A stretch of 64,000 nucleotides of DNA, from NCBI RefSeq assembly GCF_011759375.1, contig NZ_JAARML010000001.1, forward strand, positions 806,001 through 870,000. Reading direction: 5' to 3'. This DNA is from Paraflavitalea devenefica. Lineage in GTDB: Bacteria > Bacteroidota > Bacteroidia > Chitinophagales > Chitinophagaceae. The notes beneath the pieces were generated by a model. It saw only the letters and a list, made by a program, of their open reading frames with translations. It was not told the DNA's origin and did not search any database. Shown here in pieces: positions 1 to 64,000 of the stretch (position 1 is the stretch's first letter; every line of letters begins with the position of its first letter). Made by a program: the position numbers and the translations under genes.

Positions 1-514
1 CTTTCTTATACAAGGTGCTCAGTATCCACCACAGGGTCTCCACATACTTATTATCGAAAGTGATATAAGGATCATTCAGGTCTACCCAATAACCCATCTT
101 GCGGGTAATATCATCCCACTTGTCCTTATACCGCAATACCGCTTCCCGGCATTTCTGATTGTACTCCTCCACGGAGATCTTCCTGCCAATATCTTCTTTG
201 GTAATGCCCAGTTCCTTTTCCACGCCCAACTCAATCGGCAGACCGTGGGTATCCCAGCCTCCTTTCCGTTTTACCTGGAAGCCCTGCATCGTTTTATACC
301 GGCATACCAAGTCCTTCAGGGTACGGCTGATAACGTGGTGAATGCCGGGCATACCATTGGCACTGGGCGGTCCCTCATAAAATACGAAGGGGGTTGCCCC
401 ATCCCGTACCGACATACTTTTTTCAAAAGCCTGTTGCTCATTCCACAAGGCCAGTATTTCCTGCTCCATGGCAGGTAAATTCAAATGCGAAAACTCTCTG
501 TATTTGGATGACAT
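1..514 (-). CDS. ileS: Isoleucyl-tRNA synthetase, N-terminal part (runs off the left edge)
   Basis: Class I aminoacyl-tRNA synthetase that charges tRNA-Ile. The reverse strand reads MSSKYREFSHLN from an ATG at 514. About residues 46-62 carry the HIGH-type ATP-binding motif (EGPPSANGMPGIHH), and further on is the conserved GGWDTHGLPIE segment. Only about 171 residues are present, so the editing domain and KMSKS loop lie outside the window. The upstream -7 box at 561-568 fits this start. The identity is clear from the motifs. Confidence 0.95.
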   Translation of the reverse strand, partial: MSSKYREFSHLNLPAMEQEILALWNEQQAFEKSMSVRDGATPFVFYEGPPSANGMPGIHHVISRTLKDLVCRYKTMQGFQVKRKGGWDTHGLPIELGVEKELGITKEDIGRKISVEEYNQKCREAVLRYKDKWDDITRKMGYWVDLNDPYITFDNKYVETLWWILSTLYKK

Positions 515-942
515 AATTTCTTTAGCGTAAAGCCGGGTAAAACTGTAATTAAAAAGTGTGCAAAGTTACAGAAATATACTATATAGGGCTGCTTCAGGGC
601 CGTATCTGTAGGGTTAGGCTCAAATGCGTCCAATCAAATTATAAAATACCAAAATATGGCAATAGCTACAGAGGGTGATATTGTAGGGGTATGCCCAGTG
701 TACCCAACTGGTAGCAAAAGGCTACGGGAATGCTCTGAGATAGCACTAAGATAGCACGGGGATGGCTCTATACAGTACTATTCCAGAGCACTCTTAGACC
801 ATTCTCTGACCATTCCCAGACAACCCTCAGCGCATTCCACTACCATTACCCACCCAACTTTCCGCTTTTCCAGCCAACTTTCCCCACTTACCTTTCAGGC
901 TATCTGGCGCGCTTTCAGTAACTTTAAAGCAGCCAGAACTAC
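515..942. other. Intergenic region between ileS and the large secreted protein gene
   Basis: 428 bases without a gene. It holds the ileS -7 box, a weaker forward -7-like box TAACTTTA at 919-926, and a direct repeat CCAACTTTCC at 854-863 and 874-883 with a 20-base period. The rest is low-complexity, with several short CATTCC/GCTCT-type words, and I see no RNA gene. Confidence 0.4.
561..568 (-). promoter_or_regulatory. Predicted -7 box of the ileS promoter
   Basis: The reverse strand reads TAACTTTG, an exact match to the Bacteroidota -7 consensus TAnnTTTG, 47 bases upstream of the ileS ATG. No convincing -33 TTG is seen. Confidence 0.5.
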
Positions 943-3900
943 ATGAGACAACTATACCTGACCTGCCTTTGGCTAGTCATAACCTTATCCAGCTACCTCG
1001 CCACACGGGCCGATACCTTTGTGGTCACCAGCTCCCGGCCTACGGGCGCCGGCAGCCTGCGGGATGCCATTGAAAAGGCCAATGCCAATGGTACCGCTGT
1101 TACCGATTATATCCTCTTCAACCTGCCTTCAGGCCGCGGCCCCGTTACCATCCTGCTTAATCCCAATCAACCCCTTCCCGGGCTTACCTCCAATATTGTC
1201 ATTGACGGAAGTTCACAACGGGGTGATCCTTTTGGCGTTACCGAAGCCAAAGTAGGGGTGGCCATACAAGGTTTTTTTACCGACGACGGCCTCTATTATT
1301 ACATCTTCCAGGCCACCAATGCCACCAATATACAGATCTACGGTCTTTTCTTATGGGCGCAGGTAGGCGATCGCTCCAGCGGCAGGCCACCCAGTCATCT
1401 GTATGCCATCGATCTGCGCAATTGCAGTGAAGTGATCATTGGCGCTCCGGGTAAGGGCAACCTCATCAGTGGCTGGAAAAGAGGTGTATTTGCCGAAAAC
1501 TTCCGGGGTACCGCCTGCCACCACATTACCGTGCAATCCAACTTCATGGGCGTGCATGAAAATGGCATTTCCACGGTACTGATTGCCGGCTCCCGCCCCG
1601 GGGATCCTGGTGTACCGGCCACCAATGACTATAGCCTGTATTTTGACCGCGCCACCGATCTCTTTATAGGAGGGGAGGCCCCGGAAGAAGGCAATCGTTC
1701 CAATGCACTCGACGATATTTTTTGCATTGGCCATCCCAATGCGGCACTCAATGACAGCATCGTCATCGTCAATAATAAACTGGGGATAGATATAAATGGT
1801 GATATGCTGGCAGCCACTTCCATCATGGGTATCGCCATACAGTCTTACACCAAATTGAACTCTCTCACCAGGGCCGATGCCGGCATCATCATCCGCAAAA
1901 ATTACATGGCTGGCAGATCGCGCAACATTGGTATCGCTCTCGCGGATGTTAAAAGCTATTTTGCTATTGAACAAAACCTCATTGGTGGTGAAAAACGAAA
2001 CGCTCCTTTCCGGGGTGCTACCCTCGTTGTTGGCATTTCTATAGCAGGCTGCACCATGGGCATCATTGGCGGTACCGCTCCTGGTAATGAAAACTTCATC
2101 CGTTATTGCAGCCAGATGGCCATTACACCCAATGGTTCGTCCAATATCACTTTCCGCTACAATAGCACGTATTGTAACAATAACAAAAGAGGCATATACA
2201 TTGATAACTGGACCACGTTCAACGGTGCCCGTCCACAACCTTTTGTTACCATCAATGGCCTTGACCAGGCTACCGGCACCATTCGCGGAACAGCCCTGCC
2301 CAACGCTACCATTGATCTTTACGCCGATGATGATTGTCCCAACTGTGAAGGCAAAACACATCTCGGCCTCGTGACCATCGCCGATGCTGCCGGTCAATGG
2401 ACCTATACCCATCCCACACTTACCGGTAAAAGTATTGTTGCTACAGCCACCGATCCCCTGGGCGCCACTTCTGAATATTCAGCGCCCCGGCTGGAAGATG
2501 GTAACCTGCTCATCACGCCCGTGAGCTGCAATGCCCTGGGATCTGTTTGCGGATTGAAGATCATCAGCGGCTCGGGCTGGGAATGGCGGGATGAAACCGG
2601 CGCCGTGGTGGGCCGTGATACCTGCCTCAACAATGTACCGGCCGGCACTTACACCCTGTGGCTGCCGATAGGAACAGGCACCTGCCAGGAAGAATTTACT
2701 TTTGTGATCCCGGATAACACACTCAACATTGACTCCAGCGCAGGCATTACCATCACCAATGCCCGTTGCAATAAAAACAATGGTGCTGTTTGCGGTCTCA
2801 CGCCCATCGGCGCTGTAAGCTGGGCATGGGAAAATGCGTCGGGTGTTACAGTAAGCACCAATGCCTGTCTTACCAACGTACCACCCGGCATGTACCGGTT
2901 CAGGGTAAGCGATGGCTCCTGCAGCAAGGTCACCAGGTTCTATGCCGTCACCAATACCTCTCCGGACGTAGATGCCACCAATGTACAAACAACGGCTACC
3001 ACCTGCAACAAAGCCAATGGCACTATTACCGGTATCACCTTGTCGGGGATGGATTTCTCTTCCATACAATGGATAGATGATAGCAGGAATGTAGTGGCCA
3101 CCACCCGTGACCTGGTCAATGTGCCTGCCGGCCGTTATAAATTAATTGTGCTGGACAATACAGCAGGCTGCGGAGATTCCACGGTTTATATTACCGTAGC
3201 CGCCACACCGGCGCCAACATTGGTTACCACCAACGCACAGATCAATCATGCTACCTGTGGCAATGCCAATGGCAGCATCCTTAATATTACCACCATCAAT
3301 ACCATGGGAACGGTAGTGGCTTTATGGAAAGATGCAACAGGAGCAATAGTAAGTAATAACCTGAACCTGCAAAATGTAAAAGCAGGAAGGTATCAGCTCA
3401 AGATCAAAGACCAAAGTAGTTGCGATACCGTGGCATCTGCCATCTTTGAAGTACTGAGTAATGGTGAAGTAAGGCTTGATAGTTCGGCGCTCACCATTCA
3501 TCCCACCGGTTGTACAAGGATCAATGGCAGCATTACCGGTATGCAAATAGCCGGCGCTACCACCTGGCAATGGCGCAATGTAAATACCAACCAGGTGGTA
3601 GGTAACAATGCAGACATCATTAATTTACCCGCGGGGAATTACCAGCTATCGGCCATTAACAGCACGTACAACTGCACAGTCCTTAGCCATATTTATACAG
3701 TGGGTATGGCCAGTCCTTTACCGGTTTCCGTAACACAGGCAGTGGTAAAAGATGCTACCTGTAATCAATCCAACGGCAGTATCAATGTGGGGCAGTTAAA
3801 TAACAATGCGGCCTTATTCAGTTTCCGTTGGCTGCAGGATAGCATCAGCCAGGCAGGCACCGGCTTGTCAATTTCCAACCTGAACCCGGCCAACTATTTC

Positions 3901-4749
3901 CTTATCACTACCGACACCAACGGCTGTGAGCAAGCGATCTATAAAGCGACCATCCGTATGCAGCCGCTTCCGGCCATGGATGAAAGCGGAGCGATCACCC
4001 AGCCCGATAAATGTGGTTTTGGCACCGGCAGTATTACCGGCATACAAGCCACCAGCGCCGCAGGAACGCTTCAATATCAATGGTATAACAGCAATAATGC
4101 GCCGGTTGGCCGGCAAAAAGATATCACTGGTTTAACTGAAGGCGGTTACCAGTTACTTATAACAGATATTAATGGTTGCACATTAAGGAGTAGTGTATAT
4201 ACTATTACACAGGTTGTCAGTACCTTACCTGCACCGCGGTATGATAATATTACCATCCCCCGGAACACAGATGCCACCCTAACCGTAAAAAACCCCATAA
4301 CCGGCGCTGGCTACGCATTGTATAATGCTGCTACCAATACACTCCTTGAACAGAACCAGACGGGCCTGTTCATCCTCAAAAAAGTTCCGGAAGACGCACA
4401 TTATTATATTATATACCAGGCCGGACCCTGTACCAGCGAACCAGGGCGGGTGAGCGTGAAGGTCATAGATGAAACAAAATTGGACATACCCAATACCTTT
4501 ACCCCTAATAATGATGGTATTAATGACGAATTCCGTATCAGTGTAACTGGGTATTTCAAATTAAACGGACTAAAGATCTTCAACCGTTGGGGACAGTTAG
4601 TATTTGAGAGCAAAGACCTCCAATTAGTGTGGAATGGGAAAAAAAATGGACAAAATGTACCAGTTGCTACCTATTATTGGGTAATTGAGGGCATTGACCT
4701 ACATGGTAAGTTTTTGCGGCAGTCGGGCTCTGTTACATTGATTCGTTAA
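943..4749 (+). CDS. Large secreted protein with beta-helix region, Cys-rich repeats and type IX (gliding-type) C-terminal domain
   Basis: Predicted secreted or surface protein of 1268 residues. Residues 1-22 form a signal peptide. Residues of roughly 30-430 resemble a right-handed parallel beta-helix of the kind found in polymorphic outer membrane or pectate-lyase-like proteins (many short G/N-rich turns with I/V strands). From about 520 to 1080 come about seven repeats of some 90 residues, each starting with a motif like CNKANGTITGI and containing NVPAGxYxL, reminiscent of SprB-type repeats. The last 85 residues (NTFTPNNDGINDEF, FNRWGQLVFES, PVATYYWVI) are the gliding-motility-associated C-terminal sorting domain used by the type IX secretion system. 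No catalytic motif is recognised; an adhesin-like role is inference. It stands alone. Confidence 0.85.
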   Translation: MRQLYLTCLWLVITLSSYLATRADTFVVTSSRPTGAGSLRDAIEKANANGTAVTDYILFNLPSGRGPVTILLNPNQPLPGLTSNIVIDGSSQRGDPFGVTEAKVGVAIQGFFTDDGLYYYIFQATNATNIQIYGLFLWAQVGDRSSGRPPSHLYAIDLRNCSEVIIGAPGKGNLISGWKRGVFAENFRGTACHHITVQSNFMGVHENGISTVLIAGSRPGDPGVPATNDYSLYFDRATDLFIGGEAPEEGNRSNALDDIFCIGHPNAALNDSIVIVNNKLGIDINGDMLAATSIMGIAIQSYTKLNSLTRADAGIIIRKNYMAGRSRNIGIALADVKSYFAIEQNLIGGEKRNAPFRGATLVVGISIAGCTMGIIGGTAPGNENFIRYCSQMAITPNGSSNITFRYNSTYCNNNKRGIYIDNWTTFNGARPQPFVTINGLDQATGTIRGTALPNATIDLYADDDCPNCEGKTHLGLVTIADAAGQWTYTHPTLTGKSIVATATDPLGATSEYSAPRLEDGNLLITPVSCNALGSVCGLKIISGSGWEWRDETGAVVGRDTCLNNVPAGTYTLWLPIGTGTCQEEFTFVIPDNTLNIDSSAGITITNARCNKNNGAVCGLTPIGAVSWAWENASGVTVSTNACLTNVPPGMYRFRVSDGSCSKVTRFYAVTNTSPDVDATNVQTTATTCNKANGTITGITLSGMDFSSIQWIDDSRNVVATTRDLVNVPAGRYKLIVLDNTAGCGDSTVYITVAATPAPTLVTTNAQINHATCGNANGSILNITTINTMGTVVALWKDATGAIVSNNLNLQNVKAGRYQLKIKDQSSCDTVASAIFEVLSNGEVRLDSSALTIHPTGCTRINGSITGMQIAGATTWQWRNVNTNQVVGNNADIINLPAGNYQLSAINSTYNCTVLSHIYTVGMASPLPVSVTQAVVKDATCNQSNGSINVGQLNNNAALFSFRWLQDSISQAGTGLSISNLNPANYFLITTDTNGCEQAIYKATIRMQPLPAMDESGAITQPDKCGFGTGSITGIQATSAAGTLQYQWYNSNNAPVGRQKDITGLTEGGYQLLITDINGCTLRSSVYTITQVVSTLPAPRYDNITIPRNTDATLTVKNPITGAGYALYNAATNTLLEQNQTGLFILKKVPEDAHYYIIYQAGPCTSEPGRVSVKVIDETKLDIPNTFTPNNDGINDEFRISVTGYFKLNGLKIFNRWGQLVFESKDLQLVWNGKKNGQNVPVATYYWVIEGIDLHGKFLRQSGSVTLIR

Positions 4750-4842
4750 AAAGGCATTAAAACCTTTAACAAACTTATTCATTAGAAAATAGTTTTTCCC
4801 AAAACTTCACGTTTGGCATAATTTATGGAAATATATTTCACG

Positions 4843-5045
4843 TTGCAATGATGCAGTAAGAGTTAAACCAGCGAGCAGAGAGAGTGTTTTTACGGTGGTT
4901 TAAAATTGCAACAAATCCTAAGAAATTTTACTGCGGTTATTTAAGATATTTGAATTATTTTTATAATGCATTACATGAAAAACCTTTTCTACGGTTTAGG
5001 GTTTAGGGGTTAAAAAGGGGAGTATTCCTGCTCCCCTTTCCTTTA
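4843..5045 (+). ncRNA. Candidate structured non-coding RNA of about 200 nt
   Basis: Between convergent genes. A promoter-like pair (TTTG at 4812-4815 and TATATTTC at 4832-4839) places a start near 4843. The RNA would open with GTTGCAAT (4842-4849) pairing with ATTGCAAC (4905-4912). Nested inside is TTAAACC (4863-4869) with GGTTTAA (4897-4903). The segment GCAGTAA (4853-4859), within the outer loop, is complementary to TTACTGC (4928-4934) downstream, which would make a pseudoknot. A small hairpin AAACC/GGTTT (4980-4984 / 4993-4997) and the 9-bp hairpin at 5014-5039 follow. A 12-codon ORF starts at 4975. I do not recognise a known family. It could instead be a 3' UTR. Confidence 0.4.
5014..5045. 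terminator. Rho-independent terminator-like hairpin between convergent genes
   Basis: AAAGGGGAG (5014-5022) and CTCCCCTTT (5031-5039) form a 9-bp stem with an 8-base loop. The reverse strand has the better U-run (five T after the stem), serving the hemH-hemJ transcript. The forward strand has a broken T-run (TTTCCTTT) and could end the candidate RNA. Confidence 0.65.
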
Positions 5046-5245
5046 AAAACTCTACAGGCGTTGGAAAGGTTTTTCTCTTTTATATACTTCCCGTTTTCAA
5101 TCTCCTCCTATTTTATTGTTTTACAATTCATTACGGTAATATACTATTATCTGGTTTTGTATTACAAGCTTGTGCTTACCACTGTAACTCATTGATTTAA
5201 AAGAAAAAGCAAGACCTCTGGCACCCCCTCGTTGCCTCAATGCCT

Positions 5246-5788
5246 TTATGCCTTGTTGCCTTTCTTCTTCTCCCGCAGGTACTTATAAATCCTGATGGCG
5301 CTCATCAGTACGATCACAAAGAGGAGCAATCCAACAATACCCCACACAAAGCTGAGGCTTTGTTTTACCACTACCAGTATCACAATGGCTACCAGGAAAA
5401 TGGTAGCTACTTCATTCCAGATGCGGAGTTGCTGCGAACTGTATTTAAAAATACCCCGCTGCTGCTGCCGGAATATAATATGGAGGGAAATATGGTATCC
5501 GTACAATCCTGCCACGAAAATGAGCTTTATTACCAGCCATTGTGGCGTGACACCCAATAAATACCAGACAGTGGAACCCAGTACCAATGTCAAAACAGCA
5601 GATGGCCAGGTAATGCCATACCACAGTCTTTTCATCATCACGCCAAATTGTTCTCTCAAAGCCTGCCGTACCGCTTCTGGTTTGTCAGCCGTCTCGGCAT
5701 TATAAATAAATAACCGCGGCATATAAAACATACCCGCAAACCAGGTGACAATAAAAATGATGTGGAGCGCTTTGATGTATAAGTACAT
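5246..5788 (-). CDS. hemJ: HemJ-type protoporphyrinogen IX oxidase
   Basis: Integral membrane protein of 180 residues, family UPF0093/HemJ, which oxidises protoporphyrinogen IX to protoporphyrin IX. The N-terminal helix KALHIIFIVTWFAGMFYMP contains the conserved His and Trp. A later helix has the conserved Lys (LVIKLIFVAGLYGYH), and there are four hydrophobic segments in all. The C-terminus is basic (YLREKKKGNKA). It lies 73 bases downstream of hemH on the same strand, so the last two steps of heme synthesis are probably co-transcribed. The context with all other hem genes strongly supports HemJ over a generic CopD-like protein. Confidence 0.88.
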   Translation of the reverse strand: MYLYIKALHIIFIVTWFAGMFYMPRLFIYNAETADKPEAVRQALREQFGVMMKRLWYGITWPSAVLTLVLGSTVWYLLGVTPQWLVIKLIFVAGLYGYHISLHIIFRQQQRGIFKYSSQQLRIWNEVATIFLVAIVILVVVKQSLSFVWGIVGLLLFVIVLMSAIRIYKYLREKKKGNKA

Positions 5789-5861
5789 GGTGAGTAGTTC
5801 AAATGGAACTTACTAAATAGTATATCTTGCCGTTAGTCAGCGATCGCCTCACATTGACAGC

Positions 5862-6887
5862 TTACACTGCACGCTCCACCAATCCCTTCAACGCACTCAC
5901 CCAGGCAGGATGCACATTCAAACAAGGTATCAATGTAAATTCTTCTCCCCCGGCATGCAGGAATATTTCGCGTCCTTCTTCTCCCATCTCTTCCAACGTT
6001 TCCAGGCAGTCACTCACAAAGGCCGGACAGAGGATCAGCAATTTTTTAATTCCTTCCTTAGGCATTTCGGTCAAACGGATGGCTGTATAGGGCTTCAGCC
6101 ACTCATCACGTCCCAGCCTTGATTGAAAAGAGAAACTGTATTTGGAAGCAGGAATATTCAATGCCTGCGCCACACGGTTGGTGGTCACAATACACTGATG
6201 GCGATAACAGGTTTTATGCGCCTCGGAATCAACAGCACAGCAGTTATCAGCCTTCAGGCAGTGCTGCCCGGTTACATCACTTTTATGTACGTGCCGTTCA
6301 GGGATACCGTGGTAACTGAATACAATATGATCATATTCTTTTTCCAGGTAAGGTTTTATACTGTCAATCAGCGCTTCGAGAAAAGCAGGATCGTCATAAA
6401 AAGGCGGTACAACAGATAACTTAAAAGAATACTTCCCTTTGCGGTGGATCTTTTTAGCGTATTCCACAGCCGTCTCATAACTCGACATCGCATAATGCGG
6501 ATACAAAGGCACCAGCACTACTTCTTCCAGGTCGGGCTGTTGTTGCAGCAATTCATCATAAGCTGTCCAGGGAGCAGGATTGCCGTATCGCATGGCCAGC
6601 GCTACCGGCTCCTCCACCTGCGCCTGCAGGGCCTGCTGCAATTGCTTGCTGATCACAATGAGGGGTGATCCTTCTTTTGTCCATATAGAGCGGTAAGCGG
6701 CGGCCGATTTGGGCGCCCGGAAAGGAACAATAAGCCCCTTTACCAGCAATGCCCTTAGCAGCAAAGGCGTATCAATCACCCGTCCATCCATCAGAAACTC
6801 ATCCAGGTACCGGCGCACATCCTTTACTTCGGTAGAATCCGGTGAACCCAGGTTCATCAAAACAATGCCTCTTTTAGTTGCACTCAT
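5862..6887 (-). CDS. hemH: Ferrochelatase
   Basis: Inserts Fe2+ into protoporphyrin IX, the last step of heme synthesis. It has 341 residues. The N-terminus RGIVLMNLGSPDSTEVKDVR is typical. The metal-site histidine lies in SYHGIPERHVHK near residue 194, and SFQSRLGRDEWLKPYT near 255-270 is the second family signature, followed by the catalytic Glu region near LEEMGEEGRE. The ATG at 6887 follows a perfect -7 box by 17 bases. It forms an operon with hemJ and diverges from hemA. Confidence 0.96.
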   Translation of the reverse strand: MSATKRGIVLMNLGSPDSTEVKDVRRYLDEFLMDGRVIDTPLLLRALLVKGLIVPFRAPKSAAAYRSIWTKEGSPLIVISKQLQQALQAQVEEPVALAMRYGNPAPWTAYDELLQQQPDLEEVVLVPLYPHYAMSSYETAVEYAKKIHRKGKYSFKLSVVPPFYDDPAFLEALIDSIKPYLEKEYDHIVFSYHGIPERHVHKSDVTGQHCLKADNCCAVDSEAHKTCYRHQCIVTTNRVAQALNIPASKYSFSFQSRLGRDEWLKPYTAIRLTEMPKEGIKKLLILCPAFVSDCLETLEEMGEEGREIFLHAGGEEFTLIPCLNVHPAWVSALKGLVERAV

Positions 6888-6904
6888 ACGAATAAAATAG
6901 TTTG

Positions 6905-6912
6905 CAAAAGTA
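6905..6912 (-). promoter_or_regulatory. Predicted -7 box of the hemH-hemJ promoter
   Basis: The reverse strand reads TACTTTTG, an exact TAnnTTTG match, 18 bases upstream of the hemH ATG. Confidence 0.55.
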
Positions 6913-7200
6913 ATTCAGCCAGCCACTCAAAAAGCGGCGTATCCATTTTCTTTTTTACTCCACACAATAACACCGGAAAGCTGCGCGATGTTACAAACAA
7001 GTGTTCGTACCATAAAACTTTCCTGTAATCGGAAACGTTTGCACCACATCCCGCATCCGCTAAAACGCTGTACCATGGCTGCTTACGGCAATAGCATCCC
7101 CAAAAACGGTTGACTTGAATCACCCTTTTATGTGATGGAAATCAGGGGGTAAAATGACAGTGAAATGACAGATATATTAGGTAGTTGACGCTTGCGAAAG

Positions 7201-7208
7201 TAATTTTG
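7201..7208 (+). promoter_or_regulatory. Predicted -7 box of the hemA operon promoter
   Basis: TAATTTTG is an exact TAnnTTTG match, 30 bases upstream of the hemA ATG. A TTGACG lies only 13 bases before the box, closer than the usual spacing. Confidence 0.55.
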
Positions 7209-7237
7209 CCGTGTCAATTCTCTGAACCATATACCTC

Positions 7238-8479
7238 ATGCACGGACATAGTAGTAAAGACATATCAAAGTTTTTTATAGCAGGGATCAACTATAAGAAA
7301 ACCGATGCAGCGATCAGGGGCCAGTTTGCAATCAGCGATGAACAATATGCCTCCCTTCTTGCCCTCGCACCCTCTTATGGTTTGCATGAGTTATTTATTC
7401 TTTCTACCTGCAACCGCACAGAAATTTATGGTTTTGCCGAGCATGCCGGACAACTTATCAGCCTGCTTTGCACCCAGACCGAAGGCGGCCAGGACACTTT
7501 TACGCAATTAGCTTATATCAAAAAAGGAACCGAAGCCATTGAACACCTGTTTGCTGTAGGCGCCGGACTTGATTCACAGATATTGGGCGATTATGAGATC
7601 GTAGGTCAACTGAAAGCCGCTGTTAAATTTGCCAAAGAACAAGACTTCATCGGCACCTACCTCGATCGTCTCGTAAATGGCGTACTACAGGCCTCTAAAG
7701 CGGTAAAAAACCAAACAGCCATCAGTGATGGTACCGTATCTGTTTCCTTTGCCGCTGTACAATACATCAAGCAACAGTTCAATAACCTCACCGGTAAAAA
7801 GATCCTGTTGCTGGGTATTGGTAAAATAGGCCGCAGCACCTGCAAAAACCTGGTAGATTACCTCGATACCACCGCTATTACGCTTATTAACCGCACTGCT
7901 GATAAAGCGGCAGCGCTGGCCGGTGAACTTGGTTTGCACCATGCCCCTATTGAGCAACTGGCTGGCTACATTGAAAGCTCCGATATTATACTGGTGGCCA
8001 CCAACGCGGCACACCCTACCATATTAAAATCGCACCTCGAAGGCAAGACAGACAAACTGATCATTGATCTGTCCATTCCCTACAACGTAGAGATGGCCGC
8101 TCAGGATTTACCCAATGTACATTTGGTAAATGTAGATGAACTGTCAAAACTGAAAGACGAGACGCTGCAGAAGCGTGAAGCGGAAATTCCCAAAGCCAGG
8201 GTCATCATTGATGAACACATGGCAGAATTCATGGACTGGTTCGAAATGCGCAAGCACGTACCGGTATTGAAAGCGGTAAAAACCAAATTACAGGAAATCC
8301 AGGCGTTCCCTCCCTACTTACAGGGCCTTTCTCCCGTTTCAGCAACCTGCACTACCGACGCTGATGCTAAAATCCAGCGCGTGATCAATGGCATGGCTTC
8401 CAAAATGCGCCGGGTAAACCAACGCGGCTGCTATTACATAGAAGCCATCAATGAGTTTATTGCCACGGGTTCTAACTAA
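7238..8479 (+). CDS. hemA: Glutamyl-tRNA reductase
   Basis: Reduces glutamyl-tRNA to glutamate-1-semialdehyde with NADPH, the entry step of C5 heme synthesis. It has 413 residues. The catalytic Cys is in LSTCNRTEIYG near residue 57. The Rossmann NADPH site is GKKILLLGIGKIGRST near 187-202. The C-terminal dimerisation helix follows. First gene of the hemA-C-D-E-F-B-L operon, with hemC 9 bases downstream. Confidence 0.97.
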   Translation: MHGHSSKDISKFFIAGINYKKTDAAIRGQFAISDEQYASLLALAPSYGLHELFILSTCNRTEIYGFAEHAGQLISLLCTQTEGGQDTFTQLAYIKKGTEAIEHLFAVGAGLDSQILGDYEIVGQLKAAVKFAKEQDFIGTYLDRLVNGVLQASKAVKNQTAISDGTVSVSFAAVQYIKQQFNNLTGKKILLLGIGKIGRSTCKNLVDYLDTTAITLINRTADKAAALAGELGLHHAPIEQLAGYIESSDIILVATNAAHPTILKSHLEGKTDKLIIDLSIPYNVEMAAQDLPNVHLVNVDELSKLKDETLQKREAEIPKARVIIDEHMAEFMDWFEMRKHVPVLKAVKTKLQEIQAFPPYLQGLSPVSATCTTDADAKIQRVINGMASKMRRVNQRGCYYIEAINEFIATGSN

Positions 8480-8488
8480 TTTTGCTGC

Positions 8489-9475
8489 ATGAAACAAGTG
8501 ATTCGCATCGGCACCAGGGAAAGTCAACTGGCCGTATGGCAGGCTATGCAGGTAAAGGAGCTGTTAGCCGGTCAAAACGTAGCCGCCGAACTGGTGTACA
8601 TTAAAAGTGAAGGCGATATTGACCTCAAAACACCCTTATATGAAATGGGGGTGCAGGGGATCTTTACCCGCAGCCTGGATATTGCCTTGCTCAATAACCG
8701 GATAGATATTGCCGTGCACTCCATGAAAGATGTGCCCACGCAGTTACCTCCCGGGATTGTACCTGCCGCCGCCCTGAAAAGAGCCTCCTGGAAGGACCTG
8801 TTGGTTTACAAAGGTGATTGGCAAGAGTTAAGTAGTCAATTAGGATACGCAGATGGCCAGTGGGCGAACCCACTCACTCCCGATAGCTATCGGGACTACT
8901 CACCACTCACTATTGCCACCAGCAGCATCCGCCGCAAAGCGCAATGGTTACACCGCTACCCACATCATAACATAGATAACCTGCGCGGCAACGTCAATAC
9001 CCGGCTGGCAAAAGTGGCCAGCAGCAACTGGAACGGGGCCATCTTTGCAGCAGCAGGCCTGGAAAGAATTGACCTGCGCCCGGAGCAATCTGTTGAACTG
9101 GACTGGATGTTACCGGCGCCGGCACAAGGGGCCATCATGGTGGTATGCCGGGAAGAAGATACAGCCATAGCAGGCATCTGCCAGGCTTTCAATGATGCCG
9201 ATACTGCCTTATGCACCAAAATAGAACGTGACTTTCTGCGTGCTTTGCTGGGAGGATGTTCCACCCCCATCAGTGCACTGGCGGAAGTAAAAAATGGGCA
9301 AGTAGATTTCCAAGGTAATATCCTGTCTATTGATGGGCAGCAAAAAGCATCCATTGAAAAAACAATAGCGCGCGATGCCGCCAGCGGGGCAGGAAACCTT
9401 TTTGCCAAGGAATTACTCGCCAATGGCGGACAGGCTATTGCCGACAGTATTCAAAAAACGGGAACTGCTCATTAG
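8489..9475 (+). CDS. hemC: Porphobilinogen deaminase (hydroxymethylbilane synthase) with an in-frame repeat insertion
   Basis: Joins four porphobilinogen molecules into hydroxymethylbilane. It has 328 residues. The N-terminus IRIGTRESQLAVWQA is typical. The substrate-binding segment is ATSSIRRKAQWL, then LRGNVNTRL. The dipyrromethane cofactor Cys is in LLGGCSTPISA near residue 255. Between LLVY and TSSIRR there are about 20 residues more than usual (through GQWANPLTPDSYRDYSP), encoded by a palindromic repeat that keeps the frame. The stop is 3 bases before hemD. Confidence 0.95.
   Translation: MKQVIRIGTRESQLAVWQAMQVKELLAGQNVAAELVYIKSEGDIDLKTPLYEMGVQGIFTRSLDIALLNNRIDIAVHSMKDVPTQLPPGIVPAAALKRASWKDLLVYKGDWQELSSQLGYADGQWANPLTPDSYRDYSPLTIATSSIRRKAQWLHRYPHHNIDNLRGNVNTRLAKVASSNWNGAIFAAAGLERIDLRPEQSVELDWMLPAPAQGAIMVVCREEDTAIAGICQAFNDADTALCTKIERDFLRALLGGCSTPISALAEVKNGQVDFQGNILSIDGQQKASIEKTIARDAASGAGNLFAKELLANGGQAIADSIQKTGTAH
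8831..8915. repeat. Palindromic repeat inserted in-frame in hemC
   Basis: The core TCCCGATAGCTATCGGGA at 8878-8895 is a perfect 18-base palindrome. It is flanked by AGTAGTC (8831-8837) and its complement GACTACT (8894-8900), by a small AGTGGG/CCCACT hairpin, and by CACCACTCACT words. On the reverse strand, GTGAGTGGTGAGTAG resembles the GAGTGGTGAATGG tract at the right edge of the window. Boundaries are approximate. Confidence 0.6.
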
Positions 9476-9478
9476 TAT

Positions 9479-10213
9479 ATGGCTCAATACACCATACTCA
9501 GTACCAAAAAAATTGCACCAACTCTTAAAGAAGAAATGGTGCAAAGGGGTATTGATGTATTGGAAGAAGAGTTCATTACCATTAAGCCAATCCTTAACCA
9601 AATTAAACAGGTAGAAATAAAGCCCTGGATTGAGCACCCTGTTGAAATAGCTGTTGTATTTACCAGCCAGCATGCAGCAGCTACCGTAAATAAATACCTG
9701 CGTCCTTTTGATACGTATATTATTCCCGGCAACTGGCGGGTATTTTGTTTGAGTGGAGCTACCAAAGAATCGGCACAGCAACACATCCTGGCAGAGCAAC
9801 TCATTGATACGGCTCCTAACGCGACCGAACTGGCAGCAAAGATCATAGCACACGGACAATTTAAGCAGGTGGTTTTTTTCTGTGGCAACCAGCGACGCGA
9901 AGAACTACCCCGCCTATTAAAGGAAGCCGGTATTGAAGTAGTAGAAATAGTCGTGTATGAAACCATTGCAACGCCTGTACTGGCTACCAATAACCTCGAT
10001 GCGGTGTTGTTCTTTAGTCCCAGTGCAGTGAAGAGCTTTTTTTCAGTCAACACACTGAAAAAAGACACTCCCTGCTTCGCCATCGGCGCTACTACAGCCG
10101 CTGCCATTGGTGAGTATACAGACAACAAGGTTATTACCAGTGATACTCCCTCACCCGAAACCATGCTGGCCAGTGTATTATTTTACCTGCAAAACATTGA
10201 TTTATATAAATAG
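9479..10213 (+). CDS. hemD: Uroporphyrinogen-III synthase
   Basis: Cyclises hydroxymethylbilane to uroporphyrinogen III with inversion of ring D. It has 244 residues. The family is poorly conserved; recognisable parts are FTSQHAA near 60, FFCGNQRREELPRLLKEAGI near 137-156, VYETI, and the DAVLFFSPSAVKSF segment near 178-191. Position between hemC and hemE, with 3 bases after hemC, makes the call secure. Confidence 0.93.
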   Translation: MAQYTILSTKKIAPTLKEEMVQRGIDVLEEEFITIKPILNQIKQVEIKPWIEHPVEIAVVFTSQHAAATVNKYLRPFDTYIIPGNWRVFCLSGATKESAQQHILAEQLIDTAPNATELAAKIIAHGQFKQVVFFCGNQRREELPRLLKEAGIEVVEIVVYETIATPVLATNNLDAVLFFSPSAVKSFFSVNTLKKDTPCFAIGATTAAAIGEYTDNKVITSDTPSPETMLASVLFYLQNIDLYK

Positions 10214-10229
10214 CAAGAATCTATAAAAA

Positions 10230-11306
10230 ATGACATCCTCCATACAGAACATTTCAGCCACCACCAACAACATGAAACTACAAAATGACCTGTTATTACG
10301 CACCTTGCGCGGCGAGCAAACAGAACGTACACCTGTGTGGATGATGCGCCAGGCAGGTCGTTACCTGCCGGATTACATCAAGCTCCGGGAGAAATACTCC
10401 TTCTTTGAGCGTTGTGAAACGCCTGAGCTGGCTGCAGAAATAACCATCCAGCCGGTAGAACAGGTAGGGGTGGATGCCGCCATTATCTTCTCCGACATAT
10501 TGGTAGTACCCAAGGCCATGGGCCTGGAAGTACAATTGCTGGAAGGTAAAGGCCCCTTCCTGCCAGATCCTATCAAACAAGCCAGTGACCTCAACAGGAT
10601 ACACATCCCTGATGTACAGGAAAAGCTGGGCTATGTGTTCGACGCCCTGCGCCTCACTAAAAAAGAGCTCAATGGCCGGGTGCCGTTAATTGGCTTTGCC
10701 GGCGCTCCGTGGACCCTGCTGTGCTATATGGTACAGGGCAAAGGCTCCAAAACATTTGATGACGCCAAGGCATTCTGCTATACACAGCCCGAAACAGCCC
10801 ACCGCCTTTTACAGATGATCACCGATACGACCATTGCTTATTTAAAGGAGCAGGTAAAAGCAGGTGCCGACGTTATACAAATATTTGATAGCTGGGGAGG
10901 ATTGCTGAGCCCTGCTGATTTTGAGAACATCTCCTTGCGGTATATCCGCCAGATCGTAGCAGCGCTTAAAGAAGAAGTACTTACCATCGTCTTTGCCAAA
11001 GGCGCCTGGCATTCCCTGGAAGGCATGGCTGCTACCGGCGCCCATGGCCTGGGTATTGACTGGTGTATCACCCCGGCGCTCGCCCGTCAGATGGCAGGGC
11101 CTAAAGTAGTACTGCAAGGGAATTTTGATCCTGCCAAATTACTGTCGCCCATACCTGTCATTGAGCAGGAAGTTACACAAATGCTGGAAGCCTTCGGAGG
11201 CTATGGCCATATTGCTAACCTGGGGCATGGTATTTTACCCAATGTTCCGGTAGATCACGCCCGCGCCTTTGTGAATACGGTAAAGAACTACCGGCACAAA
11301 GCATGA
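10230..11306 (+). CDS. hemE: Uroporphyrinogen decarboxylase
   Basis: Decarboxylates uroporphyrinogen III to coproporphyrinogen III. The signature [16 protein letters not shown] is present, as are [14 protein letters not shown] near 152-165 and the C-terminal [14 protein letters not shown]. It has 358 residues from the ATG at 10230. An in-frame ATG at 10272 (MKLQND) would give 344 residues, closer to the core family start, so the first 14 residues are uncertain. Confidence 0.96.
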
Positions 11307-11333
11307 TTCAATCCCTTTACAATTTCTTCAATC

Positions 11334-12269
11334 ATGAACGCTGCATCAATATCAACCCCAGGCATAAAAGAAAGCTGGATCAATTATATTCATGACCTGC
11401 AAGACCGTATCTGCCAGGCCCTTGAACAAGTAGACGGACAGACTACTTTTAAAGAAGACAAATGGGAACGTACCGAAGGTGGTGGCGGTAAAACAAGGTT
11501 GATGACAGGAGGAGCAGTATTTGAAAAGGGCGGCGTTAATACCTCTATCGTATTTGGTCCTGTAACAGAGTTGATGCGCAGCCAGCTAAAGATCGATGGC
11601 GATAACTGGTTTGCCTGCGGCCTCTCACTGGTGTTGCATCCCAACAATCCGTTTGTACCTACGGTGCATTGCAACTACCGTATGTTTGAACTGTACAATG
11701 CCAACAACGAGGTCATTGACCGGTGGTTTGGTGGTGGCACTGACTTAACGCCTTATTATTTAATAAAAGAAGACGCTGTTCACTTTCATGGCACCTATAA
11801 AAATGTCTGTGATCAATTTGACAAATCCTTTTTCCCGAAATTCAAAAAGGAGTGTGATGATTACTTTGTGAACAAGCACCGGAACAATGAGCGCCGGGGC
11901 ATTGGCGGCATATTCTATGACTATCAACGTCCCACTGACCAGCAGGATGTAAACTTCTGGATGAATTTCGGGAAATCCTGCGGTGATGCTTTTATCCCGG
12001 CCTATGTGCCCATTGTAGAAAAAAGGAAGAACACGCCTTATACCAGCAGCCACAAATACTGGCAGGAAATACGGCGTGGCAGGTATACAGAATTTAACCT
12101 GGTACATGACAGAGGTACTATCTTTGGTCTCAAAACCAACGGACGTATTGAAAGTATCCTGATGAGCCTGCCTCCCACTGTGCGGTTTGATTACAATTAC
12201 CAGCCGGCGCCAGGAACGCCGGAAGAAAAGCTGCAACAGGTATGTTTGCAGCCAGTTGATTGGGTTTAA
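11334..12269 (+). CDS. hemF: Oxygen-dependent coproporphyrinogen III oxidase
   Basis: Converts coproporphyrinogen III to protoporphyrinogen IX using O2. It has 311 residues. The segments WERTEGGGGKTRLMTGG near 43-59, NPFVPTVHCNYRMFE and WFGGGTDLTPYYL near 132-144 are signatures of the HemF family. No radical SAM CxxxCxxC motif occurs, which separates it from HemN and points to aerobic growth. Confidence 0.97.
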   Translation: MNAASISTPGIKESWINYIHDLQDRICQALEQVDGQTTFKEDKWERTEGGGGKTRLMTGGAVFEKGGVNTSIVFGPVTELMRSQLKIDGDNWFACGLSLVLHPNNPFVPTVHCNYRMFELYNANNEVIDRWFGGGTDLTPYYLIKEDAVHFHGTYKNVCDQFDKSFFPKFKKECDDYFVNKHRNNERRGIGGIFYDYQRPTDQQDVNFWMNFGKSCGDAFIPAYVPIVEKRKNTPYTSSHKYWQEIRRGRYTEFNLVHDRGTIFGLKTNGRIESILMSLPPTVRFDYNYQPAPGTPEEKLQQVCLQPVDWV

Positions 12270-12317
12270 TATTACCGGGCACCGGGACAATCTCCCGGAG
12301 CATTAAAACATATATGT

Positions 12318-13292
12318 ATGTATTTACAAAGAAGGAACAGGATCTTACGTCAATCGCCGGCTATCCGTTCATTGGTAGCGGAAACCCTACTTACCCCCAA
12401 TGATTTCATTGTACCCTTATTCATAGTAGAAGGAACTTATATAAAGGAAGAGATTTCCTCCATGCCCGGTTATTACCGGCTTAGCCTGGACAATACCGTC
12501 AAAGAAGTAAAGGAATTATGGAACATGGGATTAAAGAGTGTATTGCTTTTTGTGAAATGTAAAGATGAGTTGAAAGACAACAAGGGGACAGAAGCGGTTA
12601 ACCCGCAGGGGTTAATGCAAAGAAGTATCCGGGCCATCAAAGATGCCTGTCCGGATATGCTGATCATGACCGATGTAGCACTTGATCCTTTTTCTTCTTT
12701 TGGGCATGATGGTATTGTGGAAGGACAGGAAATTGTAAATGACGCCACGGTAGAAGTGCTGGCACAAATGAGCGTGAGCCATGCACAGGCAGGAGCAGAT
12801 TTCGTAGCACCCAGTGACATGATGGATGGGCGCATCGGTGCCATTCGTACTGCCCTGGAACAAAACGGATTTACCAAAACAGGCATCATGAGCTATAGCG
12901 CCAAGTACGCCTCCTGTTTTTATGGTCCTTTCCGGGATGCACTGGATTCAGCACCCGGCTTCGGCGATAAAAAGACTTACCAGATGGATTACGCCAACCG
13001 TACAGAGGCTGTGAAAGAAACGCTGATGGATATACAGGAAGGGGCAGATATTGTGATGGTAAAACCAGCTCTGGCTTACCTTGACATTATCCGTGATGTA
13101 AAAAACAATGTGGACATTCCTGTAAGCGCCTATAATATCAGTGGCGAGTATGCCATGATCAAGGCTGCCGCCAAGATGGGCTGGCTCAATGAAGAAAAAG
13201 CCATCCTTGAAACATTAACAGCTATCAAACGCGCCGGCGCCGATCTGATAGCCACCTATTTTGCCAAAGATGCCGTAAAGCTGATTGGCTAA
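12318..13292 (+). CDS. hemB: Delta-aminolevulinic acid dehydratase (porphobilinogen synthase)
   Basis: Condenses two 5-aminolevulinate molecules to porphobilinogen. It has 324 residues. The Schiff-base lysines lie in MSYSAKYASCFYGPFRDA near 192-209 and in DIVMVKPALAYLDI near 241-254. The metal-site region near 120 (MTDVALDPFSSFGHDG) has no cysteines, where Zn enzymes have a Cys triad; an Asp/Mg-type enzyme is inferred. Confidence 0.96.
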   Translation: MYLQRRNRILRQSPAIRSLVAETLLTPNDFIVPLFIVEGTYIKEEISSMPGYYRLSLDNTVKEVKELWNMGLKSVLLFVKCKDELKDNKGTEAVNPQGLMQRSIRAIKDACPDMLIMTDVALDPFSSFGHDGIVEGQEIVNDATVEVLAQMSVSHAQAGADFVAPSDMMDGRIGAIRTALEQNGFTKTGIMSYSAKYASCFYGPFRDALDSAPGFGDKKTYQMDYANRTEAVKETLMDIQEGADIVMVKPALAYLDIIRDVKNNVDIPVSAYNISGEYAMIKAAAKMGWLNEEKAILETLTAIKRAGADLIATYFAKDAVKLIG

Positions 13293-13341
13293 AGAAATAC
13301 AACTACCCTAACAAATATTACTGAATACTGAGTCTTATACC

Positions 13342-14631
13342 ATGAGCATCAACAAAAGCATCGAACTGTTCCAGCGTGCCCAGCAATCCATACCCGGCGG
13401 CGTTAACTCTCCCGTAAGAGCTTTTAAAAGCGTAGGCGGCACTCCTTTATTTATCAAAAAGGCACAAGGTGCTTACCTGTATGATGCAGATGACAACCGG
13501 TACATTGATTATATCGCTTCCTGGGGCCCCATGATACTGGGACATGCTTATGAGCCTGTAGTAAATGCCATCCGGGAGCAAGCTGTTTATTCCACTTCCT
13601 ATGGCGCGCCCACTGAACTGGAGATTAAGATGGCAGAGCTTATCAAAAGCATGGTACCCAATGTAGACCTCATCCGCATGGTGAGCAGCGGAACAGAAGC
13701 CTGCATGAGCGCGATCCGGGTAGCCCGTGGTTATACAGGACGTAACAAGATCATCAAATTTGAAGGTTGTTACCACGGCCATGCCGATTCCTTCCTGGTA
13801 AAGGCCGGCAGTGGAGTAGCCACCTTCAACATCCAAACAGTTCCAGGCGTAACAGCCGGTGTAGCTACTGATACCCTCACCTGCGCTTATAATGACCTTG
13901 CAGCCGTAGAAAAGCTGGTCAATGAAAACAAACAACAGATTGCCGCTATTATCATTGAACCGGTAGCCGGCAATATGGGTTGTATTTTACCGGAACCCGG
14001 TTTTTTGGAAGGGCTTAGAAAAATATGCGATGCAGAAGGCATCCTGTTCATATTTGATGAAGTGATGACAGGTTTTCGCCTGGCAAAAGGCGGCGCCCAA
14101 GAGCGGTTGGGCATTAATGCAGACCTGGTAACTTATGGTAAGGTAATTGGCGCCGGAATGCCAGTAGGCGCTTTTGGGGGAAAGAAGCATATTATGGAAG
14201 TAGTTTCTCCATTAGGAAATGTATACCAGGCAGGGACGCTAAGTGGTAATCCCATTGCCATGATTGCCGGTTATACACTACTTACCGTATTGAATGAACA
14301 ACCTCAGTTGTTACAGGAAATTGAAGAGAAGACTATTTATCTCAAAGAAGGGCTTCATAAAATATTGGCAGCAACGGGCACACCTTATGTAATCAATCAA
14401 CTGGGTTCTATGATCAGCGTTCATTTCAGTGATCGCCCGGTAACTGATTTTGCCACTGCTGCCGCTGCCAACAACCAGTTATTCAATAAATTCTTCCATG
14501 GCATGCTGAAAAGAGGCGTTTACCTACCGCCTTCCGCATTTGAAAGCTGGTTCTTAAATAATGCACTTACAAGGGAAGATCTTGATGCTACCTTACAGGC
14601 AGCTAAAGAGAGTCTGGCTGAAATCTTATAA
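13342..14631 (+). CDS. hemL: Glutamate-1-semialdehyde 2,1-aminomutase
   Basis: PLP enzyme that converts glutamate-1-semialdehyde to 5-aminolevulinate. It has 429 residues. The start [15 protein letters not shown], the segment [19 protein letters not shown], and the PLP lysine in [17 protein letters not shown] near 267 are diagnostic. Last gene of the heme operon. Its stop is 7 bases from the end of the convergent polysaccharide locus. Confidence 0.97.
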
Positions 14632-14638
14632 CAGCCGT

Positions 14639-15379
14639 TTACAGGGAGGAATTTAAAATTCTGCCGGAATCAAGGAGTGATTTAACGCTATCCATCAGGG
14701 AAGAAGAGGATCGTAATGCATCCAGGTGACGTTGATGGTGCAGGTCGGTGCCCAGCAGATCGATATACTTCTTTTTAATCAGGTACTGGGCCAGCTCCTG
14801 CGGTATCTTACCGTAATAGCTGGTAAGTGATAAGAGATTGAGTTGAAAATAACAGCCGGCCTCTTTCAGCTCATCATACCATTGCTTCCGGGAAACCAGG
14901 TAGTTATATCGCTCGGGATGAGCCAGAATGGGCTTATAACCTTTTATCTGCATTTCAAATAAGGTCTCTTTTACATTCATCGGGGTAGTAACAAATGAAA
15001 ACTCGACCAATACCCAGTTATCTTTTATTGTGAGCAGGGGAACGTCCTTTCTCAACAATCCATCAAAATGATCGTCCAGGAAATATTCTGCTGCCGCTCT
15101 GACAGGAACACCCATGCGCTCCCCTTGCAGGGATTGCTGTAACTGTCTGTGGGCATTTCCGATACTGTCTGTATCATTCTGATGCACACCCCACATAATA
15201 TGTGGCGTAGTAACAAATTGCTGATAGCCCAGTTGCTGTAAGCCTTTTATCAGTTCCAGGGAAGTAGCGCCATCAGGGCTGCCATCGTCTATTCCCGGTA
15301 ACAGGTGCGAGTGCATATCGGTACCCAATGCACTCAGGTCAACGCTACCACTGTTCTTTTTCCTGAAAATAGAGAACAT
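14639..15379 (-). CDS. CpsB/CapC-type tyrosine-protein phosphatase (PHP family)
   Basis: Mn-dependent phosphatase of 246 residues, expected to dephosphorylate the Tyr-rich tail of the Wzc-like kinase at 46568-48952. PHP metal ligands are visible in TDMHSHLLPGIDDGS near 20-34, in TTPHIMWG, in ILAHPERYNYL near 155, and in LGTDLHHQRH. It is the last gene of the polysaccharide locus. Confidence 0.88.
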   Translation of the reverse strand: MFSIFRKKNSGSVDLSALGTDMHSHLLPGIDDGSPDGATSLELIKGLQQLGYQQFVTTPHIMWGVHQNDTDSIGNAHRQLQQSLQGERMGVPVRAAAEYFLDDHFDGLLRKDVPLLTIKDNWVLVEFSFVTTPMNVKETLFEMQIKGYKPILAHPERYNYLVSRKQWYDELKEAGCYFQLNLLSLTSYYGKIPQELAQYLIKKKYIDLLGTDLHHQRHLDALRSSSSLMDSVKSLLDSGRILNSSL

Positions 15380-15423
15380 GCCAATGTTTTGTTGTGTATT
15401 ATTAAATTGGCAAGCAATAGTTG

Positions 15424-16359
15424 CTAAGCCACCGGCTCAGCTTTTACAAAATCGTTGTATACTTTTTGTATCCCTGCATGTAATGCTGTCTTCGCCTTCC
15501 AGCCCATACTATGCAGCTTTGTTACATCCATCAGTTTGCGGGGCGTACCATCCGGCTTACTCAGGTCATGTTGTATTTCGCCCTTATAACCTACAATATC
15601 TTTTATCAGTAATGCCAGTTCTTTGATAGTTACGTCTTCTCCGACACCAATATTCACAAATCCTTCTTCATTATAGGTCTGCATGAGAAAATAGCAGGCG
15701 TCGGCCAGGTCATCTGCATGCAGAAACTCACGCCGCGGATTTCCTGTTCCCCACATCACTACAGCCGGTTCATTGTTGACTTTGGCTTCATGGAATTTGC
15801 GGATCAGGGCCGGCAATACATGTGAATTATTGAGGTCATAATTATCATTCGGACCATATAAATTGGTAGGCATGACGGAAATGAAATTACAGCCATACTG
15901 GGCCCGGTAAGCATCACACATTTTAATACCGGCAATCTTTGCAATAGCATAAGGCTCATTGGTAGGTTCCAACAAACCCGTTAAGAGATATTCCTCTTTC
16001 AATGGCTGGGGAGCCAGTTTGGGATAAATGCAGGATGATCCCAGGAATAGGAGCTTTTTAACTCCCTGTACATAGGAAGCATGGATCACGTTGCTCTGGA
16101 TCATTATATTTTCATAAATGAAATCCGCCCTGTATACATTATTGGCCTGTATACCGCCTACTTTGGCGGCTCCCAGAAAAACATAATCAGGCTTTTCTTT
16201 GGCAAAAAACTCATCTACAGCCTGCTGGTTGCGAAGGTCTAGTTCCCCGGATGTTCGCAAAAGCAGGTTGGTAAACCCCTCGCCTTTCAGCTTACGCACA
16301 ATAGCTGACCCTACCATACCACGATGCCCTGCTACATATATCTTATCTGACTTATTCAT
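15424..16359 (-). CDS. fcl: GDP-L-fucose synthase
   Basis: NADPH-dependent 3,5-epimerase/4-reductase that makes GDP-L-fucose from GDP-4-keto-6-deoxymannose. It has 311 residues. The start has the Rossmann motif [11 protein letters not shown]. The segment [15 protein letters not shown] near 105-119 and the catalytic [16 protein letters not shown] near 136 (YxxxK) match the family. It follows gmd by 39 bases, so the locus makes GDP-fucose. Confidence 0.95.
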
Positions 16360-16398
16360 AAGTTACAACTGGTAATAGCTTGCAAAATTAGCTCATTA

Positions 16399-17514
16399 TT
16401 ATTCAAACTGGTTACGCACGTAATAACCAGAATCCTTCAGTAAAACTTCTTTTCTGAATAGCTCTACATCATTGACTACCATTTCTTTTACCAACCCCGC
16501 CAGGTCGTATTTAGGTTTCCAGCCCAATTGTTGTTGCGCCTTGGTAGGATCACCGATCAGCAGATCCACTTCTGTAGGGCGGTAATAGCGCGCATCCACA
16601 GCCACTACTTCTTTGCCAATTTTCACCTGGAAATCAGGATTATTGCAGGCAGTTACCACTCCTACTTCCTTCTCGTCCTTCCCTTTAAATTCAACCTGAA
16701 TACCTACCTCATTGAAAGCCATGCGCACAAATTCGCGCACAGGAGTAGTTACACCAGTTGCTATTACATAATCCTCCGGTTTGGGTTGTTGCAGGATCAG
16801 GTACATGGCCTCCACATAGTCTTTGGCATGCCCCCAGTCGCGTTTAGCATCCAGGTTACCCAGGTAGATCTTTTCCTGTAAGCCAAGTGCTATCTTGGCC
16901 ACACCACGCGTGATCTTGCGGGTTACGAAGGTTTCGCCACGCAGCGGTGACTCGTGGTTGAACAAAATACCGTTTACGGCATACATATCATAGGCTTCCC
17001 GGTAATTGACCGTTATCCAATAAGCATACATTTTTGCTACAGCATACGGTGAACGCGGATAGAATGGTGTCTTCTCCGATTGGGGAATCTCCTGCACTTT
17101 ACCATATAATTCTGAGGTAGAAGCCTGGTAGATCTTTGTTTTCTTCGTGAGGCCCAGCAAACGTACGGCTTCCAGGATGCGTAAAGTACCGATACCATCT
17201 GCATTGGCAGTGTACTCCGGCGTTTCAAAGCTAACATGCACATGGCTCATGGCAGCCAGGTTATAGATCTCATCAGGTTGCGTTTCCTGTATAATCCGGA
17301 TCAGGTTGGTGGAGTCGGTCAGATCACCATAATGCAGCGTTAACTGTACGTTTTTCTCATGGGGGTCCTGGTACAGGTGATCAATACGCTCTGTATTAAA
17401 CAGTGAGCTCCTGCGTTTAATTCCATGCACAATATATCCCTTCTTCAGTAACAGATCAGTTAAATAAGCTCCATCCTGCCCGGTAACACCGGTAATCAAA
17501 GCAACTTTTGCCAT
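16399..17514 (-). CDS. gmd: GDP-mannose 4,6-dehydratase
   Basis: Converts GDP-mannose to GDP-4-keto-6-deoxymannose. It has 371 residues. The NAD site is [17 protein letters not shown], followed by [19 protein letters not shown]. Catalytic residues lie in [17 protein letters not shown] and in [12 protein letters not shown] (YxxxK). [18 protein letters not shown] is a strong Gmd signature. Gene pair with fcl. Confidence 0.97.
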
Positions 17515-17519
17515 AGTAT

Positions 17520-18266
17520 TTATCTGGTTATAAATTGAATAACTTTACGCACGGGCTTAAGCCAGGTCGTAAAAAAAAATGGTTTTAATTCATTCATGGC
17601 CCAGGCCTTCCTGTCTTCCTGGTTTGCCCTTAGCCTGTTCTTTATAGAGGCATTGCTTACACCGCCGGCCCGCATTTTCACCAACACCTTGGGAATATAA
17701 TGTGCCCTGGCATTGTGCCGCACCATAATGCGCAGCATCATTTCATAATCGGCTGCCGACCGCAGGTCGGTATTGAAAAGCCCTATTGCTTCATAGATAT
17801 TGCGGCGTACAAAAAAAGTCGGATGCGGCGGCATCCAGCCATAATAAAAATATCTCTTTTTATACTTTCCGCTCTTCCAATAACGGGTAACCGTCTGTAT
17901 ATCGTTTTGTTTCACATATTGCAGGTCCCCATACACAACATCCACAGCGGGATCCTTAAACGCTTCCATTACCTGCGAAAGTACGTCGCGATCATTATAG
18001 AAATCGTCTGAATTTAGGATTCCCACCACTTCTCCGGTAGCCAGTTGCAATCCTTTATTCATGGCGTCATAAATGCCCTTATCCTTTTCCGAAACCACCC
18101 GCGCCACATGCGGATAAGTGCGCACAATATCCAGTGTTCCATCCTTTGACAGCCCGTCCACAATAATATGCTCAACAGGTTGGTATTGCTGTTGTGAAAC
18201 GCTCTCCAACGTATCGCGCACCGTGGAAGCGCTATTATACGTAGCGGTAATAATGGTTATTTTCAT
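17520..18266 (-). CDS. Glycosyltransferase family 2 (WcaA/WcaE-like)
   Basis: 248 residues. GT-A fold start [20 protein letters not shown], then [22 protein letters not shown] and LNSDDFYND, the acidic metal site near residue 89. GIYDAMNKG is typical of colanic-acid-type GT2 enzymes. The ATG overlaps the stop of the upstream acetyltransferase gene by 4 bases (ATGA). Cytosolic or membrane-associated; sugar specificity cannot be read from sequence. Confidence 0.85.
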
Positions 18267-18832
18267 AACGCTCCCTCAATAAGTCGTTCGCGCACGGGTA
18301 CAGCAGGATTCCCCTGATAAATAGTATAAGCATCCAGTCTTTTATTGGCCACCGACATAGCCGATAATACAGCATGCGATTCAACATGCACCCCTGGGCA
18401 AACCAAGGCTTTAGCTCCTATCCACACCCCATTCTCCAAAATAATTCCAGCTACCATCAGATCGAAAGTGGATTTGGTATAATCATGGTTACCTGTCAGA
18501 AGCATGGCTCCCTGGGAGATACACACGTTATTACCTATAGTAACATTAGCCAAGTTATCAATCCATACTTTCTCGCCAATCCAGGAATGATCTCCAATGG
18601 TTAATTTCCAGGGATATTTAATATTAACCGCCGGCTTTATGACTACTCCTTTACCAATTTTTCCGCCAAACCAACGCAGCAATATGCGTTTCAGGGAGGA
18701 AAAGGGATTCAGCGGGTTGATAAAAAAGCATACATTGATCAAATACCACAAGCCTCTTTTAATGGCTGAAGCACCGATCTCAGCCTTATACCAGTTATTT
18801 GAGTAAGCCGAAAGATCTGTTACCTGTTTCAT
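18263..18832 (-). CDS. WcaF-type colanic acid acetyltransferase
   Basis: Hexapeptide-repeat acetyltransferase of 189 residues. The segment NPFSSLKRILLRWFGGKIGKG and the left-handed beta-helix repeats (IGDHSWIGEKVWIDNLANV, IGNNVCISQGAMLLTGNHDY) match WcaF. It overlaps both neighbours by 4 bases. Near gmd, fcl and WcaA-like genes, so O-acetylation of a fucose-containing repeat unit is likely. Confidence 0.85.
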   Translation of the reverse strand: MKQVTDLSAYSNNWYKAEIGASAIKRGLWYLINVCFFINPLNPFSSLKRILLRWFGGKIGKGVVIKPAVNIKYPWKLTIGDHSWIGEKVWIDNLANVTIGNNVCISQGAMLLTGNHDYTKSTFDLMVAGIILENGVWIGAKALVCPGVHVESHAVLSAMSVANKRLDAYTIYQGNPAVPVRERLIEGAL

Positions 18833-19968
18833 TGAAATAATAAGGTGTATTGCGACAATGCATCAGAAGCAGTACTAAACTGATGTGCATACTTCCAGGC
18901 TGCCCCGGACCATTCGTCGTATTGTACCTGCTCCATATCCAGCATATCCTGTAAAGCCCTTTCAAAACCAATGCTGTCTGTCAGCGAAACATCCCATCCG
19001 GCCTTTACAGCTACTAGTTCACGCCAAGGCGTCTGATCGCTGATGATGACCGGTCGCCCGGCCGACAGGCCCTCAAAGATAGCATGACCGAAATTCTCCC
19101 CCTGCGTGGGCAGGCAAAAAACATGATGCGCCGCTATGATGACCGGCAACTCATGGTTGGGTTTCTCTCCTTCAAATTTCACCCTAACATTACCAGGTAG
19201 GGAAGCTGATAAACTACGGCATTGACCTACATACGCTTTATTTTCCTCACTGCCCACTATCGTCAATAAAGCCCTGCCTTTTAATCCTCTCAAACGTTCC
19301 AATAAAAAATGAAGATTCTTAATAGGATGCAATCTGCCCACAAAAATAATACTTAATTCACCGGGCTTTTTGGGCAAACTGCCCGGATATGCCTGTACAT
19401 AAGCAGGGAAATTAGGGATCTGCGTTACACGTACCGTATCTCCAAATTCCTTTTTAATATCATTGAATTCCGTATCATCGGTTGCCTGAAAAGAAATATG
19501 CCGGTGCAGGGAAAGCCATTTGAAAACACGGAGGTATAATTTCTTCTTAAGGGATTTATACTGAAGCGCGCTTTTTCTCAACATCCCCCTTGGCGCCAGC
19601 ACAACATGACTCTTCCATCCAACAGACCTGCTAATCAGCAAAGGATAGATGGTAAAGAATTTTGAAAAAAGGCTATTGAGATAAATATGGTCGGGGTTGA
19701 TGTCATTGATAACTTCCCGTATATATTTCCAATGAAGATTTCCGGGTGAGCAATACAACACTTTAGCCGGCCCATCATAGAAAATCCAAGTATCAGTCTT
19801 TACACCATCGTAAGGGGCGGAAGAACCAAGATCGCGGTCGCTGGTAAAAACATATACATCATAATGATGTTGCAGGTGCCGGACAAAATTAACTGCCGAA
19901 CGTATAGGTCCGCCTGCCTTAAAACCCGGATCGAACCAGTCTATAAAGACTAAAATAGATTTTCGCAC
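18829..19968 (-). CDS. Glycosyltransferase family 4
   Basis: 379 residues of GT-B fold. The N-terminal acceptor domain starts DPGFKAGGPIRSAVNFVRHL. The C-terminal nucleotide-sugar domain has IIFVGRLHPIKNLHFLLE near 206-223 and the EGENFGHAIFEGLSAGRPVI-like EX7E region near 296-312 (QGENFGHAIFEGLSAG). Overlaps the wcaF-like gene by 4 bases. Confidence 0.88.
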   Translation of the reverse strand: MRKSILVFIDWFDPGFKAGGPIRSAVNFVRHLQHHYDVYVFTSDRDLGSSAPYDGVKTDTWIFYDGPAKVLYCSPGNLHWKYIREVINDINPDHIYLNSLFSKFFTIYPLLISRSVGWKSHVVLAPRGMLRKSALQYKSLKKKLYLRVFKWLSLHRHISFQATDDTEFNDIKKEFGDTVRVTQIPNFPAYVQAYPGSLPKKPGELSIIFVGRLHPIKNLHFLLERLRGLKGRALLTIVGSEENKAYVGQCRSLSASLPGNVRVKFEGEKPNHELPVIIAAHHVFCLPTQGENFGHAIFEGLSAGRPVIISDQTPWRELVAVKAGWDVSLTDSIGFERALQDMLDMEQVQYDEWSGAAWKYAHQFSTASDALSQYTLLFQ

Positions 19969-20014
19969 TGATCAAATACAATATACAGGCATAAAAGGCC
20001 CGTGTAATAAAATC

Positions 20015-21874
20015 TTAGTTGCAACTGTTCTTTTCCATCCAATATTCCAGTACTACAAACAACCATAATTCCATCCAACGCACTTCCGGATCACCTTTCA
20101 GAAACCGCGCCCAATAATCCAACAGTTGTTTTCCCTGTATAAAATCACGCGATGCCATACGCTTCAGTCGCTGGTCACAAAAATCATACAATTCACGCTT
20201 CATCCATATCGCCCAGGGGAACAGAAATCCCTGCTTACGCCGGTGAACAATTTCAGGAGGCAACAGGTCCTGCAAGGAATCTACCAACAAACTTTTTGGG
20301 GTATGAGGGAACTTAAGCGCATCAGGCACTCCCAATACATACGTCACCAGGTCATGATCAAAGAATGGCTCACGTACTTCGAGGGATACTGCCATACTCA
20401 TCTGATCAGTATCTTTTAATAAAGTGTGTTGCGTATAACCCAGGTATTCTGCTATAGAGACCTGGCTTAATGCAGGGAATTTTTCAAGATTACCATTTAG
20501 CGACAGCAGGTTACTCTCAAGCGCCGTTATATCATCTCCCAATCGGGTGAGCTTTGACAACAGGGATGGTGTAAATATTCTCCTGAAAGAGGGATAAAAA
20601 GCATTCACAGAGCAGGAAGGCGCTTTAAGCAACTGCTGTAATCTACCGGCCTTATTAGAGCCTTTGAGCGAATAAACCGTAGCTGCCAGCCGCCTCGCCC
20701 AACCAGTAGCACCCCATATTTTGTCAAACTTCTTCAATTGCAGGTATTGCCGGAAAAAAGGATATCCTGCAAACAGTTCATCGCCCCCGACACCAGACAG
20801 GGCTACGGTAAGGCCGCTTTGCCGGATGGCTTTTGATACCACGTAAGTATTAACACCATCTCCACTGGGCGTGTCCATCGCATCCAATGCATTCGTAAGT
20901 TCATCCAGGAAAACGGAAGGCTTCAGTAATACCTGGTTATGGTAGGTATTGAATTTCTTTGCTATCCGGGCCGCATATTCCGATTCGTCAAACTCTTTCT
21001 CGCTAAAACCAATCGTAAAGGTATTGGGCCGGGATTGACTTACTTCAGCCATAAGGCCTACCACGGCACTTGAATCTATGCCTCCGGACAAAAATGCTCC
21101 AATGGGCACATCACTTACCAAGCGGCGCTCCACAGCATTTCTTAACAAGTTACGGACCTGCTTTAATACCTGTTCTTTATCATGATAAGGCTGTTCTGCA
21201 CTGGCCTCCGTAATGTCCCAATATTTTTTAGTGACTACTTCTGTACCCCGGATCCTGATACAGGAGCCGACTTCCAGTTGTTGAACATTTTCAATAATAG
21301 AGAGCGGGAAACCAACAGACTGGTAACTCAGGAACTCCCTTACAGCAGCAGTGTTGATCTTGTTGGGCACCAGCGCACTGGCTACGATACCCCTGACCTC
21401 AGATGCAAAAAGAAAACACTCCTTATTAATAAAATAATATACCGGCTTAACCCCCATCCGGTCGCGCGCGACGAGCAATTCTTCTGTTACCGTATCCCAA
21501 ACGGCAAAAGCAAACATCCCCTTCAGGTAAGTCAGGCAATCTATGCCCCATTTAATATAAGCAGCCAGTAATACTTCCGTATCGCCATTGGTTGTAAAAG
21601 GATAGTCGTTTATACGCGCTTTAATATCCTGGAAATTGTAGATCTCGCCATTAAAAACGATCCTGTAACGGCCGGTATGGTCGGCAAATGGCTGATTAGC
21701 GGCATTAGACAGGTCAATAATAGATAAACGACGATGTCCCAATGCTACCCGGCCCTGCACATAGTCATTATGAGCATCGGGCCCCCGGTGCGCCATGGCA
21801 TCCGTCATTTTTTTTATAACAGACGGATCCGGGACAAGACGATTAAAATATAGGATACCGGCAATGCCGCACAT
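20015..21874 (-). CDS. asnB: Glutamine-hydrolysing asparagine synthetase-like amidotransferase
   Basis: 619 residues. Cys2 of MCGIAGILYF is the glutaminase nucleophile. The ATP-pyrophosphatase loop is GAFLSGGIDSSAVVGLMAE near 262-280, and GVGGDELFAGYPFF follows. It could make asparagine or, in this locus, amidate a sugar carboxylate; AsnB homologues are frequent in polysaccharide clusters. The substrate is not decidable here. Confidence 0.92.
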   Translation of the reverse strand: MCGIAGILYFNRLVPDPSVIKKMTDAMAHRGPDAHNDYVQGRVALGHRRLSIIDLSNAANQPFADHTGRYRIVFNGEIYNFQDIKARINDYPFTTNGDTEVLLAAYIKWGIDCLTYLKGMFAFAVWDTVTEELLVARDRMGVKPVYYFINKECFLFASEVRGIVASALVPNKINTAAVREFLSYQSVGFPLSIIENVQQLEVGSCIRIRGTEVVTKKYWDITEASAEQPYHDKEQVLKQVRNLLRNAVERRLVSDVPIGAFLSGGIDSSAVVGLMAEVSQSRPNTFTIGFSEKEFDESEYAARIAKKFNTYHNQVLLKPSVFLDELTNALDAMDTPSGDGVNTYVVSKAIRQSGLTVALSGVGGDELFAGYPFFRQYLQLKKFDKIWGATGWARRLAATVYSLKGSNKAGRLQQLLKAPSCSVNAFYPSFRRIFTPSLLSKLTRLGDDITALESNLLSLNGNLEKFPALSQVSIAEYLGYTQHTLLKDTDQMSMAVSLEVREPFFDHDLVTYVLGVPDALKFPHTPKSLLVDSLQDLLPPEIVHRRKQGFLFPWAIWMKRELYDFCDQRLKRMASRDFIQGKQLLDYWARFLKGDPEVRWMELWLFVVLEYWMEKNSCN

Positions 21875-21922
21875 GGAATATAGTAATGGTTTTGGATGAG
21901 GGGTAGTAGTACAACAGATAGA

Positions 21923-22834
21923 TTAACTTACTTGCTGAGCCGGCACTGCAGTGCTATTGTCATGGGAAAAGCGTTTTACCCCGGCGGTAACAGCCACTTT
22001 ACGCCTGGCCTTTATAAATATATTGAGAGAAAACAGCGTCACCAATAGGTAAGCGCCCAGGGTGATATTGAATAAGACATTGAATTTCCTGAGTACCAGG
22101 CTCCGGAGAGAATAGCTATCCGTCTTCTCTTTGCCCATTGTCCAATACATAACATTCTTTATCAAGGGCATCACAAGTGGGATCTTATCCCAATTCGTAT
22201 AACGTACGTCCTCATAGCGGTAGGCCATATTATAATCAGCGGGAACCTGTTGTTGATAATGTGCCCAGTCAGCTTTTACATCGGCAAAGCCGGCCAATTG
22301 CCCATTCTGTTTTCTAAAAAAGGTATTGTAAGAAGCATCCAATACTACCCAACCATAAGACGTTTTGGCTTCCACCAGGATATGTCCTGCTTTTTGATCA
22401 TTTACCGTCATCTGCGGGAAGCGCACATCAATACTCATTTCCTGCAACAAGCGGCCTAATACATAGGCGCGGCTTCCACAGGCTCCCTGACCAGTCATTA
22501 AATCAATGCTGACCGGTTGAATAAAGTCTGCCTTTATTCCCTTTACCTGATGTGGCCCAAATACAGTTAATCGCCTTTCACCCAGCAGGTACACCACCTC
22601 TACGCTTTTTGTCAGCAAACTATCTTCCGTATTCACAAAGGAGGATAAGCCAGGTGTGGGCACCAGTCCACGTACATAGGCAGCCATGGAGGCAAACAGG
22701 TTATTTTCATACTGCTTTTCTGTATAGAAATAAAACAGCGATGCCAACAGGAGTCCATTCAAAAAAACAAGAATGTATTTTCCTTTTCGGCCGAGGAATG
22801 AATTTGACCGCATTATGCGTCGAAACAGGTTCAT
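21923..22834 (-). CDS. Membrane protein with a transglutaminase-like domain
   Basis: 303 residues with one membrane helix near 17-36 and another near 258-278, bracketing a presumably extracytoplasmic domain. That domain carries a Cys-His-Asp arrangement: GQGACGSRAYVLGRLL near 115, AGHILVEAKTSYGWVVLDASYN near 152-173. This is the order of papain-like transglutaminase folds. No close family is recognised. Its role in the polysaccharide locus is unknown; a 188-base gap separates it from the upstream glycosyltransferase gene, and no clear promoter is seen there. Confidence 0.65.
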   Translation of the reverse strand: MNLFRRIMRSNSFLGRKGKYILVFLNGLLLASLFYFYTEKQYENNLFASMAAYVRGLVPTPGLSSFVNTEDSLLTKSVEVVYLLGERRLTVFGPHQVKGIKADFIQPVSIDLMTGQGACGSRAYVLGRLLQEMSIDVRFPQMTVNDQKAGHILVEAKTSYGWVVLDASYNTFFRKQNGQLAGFADVKADWAHYQQQVPADYNMAYRYEDVRYTNWDKIPLVMPLIKNVMYWTMGKEKTDSYSLRSLVLRKFNVLFNITLGAYLLVTLFSLNIFIKARRKVAVTAGVKRFSHDNSTAVPAQQVS

Positions 22835-23022
22835 AAGGATAACGACATTAGTTGAATAGGTTCATACCGGTATCGGATTCAGGGGGTGTACTTCTGCATA
22901 TTTAATACCAGTTTACATATTTGCATAAAATATAATCTCTATTGCCGGAAGTATGAATCCGCATACTACAAAAATTAAGCCTCTTTGTTGTGGACGTGGA
23001 ATTAAAATGATATTAAATAATA

Positions 23023-24048
23023 TTATCTATCATAATTACCCTGTCCTATAACATTCTTATATACCTGAAAATATTTTTCCGCAATGGCTATTGCCTCATA
23101 TTGCTTCACATTCTTCAGGCCTTTTTGTATGATAGCCTCCCGGTAAGATTTGTCTTGTATAACCCGTTCAACACCTGCTCTTATTGAGGCGACGTTCAGA
23201 GGGTCTACCAAACAGGCTCCTTCACCAGCTACTTCTTTCATTGGGCTGATATTGCTGGTGATCACGGGGCGTCCGGATTTTTGCCCCTCGATAATGGGCA
23301 GACCAAATCCTTCGTAAGTGGATGGAAACAATACCATATCACTCTGTGCGTATACATCGGCTAATTCTTGTTCCGATAATCCCCAAAACCGGTGAAACGA
23401 TATATTCTTTTTTTTCAGCAAGTCAATTTGCTGTTCATTAACCCAGCCTACAATAAAAAGATGGCAGGAGATATTTTCAAGAGCGTTAATGACCCTTTCC
23501 AGGTTTTTATTAGGGGTGGAGCCAATAAAAAGCAATACGGGACGGATTTCATTAAAAGCCCTGGGCGCAAAATAAAAAACCCCTCCCACCGGGTTAGGTA
23601 CAATTATTACCTTTTCAGGAGAACATCCGGAATATTGAATGATTTCATTCCGTGATCTTTCTGAAATGGTGGTAATGATACGGGAATGCCGAACGGGTAA
23701 ATTCAGGAAAAACAATTTTAGCACCCAGCGTTTAATACCTTTTGTGTTATGCAAAAAACCACAATCATGTATTGTAAGAATGGTCTTTGATGACGGAAGC
23801 ACCAATGCCATATAATGAATGTCACCGGTAATATGGAATATGTCTGCAGAAACTTTACGCACTGCCCGAATATTCTTCCAGACAGCGGATGGTATTAATC
23901 GGGCATACGGCAGATACATCTCTTCAACCCTTATTTTTTGCTTAAGTGAAGTGATAACCTGGTTGAATACTTTTTCGATGCTAAAGAACCCTTCGCGCTT
24001 TGGACGATGGATCAGGCAGGCTCTATATGCCTTTAATTCTTTTTCCAA
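23023..24048 (-). CDS. Glycosyltransferase family 4
   Basis: 341 residues, GT-B fold. Key parts are HITGDIHYMAL and LTIHDCGFLHN in the N-domain, VIIVPNPVGG, VLLFIGSTPNKNLERVI near 177-193, and FPSTYEGFGLPIIEGQKSGRPVI near 246-268 with the catalytic EX7E pair. Similar to mannosyl- or fucosyltransferases of the GT4 group. Confidence 0.87.
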   Translation of the reverse strand: MEKELKAYRACLIHRPKREGFFSIEKVFNQVITSLKQKIRVEEMYLPYARLIPSAVWKNIRAVRKVSADIFHITGDIHYMALVLPSSKTILTIHDCGFLHNTKGIKRWVLKLFFLNLPVRHSRIITTISERSRNEIIQYSGCSPEKVIIVPNPVGGVFYFAPRAFNEIRPVLLFIGSTPNKNLERVINALENISCHLFIVGWVNEQQIDLLKKKNISFHRFWGLSEQELADVYAQSDMVLFPSTYEGFGLPIIEGQKSGRPVITSNISPMKEVAGEGACLVDPLNVASIRAGVERVIQDKSYREAIIQKGLKNVKQYEAIAIAEKYFQVYKNVIGQGNYDR

Positions 24049-24090
24049 ATAAAATAAACTTGTAGTTAAGCAGTTGGTTTGATATTAGCT

Positions 24091-25533
24091 TTACTGCGTC
24101 CCATAAGAGGGAAGTTCTCTTCTACGGCTAAACCCTCTTTTTTCCTTTTGTACACCAAACCATACCGGCACTATCTTATACAATAACCAGATAAAAAATG
24201 CTGATTTAATTAAAGAGTTAAATATCTGCAAAGTATCCGTTTCAGCTGAATAGGTAATCTGGTAAAATAAAACAGGAATCCATAATATTATTAAAGGCAG
24301 TCTCCTGCTGATCGAAAAAACCATTCCATAAGCCCATCGTATACAAAAACCCAGGATAAACATGAATACAATACCACCTTTTACGCCAAAACTTCCATAA
24401 GCTTCTCCCAGCGGGCCGACATTTGTTGACCATCCCTTTATGGATACTCCTGCATAATACTTCATGTTAAATTTCCCTCCCGCCTCCGGTTTATCCGGCC
24501 ATAAAACCCTTGGCACAAATGCAGAAGAAAAGGAAAGAAAAAGTTTTTCCCCGTTATCATAGGGTTGAATCTGGGGTATCCGGTGCATTACCATGGAAAT
24601 ATTAAATCCCTGGTTCGTCCTGTAATAAACCGGATAATAAGCTTTTGCTGAGAAGAAGCTACCCTTTGACACTTGCTCAGAAAACAAATTTAAAAAAAGC
24701 TCCGTCTTATTACCAGTATACTTATTTTTCCATGTTTCATTTCTGTATTCCGGCTTGATATTCTGTACGATTATTAATATAAAAGCGCCAACAAAAAACA
24801 GGAGTATTTTTTTAAGAAAGCTTGTTTTGGATCCCAGAAAGAAAAACGAAAACAGTGTGATCCCCATATACGCTACTATTGTAAACATCCCGGTACGCAG
24901 CGCATTAAAAATTATAAATAATGTAAACCCTGAAAGAATAACCCATCTGTACGGAAAAGAAGGCAGGTAATAGACATACAACAATCCGGCAAATGCTGAG
25001 AAATAAAATAAAAGGAAGAGGAACTGTACCTCCTGTGGCAGGAACCCGGAGATAAAAAACATCATAACCCCAATAGACAGTATCGAGATGCTGATTTTTT
25101 TCATAGCAGGGTTTTCCAATACAAGCTTAGCTCGTTCAATAATTTGCTTTAATATGGCACCGTGATCTGTCTTGTGTTTTCTATTAAGCGGCCAGCATAA
25201 AGCAGTTGTGAAAGCTATGGTGGCAGGTAAGGCGAAACCAAAATAAACGCTTTCAGAAACAGCCATTTTCTTTATCCAAAATCCGAAATTCAGTGAAGCG
25301 CCCTCTTTTATATAGAAAGTGTATCCCAATGCAGGCATAGCTAAGCAAATAAAAGAAGCATGTAAAGCTATCATTTCCCGTAATACAATGCCCGTTCCCA
25401 GCTTATCCAATATCATTATTACCAATACGCCAAGGAATAGTAGCGTAAGAGGGAAATACCAATCAGTTAATAATGACAGAATAAATATTACTACCTGAAG
25501 GGATGCCAGTAAATATGACCTGAAGTCTTTCAT
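24091..25533 (-). CDS. Polytopic membrane protein, probable repeat-unit polymerase (Wzy-like)
   Basis: 480 residues with about 11-12 hydrophobic segments and one large hydrophilic loop between about 285 and 375 (MHRIPQIQPYDNGEKLF, PRVLWPDKPEAGGKF), as in Wzy/O-antigen polymerases, which vary greatly in sequence. The C-terminus is basic and cytosolic. The assignment rests on topology and locus; a ligase or flippase is less likely. Confidence 0.65.
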   Translation of the reverse strand: MKDFRSYLLASLQVVIFILSLLTDWYFPLTLLFLGVLVIMILDKLGTGIVLREMIALHASFICLAMPALGYTFYIKEGASLNFGFWIKKMAVSESVYFGFALPATIAFTTALCWPLNRKHKTDHGAILKQIIERAKLVLENPAMKKISISILSIGVMMFFISGFLPQEVQFLFLLFYFSAFAGLLYVYYLPSFPYRWVILSGFTLFIIFNALRTGMFTIVAYMGITLFSFFFLGSKTSFLKKILLFFVGAFILIIVQNIKPEYRNETWKNKYTGNKTELFLNLFSEQVSKGSFFSAKAYYPVYYRTNQGFNISMVMHRIPQIQPYDNGEKLFLSFSSAFVPRVLWPDKPEAGGKFNMKYYAGVSIKGWSTNVGPLGEAYGSFGVKGGIVFMFILGFCIRWAYGMVFSISRRLPLIILWIPVLFYQITYSAETDTLQIFNSLIKSAFFIWLLYKIVPVWFGVQKEKRGFSRRRELPSYGTQ

Positions 25534-25560
25534 TATTTTTGTTAAGCTTACAAACGATGC

Positions 25561-26745
25561 TTAATCAGTCATCTCAACACGTACTCCGGAATAGAATATA
25601 GCATGTATAGCATGCAGAATATGCTCAAAACTCCATAGTCTGATAATTTCCTTAGATTGATTGCCCATGGCAATCAACTTCAAAGGATCAATAGAGCCAC
25701 TTAACTGCGAATATAACTCCTGAACATTGCCTGTTTTAAAAATAAAACCGTTTACGCCAGGTTTAATGAGATCTATAGCTCCTCCCACCTTGTCACTGGC
25801 AATAACCGGTATCCCACATGCCATGGCCTCGTTCAATGCCAATCCCCAGGTCTCGCCAGGGCCACTCGATGGCAATATAAAAATATTGCCCAATCTATAT
25901 ACTACCGGCATAACACTTTGATTCTGAAAGTCCAGAAATTTAACACTTCGCATATTAGCAGCTTTTTCCTTTAACTGCTGTTCCATTTCGCCATTTCCGA
26001 CCAACAGAAATTTAATCTTGTTATTGGTTATTTTTTTCGCCAGTTCCAACAATATTTCCGGATTCTTTTTGGGCTCTAGCTTGCCCGCAAACAAAACAAC
26101 TATATCATCTTCACAATACCCTAATTTAGTACGCCATGCCTTTGCCTGCCGGGCAAGTTCACCATGAGGGTCCGCAAAACGGTTATTGTCGATAGCATGG
26201 GGTGCAAATACAAGCTGCTGATCTCGTAGGCCGTGCGTAGTGAAATAAACTTTGTTATTCGTTCCGGCATATAAAGCAATATCAATATGACGGTACACCC
26301 ACTTTAGGAATATTCTCCGAACCGCTCTTTTAATACCACTTTTTTCATCCAGCAGCGTAGAATCCCCTCTGAACAATACGGGCACTTTCTTATGGAAATA
26401 ACGTATACAATTCAAATGACTCTGAAAACTCCAACCGAATATGAGTATAGCATCCGGCTGCCAGGTAGCTACTTCCTTATTCAATCCGGGATTGACAATC
26501 CCTTTAAAATGATGGCTCCCAGGGCTGGCTGAAGTATTCTCAACAAATGTATAATCATATCCCTTCAGCAAAGGGATATCCCACTGTATTACTTTCCCAA
26601 ACCCTGCATCAAAGTTACCACCCTTTATCGATTGCCCCCATGTATAAAAAACCTTCACTGTCAACCTCTTTGATTGAGCCAATAACTCAAACCAGGGTGC
26701 ATTATATTGAATGGGATGTGTTGTAATGATCGCCAACCGTTTCAT
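25561..26745 (-). CDS. Glycosyltransferase family 4
   Basis: 394 residues. Starts AIITTHPIQYNAPWFELLA, a common start of GT4 enzymes in Bacteroidota loci. DIVVLFAGKLEPKKNPEILLE near 212-232 and ILPSSGPGETWGLALNEAMA near 289-308 carry the donor-binding and EX7E residues. Confidence 0.88.
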   Translation of the reverse strand: MKRLAIITTHPIQYNAPWFELLAQSKRLTVKVFYTWGQSIKGGNFDAGFGKVIQWDIPLLKGYDYTFVENTSASPGSHHFKGIVNPGLNKEVATWQPDAILIFGWSFQSHLNCIRYFHKKVPVLFRGDSTLLDEKSGIKRAVRRIFLKWVYRHIDIALYAGTNNKVYFTTHGLRDQQLVFAPHAIDNNRFADPHGELARQAKAWRTKLGYCEDDIVVLFAGKLEPKKNPEILLELAKKITNNKIKFLLVGNGEMEQQLKEKAANMRSVKFLDFQNQSVMPVVYRLGNIFILPSSGPGETWGLALNEAMACGIPVIASDKVGGAIDLIKPGVNGFIFKTGNVQELYSQLSGSIDPLKLIAMGNQSKEIIRLWSFEHILHAIHAIFYSGVRVEMTD

Positions 26746-26761
26746 TGATCAATCCTCGAAA

Positions 26762-27646
26762 TTAGAAAGTATGGCCCAATACCTGAATGGCAGGACTCGT
26801 TTTAATTCGTTCATTAATAAAATCCATATCTCTGAGGTAGAGCATATTACCATGCTGCTGCGTATCCATTTTGATCAACTTCCGCTTAAAAGGCTCATAT
26901 TGATATGCATTGAAACCCAGCGATTCTAATTTCCGTTTTATATCTGCATCATCATATCCATAGTGCTTACCCGATCCGTTCAATTCAATAATGATCGCCT
27001 TTAATGCCGGATTTTTCAAGGTAGCTGCTGCACCGTTCAGTACCTCCGTTTCAAAGCCTTCCACATCAACCTTCATGAGTAACGGGACTCTTCCTTCCAT
27101 AACATTGTCGAGAGTATCCACTTTTACTTCCAGTACCGATGTTTCCCAATCGTCTTCCTTAGCAACATGATTCATAGTATCCAGTCCATTCGTAAATTTA
27201 AGAGACCCAAGCTTCGAACCAAGTCCGATATTCAGTGCAGTTACCTTTCTTTCGATTTGATTAATAGCGATATTATTCTTTAAGATTTCATAAGTAGCAG
27301 GAATGGGTTCAAAAGCAATAGCATTGGCGCCTCTGTGACCTGAAGCCAGTAAAGTATAACTGCCAATATTAGCCCCAATATCCGCAAATAGATCTTCCGG
27401 TCTCAGCAGGTGCAATAGAAAACCCATATCTTCAAAATCATGAAGACCCGCATACAAATTCCCGGTAGCTCCGGTCATTCCTCTTTTTATGATCAACTTT
27501 GTATTACCAATAAATGGGTAGGTTATGGGATAAGGTAACAGGCGTGAACCTATTTGCCACTTCAGGAACCGTTTGACAGAACCCAGCCGGTTATTCCTGT
27601 TCAGCGGATGATTAATAATAAACTTCAGCACCTGTACAACAGACAT
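26762..27646 (-). CDS. FkbM-family methyltransferase
   Basis: 294 residues. The SAM site is LFADIGANIGSYTLLAS near 84-100, followed by AFEPIPATYEILKNNI. Later come LMKVDVEGFETEVLNGA near 191-207 and IIELNG, all typical of FkbM. It probably O-methylates a sugar of the repeat unit. Confidence 0.9.
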   Translation of the reverse strand: MSVVQVLKFIINHPLNRNNRLGSVKRFLKWQIGSRLLPYPITYPFIGNTKLIIKRGMTGATGNLYAGLHDFEDMGFLLHLLRPEDLFADIGANIGSYTLLASGHRGANAIAFEPIPATYEILKNNIAINQIERKVTALNIGLGSKLGSLKFTNGLDTMNHVAKEDDWETSVLEVKVDTLDNVMEGRVPLLMKVDVEGFETEVLNGAAATLKNPALKAIIIELNGSGKHYGYDDADIKRKLESLGFNAYQYEPFKRKLIKMDTQQHGNMLYLRDMDFINERIKTSPAIQVLGHTF

Positions 27647-27677
27647 ATAGTTGAAATATTAAGTAATGAAAATAAAA

Positions 27678-28156
27678 TCAACGCTCGGCAAGAGCCGGAT
27701 TCATGGCAACTTTATCAGATTTATACCTGATAGAGGTGGAAAGTTTTTTAAAGTACTGTTCGATAAACCTATAAAAAAGGAAGCTGAAACCAATACATAC
27801 TAAAAATGCCGCTACTACAACGATTTCCCTGATCAATACATTTTGAATGCGTGCCTCACAAAGATTAATGATGCTCCCGCCCACGGCTCAATACGGATAA
27901 CCCTCTTTTTAAGGAAAGTACCCAGGTTATTGGGAGTATAATTTTTTACAAACATTGCATATGGGATCACAAAAAATACTTCTACACCTGTCCATCCGTA
28001 CGATCCGATTTTCCGCATGGTATTATCCTCAGGCAAAAAATGCTTATTGCCGGCACTTAGATGGAAAAAACACACCATCGCTGAAGCTATTCCGCGCAAT
28101 AATTCAATGGAGAGGATTTCCTTGGTTAGGTCTATCTTCTTAATTCCGAAACCCAT
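27678..28156 (-). pseudogene. Acyltransferase-3 (OafA-like) gene with large internal deletion and frame change
   Basis: The 5' part (28156-27833) encodes the start of an acyltransferase-3 protein: EILSIELLRGIASAMVCFFHL, GVEVFFVIPYAMF, LKKRVIRIEP. After RIEP the reading frame becomes unrelated and stops. The 3' part, in another frame (27884-27678), encodes the terminal helix and tail (FSFLFYRFIEQYF). Only about 480 bases remain of the usual 1.1 kb, so roughly 200 central residues are missing, and the two parts differ in frame. Dead gene. Its start overlaps the upstream glycosyltransferase gene by 17 bases. Confidence 0.82.
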
Positions 28157-29447
28157 TTATTACTTTATTAAAGAATTCTACCTGTTCTTTTGTTCGCTGC
28201 TTCGCCATATAGGGCTCAAAGGCCGGCATATTAACCGGTACGGCTTCCAGGCTGCTTAACAGAGTTTTGAACTGTTCCATACAAGCATCCACATATTCTT
28301 CTGGAGAATGATGCAAATGATCAAAAGCCAACACACTTTGGGGATATACCTCTTTCAGCACCTTCAGTACGCTGCTTTCCCTATAAAAAACAGCCAGCAA
28401 CGTTTTCTGAGTAATTATATAAGGGTATATCTTGGAAGCTGTATAAGAAGTATCTGTCGATCCCGGCACCAGTAACATATCCGCCTTTTTCTTTAAAAGG
28501 AACAAAGTTTCAAAATAAGGTAACCGGTCAGGAATTTCGGTAACATAGTCTCCAACCTGCAACGCCCTGGCCAACGGCTCAATAGTCTTTTGGCCCTTGC
28601 CAGCCTGAGCATAGCTTGTCCCCACAAACCACAAATGCACTTTACCAAAAACTTCCGGCATACGTTCAATTCCCTTTGCCAGAGCACGAAAAATGATCTC
28701 CAGCGCAAACTTTAAATCATGCCCGCCCCGTCCAACATATACTATATTAGTCCGATCTGTAGAAAAGTTAATCTTATCCACCTCCTGCACGTATTTTTCC
28801 ATCACGGAAAAATCCTTACCCGAAACACCAAATGGAATCACCCGGAATTGTTCCTTTTGCATACCAGTATAACGTTGCAGGAACATATCACAATACCCCT
28901 GTGAAACACTGATGATGCCATTAGCTTTAGGAACTGTTTTACCCTCCAGGTATTTATCAATATTATAAGAAATAAAAAATTTTGGGGGACGCTCGGACCT
29001 AGGCTTATCGAGGTAAAAATCACTTCTCCACGGGTCCTGGATATCTAGTATAAAAGGTACACCAAACTTCCTTTTCCAGCCGGGTCCCAGCGCCATTACA
29101 TGAAAGGCGGTGGTTGAAAAGTAGACTAAATCAAATTTATGCTTTTTCAACAACTCATTGCCTTTCCGTTTTATCTGGAAATAGGAACGTATAGATAAGC
29201 TGCCTAACCCTAGTTTTCTTGTATAGCGTACATCAAAGGCTTTTACTTTGTGTACTTCAATATCAGCAGGAAATGTATGTGACAGTAATGGATCAATACT
29301 ATAGGATTCTATATATCGCTCATCCACGGTAATAATTACGGGCTCCCAGCCCATTTCCCTGAAATAGGGAAGGCTCTGCCGTACGCGGTGCATATCGGCA
29401 CTGTTCACTGGCGGAAAATGTGGTGCTATGATCAACACTCTCTTCAT
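28140..29447 (-). CDS. Glycosyltransferase (GT4-like)
   Basis: 435 residues from the ATG at 29447 (MKRVLIIAPHFPPVNSADMH). I prefer this start to the upstream in-frame ATG at 29468 because its ATGA overlaps the stop of the upstream gene. N-domain LDIQDPWRSDFYLDKP; C-domain TNIVYVGRGGHDLKFALEI and LLVPGSTDTSYTASKIYPYI. The EX7E motif is weak, so it is an atypical GT-B enzyme. Confidence 0.8.
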   Translation of the reverse strand: MKRVLIIAPHFPPVNSADMHRVRQSLPYFREMGWEPVIITVDERYIESYSIDPLLSHTFPADIEVHKVKAFDVRYTRKLGLGSLSIRSYFQIKRKGNELLKKHKFDLVYFSTTAFHVMALGPGWKRKFGVPFILDIQDPWRSDFYLDKPRSERPPKFFISYNIDKYLEGKTVPKANGIISVSQGYCDMFLQRYTGMQKEQFRVIPFGVSGKDFSVMEKYVQEVDKINFSTDRTNIVYVGRGGHDLKFALEIIFRALAKGIERMPEVFGKVHLWFVGTSYAQAGKGQKTIEPLARALQVGDYVTEIPDRLPYFETLFLLKKKADMLLVPGSTDTSYTASKIYPYIITQKTLLAVFYRESSVLKVLKEVYPQSVLAFDHLHHSPEEYVDACMEQFKTLLSSLEAVPVNMPAFEPYMAKQRTKEQVEFFNKVINGFRN

Positions 29448-30667
29448 CTTACCATCAAATTTTCCCATTGTTGGGATAACTTTTTATGCTCGTTTTCCCA
29501 ACTTACATTTTGATTAATACTAAATCGTGAAGCTTTATTTTTTCTTATTTCAGGTAAGAAATCCAATGTTTTTTGAATTGAAGAAATTAATGCTTCTTTA
29601 TCACTTATATCAATGATACACGTATGAAGAGGAAATTGCTGCGCAAATTGTTTTTGAGCCGGTGTATCGCTGGCTAAGATATAAAGACCAGCCTGCAGAT
29701 AAGCCCAAATTTTATTAGTAAGACATATCTTACGATTCTCATCCACGCCGTTTATCTCAAGTGCCAGGCCAATGTCATATTTTCCCAGTGTGCTGTTTAA
29801 TAATTCCTGGCTCGTTGGCGGTTTGACTTCAACGAACTCGTATTTTCTAAGAACCTTTTCATAAAATTCAGGGTCCAGATTTCCTATCAGTGTCAACTGA
29901 AGACGCCCGGTAAAATGCCCCAATAAAGGTAGTATTCCATCGAGTCCCCTATTAAAGCTTATATGCTGGGAAAACCAAACAAGGTTCATTTTTTCATCAG
30001 AAGCCTTGTCAGGTTGGTTATATAATGCAAATTCCTTTGCAGGGAAAACGTTATTAATTTTGATTGTATTCTTTAAGTTCAATTCATTGAAGAGAGATAA
30101 TGTAGCATCGTAAATCATAGGAGATGCAAAAGAAATGTAGGAAGCCTCTGGTAAAATTACTTTCATTAATCCAGTAACCGCCCTTCTGATTAAAGGGTCG
30201 TTATTCTCACCTGGATGAAAATCTTCTACATCTATTGCAAAGGGAACTCCTGTTTTACGCGAAAACCACCAGGCAGGATAGAACGCTCCGGGATTGTGAG
30301 CAATAATCAGATCAAACGAAGGTCTTTCCTTTTGCATAGCCCGGAGTAATGTAAATGTTCTTTTATCAGTAGCAACAGCACTGATAAGCGTGGAATGCCA
30401 ACCCATCCGATATAGAATTTTCGCCCCTGCTCCTAAAAGAGAATTCATTAACCAGGGGAAAAAGGGCTTTCTTGATGTTTGTAAAGAATAATATTTTATC
30501 CCATTAAGTGTTTGCCTGATTTGCTTCTCCATTTCCCGGGTCCAGTTGGCCATATCAAAGGCATACACCGTTACTGCATATCCAAGTTGTTGTGCTACTT
30601 CAATTTCTTTACGACAGCGGGGATTACTGGCCAGATTGGTGCTGGTTATAAACAGGATATGCTTCAT
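29444..30667 (-). CDS. Glycosyltransferase (GT-B, GT4-like)
   Basis: 407 residues from the ATG at 30667 (MKHILFITSTNLASNPRCRK), chosen for its ATGA overlap with the preceding stop. Contains DVEDFHPGENND near 149-160, NLVWFSQHISFNRGLDGIL and ALEINGVDENRKICLTNKIW, where the second half carries the donor-site glutamates. Substrate unknown. Confidence 0.78.
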   Translation of the reverse strand: MKHILFITSTNLASNPRCRKEIEVAQQLGYAVTVYAFDMANWTREMEKQIRQTLNGIKYYSLQTSRKPFFPWLMNSLLGAGAKILYRMGWHSTLISAVATDKRTFTLLRAMQKERPSFDLIIAHNPGAFYPAWWFSRKTGVPFAIDVEDFHPGENNDPLIRRAVTGLMKVILPEASYISFASPMIYDATLSLFNELNLKNTIKINNVFPAKEFALYNQPDKASDEKMNLVWFSQHISFNRGLDGILPLLGHFTGRLQLTLIGNLDPEFYEKVLRKYEFVEVKPPTSQELLNSTLGKYDIGLALEINGVDENRKICLTNKIWAYLQAGLYILASDTPAQKQFAQQFPLHTCIIDISDKEALISSIQKTLDFLPEIRKNKASRFSINQNVSWENEHKKLSQQWENLMVR

Positions 30668-31821
30668 GAACATTGCCTTGCTACCAAGGCCTCAATACTT
30701 GAAATATGTGACTGATAGGTATTACTCATCGAAAAAATTATGCGCTCCCTTTGTCTATCCACCGGCTCTCCTTCCTTAACACGCCGGACCACCCGGGCAA
30801 ACAGATCGGCATAACCACTATTATCCCTGGTTTTCAACATATCGACCAGGTTTGAATCCTTATAGGTAGATATATAATGAGAAACCACCGGCTTACCGGT
30901 GCTCAGGTATTCCATAACTTTATGGGAATTGGAACCATCCCATATTTTACTGATATTAAGCTGCCAGCAAAGCCAGAAAATATCTACCTTTTTACATTCC
31001 TCACTCAATACAGATGGATGCACCGCACCGCGTAATATGACATTGGGCTGTGATCGCAAAAACTCAATAAAAGCAAAAACCTGGGGATTGTTGAAAGCAA
31101 CTAAATTTCCCTCCTTTTCATACTGACCCCAAAAAATAAATTTAATATTTGGATGAGCTGTTATAACCTGCCGCATTGTTTCCCTGTCGGGAGCTTCCAT
31201 CAGCAGGTTACCAACATATCCTACTGTTATATCTTCTTTCGGATGGCTTTGGTCATTTTTCAGTTCACTTAAATAACCTGTGGCGGTCTCGGCAAAAAAA
31301 CGGTTCAGGCCATGATTGATAAACTGAACATTTTTCCCTGTCAGTTTTAATAAGTCAATAATGGAATCAGAAACGCCAAAACAAATATCTGCCGTTAAAG
31401 ACTCTTCAGGAAGGAAGTGCTGGCTAAAAAGGTCTGCAGCAAAAAAGATGCTGACAGGGGCCTTAAACCATGTAAGGTTCAGGAACCGATAAGGGTCAAA
31501 ACACCAAACCACATCCGGAAGTTTACCAATCGCTTTTCTTAAATACGTGATCTGTCCCCAAATGAGTACTCTGTAAATAAATCCCGGTAAGAATCGTTTT
31601 CCCCGATAAATTGGCCGGTACTTTACGACATATAATGATGCGTGTTCTCCGGAAGGTACAATACGAATACCTTTATTGTTCAAGTCGGGAGGTTCGATAA
31701 AATAAACTTCATTCCCCCTCTCTGCCAATTCGATTGCATAATGATGCTTGGAAATACGCATGGTACCCCACTTCTCAGAGGAAAGTATATAGACCGTCTT
31801 ATCCTTGAACAGGAAACCCAT
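30664..31821 (-). CDS. Glycosyltransferase (TuaH-like GT-B)
   Basis: 385 residues. The N-terminus VYILSSEKWGTMRISKHHYA and the segment VVWCFDPYRFLNLTWF are seen in glycosyltransferases of the TuaH type. ITVGYVGNLLMEAPDRE near 199-215 and SNSHKVMEYLSTGKPVVSHY near 307-326 form the donor site. Overlaps its downstream neighbour by 4 bases. Confidence 0.78.
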   Translation of the reverse strand: MGFLFKDKTVYILSSEKWGTMRISKHHYAIELAERGNEVYFIEPPDLNNKGIRIVPSGEHASLYVVKYRPIYRGKRFLPGFIYRVLIWGQITYLRKAIGKLPDVVWCFDPYRFLNLTWFKAPVSIFFAADLFSQHFLPEESLTADICFGVSDSIIDLLKLTGKNVQFINHGLNRFFAETATGYLSELKNDQSHPKEDITVGYVGNLLMEAPDRETMRQVITAHPNIKFIFWGQYEKEGNLVAFNNPQVFAFIEFLRSQPNVILRGAVHPSVLSEECKKVDIFWLCWQLNISKIWDGSNSHKVMEYLSTGKPVVSHYISTYKDSNLVDMLKTRDNSGYADLFARVVRRVKEGEPVDRQRERIIFSMSNTYQSHISSIEALVARQCS

Positions 31822-31827
31822 ATCTCT

Positions 31828-32934
31828 TTAGGAGTTATAAAATTCAGCAATGCTTTGAGCAACATATTGAATATGCTCATTGGTAAGTTCAGGGTACATG
31901 GGCAGGGAAAGTATCTGTTCCTGGTAAGCCGCTGAAACCGGAAAATCCTCACGAATGGCTTGTAAGTGCCGATATGCCTGCAAAAAAGGCAGGGGGGTAG
32001 GATAATGTACTGCAGTTTCAACACCATGCGCTTTCAGGTAAGCGGCCAGTTCATTACGCCGTTCTGCCCTGATGACATACAAATGCCATGTATGACGGGA
32101 ATCCGGTCGCTTTCCTGGTATTTTTATTTGAGGAATATCCTTGAGGCATTCATTGTAATAAGCAGCATTAGCAATACGTTGTTCTGTCCATTGGTGAATA
32201 TAAGGCAATTTGGCGCCGAGAATAGCTGCCTGCATACCATCCAGCCGGCTGTTAATCCCTTCTATATGGTGTTGATGCTTTATCAGGGCCCCATGATTTG
32301 CGTACATCCGGCACTTTTCAGCCAATACATCATCGTTAGTAATAATGGCGCCGGCATCGCCATAAGCCCCCAGGTTTTTCCCGGGGTAAAAGCTCAAGGT
32401 TCCGGCAATACCCCAGGTTCCCGCATTACGTTCTTTATGCTGAGAAAAATGAGACTGAGCACAATCTTCAATAAGATAAAGATCTCTTTTTTCGCAAAGC
32501 TGAGCAAGCACTTCTATATCAGCCATCTGGCCATATAAATGTACAGGTATGATGGCTTTTGTACGCGGTGTAATTTTTTCTTCTACCTTTTTTATATCAA
32601 TGGTAAAATAATCAGCTTCAATATCCACAAACACCGGCGTGGCCCCCGTTTGTCCAATGGTTTCAGAAGTAGATATCCAGCTACAGGCAGTAGTGATCAC
32701 CTCATCGCCAGGGCCAATACCCAACATTTTTAACAGGATATAAATAGCATCTGTACCATTTGCACAACCGATACAATGTTTAACCCCATAAGCTTCGGCA
32801 AAAAGTCGCTCAAATGTTTTCACATGAACCCCGCCTATAAAAGCTGTTTCCTCAATAACCTGTTCAATAGCGGCATCAATAGCCGTTTTAATAGAATCAT
32901 ATTGCTTTTTCAAGTCGACAAATGGTACTTGCAT
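31828..32934 (-). CDS. DegT/DnrJ/EryC1 sugar aminotransferase (WbpE-like)
   Basis: PLP-dependent transaminase of 368 residues. PLP lysine in SFYPGKNLGAYGDAGAI near 182; GCANGTDAIYILLKMLGI near 57-74; LYGQMADI; IEDCAQSHF. With the WbpB-like oxidoreductase and WbpD-like acetyltransferase nearby it would transaminate a 3-keto-GlcNAcA nucleotide, giving a 3-amino sugar. This pathway call is inference from the set. Confidence 0.86.
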   Translation of the reverse strand: MQVPFVDLKKQYDSIKTAIDAAIEQVIEETAFIGGVHVKTFERLFAEAYGVKHCIGCANGTDAIYILLKMLGIGPGDEVITTACSWISTSETIGQTGATPVFVDIEADYFTIDIKKVEEKITPRTKAIIPVHLYGQMADIEVLAQLCEKRDLYLIEDCAQSHFSQHKERNAGTWGIAGTLSFYPGKNLGAYGDAGAIITNDDVLAEKCRMYANHGALIKHQHHIEGINSRLDGMQAAILGAKLPYIHQWTEQRIANAAYYNECLKDIPQIKIPGKRPDSRHTWHLYVIRAERRNELAAYLKAHGVETAVHYPTPLPFLQAYRHLQAIREDFPVSAAYQEQILSLPMYPELTNEHIQYVAQSIAEFYNS

Positions 32935-32966
32935 TCAATGAAATATTGGTAATTAAATATCCTTGT

Positions 32967-33722
32967 TTAAAAAGATTTCCACCAGTTCCACTCCCTCGTA
33001 TCTTCTGCTGTTTTTTGAAAAGCCACCATGCTGGAGCGAAGCCCCAGCTTCACATCGCTTCTCAATACCGAATCATTCAACAACTCGGAACGCCATTTTT
33101 GAGGTATAATACCCGATATCAACTGAACACCTCCTTTAACCTTGTCAAACAGTTTCCGGCTTTTTGTTGCTGATGTCCCCATTGAAGATCCTTTATATTG
33201 AAGGCAGGGATAGTTGTACAGGTAACGGAGGCATTTATTAATCGCCGGCATCTGAACATCGTCAATCACTAATACTCCGCCTGGTTTGAGCATTTTCACC
33301 AGGTAAAATGCATCCAATAAAGTATGATCAAAAGTGTGATAGCCGTCAATAAAGGCGAAATCAAATTTCTCCGCTTTATCCAGTAAGGCAGGCAATGCAA
33401 TTTCTGACCCCTTTTCAATAAGCTTGTATTGATCATGACCAAACATTTGCAACAGGTTGATTCCTTTGCTTTCCCAATAAGTGGTCTGAAACGGATCAAT
33501 GATAGTATGTTGTCCTCCACTTGATGCAAGCGCATCCATTATCACTAAACTGGAAGCCCCTTCTGCACAACCGATCTCAATAGTATTTTGGGGTCGTAAT
33601 TCCCGTATCAGGTTGTCAATAAATGTTGCTTCTTCAAAATCTATGGCAGAAGTAAATACCACTTTAGAACCGTTTTTCTGATAAGCCTGGTCCTTGATAA
33701 TTTCTGCTACTTTATTTTTCAT
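32967..33722 (-). CDS. Class I SAM-dependent methyltransferase (Methyltransf_24 type)
   Basis: 251 residues. SAM-binding NTIEIGCAEGASSLVI near 45-60, DPFQTTYWESKGI near 76-88, FAFIDGYHTFDHTLLDA near 114-130, and PGGVLVIDDV near 138-147. Probably acts on a sugar or nucleotide-sugar of the locus. Target unknown. Confidence 0.75.
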   Translation of the reverse strand: MKNKVAEIIKDQAYQKNGSKVVFTSAIDFEEATFIDNLIRELRPQNTIEIGCAEGASSLVIMDALASSGGQHTIIDPFQTTYWESKGINLLQMFGHDQYKLIEKGSEIALPALLDKAEKFDFAFIDGYHTFDHTLLDAFYLVKMLKPGGVLVIDDVQMPAINKCLRYLYNYPCLQYKGSSMGTSATKSRKLFDKVKGGVQLISGIIPQKWRSELLNDSVLRSDVKLGLRSSMVAFQKTAEDTREWNWWKSF

Positions 33723-33811
33723 AATAATTCTTATATAAGCAATACAGTATGTTGAACTCTTTAATAAGGCTAACCGACTTTACAATCGCATCCGGACATA
33801 ACTATTTGTGA

Positions 33812-34279
33812 TTATATTTTTCGCAACAGGGCAGCTGGATTACCGGCATAAATACCAGGCTCAGTAATGTCCTTTGTAACCACAGCTCCGGCGCCTATCA
33901 CGACATTATCACAAATAGAAATGGGAAGAATTGTTGCATTCGATCCGAGAGAAACGTTATTACCGATAACAGTATTCTTCCATTTTGTTTTATCGCCCCG
34001 TGCCGGCCCCCCTGTCTCGAACAAATCATTTATAAACATCACGCCATGCCCGATGAAACAATCATCACCGATCGTAACCAGCTCACATATAAAACTATGG
34101 GATTGCACTTTAGTCCGGTCGCCAATGACCACGTCTTTCTGTATTTCCACAAAAGGGCCAATAAAGCACCCTTCCCCAATTTTGCAGCCATACAAATTAA
34201 CCGGGTTTACCACTTTTACATGCTCGCCGAATATTACATCGTTCCGGATAGCGCTTTCAAAAATTATAGGATTGTTCAT
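33812..34279 (-). CDS. Hexapeptide acetyltransferase (WbpD/WlbB-like)
   Basis: 155 residues, almost all left-handed beta-helix repeats (GCFIGPFVEIQKDVVIGD, GDDCFIGHGVMFIND, GNNVSLGSNATILPIS, NVVIGAGAVVTKDI). Size and order match WbpD/WlbB, which acetylates the 3-amino group of UDP-GlcNAc3NA. Overlaps the oxidoreductase gene by 4 bases (ATGA). Confidence 0.85.
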   Translation of the reverse strand: MNNPIIFESAIRNDVIFGEHVKVVNPVNLYGCKIGEGCFIGPFVEIQKDVVIGDRTKVQSHSFICELVTIGDDCFIGHGVMFINDLFETGGPARGDKTKWKNTVIGNNVSLGSNATILPISICDNVVIGAGAVVTKDITEPGIYAGNPAALLRKI

Positions 34280-35289
34280 AATTGCATAGCAGTATAAATC
34301 TTATCGATAATTTCTACTGTTTTAAGGCCTTCAAAACCATTAGTTGCTATTACACCATTACCTGTCAATACGTCTGCCAGGTTTTGATACACCTTATCAT
34401 GATTAGACATAGACCCCTGGTACTGGCCGTAATTATTTGGAGGATTGCCAGGTGGCAGGTCTTTAATTTCGAGTCCTTCTATTTTCTGGTATTCCAGTTC
34501 ATTCAAATACTGTCCACCTATCTTCACCGTTCCTTTTTCTGCAAAAATGGTAAGAGACCCTTCCATATTTTTCTCATGACAATTAACCGTATAATTAATC
34601 GTCCCGATAACTCCATTATAAAACTTCATGCATACCGTTCCTGCATCTTCAAATTCAATAATATTTTCATGATGATAATTATTACCGAATGCATGCACCG
34701 TCTTTACATCACCTACCAGCCAGTACAATAAATCTATAAAATGACTGAACTGGGTATATAAAGTTCCGCCATCCAATAAACGGGTTCCCTTCCAGGAATT
34801 TTTATAATAAGCATCATTCCTGTTCCAGAAACAATTTAACTGCACACTGTAAATCTTACCCAGCCGTCCTTCTTCAATTATTTTTTTAACTGCAGCCACA
34901 GGCGGATTAAAACGGTTTTGTTTTACAATGAACAAACGCCTGTTAGCCTTTTCAGCCGCATTGATCATCTCCCCGCAATCCTGTACATTAAGCGCCATCG
35001 GCTTTTCACACAATACGTGAAAACCTGCCTTTAACGATTGAATGGCATGCTCGGCATGTAATCCATTGGGTGAACAAATAGCAATCACATCAATATCAGG
35101 GTGTGCCAGAAACAAATCAGCTAATTGCACATAGGAAGCGGCCCCGTATTTTTCGCCCAGTTCGAAAGCCTTTTCTTTAATAGTGTCGCACACTGCCACC
35201 AGCGTACCTGTTTTCTCAATGTGCTCTGCATGGCGCTGGGCAATTCGCCCACAGCCAATAATACCAAATTGCAATGTTGTTTTTTTCAT
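34276..35289 (-). CDS. Gfo/Idh/MocA oxidoreductase (WbpB/WlbA-like)
   Basis: 337 residues. NAD site FGIIGCGRIAQRHAEHIE at the start, then CEKPMALNVQDC near 93 and WKGTRLLDGGTLYTQFSHFI near 167-186, which is typical of WlbA/WbpB enzymes that oxidise C3 of UDP-GlcNAcA. Adjacent to the WbpD-like gene and near the WbpE-like gene, so three successive steps are represented. The UDP-GlcNAc 6-dehydrogenase (WbpA) is not in the window. Confidence 0.87.
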   Translation of the reverse strand: MKKTTLQFGIIGCGRIAQRHAEHIEKTGTLVAVCDTIKEKAFELGEKYGAASYVQLADLFLAHPDIDVIAICSPNGLHAEHAIQSLKAGFHVLCEKPMALNVQDCGEMINAAEKANRRLFIVKQNRFNPPVAAVKKIIEEGRLGKIYSVQLNCFWNRNDAYYKNSWKGTRLLDGGTLYTQFSHFIDLLYWLVGDVKTVHAFGNNYHHENIIEFEDAGTVCMKFYNGVIGTINYTVNCHEKNMEGSLTIFAEKGTVKIGGQYLNELEYQKIEGLEIKDLPPGNPPNNYGQYQGSMSNHDKVYQNLADVLTGNGVIATNGFEGLKTVEIIDKIYTAMQL

Positions 35290-35305
35290 GTTATTTCATA
35301 ACCAA

Positions 35306-36049
35306 TTAAATACTGAATCCTGTAGGGAAACTTATTAAAACGCCCATGCCTTTCTTTTGGTACACAAACATACTGCCTGCAGCCACCGCTGAAGCCCCTG
35401 TTTGCACTGCTTTGATAAAGTCACCGGTATTACCGGCTCCGCCACAGACAATCAACGGAATGCCGATTGCTGGTGCTACCAACTTGACAAGTTCCAGATC
35501 ATACCCACCCCATGTACCATCCTGCTCAATTGAATTGAGCAGAATTTCACCGGCGCCATTCGCCTCCAGTTGCTTCACCCATTCAACGGGGGTCCAGTTG
35601 GTACTTTTAGTCCCCGAATGAGAATAGGTTTTATACTTGCCAAATAAATTCTTTTTTACATCAATAGCACAAACTACGGCCTGGGCGCCATAAATATGTC
35701 CAATTTTTTCTATTAGTGATATATCATTAAACAAAATGGAATTCAACACCACCTTTTCATACCCGGCATCAAATACTTTTTTCGCATCTTCCAATGTTTT
35801 AATCCCCCCCCCATATCCCATCGGCATAAAGGCTTCTCCTGCTATTTCAGTAATTTTTTTATAATCAATGGCACTTCCATCTAAAGAAGCATTATAATCC
35901 AGCACTACCAGCTCATCCGCTTCTTTCTCATTAAAGATCTTAACTGTGTTAATCGGGTCACCTACATACGCAGCATTTTTAAACCTTACTGTTTTATACA
36001 AACCGCCCTTGCGCAATAACAGAACCGGGATGATCCTTATACGACTCAT
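35306..36049 (-). CDS. HisF-like cyclase subunit of a sugar amidotransferase system (HisF2/AglZ type)
   Basis: 247 residues of TIM barrel similar to HisF: RIIPVLLLRKGGLYKTVRF, FMPMGYGGGIKTLEDAK, VCAIDVKKN, ILLNSIEQDGTWGGYDLELV, VCGGAGNTGDF. In LPS loci such HisF2 proteins pair with HisH2 and WbpG. It lies between hisH-like and wbpB-like genes rather than in a histidine operon. ATGA overlap with hisH-like. Confidence 0.9.
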   Translation of the reverse strand: MSRIRIIPVLLLRKGGLYKTVRFKNAAYVGDPINTVKIFNEKEADELVVLDYNASLDGSAIDYKKITEIAGEAFMPMGYGGGIKTLEDAKKVFDAGYEKVVLNSILFNDISLIEKIGHIYGAQAVVCAIDVKKNLFGKYKTYSHSGTKSTNWTPVEWVKQLEANGAGEILLNSIEQDGTWGGYDLELVKLVAPAIGIPLIVCGGAGNTGDFIKAVQTGASAVAAGSMFVYQKKGMGVLISFPTGFSI

Positions 36050-36663
36050 ACAGTTATCTTGGAAAAATTTTTTAATACAGCCATCCCAAACTTATGGCTT
36101 TTTTCAGGATGAAACTGTGTACCATAAATATTGTTCTTACGGAATGCACACACAAATTCATACCCATACATGGCAGTGGCACTTATTTCACCAAGCTGCT
36201 CAAACAAAAAATGAAAAGTATGTACATGATAAAAACGTGGCTCTACCGGTAGATTTATCCACAAAGGGCTTTCATCAGCCAGTTTTATATCGCTCCACCC
36301 CATATGAGGGACCTTCAGGCCATGTAAACGGCTCTGATCAAAACGTACTGTAACTGCGTCCACCCATCCCAAGCCATCTACATTCCCTTCCTCACTATGT
36401 TTGGTAAGTAACTGCGCACCCAGGCAAATCCCCAGTACCGGTTTCCTTTCTTCCAATACCAATTGATCCAGCAGCTGCTTTAATCCTGACTCATGCAGAT
36501 TATCCATTCCTTTTTTGAAATGACCAACCCCGGGAATAATCAGGCGATCCGCTTTGCGGATTTCATCCGGCTCACTAGTAATAATGGCCTGTAATCCCAG
36601 CCGCTTGTGCATATTAAGAATAGACGTCAGGTTACCTAAACCATAATTTACGATAGCTACCAT
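36046..36663 (-). CDS. HisH-like glutaminase subunit of a sugar amidotransferase system (HisH2 type)
   Basis: 205 residues. Class I glutaminase: VAIVNYGLGNLTSILNM, IPGVGHFKKGMDNL, nucleophile in LGICLGAQLL near 78-87, His/Glu in TQFHPEKSHKFG near 187. Supplies ammonia from glutamine to the partner synthase. The start overlaps the WbpG-like stop as TAATG. Confidence 0.92.
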   Translation of the reverse strand: MVAIVNYGLGNLTSILNMHKRLGLQAIITSEPDEIRKADRLIIPGVGHFKKGMDNLHESGLKQLLDQLVLEERKPVLGICLGAQLLTKHSEEGNVDGLGWVDAVTVRFDQSRLHGLKVPHMGWSDIKLADESPLWINLPVEPRFYHVHTFHFLFEQLGEISATAMYGYEFVCAFRKNNIYGTQFHPEKSHKFGMAVLKNFSKITV

Positions 36664-37808
36664 TATTTAACAGGAAAAAAAGTGCGGTAAATTTTTTTAA
36701 ATGGCTTCAAAATAGGATAACGGATATCAATTGGTTTCTCATAATCAAAATCATAATGGCTACGCGGTGGTAGCTTCATCAAAGCATCAAACTCTTCAGC
36801 ACTAAAGCCAAACTTTTTCAATACAAACTCATAATCAATTATAAATTGTTGCGAATCGTATATTGGTTTTTCTAACTCTTCTATGGCCTCTGCCTTAGAC
36901 AACTGACCTCCAAAAATTAAATCAGACAAATGCGCTTTCCTCTTGTCAATATTAAACTTTGTAGGCAAAATATATCCCTGATAAAAACGTGTCCATACTG
37001 ATTCATAATGTTTTCCTCCATAATCACGCCACCCCAATTCATTTTGTATAAGTTCCTTTACCCTTTTCTTATTATAATCCACGTAATTTAATAACGAAAC
37101 AGATTGTATGCCTATTATCTGCTGATAATATCTTTTCACCTTGGCATCCATGAACGGAAAAGTCTTCAATGGCAAAGTCCCGTAACGCTTATGAATCGAT
37201 TTTATATTAATATGGTCTGTTTTAGAATAGATCCAGCTTGAGGGAAGCGTCTGTTCAGTCTGCACATTTGTACCACTAAGGATAAATCGGATTTTTCTTT
37301 CACCCGCCAGACGATACATTGTAGCAAAAATGGCATGATCAGTAATCGCTTCGATATCCACCACTGATGCCTTTAAATACGCTATTTGCAGATCGCGAAA
37401 CTCCTCCCAGTTAATCACATAAGTAAAAAGGTCAATCCCTAACCTGTTTACAATATTTTCAATATTCTGTACGGCCAACTCTGAATTCCAGCCGTTATCG
37501 AAATGAACAGCAAGAGGGCGTAGGCCTAGTTGCTTTGACAGGTAGGCAATATAGGTGCTGTCTACACCACCGCTTAAACCCATAATACAATCATATGGCT
37601 GGTTTTTACCGGCTTCTTTTATCTCATTGGCTATTGCTTCCAGCTTCGCCTTAGCCTGCTCCCCATGTAGTATTATTCCAGCTTCTGCCTTTTTATATGC
37701 ATAGTAATAATTACTGATACCCTTCTCATCAAAACGGATACTTGGATCCGCAATGGTATCCATTACAGAAACGGTGCACTGCTGATAATCCTGGTCAATA
37801 TGCTCCAC
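36663..37808 (-). CDS. WbpG/PseA-type N-acetyl sugar amidotransferase, copy 1 (zinc knuckle lost)
   Basis: 381 residues. ATP-pyrophosphatase motif CIMGLSGGVDSTYIAYLS near 75-92; FDNGWNSELAVQNI; conserved DYGGKHYESVWTRFYQGYI and RKAHLSDLI. Family members replace an N-acetyl group by acetamidino in sugars such as ManNAc3NAmA, using ammonia from HisH/HisF. The N-terminal metal site expected as two Cys pairs is reduced: the protein reads QCTVSVMDT and GISNYYY, keeping one of four Cys. Upstream of and translationally coupled to hisH-like and hisF-like genes. Confidence 0.88.
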   Translation of the reverse strand: MEHIDQDYQQCTVSVMDTIADPSIRFDEKGISNYYYAYKKAEAGIILHGEQAKAKLEAIANEIKEAGKNQPYDCIMGLSGGVDSTYIAYLSKQLGLRPLAVHFDNGWNSELAVQNIENIVNRLGIDLFTYVINWEEFRDLQIAYLKASVVDIEAITDHAIFATMYRLAGERKIRFILSGTNVQTEQTLPSSWIYSKTDHINIKSIHKRYGTLPLKTFPFMDAKVKRYYQQIIGIQSVSLLNYVDYNKKRVKELIQNELGWRDYGGKHYESVWTRFYQGYILPTKFNIDKRKAHLSDLIFGGQLSKAEAIEELEKPIYDSQQFIIDYEFVLKKFGFSAEEFDALMKLPPRSHYDFDYEKPIDIRYPILKPFKKIYRTFFPVK

Positions 37809-37878
37809 TAATCTTTTAATTTATAAATTGATACAAAGGCTTTCGAAGCATCTTCTGTTTCTTTTTAAAAACTCCGAT

Positions 37879-39046
37879 TTATACAAAATATTTTTTCAGA
37901 GATAAAAAGTATGATTCAAAGAATTTATAAGAAAACAAAGACACTAGGAAAACAGCAACTATTATGAAAGGAAAACTTACTATCGAACTATTATACTTAA
38001 AATAGCGTAAAAAACCGCTATCAAATACCTGAGCAGAAAATAACTTGTCCATTGAATTTTTTAGGTATGGCTGAAGAAGGACTAACACCAGGTAGTGATA
38101 TATATATGCCATATGAAACCTGTCCGACGCGTTGAACCCATTTATTCTGCAAAAACCTTCCCCATATCCCTGTAAATGGTCTTGTTACAACTCGCCCAAC
38201 CCAAAAGAAGCCAATTACACATATACAAAAACGTATAAAAATCAGGTAACGGTCTTCCGATTTTCCTTGCCCATAAATAATACTAATGTATAAAAAAGTG
38301 AGAAATGCCGGTATAGATAACCACTTGGCATACCGGATCAGTTTAGGCAGTTGCTGAGGAATGATATTTTTAATGCAGGCCAGCGCGGCTCCTGTTATTA
38401 AAGCAATTGAGCAGGACAACGTATGGAAGTAATTATAATTCTGGTTTAAATTATTAAAATTGAAGAATATAAATCCTGTAGCCACGAGCAGTATGCTTAT
38501 GATAAAACCTATTATCCTGTTAGAAGGGATCAGCAACATCATAACAGGCCATAAAATATAAAACTGTTCTTCAACAGCCAGCGACCATAAATGACCTGTC
38601 AAAGTAGAACCATCGTCGTATATATCATAAAAGTTGATACTATAAAACAGTCCCCACCATTTATGGTCATTTACCTGTGAAAAGAAAAAAATCAACAGAA
38701 TTGACCAATATAAATAATACAAAGGGAATATGCGCAACGTACGACGCACATAAAATACCTTAAGTCCACTAGCTACAGAATGTCGCTTTTTTAAACTCAA
38801 TAAACTCTCTGTTATCAAAAATCCACTGATAACAAAAAACAAATCCACTCCCGCATTTCCTGACAGAAAAAAATGACTTACATGAGGATTAATAAAATGT
38901 TGAAAAAGTACTCCAAAAATACTAACAAAACGTAAGCCGTCTAACTGGCTGTAATACGAAAGCTTTAAACGTGAAGCGCCAATCTGTTCATTTTCCAGAT
39001 CAATAATATCCATCTTAACAAGGGGACGGTCAATTGTCTTCTCCAT
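37879..39046 (-). pseudogene. Acyltransferase-3 (OafA-like) gene frameshifted at an (AT)5 tract; possibly phase-variable
   Basis: The main frame encodes an acyltransferase-3 membrane protein (YSQLDGLRFVSIFGVLFQHF, GNAGVDLFFVISGFLI, GHLWSLAVEEQFYILWP) up to GQVSYGIYI, then reads SLPGV and ends at 38021. The alternative frame continues as YHYLVLVLLQPYL to the last membrane helix and stop at 37879. The switch falls exactly on the ten-base AT tract at 38098-38107. One more AT unit would join the frames into a protein of about 390-400 residues. The start is ATG 39046 (overlaps the upstream gene by 17 bases) or 39013. Confidence 0.75.
38098..38107. repeat. (AT)5 dinucleotide tract at the acyltransferase frameshift
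   Basis: Ten alternating bases, reading ATATATATAT on both strands, inside the coding sequence. Six units instead of five would restore the full acyltransferase frame, so slipped-strand mispairing here would switch the C-terminus. Confidence 0.6.
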
Positions 39047-39692
39047 ATGAGACAGCCAGTTTTTTTCTATACTTTTCGAACTTATCGGCCCTAATGTACC
39101 CATGATACCTCACCTTTACTTCAAAGGGTATACACTTCTCTTTTTCAAGCTCCTTGATTTTTTTGGCAGGAACACCACCAACTAAACAATGCCCTTCAGC
39201 AAAAGATTGAGTAACCACTGCTCCAGCACCCACTATTGTCCAATCGCCTAATTCAACACCTGGCATAATCTTAGCTCCTGCACCTATCCAGCAATACTTC
39301 CCAATCTTTACAGACGCACATATATGTTTCCGGCTATCATACAAATCATGATTAGCTGTTACAATAATAACATTTGGCGCTATTTGCGTATAATCGCCAA
39401 TCGATAGCCCCCCTCTTCCGGTTATATAACACCCCTTCATAATTCCAGGGTAAGCGTCGACCCCAACCATGATGTTTTCCACATCATATACCTGACTTGT
39501 CCAATGCACCGGCCAATAAGCTTTACTATTCCCTCCAAGATTCAGTATTTTCTGTTTAAACCAGAACGCAAAATTAACATGCCCCTGGTAGTCGCTTGTT
39601 TCATGAATAAACCTGAAATATGGCAACTTGGTGATCAAAACGATCGGTATTTGCAAAGGTCTTCTAAAAAAATAGCGGATCTTACCTAACAT
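39030..39692 (-). CDS. Hexapeptide acyltransferase, paralogue 1
   Basis: 220 residues. C-terminal beta-helix: GLSIGDYTQIAPNVIIVTANHD, IGKYCWIGAGAKIMPGVELG, DWTIVGAGAVVTQSF, GGVPAKKIKEL. The catalytic His is in TANHDLYD. The N-terminal part (FWFKQKILNLGG, YWPVHWTSQVYD) is shared with the protein at 43702-44358. Overlaps the upstream GT2 gene by 11 bases. Confidence 0.85.
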   Translation of the reverse strand: MLGKIRYFFRRPLQIPIVLITKLPYFRFIHETSDYQGHVNFAFWFKQKILNLGGNSKAYWPVHWTSQVYDVENIMVGVDAYPGIMKGCYITGRGGLSIGDYTQIAPNVIIVTANHDLYDSRKHICASVKIGKYCWIGAGAKIMPGVELGDWTIVGAGAVVTQSFAEGHCLVGGVPAKKIKELEKEKCIPFEVKVRYHGYIRADKFEKYRKKLAVSYGEDN

Positions 39693-40521
39693 AATACTGG
39701 GTCATTCTGACAAAATTATCTTTAACAGCATACGACCTGAACATTGCTAGAGCATATAATAGATTCTTCAGAATCTTCTTTTTCTCTGATTTTAACAATC
39801 CACCCGCTGTTGCTGCGTCTAACGGAATATTTTCATCCCGGAGATATCGGATCTTTATCTCTTCGTATATTTTAATATGCTGACGATAATGATTCACCTC
39901 CTGCTCACCGTGTTCCCTGTACCAAACAATACCATGAGGCATCAATAGTACAGGATATCGCTGCGCAAGGCGGTGCCACATTTCGAAATCACCAGCCATA
40001 CGGATAGGATTAAATCCTCCTATTGCCTCAAACACATCTTTTCTAATTATCGAGGAAAGTGGCGCTTTATGAAATAAACCAGGACCTTTATAATTATACA
40101 AATACGCTTCGGCCGGAGAAAGCAAAAAAGGGAATGGTTTCTCTAAAAACTGATCAAGAGAACACAATCCCCACCCGGCTTCAGGAAACTGCTCCATCAT
40201 TTCCACCAGTATTTGAAGGCCCCAAGGATAAATATAATCGTCCGCATCGACATATTTAAGGTACTTGCCACTGGCATAGCTGGCAGCCTTATTTCTGTTT
40301 GGGTAATCGCCCAAGTTGTTTTCGTTTACAAAAACCTTAACACGGCTATCGGCCAATCTGTATTTATTTGCAATAGCCAACGTTTCATCTTTTGAACCGT
40401 CGTCCGTGATGATTAATTCAAAATCTGTTAAGGTAGATGCTAATACACTATCTATCGCATTGGCAATATATTTTTGCCGGTTATATGCAGTCATTAACAC
40501 ACTTACCAAGGGTCTTTGCAT
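39682..40521 (-). CDS. Glycosyltransferase family 2
   Basis: 279 residues. GT-A start VSVLMTAYNRQKYIANAID, then IITDDGSKDETLAIA and KYVDADDYIYPWGLQIL near 88-104 (DxD). WHRLAQRYPVLLMPHGIVWYREH is typical of GT2 enzymes in surface polysaccharide loci. Confidence 0.87.
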   Translation of the reverse strand: MQRPLVSVLMTAYNRQKYIANAIDSVLASTLTDFELIITDDGSKDETLAIANKYRLADSRVKVFVNENNLGDYPNRNKAASYASGKYLKYVDADDYIYPWGLQILVEMMEQFPEAGWGLCSLDQFLEKPFPFLLSPAEAYLYNYKGPGLFHKAPLSSIIRKDVFEAIGGFNPIRMAGDFEMWHRLAQRYPVLLMPHGIVWYREHGEQEVNHYRQHIKIYEEIKIRYLRDENIPLDAATAGGLLKSEKKKILKNLLYALAMFRSYAVKDNFVRMTQYYVR

Positions 40522-40537
40522 AATAGTATCAGGGGAC

Positions 40538-41542
40538 TTATAAAGGCTTTATTGCCTGAGGAATCTGTTTGCATAACTGGTTATGCTTTTCTTCCAAAAT
40601 ATTTTCGCCTTCTGCTAATGATTGATAAAAAAGCATTGCCGCCTTATTTATTTCCTTCCTCACACGAACATTATAACGAAACCATTTCCATTTATCCGAC
40701 CACGCTATCCGGCTTTCCAGTGCTAGTAACTTAACAACTTTTAACTTCTGCAGTATGTCAGTCTTAACATAGGCAGGCGTAAAACCAAAATACTTATAAA
40801 AATGATAATGCGCCGTAAATAGCCGCTTCACCGTATATTTTGGATCTTCCAGATGATAGTGATGTACACGCGCATGTTGATTGTACACTATAGTGTACCC
40901 CTTCAATAATGCGTCCTTCGCCCACAATGCATCTTCTGCAAACATTACCTCCCTGAAAGGAGTTTCCATCAACGCCGTTTTACGATACATAGCCGTTACA
41001 TCATCCCAACCACAAATCTGCCGCTTTACAGAAGGCGATAGCTTTTCAAACTCCTGTGTTGTAAACTTGTATTTAATAATACTAGGTAATGATGTCGGCC
41101 TAAACCATTCCACAGGATTTTTATCTATATCATGCGGAACTATCTGTTGCCCACATACAGCCGCTACACATTCTTCATCAAATCCGTCCAATAACCGTTG
41201 CATCCAGTATTCATCAAGGGGTTGTGCATCCTGAACTGTCATCAGTACAAACTCCCCTACAGCTTCCTGTGCGCCCAAGTTTCGCGTGGTGCCATGATTA
41301 AACTTTTCGGGAGCAATCTGTATTAAGCGTACCGGGAACTGGTGTATTATTTCCAGACTCAAATCCGTAGAACCGGAATCAATGACTATAACTTCAAACA
41401 GCTTTTCTATTTTTTGACTTAATATCCCTTTTAGCGTTTTGGCAAGCCAGTAATCCCCGTTTTTTACAGGCACTACAACTGAAACCAATATTGTGTCGTT
41501 ATCTCTCACAAACAATCCCTTCACTATAGATCTGCTTACCAA
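40538..41542 (-). CDS. Glycosyltransferase family 2 (rhamnosyltransferase-like)
   Basis: 334 residues from the ATG at 41542, which overlaps the upstream gene by 44 bases; a GTG at 41509 just before the core (VSVVVPVKNGDYWLAKTL) is an alternative start. Motifs: VIDSGSTDLSLEI, FNHGTTRNLGAQEAVGEFVL, QDAQPLDEYW. SGSTD plus FNHGxTRN is characteristic of rhamnosyltransferase-like GT2 proteins. Confidence 0.83.
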   Translation of the reverse strand: MVSRSIVKGLFVRDNDTILVSVVVPVKNGDYWLAKTLKGILSQKIEKLFEVIVIDSGSTDLSLEIIHQFPVRLIQIAPEKFNHGTTRNLGAQEAVGEFVLMTVQDAQPLDEYWMQRLLDGFDEECVAAVCGQQIVPHDIDKNPVEWFRPTSLPSIIKYKFTTQEFEKLSPSVKRQICGWDDVTAMYRKTALMETPFREVMFAEDALWAKDALLKGYTIVYNQHARVHHYHLEDPKYTVKRLFTAHYHFYKYFGFTPAYVKTDILQKLKVVKLLALESRIAWSDKWKWFRYNVRVRKEINKAAMLFYQSLAEGENILEEKHNQLCKQIPQAIKPL

Positions 41543-42536
41543 GCGTTATTTCCCTGGCTTTTTCCAGTTGCATTACCCTATTCAACAGCCGCCCCTGCAC
41601 ACCCGGCATTTTGTATAACTTCAGACGGTACAGGAACATACATTTTTTAAATACACGGTCTTCCCGGACCGAAAACAAATTGTACTTGTTTGATACTGAG
41701 AAAAGCTCATCTGCCAGTATAAAATAATTAACGCGCATCGCATTCAGGAAAAGATCAATGAACAAATACCTTAAGCCTTGTCTGTAAGTACCAATACTGT
41801 TTTTTTCAAAAAGAGTATTCGCCGTATTCATAAATACCTGTAACCTGCTTCTGAGTTTTGGAATAGAGTGGTAACCTGTGCGGCTAAGGCTTACATCACT
41901 TATCCGCAGAAAAACATCAGGCTTCAGGTGCAGACACTTCACATAATTAAGCCCTCTTGTAAATGCCCGTAGATGAAGCTCAATATCCTGCCAGAGCAGC
42001 AAACTTTCATCCCACATTCCCATTTTAACAAACGAATCTTTTTTCCATAATGTGCCTGTTCCCTGGCATACAGGGTCACCGAAAAGCAATCGGTCAACTT
42101 CGTCAACCTCCTTATCAATATTCCAAAGCAATCTCAGGTCCGCGGGATGTTGTTTAAACAACAACATAGGAAAAATCAGGAAATCGAAAACCTGGTACTC
42201 CTTTGCTGCTTTTATTCTTTGTTCCAGGCAATAAGGTGCCAGCAGATCATCTGTATCAAGAAATAATAAATATTCCCCTGACGATCTTTCTACGGCTATA
42301 TTACGGCAGGAGCAAGCTCCTTTCGGTTCCCTATCACGTTGAAAAACTTTTACCTTGCTATCCCGGGCTGCAAATTGCTGTAGCACATCCCAGCTATTAT
42401 CTGTTGATCCATCATCAACAATAATCCATTCCCAATAAACGTAAGATTGCCGAAAAATAGAAAGAGCAGTTTCACTGACTATATCAGCCCTGTTAAAACT
42501 GGGAGTAATAATGGAAACCAAGGGGTTATTCTCCAT
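41499..42536 (-). CDS. Glycosyltransferase family 2
   Basis: 345 residues. VSIITPSFNRADIVSETALS, IIVDDGSTDNSWDVL near 38-52, EYLLFLDTDDLLAPYCLEQR near 88-107. The C-terminal half is helical, without recognised domains. It lies 5 bases downstream of the second WbpG-like gene. Confidence 0.87.
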   Translation of the reverse strand: MENNPLVSIITPSFNRADIVSETALSIFRQSYVYWEWIIVDDGSTDNSWDVLQQFAARDSKVKVFQRDREPKGACSCRNIAVERSSGEYLLFLDTDDLLAPYCLEQRIKAAKEYQVFDFLIFPMLLFKQHPADLRLLWNIDKEVDEVDRLLFGDPVCQGTGTLWKKDSFVKMGMWDESLLLWQDIELHLRAFTRGLNYVKCLHLKPDVFLRISDVSLSRTGYHSIPKLRSRLQVFMNTANTLFEKNSIGTYRQGLRYLFIDLFLNAMRVNYFILADELFSVSNKYNLFSVREDRVFKKCMFLYRLKLYKMPGVQGRLLNRVMQLEKAREITLGKQIYSEGIVCER

Positions 42537-42541
42537 CTTAC

Positions 42542-43711
42542 TCAGGATTTATAAACATAATTAATACGCAGTAATGCCTTAAACGAATGCCAAAGTGGCC
42601 TTAAAGGACGCAGAACAGGATAGTAATTAAAAAAAGAGCCTTCCGTATCAAATTCACGATGGTTCTGTATAGGCAAATTCATAATTGAATCAAATTCCTC
42701 TTTCGTCAGGCTCAGCTTTTTCAGAACAAACTCTATATCAATCTTTAGCTGTTCAGCATCAAAAGGAAGGAGCTTCACCTCCTTCAGCGCCTGTTCCCTA
42801 GTCATCTGCCCAGAGCAAATCAAAGTTGACAAATGAGCTTTTCTTTTATCTACCCCGAATTTAAGAGGTAAAATATACCCCTGGTAGAATCGAGTCCATA
42901 CAGATTCATAATGCTTTCCCCCATAATCCCGCCACCCTAATTCATTAATGAGCGTCTTCTTTACTTCATCTTTGACATAAGGTACCCAGTTGAGATAATT
43001 CACAAATTCAACTCCTGATTTTTTTATAAATCGTTTCATCTTTTTATCCAAGAATGGAAAGGATTTTAATTTTCGGGTCCCATACTTTTTATGAATGGCC
43101 TGGATATTTATATAATCCATTTTATTATACGTCCAGTGGTAAGGTAAAATACCTTCAGTTGCCACATTATGCCCGCCTAGAACATACTTAATATCATTGT
43201 CTTTGGCTATTTTGAACATACTCCCATAAATAGCATGATCAGTTAACACTTCAATATCTATAACCGAAGCTTTCAGGTAAGCTAATTGCAGGTCTTTGAA
43301 CTCCTCCCAATCTATAACATAAGTGTATAGATCAAAACCCAGCTTATTTACAATACTCTCAATATTCTGAACAGCCAGCTCTGAGTTCCAACCATTATCA
43401 AAGTGAACACACAAAGGCCGTAATCCATATTGTTTTGCCAGGTAGGCCACAAAACTGCTATCAACACCTCCACTTAAGCCAATTAAACAATCGTATGACT
43501 TATTCCTCCCATGCTCCTTTATAAGTTGAATTGTTTGATCCAGTTTTTGACGAGCTGCTTCTCCCTCCAACACCAGTAACTGCTTCTCCTTTTCATAATA
43601 ATAACAATGGTTACAAACCCCATTTGCATCCAAAATCAATTGAGGATCATCTGTACTATCCAGAATACATTTGGAACAATAAACTATTCCCTTTTTCTGA
43701 TTTATATCCAT
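42542..43711 (-). CDS. WbpG/PseA-type N-acetyl sugar amidotransferase, copy 2 (zinc knuckle intact)
   Basis: 389 residues, clearly paralogous to copy 1 (shares FDNGWNSELAVQNIES, GWRDYGGKHYESVWTRFY, DKRKAHLS). Unlike copy 1 it has the complete Cys pairs YCSKCILD and VCNHCYYY near 11-38. ATP loop CLIGLSGGVDSSFVAYLA near 76. No HisH/HisF of its own; it may share those encoded next to copy 1. Overlaps the upstream hexapeptide acyltransferase gene by 10 bases. Confidence 0.9.
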   Translation of the reverse strand: MDINQKKGIVYCSKCILDSTDDPQLILDANGVCNHCYYYEKEKQLLVLEGEAARQKLDQTIQLIKEHGRNKSYDCLIGLSGGVDSSFVAYLAKQYGLRPLCVHFDNGWNSELAVQNIESIVNKLGFDLYTYVIDWEEFKDLQLAYLKASVIDIEVLTDHAIYGSMFKIAKDNDIKYVLGGHNVATEGILPYHWTYNKMDYINIQAIHKKYGTRKLKSFPFLDKKMKRFIKKSGVEFVNYLNWVPYVKDEVKKTLINELGWRDYGGKHYESVWTRFYQGYILPLKFGVDKRKAHLSTLICSGQMTREQALKEVKLLPFDAEQLKIDIEFVLKKLSLTKEEFDSIMNLPIQNHREFDTEGSFFNYYPVLRPLRPLWHSFKALLRINYVYKS

Positions 43712-44358
43712 AGATTCCTTTTCCTGAATGTTTCAAATTTATTTGAAGGAATATATCCATTATACTCAAAATCACTTTTATACGCTACACATTTCCCCTG
43801 CTCAAGTTTTTTGATCACCCTGGCAGGATTGCCACCAATCACACAATATCCTTCAGGAAAGGACTTGGTAACTATTGAACCAGCTCCTACAATAGTAAAA
43901 TCTCCAAGAGTAACACCAGGTAATATCACTGAATTCATACCAATCCAACAATACTTACCAATACGCACTTCCTCACCTGTTATATGATTTCGGTTTTCAT
44001 ACACATCATGATTAGCACTGATAATACCTACATTCCTGGCTATTTGGGTATAATCTCCTATATATATTTTACCTATCCCCTGGATATAACAACCTCCTTC
44101 ATATCCCGGGCAGGTTTCAATACCGGCATAAATATTTTTATGACAGCTCACTTTACTGGTAAAGTGTACAGGCCAATACACTTGTTTATTAAATCCCAAC
44201 ACCCTTTGATAAAACCACATTTCAAATGTACAGGGGGTTTGTGTATTTCTGGTTTCTTTGATAAATCTAAAATAAGGGATACTTATTAACATTTTGTAAC
44301 AAAAGGAACTAGACCTACGATACAAAAAATTAAATCCTCTTTTTATGATATTGGCCAT
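43702..44358 (-). CDS. Hexapeptide acyltransferase, paralogue 2
   Basis: 218 residues, same architecture as paralogue 1: WFYQRVLGFNKQVYWPVHF, GDYTQIARNVGIISANHDVY, IGKYCWIGMNSVILPGVTLG, GNPARVIKKLEQGKC. Its gene precedes WbpG copy 2, just as paralogue 1 lies upstream of WbpG copy 1. Confidence 0.85.
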   Translation of the reverse strand: MANIIKRGFNFLYRRSSSFCYKMLISIPYFRFIKETRNTQTPCTFEMWFYQRVLGFNKQVYWPVHFTSKVSCHKNIYAGIETCPGYEGGCYIQGIGKIYIGDYTQIARNVGIISANHDVYENRNHITGEEVRIGKYCWIGMNSVILPGVTLGDFTIVGAGSIVTKSFPEGYCVIGGNPARVIKKLEQGKCVAYKSDFEYNGYIPSNKFETFRKRNLWI

Positions 44359-44361
44359 CTC

Positions 44362-45642
44362 CTAACTCTTTGAAACATTCCAGTTCAATACCGGGTGGAT
44401 AATTCCTGAAGGTTTTTTGGCAATGGTTATTCCTAATTCATTTTTAATCAACTCATCAATACTAAACCCAACCGATTCTCCCGTTACAAAAGATTCTGTA
44501 CGGGGTATATCAATATCCACTGACACGTAATAGCGGGACATATTTAAAAAATCAGGAGGAATTGTGAGAATTGACGTATACATTCCAGCCTCCCGTATAC
44601 GACCTTTCCCCTGGTAGTTAAAATCACTGGAAGAAAAAATTTCCTCTCCATCAAAAGTTAAGAAATTCACCACTACCCGTAAATCCTTCACGCTATTCAG
44701 GATCTCGTATTCAATAACAACTTGTATTGTACTGGCAGAAGTTAAATTATTCTCAATAGAGGACTGTTCATCAAGAATTTTTATAGCATGTAACCGGATA
44801 TCCTTCCCCCCGGGAAAATCTTTCTCCCAAACCCGACATCTGTCTATTTCTGCGTCACCGGAAAGATACCTTCCAATTACGTCTCCGGTTTCTCCTAACA
44901 TAGTCACCTTCCCACGTTCCAGAAAAAGCGTTTGAGGACAAAGATTCTTTATGGCTCCCATATTATGGCTTACAAACAATACAGTACGTCCATCATTCTT
45001 TGAAACCTCCTGCATTTTGCCAAGACATTTATTCTGAAATTCAGCATCTCCTACCGCTAACACTTCATCAATGATCAGTATTTCAGGTTCCAGGTGTGCC
45101 GCCACCGCAAAAGCCAGACGCACGTACATACCACTGCTATACCGTTTCACAGGTGTATCGATATAGCGTTCCACACCTGAAAAATCTACGATTTCATCGA
45201 ATTTACGCTTGATCTCGGTTTTCGTCATTCCCAAAATAGCGCCGTTCAGGAAAATATTTTCCCGACCGGTTAGTTCCGGATGAAAGCCTGTTCCAACTTC
45301 CAGTAAAGAAGCTATACGGCCATTTGCTCGTATTCTACCGGTTGAAGGCGTAGTTACCCGGGACAATAGTTTCAACAAAGTGGATTTACCTGCTCCGTTC
45401 TTTCCGATGATACCTAAAACCTCACCTTGCTTCACCTCAAAGCTCACATCTTTTAATACCCATACCCATTCACCTCCTCCCTTATCACGATAATTCTCTT
45501 CTCCCAATCTCAGGTAAGGATCTTCTTTGCCACGCAAACGACTCCACCAACGGTTCAGGTCATGTGACAGCGTTCCCGTTCCTATCTGGCCAAGGCGGTA
45601 CAATTTGGAAATATTATCTGCTCTGATTGCTATTGTACTCAT
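44362..45642 (-). CDS. Polysaccharide ABC transporter ATPase (Wzt-like) with C-terminal domain
   Basis: 426 residues. Walker A GIIGKNGAGKSTLLKLL near 75-91, signature YSSGMYVRLAFAVA near 165-178, Walker B EILIIDEVLAVGD near 186-198. The C-terminal extension of about 170 residues is a beta-rich domain of the kind that in Wzt proteins recognises the polysaccharide end. Partner of the permease at 45660. Confidence 0.93.
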   Translation of the reverse strand: MSTIAIRADNISKLYRLGQIGTGTLSHDLNRWWSRLRGKEDPYLRLGEENYRDKGGGEWVWVLKDVSFEVKQGEVLGIIGKNGAGKSTLLKLLSRVTTPSTGRIRANGRIASLLEVGTGFHPELTGRENIFLNGAILGMTKTEIKRKFDEIVDFSGVERYIDTPVKRYSSGMYVRLAFAVAAHLEPEILIIDEVLAVGDAEFQNKCLGKMQEVSKNDGRTVLFVSHNMGAIKNLCPQTLFLERGKVTMLGETGDVIGRYLSGDAEIDRCRVWEKDFPGGKDIRLHAIKILDEQSSIENNLTSASTIQVVIEYEILNSVKDLRVVVNFLTFDGEEIFSSSDFNYQGKGRIREAGMYTSILTIPPDFLNMSRYYVSVDIDIPRTESFVTGESVGFSIDELIKNELGITIAKKPSGIIHPVLNWNVSKS

Positions 45643-45659
45643 AATGTGATTAGACTATC

Positions 45660-46517
45660 CTATACGGTATCTATAAAACTTTTTTCAACCTTATTGAAAA
45701 TAACAATACCAATACCTAATATAACAACAGTGGCAAGGCAACTATATCCCAAGTACAGCCAGCTAAAAGAGCCTGACCCCAGAAATGCATACCGAAACGT
45801 TTCAATAATACCGGTAAACGGATTAGCAATGATCAACCACTTGTACTTTTCCGGAGCCATAGATAAAGGATAGACCACAGGAGTAGCAAACATGAGAAGT
45901 TGTATGCCGAAAGTAAGCAGAAAGCGAAGATCACGATATTTGGTAGTAAGGGCAGAAAAAATAATACCCAACCCCAAGCTCAATAGGGCCATCAATATTA
46001 TTAACAAAGGTAACAAATACAAAGCTTGTGTAGGTCGTACATTTTCTTTAGTAAAAAACAAGTAATACCCGAATATCAATAAAAATAAAATGACCTGAAT
46101 ACCCAATCTGATAAGGTTCGAAACGACAACTGATAAAGGGATAATTAACCGGGGGAAATATACTTTCCCGAAAATATTAGCATTGGAAATAAACGTATCT
46201 GATGTTTTAATTAACGATTCTGAAAAATATGTCCAACAGGTTACACCTGCCAGGTAAAATAAAATACCTGGCACTCCGTCTGTTGACAACTTTGCAATAC
46301 GGCCAAAAATCAGCAAATACATTAGCGTAGTTAACAAAGGCTGAATGAAGAACCAGATCGGGCCAAGAATTGTTTGCTTATAAAAAGCAACAAAATCCCG
46401 CCGGACCATCAATAGCAAGAGGTCGCGGTAATGCCATAACTCCCTGAGATCAATGTTAAAAACGCTGCGATGGGGACCTATCTCAATTGTCCATTTCTCT
46501 TCTGAATGCACATCCAT
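45660..46517 (-). CDS. Polysaccharide ABC transporter permease (Wzm-like)
   Basis: 285 residues, ABC-2 type: about six membrane helices, with the cytosolic start LWHYRDLLLLMVRRDFVAFYKQTILGP and later YRDLRFLLTFGIQLLMFATPV typical of TagG/Wzm. Lies 17 bases upstream of the ATPase gene. Confidence 0.93.
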   Translation of the reverse strand: MDVHSEEKWTIEIGPHRSVFNIDLRELWHYRDLLLLMVRRDFVAFYKQTILGPIWFFIQPLLTTLMYLLIFGRIAKLSTDGVPGILFYLAGVTCWTYFSESLIKTSDTFISNANIFGKVYFPRLIIPLSVVVSNLIRLGIQVILFLLIFGYYLFFTKENVRPTQALYLLPLLIILMALLSLGLGIIFSALTTKYRDLRFLLTFGIQLLMFATPVVYPLSMAPEKYKWLIIANPFTGIIETFRYAFLGSGSFSWLYLGYSCLATVVILGIGIVIFNKVEKSFIDTV

Positions 46518-46567
46518 GATTTATACGGGCTGTTATCAAATTTTAATGGGAAAAACCGAAAAATCCT

Positions 46568-48952
46568 TTATTTCTTCCCGAATCCTGCAAACCACCTGCG
46601 CCACAAGCGGGACTTTGTGGAAACATTCTCAAAATACCCATCGGCTGTTCCATTGGCCCTTCCATACCCATATCCATAACCATATCCATAACCATAATAT
46701 CCATAACCACCCCGCATCGTAATATCATTAATAATGATGGAAAGATGGGGTAGCTTGCGATGTTGATAAATGTCGTCAATAAGTTGAATCTGTTTTTTCA
46801 GCGTATAATTATGCCGGACAATATACACTGTAGCATCCACGTAGCGACCCAGGGTCATCGCATCACTTACCAGGCCCACCGGCGCCGTATCCACAATAAT
46901 AACATCGAACTGGTTACGCAGTTCACGGAACAAGAGCTCCACTCTTTCATCCAGCAGCATTTCAGCCGGGTTAGGCGGTACAGGTCCGCAGGGTATCACA
47001 AACAGGTTTTCAACCCCCGGCACAGGATGGATCATGTCTTCCAGCTTTATATTACTTACAACATAATTGGTGATCCCCTTACGCTCATGCAATCCAAGCC
47101 CTTTCAATATTTTAGGCTTGCGGATATCAAATTCCAGGATCACGGTACGCTTACCGGACAAGGCAAGCACGGCCCCGAGGTTGGTACTTACAAATGATTT
47201 ACCCTCTCCACTGAATGAAGAGGTAACCATGATGGCAGGCTTCTCTACCTTGGGCAAAATATACTGTAGGTTCGAGCGAACAATCCTGAACTGCTCCGCT
47301 AAAAATTTACGACTGTTGCTGGTTACAACCAAAGCTCCTGCCTGATCCGCATGGCCAATCTCTCCCAATATGGGAGTTGCAGTTATTTGCTGTATTTCAT
47401 GCTTGCTTTTTACTTTATCATTCAGGTACTCCAGCAGGAATATTATACCTGTCGGAATGGCTATTCCGATAACGATTGCCATAACGTATAACCCCTTACG
47501 GTTAGGACTTACCGGCTCGCCCGACCCCATCGCAGGCTCCACTACTTTGATATTGGAAATAGTAGAGGCGGAAGCCAATGCGGTTTCTAGCTTTTTCTGT
47601 AACAGGTACGAATACAGTTCCTGCAAAATAGCCTGCTGACGGGTAACTTCCAGTAACTGCTTTTCTTTAGCGGGTAAAGAACTGATCAGTTGGTTTGCAC
47701 TACGGTTTTGACGTGTTACTTCATCCAATGCCAAAACATAGGTTTGCCGCACATTCCGCAAAGTCTCAATCATATCCTTCCGTAGCTTTTCAATAGCCGC
47801 CTCCATGCCCATGATGGTGGGGTTACCGGCCGGCGTTGTTTTCAGCGTCGTTTCCCGCTCTAATTGCAGCCTGTTGAAAGCACTTACTTGTTCCATCAGT
47901 GATGGCTCTTCAATACCCAACATGGAAGAAATGATCCTGAACTCATTGCGCTTGTCTGAAAGATAGGCCACCAGGTGATCGATCACTTTCAGGCTTACTC
48001 CTTGTTTAACCACTTCTTTATTACTTTCGGACAACTCTTCAAAAAGAAGGTTTGACTGTGCCTCCGCATTGAACAATCGGTTTGTTTGGCGATAATCCTG
48101 CAGGTTTCTTTCCACACCTCTTAATTCACGGAATACCGTATCCAGCTGGCTGTTGATGAAGGAAAGGGTTTTACCGGCTATCTCCCGCTTATCTTCCAAG
48201 CTGCCTTGTTGATACTCCTTCATATATCGGTTCACGATATCCATTCCCAGCCTAATATTTTCAGTTTGATAGGTAAGGTTTAGCACATTGGTCCCTTCTG
48301 TAACCCTGGCTACACCAATGCGCGCTGCAAGTCCCGCAGCACGGATTTCGGTAGGCACCCAGCTAACCATAAATTCCTTGCTAGCAAATGCATTCCTGTC
48401 AAGGTTATTGGGTGTTATCCGAAAACTAAAACCAGGTAATTTTACCACTTCATTGAAATAATATTTTTTAATCCCCTCATTCAGCGTGAACTGATCATTA
48501 TCACTCAGCGTCACCAATACACTGAATCCTTTTGACGAATCCGTAGCTACAATATCAAAATTAAAAGGTATGTCTCTGGGGTGAATAACCGTAGAACGAA
48601 TATTCCCCTTGTTATATACCTGCATTTCCAGATTCAGGCTGCGGACCACCCGGCTAGCCATGGAGCGGGATTTGATAATCTCAATTTCATCATTCAGTTT
48701 ATCTGTCTTTTGCATCATAAAGATATCATCGAACTTTTCTCCCGCATTACTATAAGGCGTTTGACTGTTCACTAACAACTTGCCTGATACATTATATACA
48801 GGTGTTGAATAGCGCAATTTAATATAAGCTGCCCCAAGCGTTAATGCTACAGAAACAATCAGCCAAGGAAAGTAACGTATGTATTTAAAAATGATCTCTC
48901 GGGGCGTGATTGAAGATTTAGCCCGTTGATGATCTATAATTTCTTCTGCCAT
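46568..48952 (-). CDS. Wzc-like polysaccharide co-polymerase / tyrosine autokinase
   Basis: 794 residues. N-terminal Wzz domain with membrane helices near 26-46 and 500-525, a periplasmic coiled-coil-rich part between, and a cytosolic BY-kinase domain: Walker A MVTSSFSGEGKSFVSTNLGA near 588, Walker A' VILEFDIRKPK, Walker B VIIVDTAPVGL. The tail contains a run of Gly-Tyr pairs (YGYYGYGYGYGYGYG) for autophosphorylation, encoded by a short tandem DNA repeat around 46655-46711. Regulates chain length and export; substrate of the CpsB-type phosphatase at 14639. Confidence 0.93.
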   Translation of the reverse strand: MAEEIIDHQRAKSSITPREIIFKYIRYFPWLIVSVALTLGAAYIKLRYSTPVYNVSGKLLVNSQTPYSNAGEKFDDIFMMQKTDKLNDEIEIIKSRSMASRVVRSLNLEMQVYNKGNIRSTVIHPRDIPFNFDIVATDSSKGFSVLVTLSDNDQFTLNEGIKKYYFNEVVKLPGFSFRITPNNLDRNAFASKEFMVSWVPTEIRAAGLAARIGVARVTEGTNVLNLTYQTENIRLGMDIVNRYMKEYQQGSLEDKREIAGKTLSFINSQLDTVFRELRGVERNLQDYRQTNRLFNAEAQSNLLFEELSESNKEVVKQGVSLKVIDHLVAYLSDKRNEFRIISSMLGIEEPSLMEQVSAFNRLQLERETTLKTTPAGNPTIMGMEAAIEKLRKDMIETLRNVRQTYVLALDEVTRQNRSANQLISSLPAKEKQLLEVTRQQAILQELYSYLLQKKLETALASASTISNIKVVEPAMGSGEPVSPNRKGLYVMAIVIGIAIPTGIIFLLEYLNDKVKSKHEIQQITATPILGEIGHADQAGALVVTSNSRKFLAEQFRIVRSNLQYILPKVEKPAIMVTSSFSGEGKSFVSTNLGAVLALSGKRTVILEFDIRKPKILKGLGLHERKGITNYVVSNIKLEDMIHPVPGVENLFVIPCGPVPPNPAEMLLDERVELLFRELRNQFDVIIVDTAPVGLVSDAMTLGRYVDATVYIVRHNYTLKKQIQLIDDIYQHRKLPHLSIIINDITMRGGYGYYGYGYGYGYGYGRANGTADGYFENVSTKSRLWRRWFAGFGKK

Positions 48953-48955
48953 GAT

Positions 48956-49762
48956 CTATTTGAATATATTAATGAAAATAGCAATCGTTGCCAATATGCT
49001 GGTAGCGAGGGTAATATTTCGTATGGTGGCCTGGTCGTTCACGGCAGCCTTATTCTTTGTCACATCCACGATCACCATATCATTTTGCTGCAAATAATAA
49101 TAGGGAGAGGCAAAAATATCCGGCTTGCTGAGGTCAAGTTGTGCAAATTGACGCACCCCATTCGCCTCCCGTACCACCAATACATTATTGCGCTTCCCAT
49201 ATACGGTAATATCCCCTGCCAGGCCGATAGCTTCGAAAATATTGATCTTCTCCGCAGGAAAACTATACGTACCCGGACGGCTCACCTCTCCAATCAATGT
49301 AATTTTATAGTTGAGGAATCTTACTTCCACATAGGGATTCTTTAATAGGTCCAGACTCACATACCGTTGCGCCAGCGAATCGGCCAGTTGCCTTTTAGTC
49401 ATTCCTATTGCCCGGATATTGCCTATTTTATACAACTGTATAAACCCGTCCTCGTTTACCAGATATCCTGAAGCGGTTCCGGCAGCAGGTACGGCTGTGA
49501 TAGCGGCATCTGCATCTTGCCCCCCTCCTGTATTTATCGTTACCGGCTGGGCCATTACGGCGGCTGTAGCCTTTGCATCATCACTGTAGAGCGTGATCCC
49601 CAACAAATCCCCCTTCTGAATAACCGGATCTGCAAACTGAACCTTACTCAGCTTCGCAGTATCAAAAGCACCTTGCACATACTGCAGGTTCTTTACATTG
49701 CCACAAGAGCTCCCCAATACAATAATAATGGTTATCGGTAAAATGCCAGGCAGGCGTTGCAT
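48956..49762 (-). CDS. Polysaccharide export outer membrane lipoprotein (OPX/Wza-like)
   Basis: 268 residues. Lipobox LGSSC near 17-21 after a hydrophobic signal. Poly-export domain VIQKGDLLGITLYSDD near 44-59 and SLBB-type part YKITLIGEVSRPGTYSFPAEKINIFEAI near 156-183 (split here by context). A C-terminal helix at 250-266 would span a membrane. Located 3 bases before the kinase gene. Confidence 0.92.
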   Translation of the reverse strand: MQRLPGILPITIIIVLGSSCGNVKNLQYVQGAFDTAKLSKVQFADPVIQKGDLLGITLYSDDAKATAAVMAQPVTINTGGGQDADAAITAVPAAGTASGYLVNEDGFIQLYKIGNIRAIGMTKRQLADSLAQRYVSLDLLKNPYVEVRFLNYKITLIGEVSRPGTYSFPAEKINIFEAIGLAGDITVYGKRNNVLVVREANGVRQFAQLDLSKPDIFASPYYYLQQNDMVIVDVTKNKAAVNDQATIRNITLATSILATIAIFINIFK

Positions 49763-49789
49763 GAAGATTATTTTAAGTAATTATCAAAT

Positions 49790-50302
49790 CTACTGTTTTT
49801 CAATTACCACGATTTTCGATTTATCAACATAGGCCGTCAGCGTGAAACCTATACTTTCGATCAAAACCTCCACTTTTTTGTGTAATACACGCTTTACGGT
49901 TCCCTTCTTTCCCATCAGCACACCCTGATTCACCATTACCTTGTCATCCAACTCCACATTTATTTGTCTTACCTCCACGTCTTCAAACTCATTCATGAAC
50001 TTACGGATAGTCTGTATTTCTTTGTCCTTAATAACAGCCGGTTTTCCCAGCCAGTACACAAAATTCACCACTCCATTCACCATACGTACAGGTGTTTTCT
50101 CCTCCTCATTTACCCGCACGAACACATAGGATTTGAACAAAGGCTCCTCCACAATCTTGATCCGGTCACTCCATTTACGGTGTACCTTATTGAGCGGACA
50201 GTAACACTCCACCCCCTTTTCCTCTAATAAGCGGTGTACCTTTTTCTCCCAACGCGGTTTGGTGTACACTGCATACCATTTTTTTATTGAACCATTACTC
50301 AT
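49790..50302 (-). CDS. UpxY-family transcription antiterminator (NusG-like)
   Basis: 170 residues. NusG N-terminal domain WYAVYTKPRWEKKVHRLLEE and EPLFKSYVFVRV, then a KOW-like part (VNQGVLMGKKGTVKRV). UpxY proteins act on the 5' leader of their own polysaccharide operon to prevent premature termination. First gene of the 35-kb locus, with a leader of about 300 bases. Confidence 0.92.
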   Translation of the reverse strand: MSNGSIKKWYAVYTKPRWEKKVHRLLEEKGVECYCPLNKVHRKWSDRIKIVEEPLFKSYVFVRVNEEEKTPVRMVNGVVNFVYWLGKPAVIKDKEIQTIRKFMNEFEDVEVRQINVELDDKVMVNQGVLMGKKGTVKRVLHKKVEVLIESIGFTLTAYVDKSKIVVIEKQ

Positions 50303-50841
50303 GGATTAATTGAATCTGCTAACGCACTTTTAACCACTGTATTGCCGGATTTATTTGAACTTTTCTCTCCGTTGGCAGGGCAGGGCTTCGCCACCTCAGT
50401 CACATTCCTCTGATTGTAAGTGACTGATTATTAACGTATAACTTAAAAGTATGGGCACTATACAAGCGAAAAGGGTACAAGTGAGTCTTCCTGAGAAGTA
50501 CTCCTTATACCCTTCCACTGTATTGTAATAAAATGCGTTTGTTGTCTTTTCACAGATATTAGTTCCAGTTCTACAAAATCATTGGACTGCCAACTTTTCG
50601 CTCGACGATTGCAAATATAGGAGATTTTTAATGTGCAAAATCACGCCTTTAAAATACTTAAATCATTATTTTTCAATAAAAAAAGCAACCTCCTCAGTCA
50701 CAAATTCGATAAAGCCCATATTGGCAGATATGGCCATTTGAAATAATCTATGATACATATATTCAACTTATACAAGTTGCTATGCGATTGATCCCGGCTA
50801 TTTCCCTGTTCATGTCTGCCAGCCATTGATGAACTACAAGA
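50303..50841. promoter_or_regulatory. Promoter and long leader of the polysaccharide operon
   Basis: On the reverse strand TTTG (50639-50636) and TATATTTG (50619-50612) are spaced by 16 bases and give a predicted start near 50605. That leaves a leader of about 300 nt before upxY, including a hairpin AAGGGTA/TACCCTT (50471-50477 / 50508-50514). A leader of this kind is where UpxY proteins act. The part from 50640 to 50841 shows only a small CCATAT/ATATGG inverted repeat at 50716-50733. Confidence 0.5.
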
Positions 50842-50958
50842 TTAAACGCTATTCTTTCCCTCGGCCCTCCTTTGTTCATGGCAAATAACCAGTAACCAGC
50901 AAAACAGCAGTCCACCCATTACAAACGACAGACCAAAAATCAAATAGTGGACATTCAT
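50842..50958 (-). CDS. Small single-helix membrane protein, 38 residues
   Basis: Reads MNVHYLIFGLSF then a hydrophobic stretch (VMGGLLFCWLLVIC) and a charged tail (HEQRRAEGKNSV). One membrane helix with the basic tail inside. Upstream of the polysaccharide promoter on the same strand and divergent from the DUF5009 gene. No family recognised. Short length keeps confidence modest. Confidence 0.4.
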   Translation of the reverse strand: MNVHYLIFGLSFVMGGLLFCWLLVICHEQRRAEGKNSV

Positions 50959-51020
50959 ATGTTACTTCTAACTTACTTCTTGCTTCATCTTCCTTATCTT
51001 TCCCTTTAAAATTCATCGCT

Positions 51021-52361
51021 TTGACCCAACGCTTCTATTCCCTCGACGTATTCCGGGGCGCTACAGTAGCCCTTATGATCCTTGTAAATAATCCCGGTAG
51101 CTGGGGGAATATCTATGGCCCTCTTGAGCATGCTCCCTGGCATGGTTGCACACCCACCGACCTCGTATTTCCTTTCTTTCTTTTTGCCGTAGGAAATGCC
51201 TTGTCGTTTGTGATGCCCCGGCTTGAAGCGGCCGGCACGGCGGTGTTTCTCCGGAAGGTATTCACCCGTACATTGCTGATCTTTGCCATTGGCCTCTTTC
51301 TTAATTGGTCGCCCTTTGTAAAGTGGGTTGACGAAACATTGGCATTCAAGCCCTGGGCCGATCCCATTGTTGAGGGACGTTTCCCCACCGGCATCCGCAT
51401 ATTGGGCGTACTTCAGCGTATAGCCCTCAGTTATTGTTTTGCTTCACTGATCATTTATTTTTTTAAGATCCGGGGCGCCCTCTTTACTTCTATGTTACTG
51501 CTATTGGGGTATTGGGCCCTTTGCCTGCTGTTGGGTAAGCCCGCTGACCCCTTCAGCCTGGAAGGATATTTTGGGATACAGATTGATAAAGATGTATTGG
51601 GCGAGGCGCATATGTATAAAGGAGAAGGCGTTCCTTTTGATCCGGAAGGCCTCACCAGTACGCTTACTTCCATTGTACAGGTTATATTTGGATATTTTGT
51701 TGGACATTCTATCCAGCAAAAAGGGAAAACCTATGATATGCTTGCCCATCTTTTCGTAGCGGGCAGCCTCTTCATTTTTGCCGGCTTTGCCTGGGACATG
51801 GTTTTTCCCATTAACAAGAAAATATGGACAAGCTCCTTTGTATTGTATACAACAGGTCTCGCCATTTTTGTGCTTTCTTTATTGATGTTTCTCATTGAGT
51901 TCAAAAAAGCACATGAGAAAAAATTGTTGGTACGCACAGAAACAAAAGCACTTATTACACTGGCTGCAGGTTTAGTCCTTGCCTGGCCATTGAGAATTTT
52001 GCTGGATGCCTCTTATGTCAGTATAGCCCTCGCCTTACTGGTTCTGGGTGCCGTTGCGCTTATGTTGCTGAGCAATAACTGGAGCAAGTTCTTTGATGTA
52101 TTTGGTAAAAATCCATTGTTCATTTTTGTGTTGAGTGGTTTTCTTCCCCGTTTTCTCGGTCTGTTCCGATGGGTAGACCATGTATCGGAAAATGGAAAGA
52201 AGGTGTATACCAGTGCATTCCCCTGGTTCTATGAGCATATTTGCAAACCCCTTTCAGATAATCTTAAAAACGGCTCTTTATTATACGCGCTTTGCATGAT
52301 CGCCTTTTATTGGTCTATCGTATACTGGCTTGATAAGAAAAGGATCTACATTAAGGTGTAA
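51021..52361 (+). CDS. DUF5009/heparan-alpha-glucosaminide N-acetyltransferase-like membrane protein
   Basis: 446 residues, about 10-12 membrane helices. The start TQRFYSLDVFRGATVALMIL, VNNPGSW, and PWHGCTPTDLVFPFFLFAVGN are hallmarks of the family, which transfers acetyl groups to sugars across the membrane. The start codon is TTG; no in-frame ATG lies upstream close enough. Likely acts on peptidoglycan or surface sugars; substrate unknown. Confidence 0.85.
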   Translation: MTQRFYSLDVFRGATVALMILVNNPGSWGNIYGPLEHAPWHGCTPTDLVFPFFLFAVGNALSFVMPRLEAAGTAVFLRKVFTRTLLIFAIGLFLNWSPFVKWVDETLAFKPWADPIVEGRFPTGIRILGVLQRIALSYCFASLIIYFFKIRGALFTSMLLLLGYWALCLLLGKPADPFSLEGYFGIQIDKDVLGEAHMYKGEGVPFDPEGLTSTLTSIVQVIFGYFVGHSIQQKGKTYDMLAHLFVAGSLFIFAGFAWDMVFPINKKIWTSSFVLYTTGLAIFVLSLLMFLIEFKKAHEKKLLVRTETKALITLAAGLVLAWPLRILLDASYVSIALALLVLGAVALMLLSNNWSKFFDVFGKNPLFIFVLSGFLPRFLGLFRWVDHVSENGKKVYTSAFPWFYEHICKPLSDNLKNGSLLYALCMIAFYWSIVYWLDKKRIYIKV

Positions 52362-52373
52362 GGATTTTGCCGT

Positions 52374-52970
52374 ATGTATATTACTGAAGCCAAATTTCAA
52401 AGAGAACAGAACAATTTTGATGCCCTGCGCCTGCTTGCAGCGTTCATGGTTTTTATTACCCATAGCTATGGCTTTCCAATAGACCCAATTTCGCGACTAA
52501 CAGGCGGCACCTATACCCTCAGTTCCTGGGGGTTGATTATTTTTTTTACACTAAGCGGCTTCCTGGTATGCCGCAGTATCAGCAGGTCTTCTCTCAGGGA
52601 TTATTTCTGGAACCGCTTTTTGCGGATTTGCCCGGCTTTAGCTGTTTGCTCCCTGCTCATGGTCATTATACCTGGCTGTATTTTTACAACTTTACCCCTG
52701 AGAGAGTTTCTGTTACATCCTGGCACCTGGCACTTCCTGTTACAAAATTCCTTCCCGGTGCAGGTGGTCTTTAAATTGCCCGGTGTATTTAATGAGCGGG
52801 CAGTCAACGTCTCTTTATGGACCATACCGTTAGAAATAAAATTATACATTGCCCTGACATCCTGGTTCCTGGTAGAAAAGAAAGCTTTATCCTTAAAAAA
52901 ACATAGAAGAATTACGCTTGCTGAAGAGCTTATTGCTCAGCCAGAAAATAAGGCAAACCAGTATAAATAA
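52374..52970 (+). pseudogene. C-terminally truncated acyltransferase-3 gene
   Basis: 198 residues. The N-terminal half is a typical acyltransferase-3 (NNFDALRLLAAFMVFITHSYGF, WGLIIFFTLSGFLVCRS, NVSLWTIPLEIKLYI), but after about residue 165 it turns into hydrophilic sequence and stops; the family needs about 350 residues. The last 78 bases overlap the convergent membrane gene, so the 3' half was probably replaced by that gene. Follows the DUF5009 gene by 12 bases. Confidence 0.65.
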
Positions 52971-53456
52971 TAAGCATAGGATAATGACAGAAAATTTGGC
53001 AGCGGCCATATCATAAGTCAGCATTACATTCCAATGGGTAATAGCACCCTGCAGACTTTTCGTCATGGTCACATTTTCGATCACATCACAGATGCCTGCG
53101 ATGGCCAACAACCAGGAAGCCCCTTTGCCGGAACGGATGAGTATTTCATGTCCTGTCAGCCTCGAGAGGAAGGCACAGGCCACTGCCAGGCCCGATGTAT
53201 ACAAAATAATAAACAGGTAGTCAATGTAAATACTCTGAACAGCCTTATTGTATTTTCCCACCTGCTTCCATTCATGCACAATGCTTTCGGCCACACTGGC
53301 CTCTTTCGCCACCTCAAACCGTACAATATCTCCCGACGTAAGAGGCTGCAGGTAAAACCTGGAACAAATAATAAAGAGAACGTTGACCAGTAATAGCCAC
53401 CAGAACCAGCGTTGCAAAGAAGCAGTAGGAGCCGCGTAGGTAATTTTCATGATCAA
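52893..53456 (-). CDS. Hypothetical membrane protein, four helices
   Basis: 187 residues. Hydrophobic segments near 18-38, 80-102, 110-125 and 146-170. The periplasmic loop between helices 1 and 2 is charged (SGDIVRFEVAKEASVAESIV). No family recognised with confidence. Convergent with, and overlapping the end of, the truncated acyltransferase gene. An alternative start is ATG 53450. Confidence 0.6.
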   Translation of the reverse strand: MIMKITYAAPTASLQRWFWWLLLVNVLFIICSRFYLQPLTSGDIVRFEVAKEASVAESIVHEWKQVGKYNKAVQSIYIDYLFIILYTSGLAVACAFLSRLTGHEILIRSGKGASWLLAIAGICDVIENVTMTKSLQGAITHWNVMLTYDMAAAKFSVIILCLLFILVCLIFWLSNKLFSKRNSSMFF

Positions 53457-53649
53457 TGGAAATTAAAAGCAAGCCTGATTAAAAGACAATCGTCTCTTTA
53501 AAAATAAACAATTTCCACGGAACACTTACGACAGTTCGACACAGCTCATTTTTTACCAGTTCAATAGTATGCCAGTCTGTTTTATTCCGGGTAGCCGCTT
53601 AAATTTTATACTCCCTCTCACAATCCATTTAATTTGTATATATTATACT

Positions 53650-54747
53650 ATGAAAAAGCTCCTTCAGTGGCTGTTCCGTAAACCTGTAGCCTGGCTGGCA
53701 GAGAAGGTTTCTTCCTCACCAGATAAAGAGGCGGTATTTGCTTCCCTGTCTAAACTACAGGAAGACATTGTAAAGAAGAAAGGCAGTAATGGTATTGTAT
53801 TGCCTTTCAATATTGATAGCAGCAAGTTCATTATCCTCTCCGATCAGCATAAGGGAGGCAGGGATCTCGCGGACGATTTTGCACCTGCCGAAGCCAATTA
53901 CCGGACAGCGCTGCAATACTATTATAATGAAGGCTTTACTTTTATTAATATCGGCGACTGTGAAGAGCTGTGGGAGAATACACCTAAGGTAGCAATAGAA
54001 AAGAACCGGCTCGCCCTGCTGGAAGAGGCAAGGTTCCTGCAACAGGACCGTTACTACCGTATTTTTGGCAATCATGACCTGGAATGGAATTACCTCATTC
54101 AACAGAACCAATACCTGAAGCCCATTTTTGGGGATAAACTAAAAGTGTATGAAGGCCTGCTACTGAAAACGACCTACAACCAGCAGGAATATGCAGTTTT
54201 CCTTGCACATGGCCACCAGGGTGACAAAAAAAGTGATGGCAATCCATTCAGCAAATGGGTAGTAGCTGCTATCTGGACACCCATCCAGCGTTTCCTGGAA
54301 GTAAGTATCAACACGACAGCCGACTCTTTTGATCTTGTAGACCGTCACAATATCATGATGTATGAATGGAGCGCCACCCAAAAGAACCTGATCTTTATTT
54401 CGGGGCATACGCATAAACCTGTTTTTGCTTCTCTTGACCATATAGATCGTCTTACCAAACAATTGGAAAAAGCCATTACTACCGGTGATGAAGCAAGAGG
54501 CAAAGAGATTGCCGGTGAAATAGAAAAAAGAAAACTGGAATACGCCGGTAAGAAACTTGTCAAAACCATGGCGCATCCCAGTTATTTTAACAGTGGTTGC
54601 TGTTGTTTCAGTGATGGAGATATTACCGGCATCGAAATAACCGAAGGCTTTATCCGCCTCATTAAGTGGGAATCGGATGACAAAGGCCCTGTACGAAAAG
54701 TTCTCGAAGAGTCGCCCCTCTACTATATTTTCGATTCACTGGTGTAA
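53650..54747 (+). CDS. Metallophosphoesterase (calcineurin-like)
   Basis: 365 residues from the ATG at 53650 (MKKLLQWLFRKP), preferred to the upstream 53569 start, which adds a Cys/Ile-rich non-homologous extension. Metal-site motifs: IILSDQHKGGRD, NIGDCEELW, FGNHDLEWN, AHGHQGD, GHTHKPVF. A helical insert near 285-305 is unusual. The substrate could be a nucleotide, lipid or RNA end. Convergent with rtcB. Confidence 0.82.
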   Translation: MKKLLQWLFRKPVAWLAEKVSSSPDKEAVFASLSKLQEDIVKKKGSNGIVLPFNIDSSKFIILSDQHKGGRDLADDFAPAEANYRTALQYYYNEGFTFINIGDCEELWENTPKVAIEKNRLALLEEARFLQQDRYYRIFGNHDLEWNYLIQQNQYLKPIFGDKLKVYEGLLLKTTYNQQEYAVFLAHGHQGDKKSDGNPFSKWVVAAIWTPIQRFLEVSINTTADSFDLVDRHNIMMYEWSATQKNLIFISGHTHKPVFASLDHIDRLTKQLEKAITTGDEARGKEIAGEIEKRKLEYAGKKLVKTMAHPSYFNSGCCCFSDGDITGIEITEGFIRLIKWESDDKGPVRKVLEESPLYYIFDSLV

Positions 54748-54751
54748 GCAT

Positions 54752-56197
54752 TTATTCTCCTTCGATCTCTCCTTTCTTCATCCATGGCTTAGGTGCCGCG
54801 CCATCCATTTTCACGATCTTAGGATAGAACAAACCGACAGTATCCACCAGGTGTTGCTGCGCATTCATTACAGTATAAATATCTTTATACGCATGTGGCG
54901 CCTCATCCAATCCACCACCGATGAGCTTAACCCCATGTTTGCTGAGCATTTCCTATAAGGCATGCCGTGTAATGGTATTCAGGGCTGCTGTTCTGCTCAT
55001 TTTTCTTCCGGCTCCATGCGATGCCGAATTAACAGAAGCCAGCTCACCTTTTCCTTTCACAATGAAGCCCGGCGCGGTCATAGACCCCGGAATAATACCC
55101 AATACGTCCTTACCTGCCGGTGTAGCTCCTTTTCTATGCACAATCACTTCCCGTCCCTGATACATTTCCCTCCAGGCGAAATTATGGTGGTTTTCTACCA
55201 TCTTCAGTGGTTGCCGCCCCAACTGCTTTGCAATTTTAGCATGGATCACATGATGGCAGGCACTTGCATAATCGCCGGCCAGGTTCATGGCCATCCAGTA
55301 TTCAATGCCTTCCTGCTCATCCATCGTTAGCCAGGCCAGGTTATTCGCTTCTCCCGGCAGCCGCCTTTTTTGTTTGGCCACTTTGGTATAGTGGTTGGCA
55401 ATATTGGCGCCCAATGCCCTGGAACCGGAATGCGTGAGCAATCCCAGGTAGGCTCCGGCTTCTATACCTAAAACAGGATCTTTCTCTTTAATCTCTACCA
55501 ACCCGAACTCAGCAAAATGGTTCCCGGAACCGGAAGATCCCAGTTGCTTTGCCGCCCTTCCCTGCAATGCTTTGAGCAAAGGCAGTTGATCAAACTCAGG
55601 ACGGTCAATCACTTCATGTTCTGTAGCATTGTCAAACTGCCGTCCTCCACCGAATAGGGTGGCTTCATTCAGCTCGCGGGTAAAATATGGCTCCCGTTGC
55701 ACCAGCTCTTTCGGATCTATATCGAATACAGATAAACACATCCGGCATCCGATGTCAACACCTACTCCGTATGGTATTACGGCATTCTCTGTAGCCAGTA
55801 CACCTCCAATAGGCAGTCCATATCCGGCGTGCGCATCGGGCATTAAGGCTCCTGCCAGCGATACCGGCAGTTTGGCTGCCTGGTACATCTGGTTCATCGC
55901 GCCGGGCTCAATGAACTCGCTGCCAAATACATTGAAAGATATACCTGTTGTGTTCAACGATATCTCCACACCTTCCGGCGCAGGCTTGGGCAATAGTTGT
56001 TGCGCCACGGGCGCCAGTACAGCATCTTCCATATAATCAGCCGGAGCAGTCAGTACGTCTTTCAAGATATCTATTGCCTGTTCGGTTGTATGATGTTTAT
56101 AGTTGCGCTCCATCACATTCATGGCAATGCTGATCACCGGGCCTTCCGGATAACCAATTACCCTTAAATCCTTTCCTTTTAATTTTAACTTTGCCAT
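54752..56197 (-). CDS. rtcB: RNA-splicing ligase RtcB, interrupted by an in-frame TAG
   Basis: RtcB joins 2',3'-cyclic phosphate and 5'-OH RNA ends with GTP and Mn2+. The reading frame starts at 56197 (MAKLKLKGKDLRVIGYPEGP). Motifs: PYGVGVDIGCRM (Mn Cys), SGSGNHFAEFG, THSGSRALG, NHHNFAW, and NSASHGAGRKMSR with the guanylylated His near 402. A TAG at 54955-54953 follows TRHAL, and the same frame continues after GAA with ATG (54949) through LIGGGLDEAPHAYKDI to the natural end (FYPKIVKMDG). The 66-residue tail includes conserved GTP-site residues, so the gene is either broken, read through, or expressed as two pieces. Downstream of the tRNA array on the same strand. Confidence 0.85.
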
Positions 56198-56284
56198 ACT
56201 TCTTGGTTTTCAATAATCAGTTAACTGTGAACCTTCTATTCTCAATTTACCGAATTCATTTCGTGTCAGGTCAAACCGTTTTAG

Positions 56285-56356
56285 TGGACAAAACAGGATT
56301 CGAACCTGTACACACCCGGCTTCAACGGGCTGCTCTACCATTGGAGCTATTTGTCC
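56285..56356 (-). tRNA. tRNA-Phe (GAA)
   Basis: 72 nt. Acceptor GGACAAA/TTTGTCC, D-stem GCTC/GAGC, anticodon stem GCCCG/CGGGT with loop TTGAAGC, T-arm ACAGG TTCGAAT CCTGT, discriminator A. CCA is not encoded. Last tRNA of the array, 87 bases upstream of rtcB. Confidence 0.92.
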
Positions 56357-56360
56357 TTTG

Positions 56361-56431
56361 AGGGAACAGGATGATTCGAACATCCGTCTTTCCGTTAACA
56401 GCGGAGCGTTCTGCCATTGAACTATATTCCC
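56361..56431 (-). tRNA. tRNA-Asn (GTT), with U73
   Basis: 71 nt. Acceptor GGGAATA/TGTTCCC with one G-U, D-stem GTTC/GAAC, anticodon loop CTGTTAA, anticodon stem closed by a C-A mismatch, T-arm GGATG TTCGAAT CATCC. The discriminator is T where bacterial tRNA-Asn normally has G. Only 4 bases separate it from tRNA-Phe. Confidence 0.88.
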
Positions 56432-56441
56432 TTTGTCGATG

Positions 56442-56512
56442 ACGGCTTAAGAAGATTCGAACTTCTATCTGTACGTTCGTAGCGTACTATTCTTCCTTTG
56501 AACTATAAGCGG
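56442..56512 (-). tRNA. tRNA-Arg (ACG), with acceptor mismatch and U73
   Basis: 71 nt. Acceptor CCGCTTA/TAAGCCG has a C-C mismatch at pair 2-71. D-stem GTTC/GAAT, perfect anticodon stem GTACG/CGTAC with loop CTACGAA, T-arm AGAAG TTCGAAT CTTCT. Discriminator T. Confidence 0.85.
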
Positions 56513-56515
56513 TTG

Positions 56516-56587
56516 GTTGTCTTTGGGCCTCGAACCCTGTTCTCCTCATTCACAGTGAGGTATTTTACCAGTTAAACTAAAGACAAC
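56516..56587 (-). tRNA. tRNA-His (GTG), with shortened T-stem
   Basis: 72 nt including an encoded G at -1 opposite C73, the histidine identity pair. Acceptor TTGTCTT/AAGACAA, anticodon stem CCTCA/TGAGG with loop CTGTGAA. The T-arm reads AGGG TTCGAGG CCCA, two bases short, leaving only three G-C pairs. Confidence 0.85.
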
Positions 56588-56593
56588 GTTTTG

Positions 56594-56666
56594 TTACCGG
56601 GCTCAGATTCGAACTGAGAACATCACAGTCAAAGTGTGATATGTTAGCCGGTTACACTATCCGGTA
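56594..56666 (-). tRNA. tRNA-Gln (TTG)
   Basis: 73 nt. Acceptor TACCGGA/CCCGGTA with U1-A72, the weak pair preferred by GlnRS, and an A-C mismatch at 7-66. D-stem GTGT/ACAT, anticodon stem TCACA/TGTGA with loop CTTTGAC, T-arm CTCAG TTCGAAT CTGAG, discriminator A. Confidence 0.88.
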
Positions 56667-56669
56667 AAG

Positions 56670-56743
56670 TTGGCCCGGTGAGAATCGAACTCACAACCCC
56701 GGGAGTAAAAGTCCCTTACTCTGCCTGTTTGAGCTACGAGCCA
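56670..56743 (-). tRNA. tRNA-Lys (TTT)
   Basis: 74 nt. Acceptor TGGCTCG/CGGGCCA, D-stem GCTC/GAGT, anticodon loop CTTTTAC on stem AGGGA/TCCCG (outer A-G mismatch), T-arm GTGAG TTCGATT CTCAC, discriminator A. Three bases before tRNA-Gln. Confidence 0.92.
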
Positions 56744-56755
56744 ATATGGTTTCTG

Positions 56756-56828
56756 TTGGCCTGCCGGGACTTGAACCCGGAGCTTCCTGCGTATAAGGCA
56801 GTTACTCTAACCATTGAGTTACAGGCCA
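56756..56828 (-). tRNA. tRNA-Ile (TAT)
   Basis: 73 nt. Perfect acceptor TGGCCTG/CAGGCCA, D-stem ACTC/GAGT, anticodon loop CTTATAC on stem ACTGC/GCAGG (outer A-G mismatch), T-arm CCGGG TTCAAGT CCCGG, discriminator A. The UAU anticodon is rare in bacteria, which usually read AUA with a lysidine-modified CAU tRNA. First tRNA of the array. Confidence 0.92.
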
Positions 56829-56843
56829 GGATGGTTTTGGAAA

Positions 56844-56876
56844 AGTAGCCTCCCGCAGCATCGCGGGAGAACTACT
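56844..56876 (-). terminator. Hairpin between the third small ORF and the tRNA array (weak terminator or processing site)
   Basis: On the reverse strand CTCCCGC/GCGGGAG (7 bp, six-base loop) is extended by AGTAG/CTACT across a small internal loop. It is followed by TTTTCC, a weak U-run. It starts 27 bases after the stop of the small ORF at 56904-57041 and lies 15 bases before tRNA-Ile. Confidence 0.5.
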
Positions 56877-56903
56877 GTATCCTCCTTTCTGCACATAACA
56901 TGT

Positions 56904-57041
56904 TTACCGCAACTCAAATTCTGCCGGGTGCTGTATTTTACCCGTTCCTTTTTTGCTTATGGCTTTATTCTTTCCGGTCTTTTTTCCTGTTATCAGTTCC
57001 ATGATCAACCGGATTGTTAAAACAGCCATCACCAGTTTCAT
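56904..57041 (-). CDS. Small basic ORF 3 upstream of the tRNA array, 45 residues
   Basis: Starts MKLVMAVLTIRLIMEL, a short hydrophobic N-terminus, followed by a Lys-rich tail (KKTGKNKAISKKGTGK). It has eight Lys and three ATA codons. AAAGGAGG at 57054-57047 lies 5 bases before the ATG, a strong Shine-Dalgarno site, unusual in Bacteroidota. The same CAGAAAGGAGG word recurs after the stop (56891-56881) without a start codon. Could be a leader peptide or a small membrane-active protein. Confidence 0.45.
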   Translation of the reverse strand: MKLVMAVLTIRLIMELITGKKTGKNKAISKKGTGKIQHPAEFELR

Positions 57042-57077
57042 AATTACCTCCTTTCTGTGTTGCTTATACGGGACAAC

Positions 57078-57107
57078 AAAAAACCCGGTCATTGAATGGA
57101 CCGGGTT
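57078..57107 (-). terminator. Rho-independent terminator 2 in the tRNA/rtcB leader
   Basis: Reverse strand: AACCCGGTC and GACCGGGTT form a 9-bp stem with an 8-base loop, followed by TTTTGTTG. It begins 24 bases after the stop of small ORF 2. Confidence 0.8.
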
Positions 57108-57131
57108 CTGTATGTTTCACAACACAGCTTA

Positions 57132-57290
57132 TCACTGTACTGGAATAGACTCCGGTCGTTTATGTATATGTTCCTGATCCATGCGTTTGGCATTTGTAAA
57201 GCGTCTGGTTATGGCACAGGAAGACCCTGCAGGCAGTGTATGCTCAACTGCCAGTGCCATCAACCGTATGGATTGTATTGTTTTCAGCAT
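57132..57290 (-). CDS. Small ORF 2 (candidate leader peptide), 52 residues
   Basis: Starts MLKTIQSIRLMALAVEH and ends HKRPESIPVQ. It opens immediately after the U-run of terminator 1 and closes 24 bases before terminator 2. Four of its five Ile codons are the rare ATA. It contains codons for all seven array tRNA types. GACCGG in its codons 45-47 (57157-57152) is complementary to CCGGTC in the 5' arm of terminator 2. Confidence 0.4.
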   Translation of the reverse strand: MLKTIQSIRLMALAVEHTLPAGSSCAITRRFTNAKRMDQEHIHKRPESIPVQ

Positions 57291-57301
57291 GGATTAAAAA
57301 C

Positions 57302-57328
57302 AAAAAACCCCGCTTCAGGCGGGGCTTT
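57302..57328 (-). terminator. Rho-independent terminator 1 in the tRNA/rtcB leader
   Basis: Reverse strand: AAAGCCCCGC and GCGGGGTTTT form a 10-bp stem with a 5-base loop, followed by TTTTTTGTTTTT. It begins 25 bases after the stop of small ORF 1. Confidence 0.85.
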
Positions 57329-57386
57329 CGTTGTATCTAGGTTTCGTAGCTCTCTACAAATTACCAGGCAACATGATACGCCCCGC
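57319..57386 (-). promoter_or_regulatory. Candidate antiterminator pairing within ORF 1 and terminator 1
   Basis: GCGGGGC at 57386-57380 and GCCCCGC at 57325-57319 give 7 G-C pairs that exclude the terminator 1 stem. The order stall codons, antiterminator strand, stop codon, terminator is that of ribosome-mediated attenuators. A matching six-base pairing exists for terminator 2 (57157-57152 with 57104-57099). Confidence 0.45.
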
Positions 57387-57455
57387 ACTCATGATATAAT
57401 CCTCACTGGGATTAAACCATTTCGCTGTTTCAATATGCATCTGTATGCGTAACAT
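57354..57455 (-). CDS. Small ORF 1 (candidate leader peptide), 33 residues
   Basis: Starts MLRIQMHIETAKWFN. Its codons 3-15 contain CGC, ATA, CAG, CAT, AAA, TTT and AAT, one cognate codon for each of the seven tRNAs of the array. GCGGGGC in codons 24-26 (57386-57380) is complementary to GCCCCGC of the 5' arm of terminator 1. The ATG lies about 25 bases after the predicted transcription start. Confidence 0.5.
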   Translation of the reverse strand: MLRIQMHIETAKWFNPSEDYIMSAGRIMLPGNL

Positions 57456-57485
57456 GTTCTTCTGTTTAAAATTTTATTGACGATG

Positions 57486-57517
57486 CAAAGGTGTAATTAT
57501 TTTTTTATTCGCGCCAA
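57486..57517 (-). promoter_or_regulatory. Predicted promoter of the leader / tRNA array / rtcB transcript
   Basis: Reverse strand: TTG at 57517-57515, 21-base spacer, CACCTTTG at 57493-57486, one mismatch from TAnnTTTG. Start predicted near 57479. A perfect 18-base palindrome CTGAAAAATATTTTTCAG (57524-57541) lies just upstream; it may end the regulator gene or be an operator. Confidence 0.45.
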
Positions 57518-57565
57518 CTTTTTCTGAAAAATATTTTTCAGGCAATCATGAATAAGATCCAATGC

Positions 57566-58237
57566 CTATGCTCTTCCCGGTTTGTACAGGTGATGACGGA
57601 TAGCATAGATGATGATGCCTGCGGTATTTTTCACGTCCATTTTTTCCATGATCTTCATACGAAGACCTTCTACTGTGCGGACGCTCAGGAATATTTTCTC
57701 GGCGATCTCTTTGCTGGTAAGCCCATTACAGATATAGGTTATGATATCTAATTCCCGCTCACTGAATTCGGGCTTGTTGTGCAGCTTGTGGGGATTGAAT
57801 TTGCTTTTGGCCACCATTTGCGCCAGCTTGTTGGAGGTATGACGGCAGTAATAGGGTTGCTGGTTATAGACTGATTTGATAGCCTCTACAATCTCATATT
57901 TATCAGCATTCTTGAGCAGGTAACCTTTGGCGCCTGCTTCCAGCATGTCAATGATAAGATCTTCTTCATCAAACATCGTAAGCGCAATGATCCCCACTTC
58001 CGGATGGTGTTCCGCAAGATGGCGCGTGGCTGTAGCCCCATCCATATTGGGCATTTTAACGTCGCTGATCACGATATCAGGCTGCATGGCTTTTACCTGG
58101 TCTATCAGCTCTTTACCGTCGGCAGCTTCGGCTATGAGCTCTATATCGGGTTGTTTTGCCAATACCATGCGCAAGCCATCGCGGTATATCTCATGATCAT
58201 CAGCAATAATCACTTTTATATTGCCGTGTACTTTCAT
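57566..58237 (-). CDS. LuxR/NarL-type response regulator
   Basis: 223 residues from the ATG at 58237 (MKVHGNIKVIIADDHEIYRDG), 16 bases after the kinase stop; an ATG at 58270 would overlap the kinase gene. Receiver domain with the acceptor Asp in DIVISDVKMPNMDG near 56 and the conserved Lys in YLLKNADKYE. C-terminal HTH: FSERELDIITYICNGLTSKEIAEK (positions about 160-183), then LSVRTVEGLRMKIMEK. Targets unknown. Confidence 0.93.
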   Translation of the reverse strand: MKVHGNIKVIIADDHEIYRDGLRMVLAKQPDIELIAEAADGKELIDQVKAMQPDIVISDVKMPNMDGATATRHLAEHHPEVGIIALTMFDEEDLIIDMLEAGAKGYLLKNADKYEIVEAIKSVYNQQPYYCRHTSNKLAQMVAKSKFNPHKLHNKPEFSERELDIITYICNGLTSKEIAEKIFLSVRTVEGLRMKIMEKMDVKNTAGIIIYAIRHHLYKPGRA

Positions 58238-58253
58238 AGCAATCAGGTTATGT

Positions 58254-59000
58254 TCAGACAGGGATTTCAAATGTATACATCGTTCCTTTACCGGGCTCAG
58301 ACTGACAACTCAATTCCCCGCCCATCACTTCGGCCCGGCTTTGCAAGTTACGAAGTCCGAGGCCTGGATTGTCTCTTACTTTTGTAAAATAATTGAAACC
58401 TTTTCCATTATCGGCTGTCATCAGCAACAGGCGGTCTTCCTCTATCACAATTTTTATCATGAGCCAGGTAGCTTCCGCATGTTTTACCGTATTATGCAGG
58501 ATCTCCTGGATAATGCGGTAGATGTTGATTTCCTTGTGCTGGTCCAGGTGCAGCTCCTTTTCGCAGATGAACTTAATCTGGAGGCCATAGATCTGCTGGT
58601 TATTGTTCACAAATTCCTCTATGGCCTTTTGCAGCCCTTTTCTGACCAGTGTATTGGGCATGAGGTTGTTGGATATCTCCCGCAGCTTACGAATGATAGA
58701 ATCTATATGGGTGCTGGATTTGCCGATAATCTCCTGATCGCCGGGATCGTTGGTATCGAGACTGTTGATCTGTAGTTTAACGGCCGATAAGAGAGGGCCT
58801 AATTCATCGTGCAGGTCGGAAGCTATGCGTTTACGTTCCTTTTCCAGCGTATCAATTTCGGCCTGGATCTTTTCCTTATGCATGCGCAGGCTTCTTCGTT
58901 GGTAGCGGATAATGGTAATGATATAATAGAGAAGAATGATACCTACCACCGCTACTACGATCAGAAGGGAGTCGTAAAGTTTTGCTTCCGAGGTATCCAT
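58254..59000 (-). CDS. Sensor histidine kinase (HisKA_3 / NarX-like)
   Basis: 248 residues. One membrane helix near 10-30, then a short coiled coil and the H-box RIASDLHDELGPLLSAVK near 57-74. HATPase parts: EILHNTVKHAEATWL near 166-180, TADNGKGFNY near 194, GLGLRNLQSRAEVMGG near 211. There is no periplasmic sensor domain; sensing may involve the membrane protein encoded upstream, which overlaps by 40 bases. Confidence 0.93.
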   Translation of the reverse strand: MDTSEAKLYDSLLIVVAVVGIILLYYIITIIRYQRRSLRMHKEKIQAEIDTLEKERKRIASDLHDELGPLLSAVKLQINSLDTNDPGDQEIIGKSSTHIDSIIRKLREISNNLMPNTLVRKGLQKAIEEFVNNNQQIYGLQIKFICEKELHLDQHKEINIYRIIQEILHNTVKHAEATWLMIKIVIEEDRLLLMTADNGKGFNYFTKVRDNPGLGLRNLQSRAEVMGGELSCQSEPGKGTMYTFEIPV

Positions 59001-59626
59001 AAGATCGCTACTGCGTACAATAAATTAACCAATAAATTCGAATATACGTTTATTTCCTGCAGGTGGGAACGAAATAATTTGGTCACGCTCTGCCGCACGA
59101 CAGATACATTTGTTACACATACCATTACAAAAAAGGTATAAAATATAATTATACCCAGGCAAATGAGAAATTTTGGGTTCTTGAAAATATTCCCCCGCTC
59201 GTGCACCACCACTTTATTGAAGGTATTAACACTGAAAAAGATCAATGCAAAAGAATAAAGAATGCGGAAGTAGAAATTAGGGAAAGTAAGCCCATCAAGA
59301 AGAAGCGTAAGGATAACCCAGCCAACGAAGAAGGTGGCAATAATAAAAATAAACACATCCTTCCGCCGGTTGAACAATCCCCAGTTATGGAATAACCAGG
59401 TGAACAAAATAAAATCTGTAATTGAGAACAAATTCAGTAAGGCGGTAAAAGTTTTCGGCTTCCCACTACTCATCAAAGCCATAGCAGATAATTCCACCAG
59501 CAATACCAGGAATACATTATAAAGTAAGGGATAGTAAGACGTATTAATCTTACGATATCTTACTATCCCGATTATTACGGCAAAAATGATACTTAGGCTC
59601 AGATAAAAACGAACAGTAATGTCCAT
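58961..59626 (-). CDS. Seven-helix membrane protein preceding a two-component system
   Basis: 221 residues from the ATG at 59626 (MDITVRFYLSLSIIFAV); a -7-like TAATTTCG at 59683-59676 supports this start rather than the one at 59674. About seven hydrophobic helices, no catalytic motif. Overlap with the kinase gene suggests it works with the kinase as its membrane sensor (inference). Confidence 0.75.
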   Translation of the reverse strand: MDITVRFYLSLSIIFAVIIGIVRYRKINTSYYPLLYNVFLVLLVELSAMALMSSGKPKTFTALLNLFSITDFILFTWLFHNWGLFNRRKDVFIFIIATFFVGWVILTLLLDGLTFPNFYFRILYSFALIFFSVNTFNKVVVHERGNIFKNPKFLICLGIIIFYTFFVMVCVTNVSVVRQSVTKLFRSHLQEINVYSNLLVNLLYAVAILWIPRKQNFTTPF

Positions 59627-59680
59627 TAGCAAAATATCATTGGGTATTAAATTAATGAGTACACGACATGACAAGCGAAA

Positions 59681-60196
59681 TTATTTTTCCGGGCCGTAGC
59701 AGGGCGGATCGCAATGGCCGTATTCAAAACCGCCCTCAATAGGATCGCCAGACTGTGCAGCAACGGTAGAGCCCTTCCTTACAAAAAGATCTCTACCCTG
59801 CGCGTCCACGCCTACAAGTATAAGCCTTATCTGTGTCTTACCATATTTGTCAACTGGTGAAGCACCATAATAGACCTTAATACCTACGCAGGTAGAATCT
59901 TTCAATAGATCCAATACACTCGGCTTGTTGAAAGCTTCAGATTTAGGAATGAACAAGTGAGGCATCCTTTTTTCCAGGGTGTCCCTTTCCTGGTTATAGC
60001 GCTTTCTGTAAACGGCTATAGAATCTTTAGGGATAAAGTGGTCCCTGATGCCAAGCTGGGAGGTATCCTTAGGGATTGGGATCCATACGCCGTCTCCTTT
60101 AGGCCCACCACAGGAAACGATAAAAAACGATAAACAAACGGCCCCTGTCATAAGCAGGGTCAAGGGGAAAAGTGACTTTCTGAGGTTAGTTGTCAT
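59681..60196 (-). CDS. Hypothetical lipoprotein
   Basis: 171 residues. Signal peptide with lipobox FFIVSC near 24-29, then CGGPKGDGVWIPIPKD. The body is polar (KRYNQERDTLEKRMPHLF) and ends in CDPPCYGPEK, with a possible disulfide. No family recognised. Anchored to a membrane, probably outer. Confidence 0.65.
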   Translation of the reverse strand: MTTNLRKSLFPLTLLMTGAVCLSFFIVSCGGPKGDGVWIPIPKDTSQLGIRDHFIPKDSIAVYRKRYNQERDTLEKRMPHLFIPKSEAFNKPSVLDLLKDSTCVGIKVYYGASPVDKYGKTQIRLILVGVDAQGRDLFVRKGSTVAAQSGDPIEGGFEYGHCDPPCYGPEK

Positions 60197-60454
60197 AAAA
60201 CTGATTTTTGAGGTTTAAACAGTCAAACATTGGCTAAAGATATTGGTAATCAGTCAGCCACCTTACGTAGAAGTACTTAATTTGCCTACAGACTGTACTT
60301 TTCATATCCGGTACTTCATCGCTTGCCTGCCTTTGTTTATTATAACAACTTTGGCATACCTGACCCTCTAACCCACCAACTTTATTACTCCCCTCAACCC
60401 TAACCTGTGGAGAAAGGATTATGTGATTGAATATACCACTTAAAACCACGTACA
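60197..60454. other. Short intergenic stretch upstream of the small hypothetical protein
   Basis: 258 bases between the divergent lipoprotein gene (-) and the small protein gene (+). I see no RNA gene or convincing promoter; a reverse ORF across it has no coding character. Confidence 0.35.
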
Positions 60455-60718
60455 ATGAGACGCCAACACCCACCTGTTGCCCCAGAGACGCCTGCACTTA
60501 CTTTCCATAGCAGTACTTCTCCCTTCCTGTTCAATCCGGCAGATGCATGGAATGTGATGAGCAGCTATTACCTGGAAAAGATCCAGGAGCATAATGAAAG
60601 ACTGCAGCAGTTAAACCTGTTGGAGGATGCCCGGGAGATTGCAACGATCTGCCATGAGATCATCCGGGCCAAAAAGGCATTGTGTAAGCTATCTGTCAGG
60701 GCCGGCTACCTGGCTTAA
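60455..60718 (+). CDS. Small hypothetical protein, 87 residues
   Basis: Pro/Thr-rich N-terminus, then an amphipathic helical part (YLEKIQEHNERLQQLNLLED and AREIATICHEIIRAKKALC). The biased helix composition argues for a real protein. It ends 11 bases before the convergent radical SAM gene. No family recognised. Confidence 0.5.
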   Translation: MRRQHPPVAPETPALTFHSSTSPFLFNPADAWNVMSSYYLEKIQEHNERLQQLNLLEDAREIATICHEIIRAKKALCKLSVRAGYLA

Positions 60719-60729
60719 GATAGGAAGGA

Positions 60730-61806
60730 TCAGAACAATTTCCCCTGCTCACCGGGCCTCCTGAAACGGGAGCAATCCAGTTCCAGCCTTTCATGGTTCA
60801 AGCCATATTTATGAGTGTATTTCCTGTATTGCATGGACACCATTTCTGCAATATTGCCCTCTCCCCGCATACGCACGCCAAACCGGCTGTCATTTACTTT
60901 ACCATCATGGCTGCTTTCGATCATATGCCATACCTTATCGGCACGATCGGGGAAGTTCTTATAGAGCCAGTCATGGAACAGTAATTTGATGGCCCCATTG
61001 AGCCTGATGAAGGTATAGGCCGAAAAAGTAGCCCCATTTTCGCTGGCCCTTTTGATGATGTTGTGCATGTCATGCTCATTTAAACCCGGTATCATAGGCC
61101 CCAGCATGACGCCCATCCTTACCCCTGCATCACTCAGTTCCTTAATTACCCGGAAACGTTGCGAGGCCGTGGTGGTTCTCGGCTCCATTACACGCCGGAG
61201 ATCTTCATCCAGGGAAGTAATAGACACCAGTGCACTCACCAGGTTGCGCCTGGCCATTTCCTGCAAAATGTCCTTATCCCGTAAAATGCCGGCATTTTTG
61301 GTGATGATGCCTACCGGCTGGTTGAATTCCAGGCATACCTGAAGGCACTGGCGTGTTAGTTCAAATTTCTTTTCTGCAGGCTGGTAACAGTCTGTATTGC
61401 CGCTGAGGCTGAGTGGTACACATTGCCATTTGGGGTTCATCAGGAACTTCCGCAACAGTTCGGGAGCATTTTTCTTTACGATGATCTTACGCTCAAAGTC
61501 AAGACCGGCGCTATAGCCCCAGTATTCAAAAGAGTTACGGGCATAGCAATAGATACAGCCGTGTTCACAACCCTGGTAGGGGTTCATGCTGTAGTACATG
61601 CCCACATCGGGACTGTCTACTTTATTGACGAAGCTTTTTGACTGTTCCTCCAGGTACTGGGTGGCTACATTTGCTTCTGTCCAATCATCAATGGATTCTA
61701 TATGTTCTCTTACCCGTTCATTTTTGATAAACCTGTTTTTGGTATTGATCTGTGCGCCACGACCTTTAAAATAGGTATCCTTTCTTTCCTCTTGTGGTGT
61801 TTCCAT
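60730..61806 (-). CDS. PA0069-family radical SAM protein
   Basis: 358 residues. The cluster motif is CEHGCIYCYARNSFEYWG near 79-96 (CxxxCxxC). N-terminal YFKGRGAQINTKNRF and later SLSGNTDCYQPAEKKFELTRQC are typical. Related to spore photoproduct lyase-like proteins; the reaction is not known. Upstream of it lie two REP-like palindromes. Confidence 0.88.
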   Translation of the reverse strand: METPQEERKDTYFKGRGAQINTKNRFIKNERVREHIESIDDWTEANVATQYLEEQSKSFVNKVDSPDVGMYYSMNPYQGCEHGCIYCYARNSFEYWGYSAGLDFERKIIVKKNAPELLRKFLMNPKWQCVPLSLSGNTDCYQPAEKKFELTRQCLQVCLEFNQPVGIITKNAGILRDKDILQEMARRNLVSALVSITSLDEDLRRVMEPRTTTASQRFRVIKELSDAGVRMGVMLGPMIPGLNEHDMHNIIKRASENGATFSAYTFIRLNGAIKLLFHDWLYKNFPDRADKVWHMIESSHDGKVNDSRFGVRMRGEGNIAEMVSMQYRKYTHKYGLNHERLELDCSRFRRPGEQGKLF

Positions 61807-61820
61807 AGTTTTAATTTTTA

Positions 61821-61846
61821 AGGCTTCGACAGGCTCAGCCTGACAC
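61821..61846. repeat. Intergenic palindrome 1
   Basis: CAGGCT-C-AGCCTG (61830-61842) within the word TTCGACAGGCTCAGCCTGAC, of a type often seen between genes in bacterial genomes. Confidence 0.5.
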
Positions 61847-61863
61847 TAATAATAACACACCCT

Positions 61864-61910
61864 CCTGTCCCGGCAGGCACCTGTAGAAACAGGCAGCACA
61901 GCGGGACAGG
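61864..61910. repeat. Intergenic palindrome 2 (nested hairpins)
   Basis: Outer arms CCTGTCCCG (61864-61872) and CGGGACAGG (61902-61910), with an inner hairpin CCTGT-AGAA-ACAGG (61880-61893). REP-like, or a terminator without a U-run for the 2H gene pair. Confidence 0.55.
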
Positions 61911-61943
61911 ACTCAGACGGGTGTGTAAGACTGCTGAAAAGAC

Positions 61944-62606
61944 TCAAACAAATAACTCCCCTTGTTTGGTGCTTATGGGCAGGTTCTGAAACTCAAACCG
62001 CTGCGCAATCTGCCACGCTTTATCACCTGCCCTTCGTTTCAGCAATAACATACTGTCCGCAATGAAACGGCCTGTAAAATGCCGGTGTGAATATTCCAGC
62101 CACCCTTTTTCATATTGCCAGGGCAATAGTTTGCGGGCGATGGTAAGGTGCGGTTCGTCTATAAAATGTGGTTTGTGTTCATTGTCCAGCTTCATGAGCC
62201 GCTGTGATTCTTTGATCTCCCGCACCAGGTTTTGTATGGGTTCTTTGGTAGTGATATTGATGAACAGGGTATGGCTGGGGAAGCTTCCATAATCCTTTAG
62301 CTCTACCTTAAAGGGGTGATACCCCATGGCTACTGTTTTAAGGCGATTGATGATGCGCTCTTCCAGCATTTCCAGTTGTGTAAATGTCACCAGCGCCAGG
62401 TGTACTTTGCTGCCCAATGCCGAAGGTGCCTGATAGGTTTCATAAAAATCCTTCCGCACCTGTAATACCCGGTTACGCAACTCTTCATGCGGCAGTAATA
62501 CCAGCATGTATTCACTCAACCTCAACTGACTGGTATAGTCATCATAAAATGCCCTGGGTGTTCCATGCACTTTTTTAGCGGGTATTGTTTGCATATTCTT
62601 TTTCAT
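61944..62606 (-). CDS. 2H phosphoesterase (2'-5' RNA ligase-like), paralogue 1
   Basis: 220 residues. Two catalytic His motifs: KVHLALVTF near 67-75 and EPHLTIARKLL near 149-159. The first motif has Ala in place of the usual Thr/Ser (HxA). The family includes LigT/ThpR enzymes that open 2',3'-cyclic phosphates. Tandem with paralogue 2, 24 bases apart. Confidence 0.78.
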   Translation of the reverse strand: MKKNMQTIPAKKVHGTPRAFYDDYTSQLRLSEYMLVLLPHEELRNRVLQVRKDFYETYQAPSALGSKVHLALVTFTQLEMLEERIINRLKTVAMGYHPFKVELKDYGSFPSHTLFINITTKEPIQNLVREIKESQRLMKLDNEHKPHFIDEPHLTIARKLLPWQYEKGWLEYSHRHFTGRFIADSMLLLKRRAGDKAWQIAQRFEFQNLPISTKQGELFV

Positions 62607-62630
62607 AGTTTTTCTTTTAAATAGTTATGA

Positions 62631-63272
62631 TCAGGCCACTTCACTCCAGGGTTGGGCGCCACGGGCAAAGGGGAATACGTTGATTGTTTTACAGTCGTCA
62701 AACTGATGGGATCGCCGCAATAACCTCAATTCATTTACCATGAAGGATTCATGAAAGGTTTTTTGCGAATAGCTGAACATGGCTTTTGTGTATACCGGTT
62801 CGGGCAAGCGCCGGGCAATACTAAGGTGTGGCTTGGCGATGAGCCGGACAGGCGGACAGGAAGATGACCGTACAAGGTCATCCACGGCTTTGAGCTTTTG
62901 CGCCAGGTTCATAAAAGGCAGGGGGTCCTGTATCCTCAGGTAAATAGTATGTGGCGGGAACCCGCTATAATTATTAAGCGTAACCAGGAAAGGGGATTGC
63001 TGGTCGCAGATACGCTGGATCCAGCGCAGGAGGGTTTCTTCCATGGCTTCCCGGGCCAGGAAACTGGCCACGATGATATGCGACCCTGACCGGGCGGCAG
63101 TCCTGCCAGACAGTTGTCCCGATGGGGCGCCAATCCGGTACTCGTCGTCAAATTCCTGCTTCTGCGCCAACACTTTATCCTGCACGGCCGCATCAGGGTT
63201 CACTACCAGCAGGTACTCATACAGGCCGTATTCGGTCCAGCCAGGGCTGGTATTATTTTTAGCCGGTTCCAT
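62631..63272 (-). CDS. 2H phosphoesterase (2'-5' RNA ligase-like), paralogue 2
   Basis: 213 residues. Motifs GSHIIVASF near 63-71 and KPHLSIARRL near 148-157; the first has HxI... in place of the canonical HxT, the second is intact. It shares architecture with paralogue 1 (SGFPPHTIYLRI, like GSFPSHTLFINI). The gene starts behind a predicted promoter and palindromic operator. Confidence 0.75.
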   Translation of the reverse strand: MEPAKNNTSPGWTEYGLYEYLLVVNPDAAVQDKVLAQKQEFDDEYRIGAPSGQLSGRTAARSGSHIIVASFLAREAMEETLLRWIQRICDQQSPFLVTLNNYSGFPPHTIYLRIQDPLPFMNLAQKLKAVDDLVRSSSCPPVRLIAKPHLSIARRLPEPVYTKAMFSYSQKTFHESFMVNELRLLRRSHQFDDCKTINVFPFARGAQPWSEVA

Positions 63273-63311
63273 AAAATAAATTTTTACCTGATCATTATTT
63301 TAGCATAAATT

Positions 63312-63339
63312 TACTAAATCTTTTAGTAGATCAAAATTA
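63312..63339 (-). promoter_or_regulatory. Promoter with palindromic operator between the 2H gene and the UmuD-like gene
   Basis: Reverse strand -7 box TAATTTTG (63339-63332), exact TAnnTTTG. Immediately downstream, over the predicted start, lies TACTAAA-TCT-TTTAGTA (63312-63328), a 17-base palindrome with perfect 7-base arms. A repressor site is likely. It is shared with the divergent UmuD-like gene. Confidence 0.55.
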
Positions 63340-63344
63340 ATTTT

Positions 63345-63779
63345 ATGGAGGACGAAGTTTATTACAATCCCTCCTACCGGGGCTCCAAAAAGTACAACCA
63401 GTGGGAGATAAAGACCGCCGATGCCACCGGCTTTGGCGCTGCAGCCGATGATTATATGGAGCGGGGCATTGACCTTAATGAGCAATTGATCCATAATAAA
63501 CCGGCCACTTTCATTATGCGGGTACGGGGTGATGCGATGACCGGAGCAGGTATTCATGATGGCGATATTGTTATTGTGGACCGCAGTATTAAAGCGGTGA
63601 GCGGCAAGGTGATCATTGCGGTACTGAATGGTGAAATGCTGATCCGCCGCCTGGAAAAAACATTTAATAAATTACGGCTGGTACCGGATACCCCTAAACT
63701 GGCCCCAATAGAAGTAGATGCCGCCTGTGATTCTTTTGAAGTATGGGGTGTAGTTACCTGGGTGATACATGCGCCGTAA
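63345..63779 (+). CDS. UmuD-like S24-family protein with degenerate catalytic residues
   Basis: 144 residues, collinear with UmuD: DYMERGIDLNEQLIHNKPATF, then RVRGDAMTGAGIHDGDIVIV and LNGEMLIRRLEK. The catalytic Ser of the GDSM motif is Ala here, and the Lys expected in the (T)VKKL/VKRL position is Arg. The cleavage site normally Cys-Gly reads Thr-Gly (ATGFGAAADDY). So self-cleavage is not expected. No umuC-like gene follows in the window. Confidence 0.82.
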   Translation: MEDEVYYNPSYRGSKKYNQWEIKTADATGFGAAADDYMERGIDLNEQLIHNKPATFIMRVRGDAMTGAGIHDGDIVIVDRSIKAVSGKVIIAVLNGEMLIRRLEKTFNKLRLVPDTPKLAPIEVDAACDSFEVWGVVTWVIHAP

Positions 63780-63822
63780 ATACAACGCACTGTCCATTCC
63801 ATTAAACCTATCCTAAGGGCAG

Positions 63823-63925
63823 GGGCCGGCTAAAAAGTGGATGAAGATTATGATTAGTGTGACCGGAAAGCATCTTCATTATTACCCGAATCAACTTATT
63901 TGTTCGAACACTTTTTGGTCGGCCC
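63823..63925. repeat. Long imperfect inverted repeat with nested hairpin
   Basis: Arms of 17 bases, GGGCCGGCTAAAAAGTG (63823-63839) and CACTTTTTGGTCGGCCC (63909-63925), pair fully if two G-U are allowed. Inside, ATGAAGAT (63841-63848) pairs with ATCTTCAT (63872-63879). ATTTTTATT follows. It could end the UmuD-like transcript or be a MITE-like element. Confidence 0.55.
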
Positions 63926-63930
63926 ATTTT

Positions 63931-64000
63931 TATTAAATGGCGAGTGGTGAATGGCAAGTAGCGAGTAGGCGCGCCTGATGGTTAACAATAAATGGTGAAT
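63931..64000. repeat. GAGTGGTGAATGG-type low-complexity repeat at the right edge
   Basis: Words GCGAGTGGTGAATGGC, AAGTAGCGAGTAGG and AATGGTGAAT recur with variation, and GGCGCGCC is palindromic. Similar words occur in reverse orientation in the hemC insertion. The element runs off the window. Confidence 0.45.

Follow-up and report, generated by a model that had tools for sequence, protein, structure and literature searches.

A divergent tRNA array and rtcB lie behind two leader-like reading frames

The window analyzed here is a 64,000-nt stretch of the Paraflavitalea devenefica genome (GCF_011759375.1, contig NZ_JAARML010000001.1, positions 806,001 to 870,000), and coordinates below are those of the window. 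A unit at 54,752 to 57,517 lies entirely on the minus strand, and the parts that an earlier note on this DNA had described there are all present: a promoter, three small open reading frames (ORFs), terminators, a hairpin, seven tRNAs, and rtcB. L031 to L034 denote the loci of the four other genomes of the genus.

57486..57517, minus: predicted Bacteroidota sigma-type promoter (TTG ... TTTG), from the sequence; aligned counterpart in L031 to L034 and others
57354..57455, minus: ORF1, leader peptide 1, 33 amino acids (aa), MLRIQMHIETAKWFNPSEDYIMSAGRIMLPGNL; conserved in L031 to L034; codons 2 to 22 are the proposed sensor
57379..57387, minus: predicted antiterminator strand 1 (TGCGGGGCG) inside ORF1; pairs with the 5' arm of terminator 1
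57302..57328, minus: intrinsic terminator 1 (GCCCCGC..GCGGGG plus T run), from the sequence; same position in L031 to L034
57132..57290, minus: ORF2, leader peptide 2, 52 aa; leader-2 codon match across loci
57148..57158, minus: predicted antiterminator strand 2 (CGACCGGAGTC) inside ORF2; pairs with the 5' arm of terminator 2
57078..57107, minus: intrinsic terminator 2 (AACCCGGTC..GACCGGGTT plus T run), from the sequence
56904..57041, minus: ORF3, 45 aa; own Shine-Dalgarno-like GGAGG, hydrophobic N-terminus, HPAEF-like end
56841..56876, minus: hairpin 3 with T run; the corresponding stretch of relatives directly precedes the DinB gene
56755..56828, minus: tRNA-Ile(UAU), ARAGORN; Rfam 68.3 bits
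56669..56743, minus: tRNA-Lys(UUU), 64% identity to the same-anticodon housekeeping tRNA
56593..56666, minus: tRNA-Gln(UUG), 65% identity, same comparison
56515..56587, minus: tRNA-His(GUG), 59% identity, same comparison
56441..56512, minus: tRNA-Arg(ACG), 59% identity, same comparison
56360..56431, minus: tRNA-Asn(GUU), 53% identity, same comparison
56284..56356, minus: tRNA-Phe(GAA), 64% identity, same comparison
54752..56197, minus: rtcB (RNA ligase), Pfam RtcB E 2e-68; in-frame TAG at 54955-54953

The element at 57517 to 57486 is presumably a Bacteroidota-type promoter, assigned by resemblance to the consensus and judged by eye to be of the main Bacteroidota type. At other loci this element is present partly by construction, since the rule used to find leaders required an upstream TTTG.

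ARAGORN identified all seven array tRNAs, which score 47.9 to 68.3 bits against the Rfam model and lie 2 to 11 bases apart, a small correction to the 3 to 12 bases given previously. A run with a lowered cutoff for degenerate tRNAs returned mostly noise and was discarded. No other Ile-UAU tRNA occurs among 38 other tRNAs read from the window genome, an incomplete set. Comparison by eye of array and housekeeping anticodon loops in this genome gave no clear sign or rule of nuclease resistance.

The three pairs of small ORF and hairpin had been described as equivalent modules, a reading that we rejected. Only ORF1 and ORF2 resemble leaders. ORF3 encodes a conserved protein of 45 aa, whose HPAEF-like end and hydrophobic N-terminus are maintained in a six-sequence alignment and which has no PADLOC match, and the stretch containing hairpin 3 precedes DinB in L032.

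Conservation of the unit within the genus and family

Every one of the five genomes of the genus has this leader, with tRNAs and rtcB downstream of it. Because the leader portion of the unit can be aligned to each of the four other genomes, and these all have tRNAs upstream of rtcB, the arrangement is not a matter of chance. Four of the five genomes also encode an AAA ATPase, and some encode a Ro60-like TROVE protein and DinB. In the four relatives the AAA gene sits between the array and rtcB, and it has been lost in the window, which led us to reject array and rtcB as natural neighbors in the genus. In its fuller form in the family, the unit runs from the leader through as many as 18 tRNAs to AAA, slipin, and RtcB, with parts frequently absent; Ro60-like, AAA, and slipin genes occur in many of these tRNA-RtcB units. 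The 40 slipin loci used were among the best scoring of 64 and form a nonrandom sample; within the G082 family, 6 genomes yielded a single slipin locus.

Of the 80 titled RtcB loci that matched best, 26 have at least two tRNAs within the upstream 8 kb, and only 7 of 40 rtcB loci of another set have at least two same-strand upstream tRNAs. The linkage is therefore common in one RtcB clade and not general. Conservation in relatives, on which the earlier note had made its reading depend, thus holds throughout the genus and does not extend to RtcB loci at large. Three Flavobacteriales loci (L191, L194, and L195) have tRNAs beside RtcB and no leader by the rule used.

Leader codons match most of the array tRNAs

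A leader is present in 41 of the 49 loci examined, the misses being L079, L081, and L086 (contig ends) and L095, L097, L103, L105, and L112. Leaders were selected first on architecture and then by eye; L080 was read with a GTG start, and L054 was eye-picked with a longer sensor, its 92-aa ORF extending through its own terminator, unlike other leaders.

In the window, ORF1 codons decode 7/7 array isoacceptors (p 0.0086). Over 26 loci, leader-1 codons decode 200/212 array isoacceptors, compared with 116.6 for random coding windows (sd 6.3, maximum 141 in 5000 draws), and exclusion of the eye-picked L054 leaves 190/202 against about 110 expected. Eight hold-out loci gave 43/56 against 28.5 expected (sd 3.2, maximum 39), a lower coverage (77%) than that of the first set (94%). 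For this hold-out, 17 titled loci were tried, ten of them were left uncounted, and L214 was added. No leader was found at the candidates L139, L149, L191, L194, and L195. Among the uncounted loci, L141 has only a leader-2-like ORF, which covers 13/13; L143 and L159 have only unlike ORFs (4/9 and 3/9); and L151 and L154 have fewer than three isoacceptors (2/2 each). A second leader was identified at 32 of 40 loci, and its codons decode 163/177 isoacceptors against 131.9 expected (sd 4.9, maximum 148 in 2000 draws).

The match also exceeds that obtained when arrays are exchanged between loci. With arrays shuffled among 32 loci and CAU excluded, 233/249 isoacceptors are covered against 208.1 (sd 3.9, p 5e-5). 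With one locus per genus (20 loci, titled loci being counted as separate genera), 137.5/150.2 are covered against 124.2 when shuffled, with a median p of 0.002, the floor of 500 shuffles. A leader Trp codon is found at 11/11 loci with tRNA-Trp versus 9/21 without, and a Tyr codon at 6/6 loci with tRNA-Tyr versus 18/26 without. Among leaders containing Arg, Arg(UCG) is matched at the codon level in 2/2 by CGG, Arg(UCU) in 2/2 by AGA/AGG, and Arg(ACG) in 19/20. Coverage often misses Met-CAU, Gly-UCC, Cys-GCA, and Leu, and many leader codons have no matching array tRNA at their own locus.

Loci with similar leaders do not tend to have similar arrays (Mantel r 0.058, p 0.22; partial r 0.047, p 0.27), and nearest locus pairs comprise 13 concordant, 3 discordant, and 82 in which the array has changed and the leader has not. 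Because of this lack of covariation, the leader sequence resembles a broad sensor that is mostly constant, with a degree of tuning.

One alternative is a general translation-stress switch, in which the leaders would answer any slow ribosome, as under ribosome-targeting antibiotics, and the array match would be secondary. A nearly fixed leader beside varying arrays would fit such a switch, as would the persistence of leaders at loci without ARAGORN-detected tRNAs (L090, L102, L106, L109, L113, and Chitinophaga loci). The Anabaena trn operon, which shares the repressor TrcR with rtcB, is likewise induced by translation-targeting antibiotics (PMC10272220). We nevertheless consider this explanation unlikely, given that containment of array isoacceptors exceeds both random windows and shuffled loci, even with one locus per genus, and that Arg codons track the isoacceptor at most loci.

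Both leaders of the window contain a segment complementary to the next terminator

In the window, antiterminator 1 and the 5' arm of terminator 1 form a predicted duplex of -16.4 kcal/mol, compared with -15.4 kcal/mol for the terminator hairpin, and the predicted duplex between antiterminator 2 and the 5' arm of its terminator has -12.5 kcal/mol. The antiterminator lies at codons 21 to 24 in 39 of 41 leaders, and for 36 of the 41 the pairing ranks in the best 5% against codon shuffles. The two arms change together in L090, L100, L106, and L110 (the last outside the best 5%) and in five of the seven Chitinophaga loci run (L171, L176, L178, L182, and L189). In L035, L048, L054, L094, L107, L111, and L115 the two strands pair weakly or with mismatches, and five leader-2 antiterminator assignments lie far from the usual position. 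We also observed that L107 fails the antiterminator test and that L054 is atypical.

A second alternative holds that ORF1 to ORF3 are ordinary small proteins and the terminators merely gene separators, with no attenuation. ORF3 does resemble a structural small protein, and the first half of ORF1 is conserved as protein. The second half is poorly conserved by comparison (codons 2 to 17 conserve amino acids better than codons 18 to 33, in four sequences and thus small numbers), both leaders are enriched in array codons, and the antiterminator complementarity stays at a fixed place and co-changes with the terminator arm at several loci. This explanation therefore appears improbable.

When the ribosome is placed at codon 5, 8, or 12 in a folding model, the emerging 5' arm is mostly antiterminator-paired in 39 of 40 loci; with the ribosome at the stop codon, this pairing is seen in 0/40. 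Counting any upstream pairing, the figures become 40/40 stalled versus 1/40 at the stop. At equilibrium the terminator is still favored with a stalled ribosome (mean 0.60 to 0.78 versus 0.94 at the stop; window 0.86 to 0.91), and the attenuation model therefore needs kinetic trapping.

The repair half of the unit is doubtful in the window strain

Previously read as a single open frame ending at 54752, rtcB in the window is open only to codon 414, and codon 415 is an in-frame TAG (54955-54953, from the genome search). In the four relatives within the genus, rtcB aligns across 482 aa and contains no stop. The window copy also lacks TROVE, DinB, and AAA, genes that relatives carry inside the same stretch. 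Because of the in-frame TAG and these losses, the sequence makes a working repair half doubtful in this strain, in which the leader and tRNAs are still present.

The L032 protein has TROVE and vWA_Ro60 domains and scores far under the Rsr equivalog cutoff (36 of 900 bits). TROVE relatives occur in L033, L050, and L052 and in L121, L126, L143, and L157; a search of the window genome, run without a positive control, gave no TROVE match. The RtcA family (PF01137) has no match in any of 7 genomes, in a search whose control was positive in 5 of 14 known genomes, including Escherichia coli. PADLOC returned only short weak ATPase-core matches. A response to particular anticodon nucleases or to phage, as suggested in the earlier note, gains no support from these matches or from the comparison of anticodon loops.

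A proposed attenuation circuit for tRNA loss

The earlier note left out the regulatory part, in which small ORFs and hairpins resemble tandem attenuators with array-matched codons. Such codons would directly sense tRNA loss.

The observed order of leader 1, terminator 1, leader 2, terminator 2, array, and repair genes is conserved in the genus and, in modified form, in the family, and computation places in each window leader a segment complementary to the 5' arm of the next terminator. On this basis we propose, with a probability of roughly two in three, that the unit supplies spare tRNAs and RNA repair and is switched at its two leaders through ribosome-mediated transcription attenuation. When charged tRNAs are plentiful, the ribosome would reach the stop codon and block the antiterminator segment, and the terminator would form. 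Cleavage or lack of charging of a matching tRNA would stall the ribosome upstream, and the segment could capture the emerging 5' arm and permit read-through. The products would be divergent tRNAs that substitute for the missing species. Relatives with an intact set would in addition reseal cut RNAs via RtcB, aided by AAA, slipin, or Ro60-like proteins, and the window strain would retain leader and tRNAs with an impaired repair half. The tRNA-damage response suggested previously thus gains from the conserved linkage of divergent arrays with RtcB and the repair genes in many units, and it loses ground in the window strain itself, where repair is in doubt.

A more specific form of this proposal, which we hold at somewhat better than even, is a tRNA inventory sensor: a short peptide would spell nearly the whole reserve list, and losing any one tRNA would free the entire reserve and the RNA ligase, twice in series. 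If so, the sensed molecules would be the molecules made, closing a feedback loop. It would also suggest a purpose for some silent tRNA arrays.

Relation to known systems

Attenuation of the trp/his type combines a short leader ORF bearing regulatory codons, mutually exclusive antiterminator and terminator, and an upstream promoter. The unit described here has the same components, its promoter and antiterminators being predicted from sequence. It differs in having leader codons for roughly ten amino acids, not for a single one, in its two serial leaders, and in its presumed target genes, which are tRNAs and RNA repair genes instead of biosynthetic ones. If the proposal is right, attenuation would be widened from single amino acids to a whole tRNA panel.

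We found no report of an attenuated tRNA array with rtcB in the literature searched, whose coverage was partial. Burroughs and Aravind (2016) reportedly may describe parts of such units. The available portion of PMC12606134 yielded nothing relevant.

The Anabaena trn operon is a normally silent array of 26 tRNAs, and AAA ATPase and slipin genes are listed among those raised in the trcR mutant (PMC10272220). The same partners, a tRNA array, rtcB, AAA, and slipin, recur in units of the family described here; in Anabaena the loci are unlinked and answer to a protein repressor, whereas here they are linked and apparently attenuated. The authors propose that TrcR is probably degraded via an unknown pathway, and the terms leader peptide, attenuat, and terminator are absent from that text (PMC10272220).

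Like the rsr-yrlBA-rtcBA operon, some of our loci pair RtcB with a Ro60-like protein and would answer to broken tRNAs (PMC7790460). That operon employs RtcR, RtcA, and sigma-54, in contrast to the 7 genomes searched here, which have no RtcA-family match, and RtcR senses cut tRNAs by binding tRNA fragments, whereas the signal here would be lost tRNA function (PMC7790460). A leader that reads tRNA supply through decoding would provide a second, protein-free route to sensing tRNA loss.

Bacterial and phage tRNA arrays are likewise dense clusters of tRNA genes, although the unit here is recurrently partnered with a leader and repair genes. The window copy could be a domesticated phage-type array with RtcB, now decaying and without a function of its own. 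Its erosion points that way, as do the broken DinB and AAA genes of a relative (L034 and L044), and phages carry distant RtcB relatives (645 of 50,697 phage records, all below 60% identity, with ten listed at 32 to 36%). We regard this as the least probable of the alternatives. Among 72,556 plasmid records none matched closely, which also speaks against a plasmid origin, the window tRNAs retain the Rfam scores given above, and the order of parts recurs over many genera.

Organization of the unit in the genus

Every part listed in the earlier note is found in this sequence, on its minus strand. A promoter comes first, then two small ORFs with one intrinsic terminator apiece, then a third small ORF and a hairpin; the seven tRNAs, spaced 2 to 11 bases apart, and rtcB complete the order. 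The third ORF encodes a protein that is present in five other units compared.

56904-57041, minus strand: ORF3, 45-aa protein with a hydrophobic start and an HPAEF-like end

The remaining four genomes of the genus each carry 5 to 10 identified tRNAs upstream of rtcB, with a 357-aa AAA ATPase between the tRNAs and rtcB. The DinB match is split into two fragments in one of these relatives and nearly full length in the other three. Two of the four have a TROVE/Ro60-like gene. When aligned to one of them (L032), the window skips TROVE, next DinB together with one tRNA, and next AAA. No match to AAA or TROVE was found elsewhere in the window genome, by a search that had no positive control and whose empty answer shows little.

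The window rtcB, which a genome search identified as the sole rtcB match in its genome, has an in-frame TAG at codon 415 (54953-54955). The rtcB genes of the four genus relatives match across 482 aa and are stop-free. Downstream of the TAG, 66 codons were compared with L032 and show silent and replacement changes in a ratio of 25:5; before the TAG the ratio is 156:47, a similar mix, and the codons beyond the TAG look as constrained as the preceding ones. This likeness on both sides would make the TAG one of three things: a recent change, an assembly error, or a codon that is read through.

Most array isoacceptors have codons in the leader

A leader of about 30 aa, with a TTTG-type promoter before it and a terminator after it, is found in 41 of 49 loci (the window, 8 rtcB loci and 40 slipin loci); L054 is exceptional in having a 92-aa frame that crosses its terminator. 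Where the array holds four or more tRNAs (26 loci), the codons of leader 1 decode 200 of 212 array isoacceptors versus 116.6 expected, with coverage of 7/7 in the window and 10/10 in genus relatives G003 and G004 (L031 and L033). Eight hold-out loci gave a lower rate (43 of 56 versus 28.5 expected), yet one above every random draw. Shuffling arrays among loci yielded a p value of 5e-5, and sampling one locus per genus a median of 0.002. Leader 2 shows the same excess (163/177 versus 131.9). Set against the leader-1 coverage, leader similarity does not track array similarity in pairwise comparisons across loci. A fair statement of these sequence patterns would be that a conserved leader lists a set of amino acids and the arrays draw on that set, with some tuning for Trp, Tyr and Arg isoacceptors; it would not be that every leader is rebuilt to suit its array.

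Six of the window array tRNAs are 53 to 65% identical to the housekeeping tRNA with the same anticodon, and tRNA-Ile(UAU) (window 56755-56828) has no counterpart among the 38 housekeeping tRNAs read, an incomplete list. The array tRNAs have the appearance of an old lineage of their own, not of copies made recently. UAU-anticodon tRNA-Ile is uncommon in bacteria; it occurs in arrays of relatives as well, and all 15 loci whose array has it carry an AUA codon in the leader.

A predicted terminator/antiterminator switch

The best partner of the 5' arm of terminator 1 lies at codons 21 to 24 in 39 of 41 leaders. This antiterminator segment changes along with a differing arm in L090, L100, L106, L110 and five Chitinophaga loci, and is mismatched to the arm in L035, L094, L111 and L115. 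In a folding model, a ribosome at codon 5, 8 or 12 leaves the 5' arm, as it emerges, paired for the most part with the segment in 39 of 40 loci; with the ribosome at the stop, this holds in 0 of 40. In equilibrium folding the terminator remains, on average, the favoured form, so the modeled switch must be kinetic, as classical attenuators are.

The window genome has a second leader device, upstream of a slipin gene (L090, G000:C2:1235000-1245300), in which changes in the antiterminator are matched by changes in the terminator arm; ARAGORN finds no tRNAs there, and Rfam gives one weak 31-bit match. Four other loci (L076, L085, L087 and L091) share a CGAATTC stretch in the spacer from the leader-1 stop to terminator 1.

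Proposed function and known systems

Judging from these features, the unit is most likely a tRNA reserve coupled to repair and opened by tRNA shortage. The closest precedent among the published texts consulted is the Anabaena trn operon, a silent 26-tRNA operon that, like rtcB there, is under TrcR repression and is induced by translation-targeting antibiotics (PMC10272220). A second precedent is rtcBA of Salmonella, an operon that tRNA fragments induce via RtcR (PMC7790460). The available portions of these two sources describe no leader peptide for either system (PMC10272220, PMC7790460). RtcA is absent from 7/7 genomes tested.

Distribution beyond the genus

A search of relatives returned an RtcB match in 41 of 99 genomes. 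At least two same-strand tRNAs lie upstream in 7 of 40 fetched rtcB loci (L035, L044, L054 and the loci of the four genus relatives), and L048 has one. Slipin (Band_7) matches were found in 64 of 294 family genomes; among the 40 of these 64 loci that were fetched, same-strand tRNAs upstream of slipin number at least two in 26, one in 4 and none in 10, and in 25 of the 40 an RtcB match lies downstream of slipin within the stretch. A title-bearing scan, in which at least 560 relatives turned up, showed at least two upstream tRNAs in 26 of the best 80 RtcB loci, a set that partly overlaps the genomes of the earlier locus sets; those with arrays include Niastella, Lacibacter, Ferruginibacter and Flavitalea. 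Niastella caeni belongs to Chitinophagaceae, taken here as the family of the window too.

In five Chitinophaga loci (L171, L176, L178, L182 and L189), a leader with a different terminator sequence lies upstream of AAA and RtcB, with no tRNA array at this site. Three Flavobacteriales MAGs (L194 7094-8001, L195 7424-8001 and L191 7346-8001) have the order slipin, tRNAs, RtcB, with no leader under the leader-finding rule used, and may have brought these same parts together independently. Arrays also occur in other families of the order (L054, L196, L198, L199, L205 and L210); in L205 and L210, from one such family, they flank slipin on both sides, with 15 tRNAs in L210.
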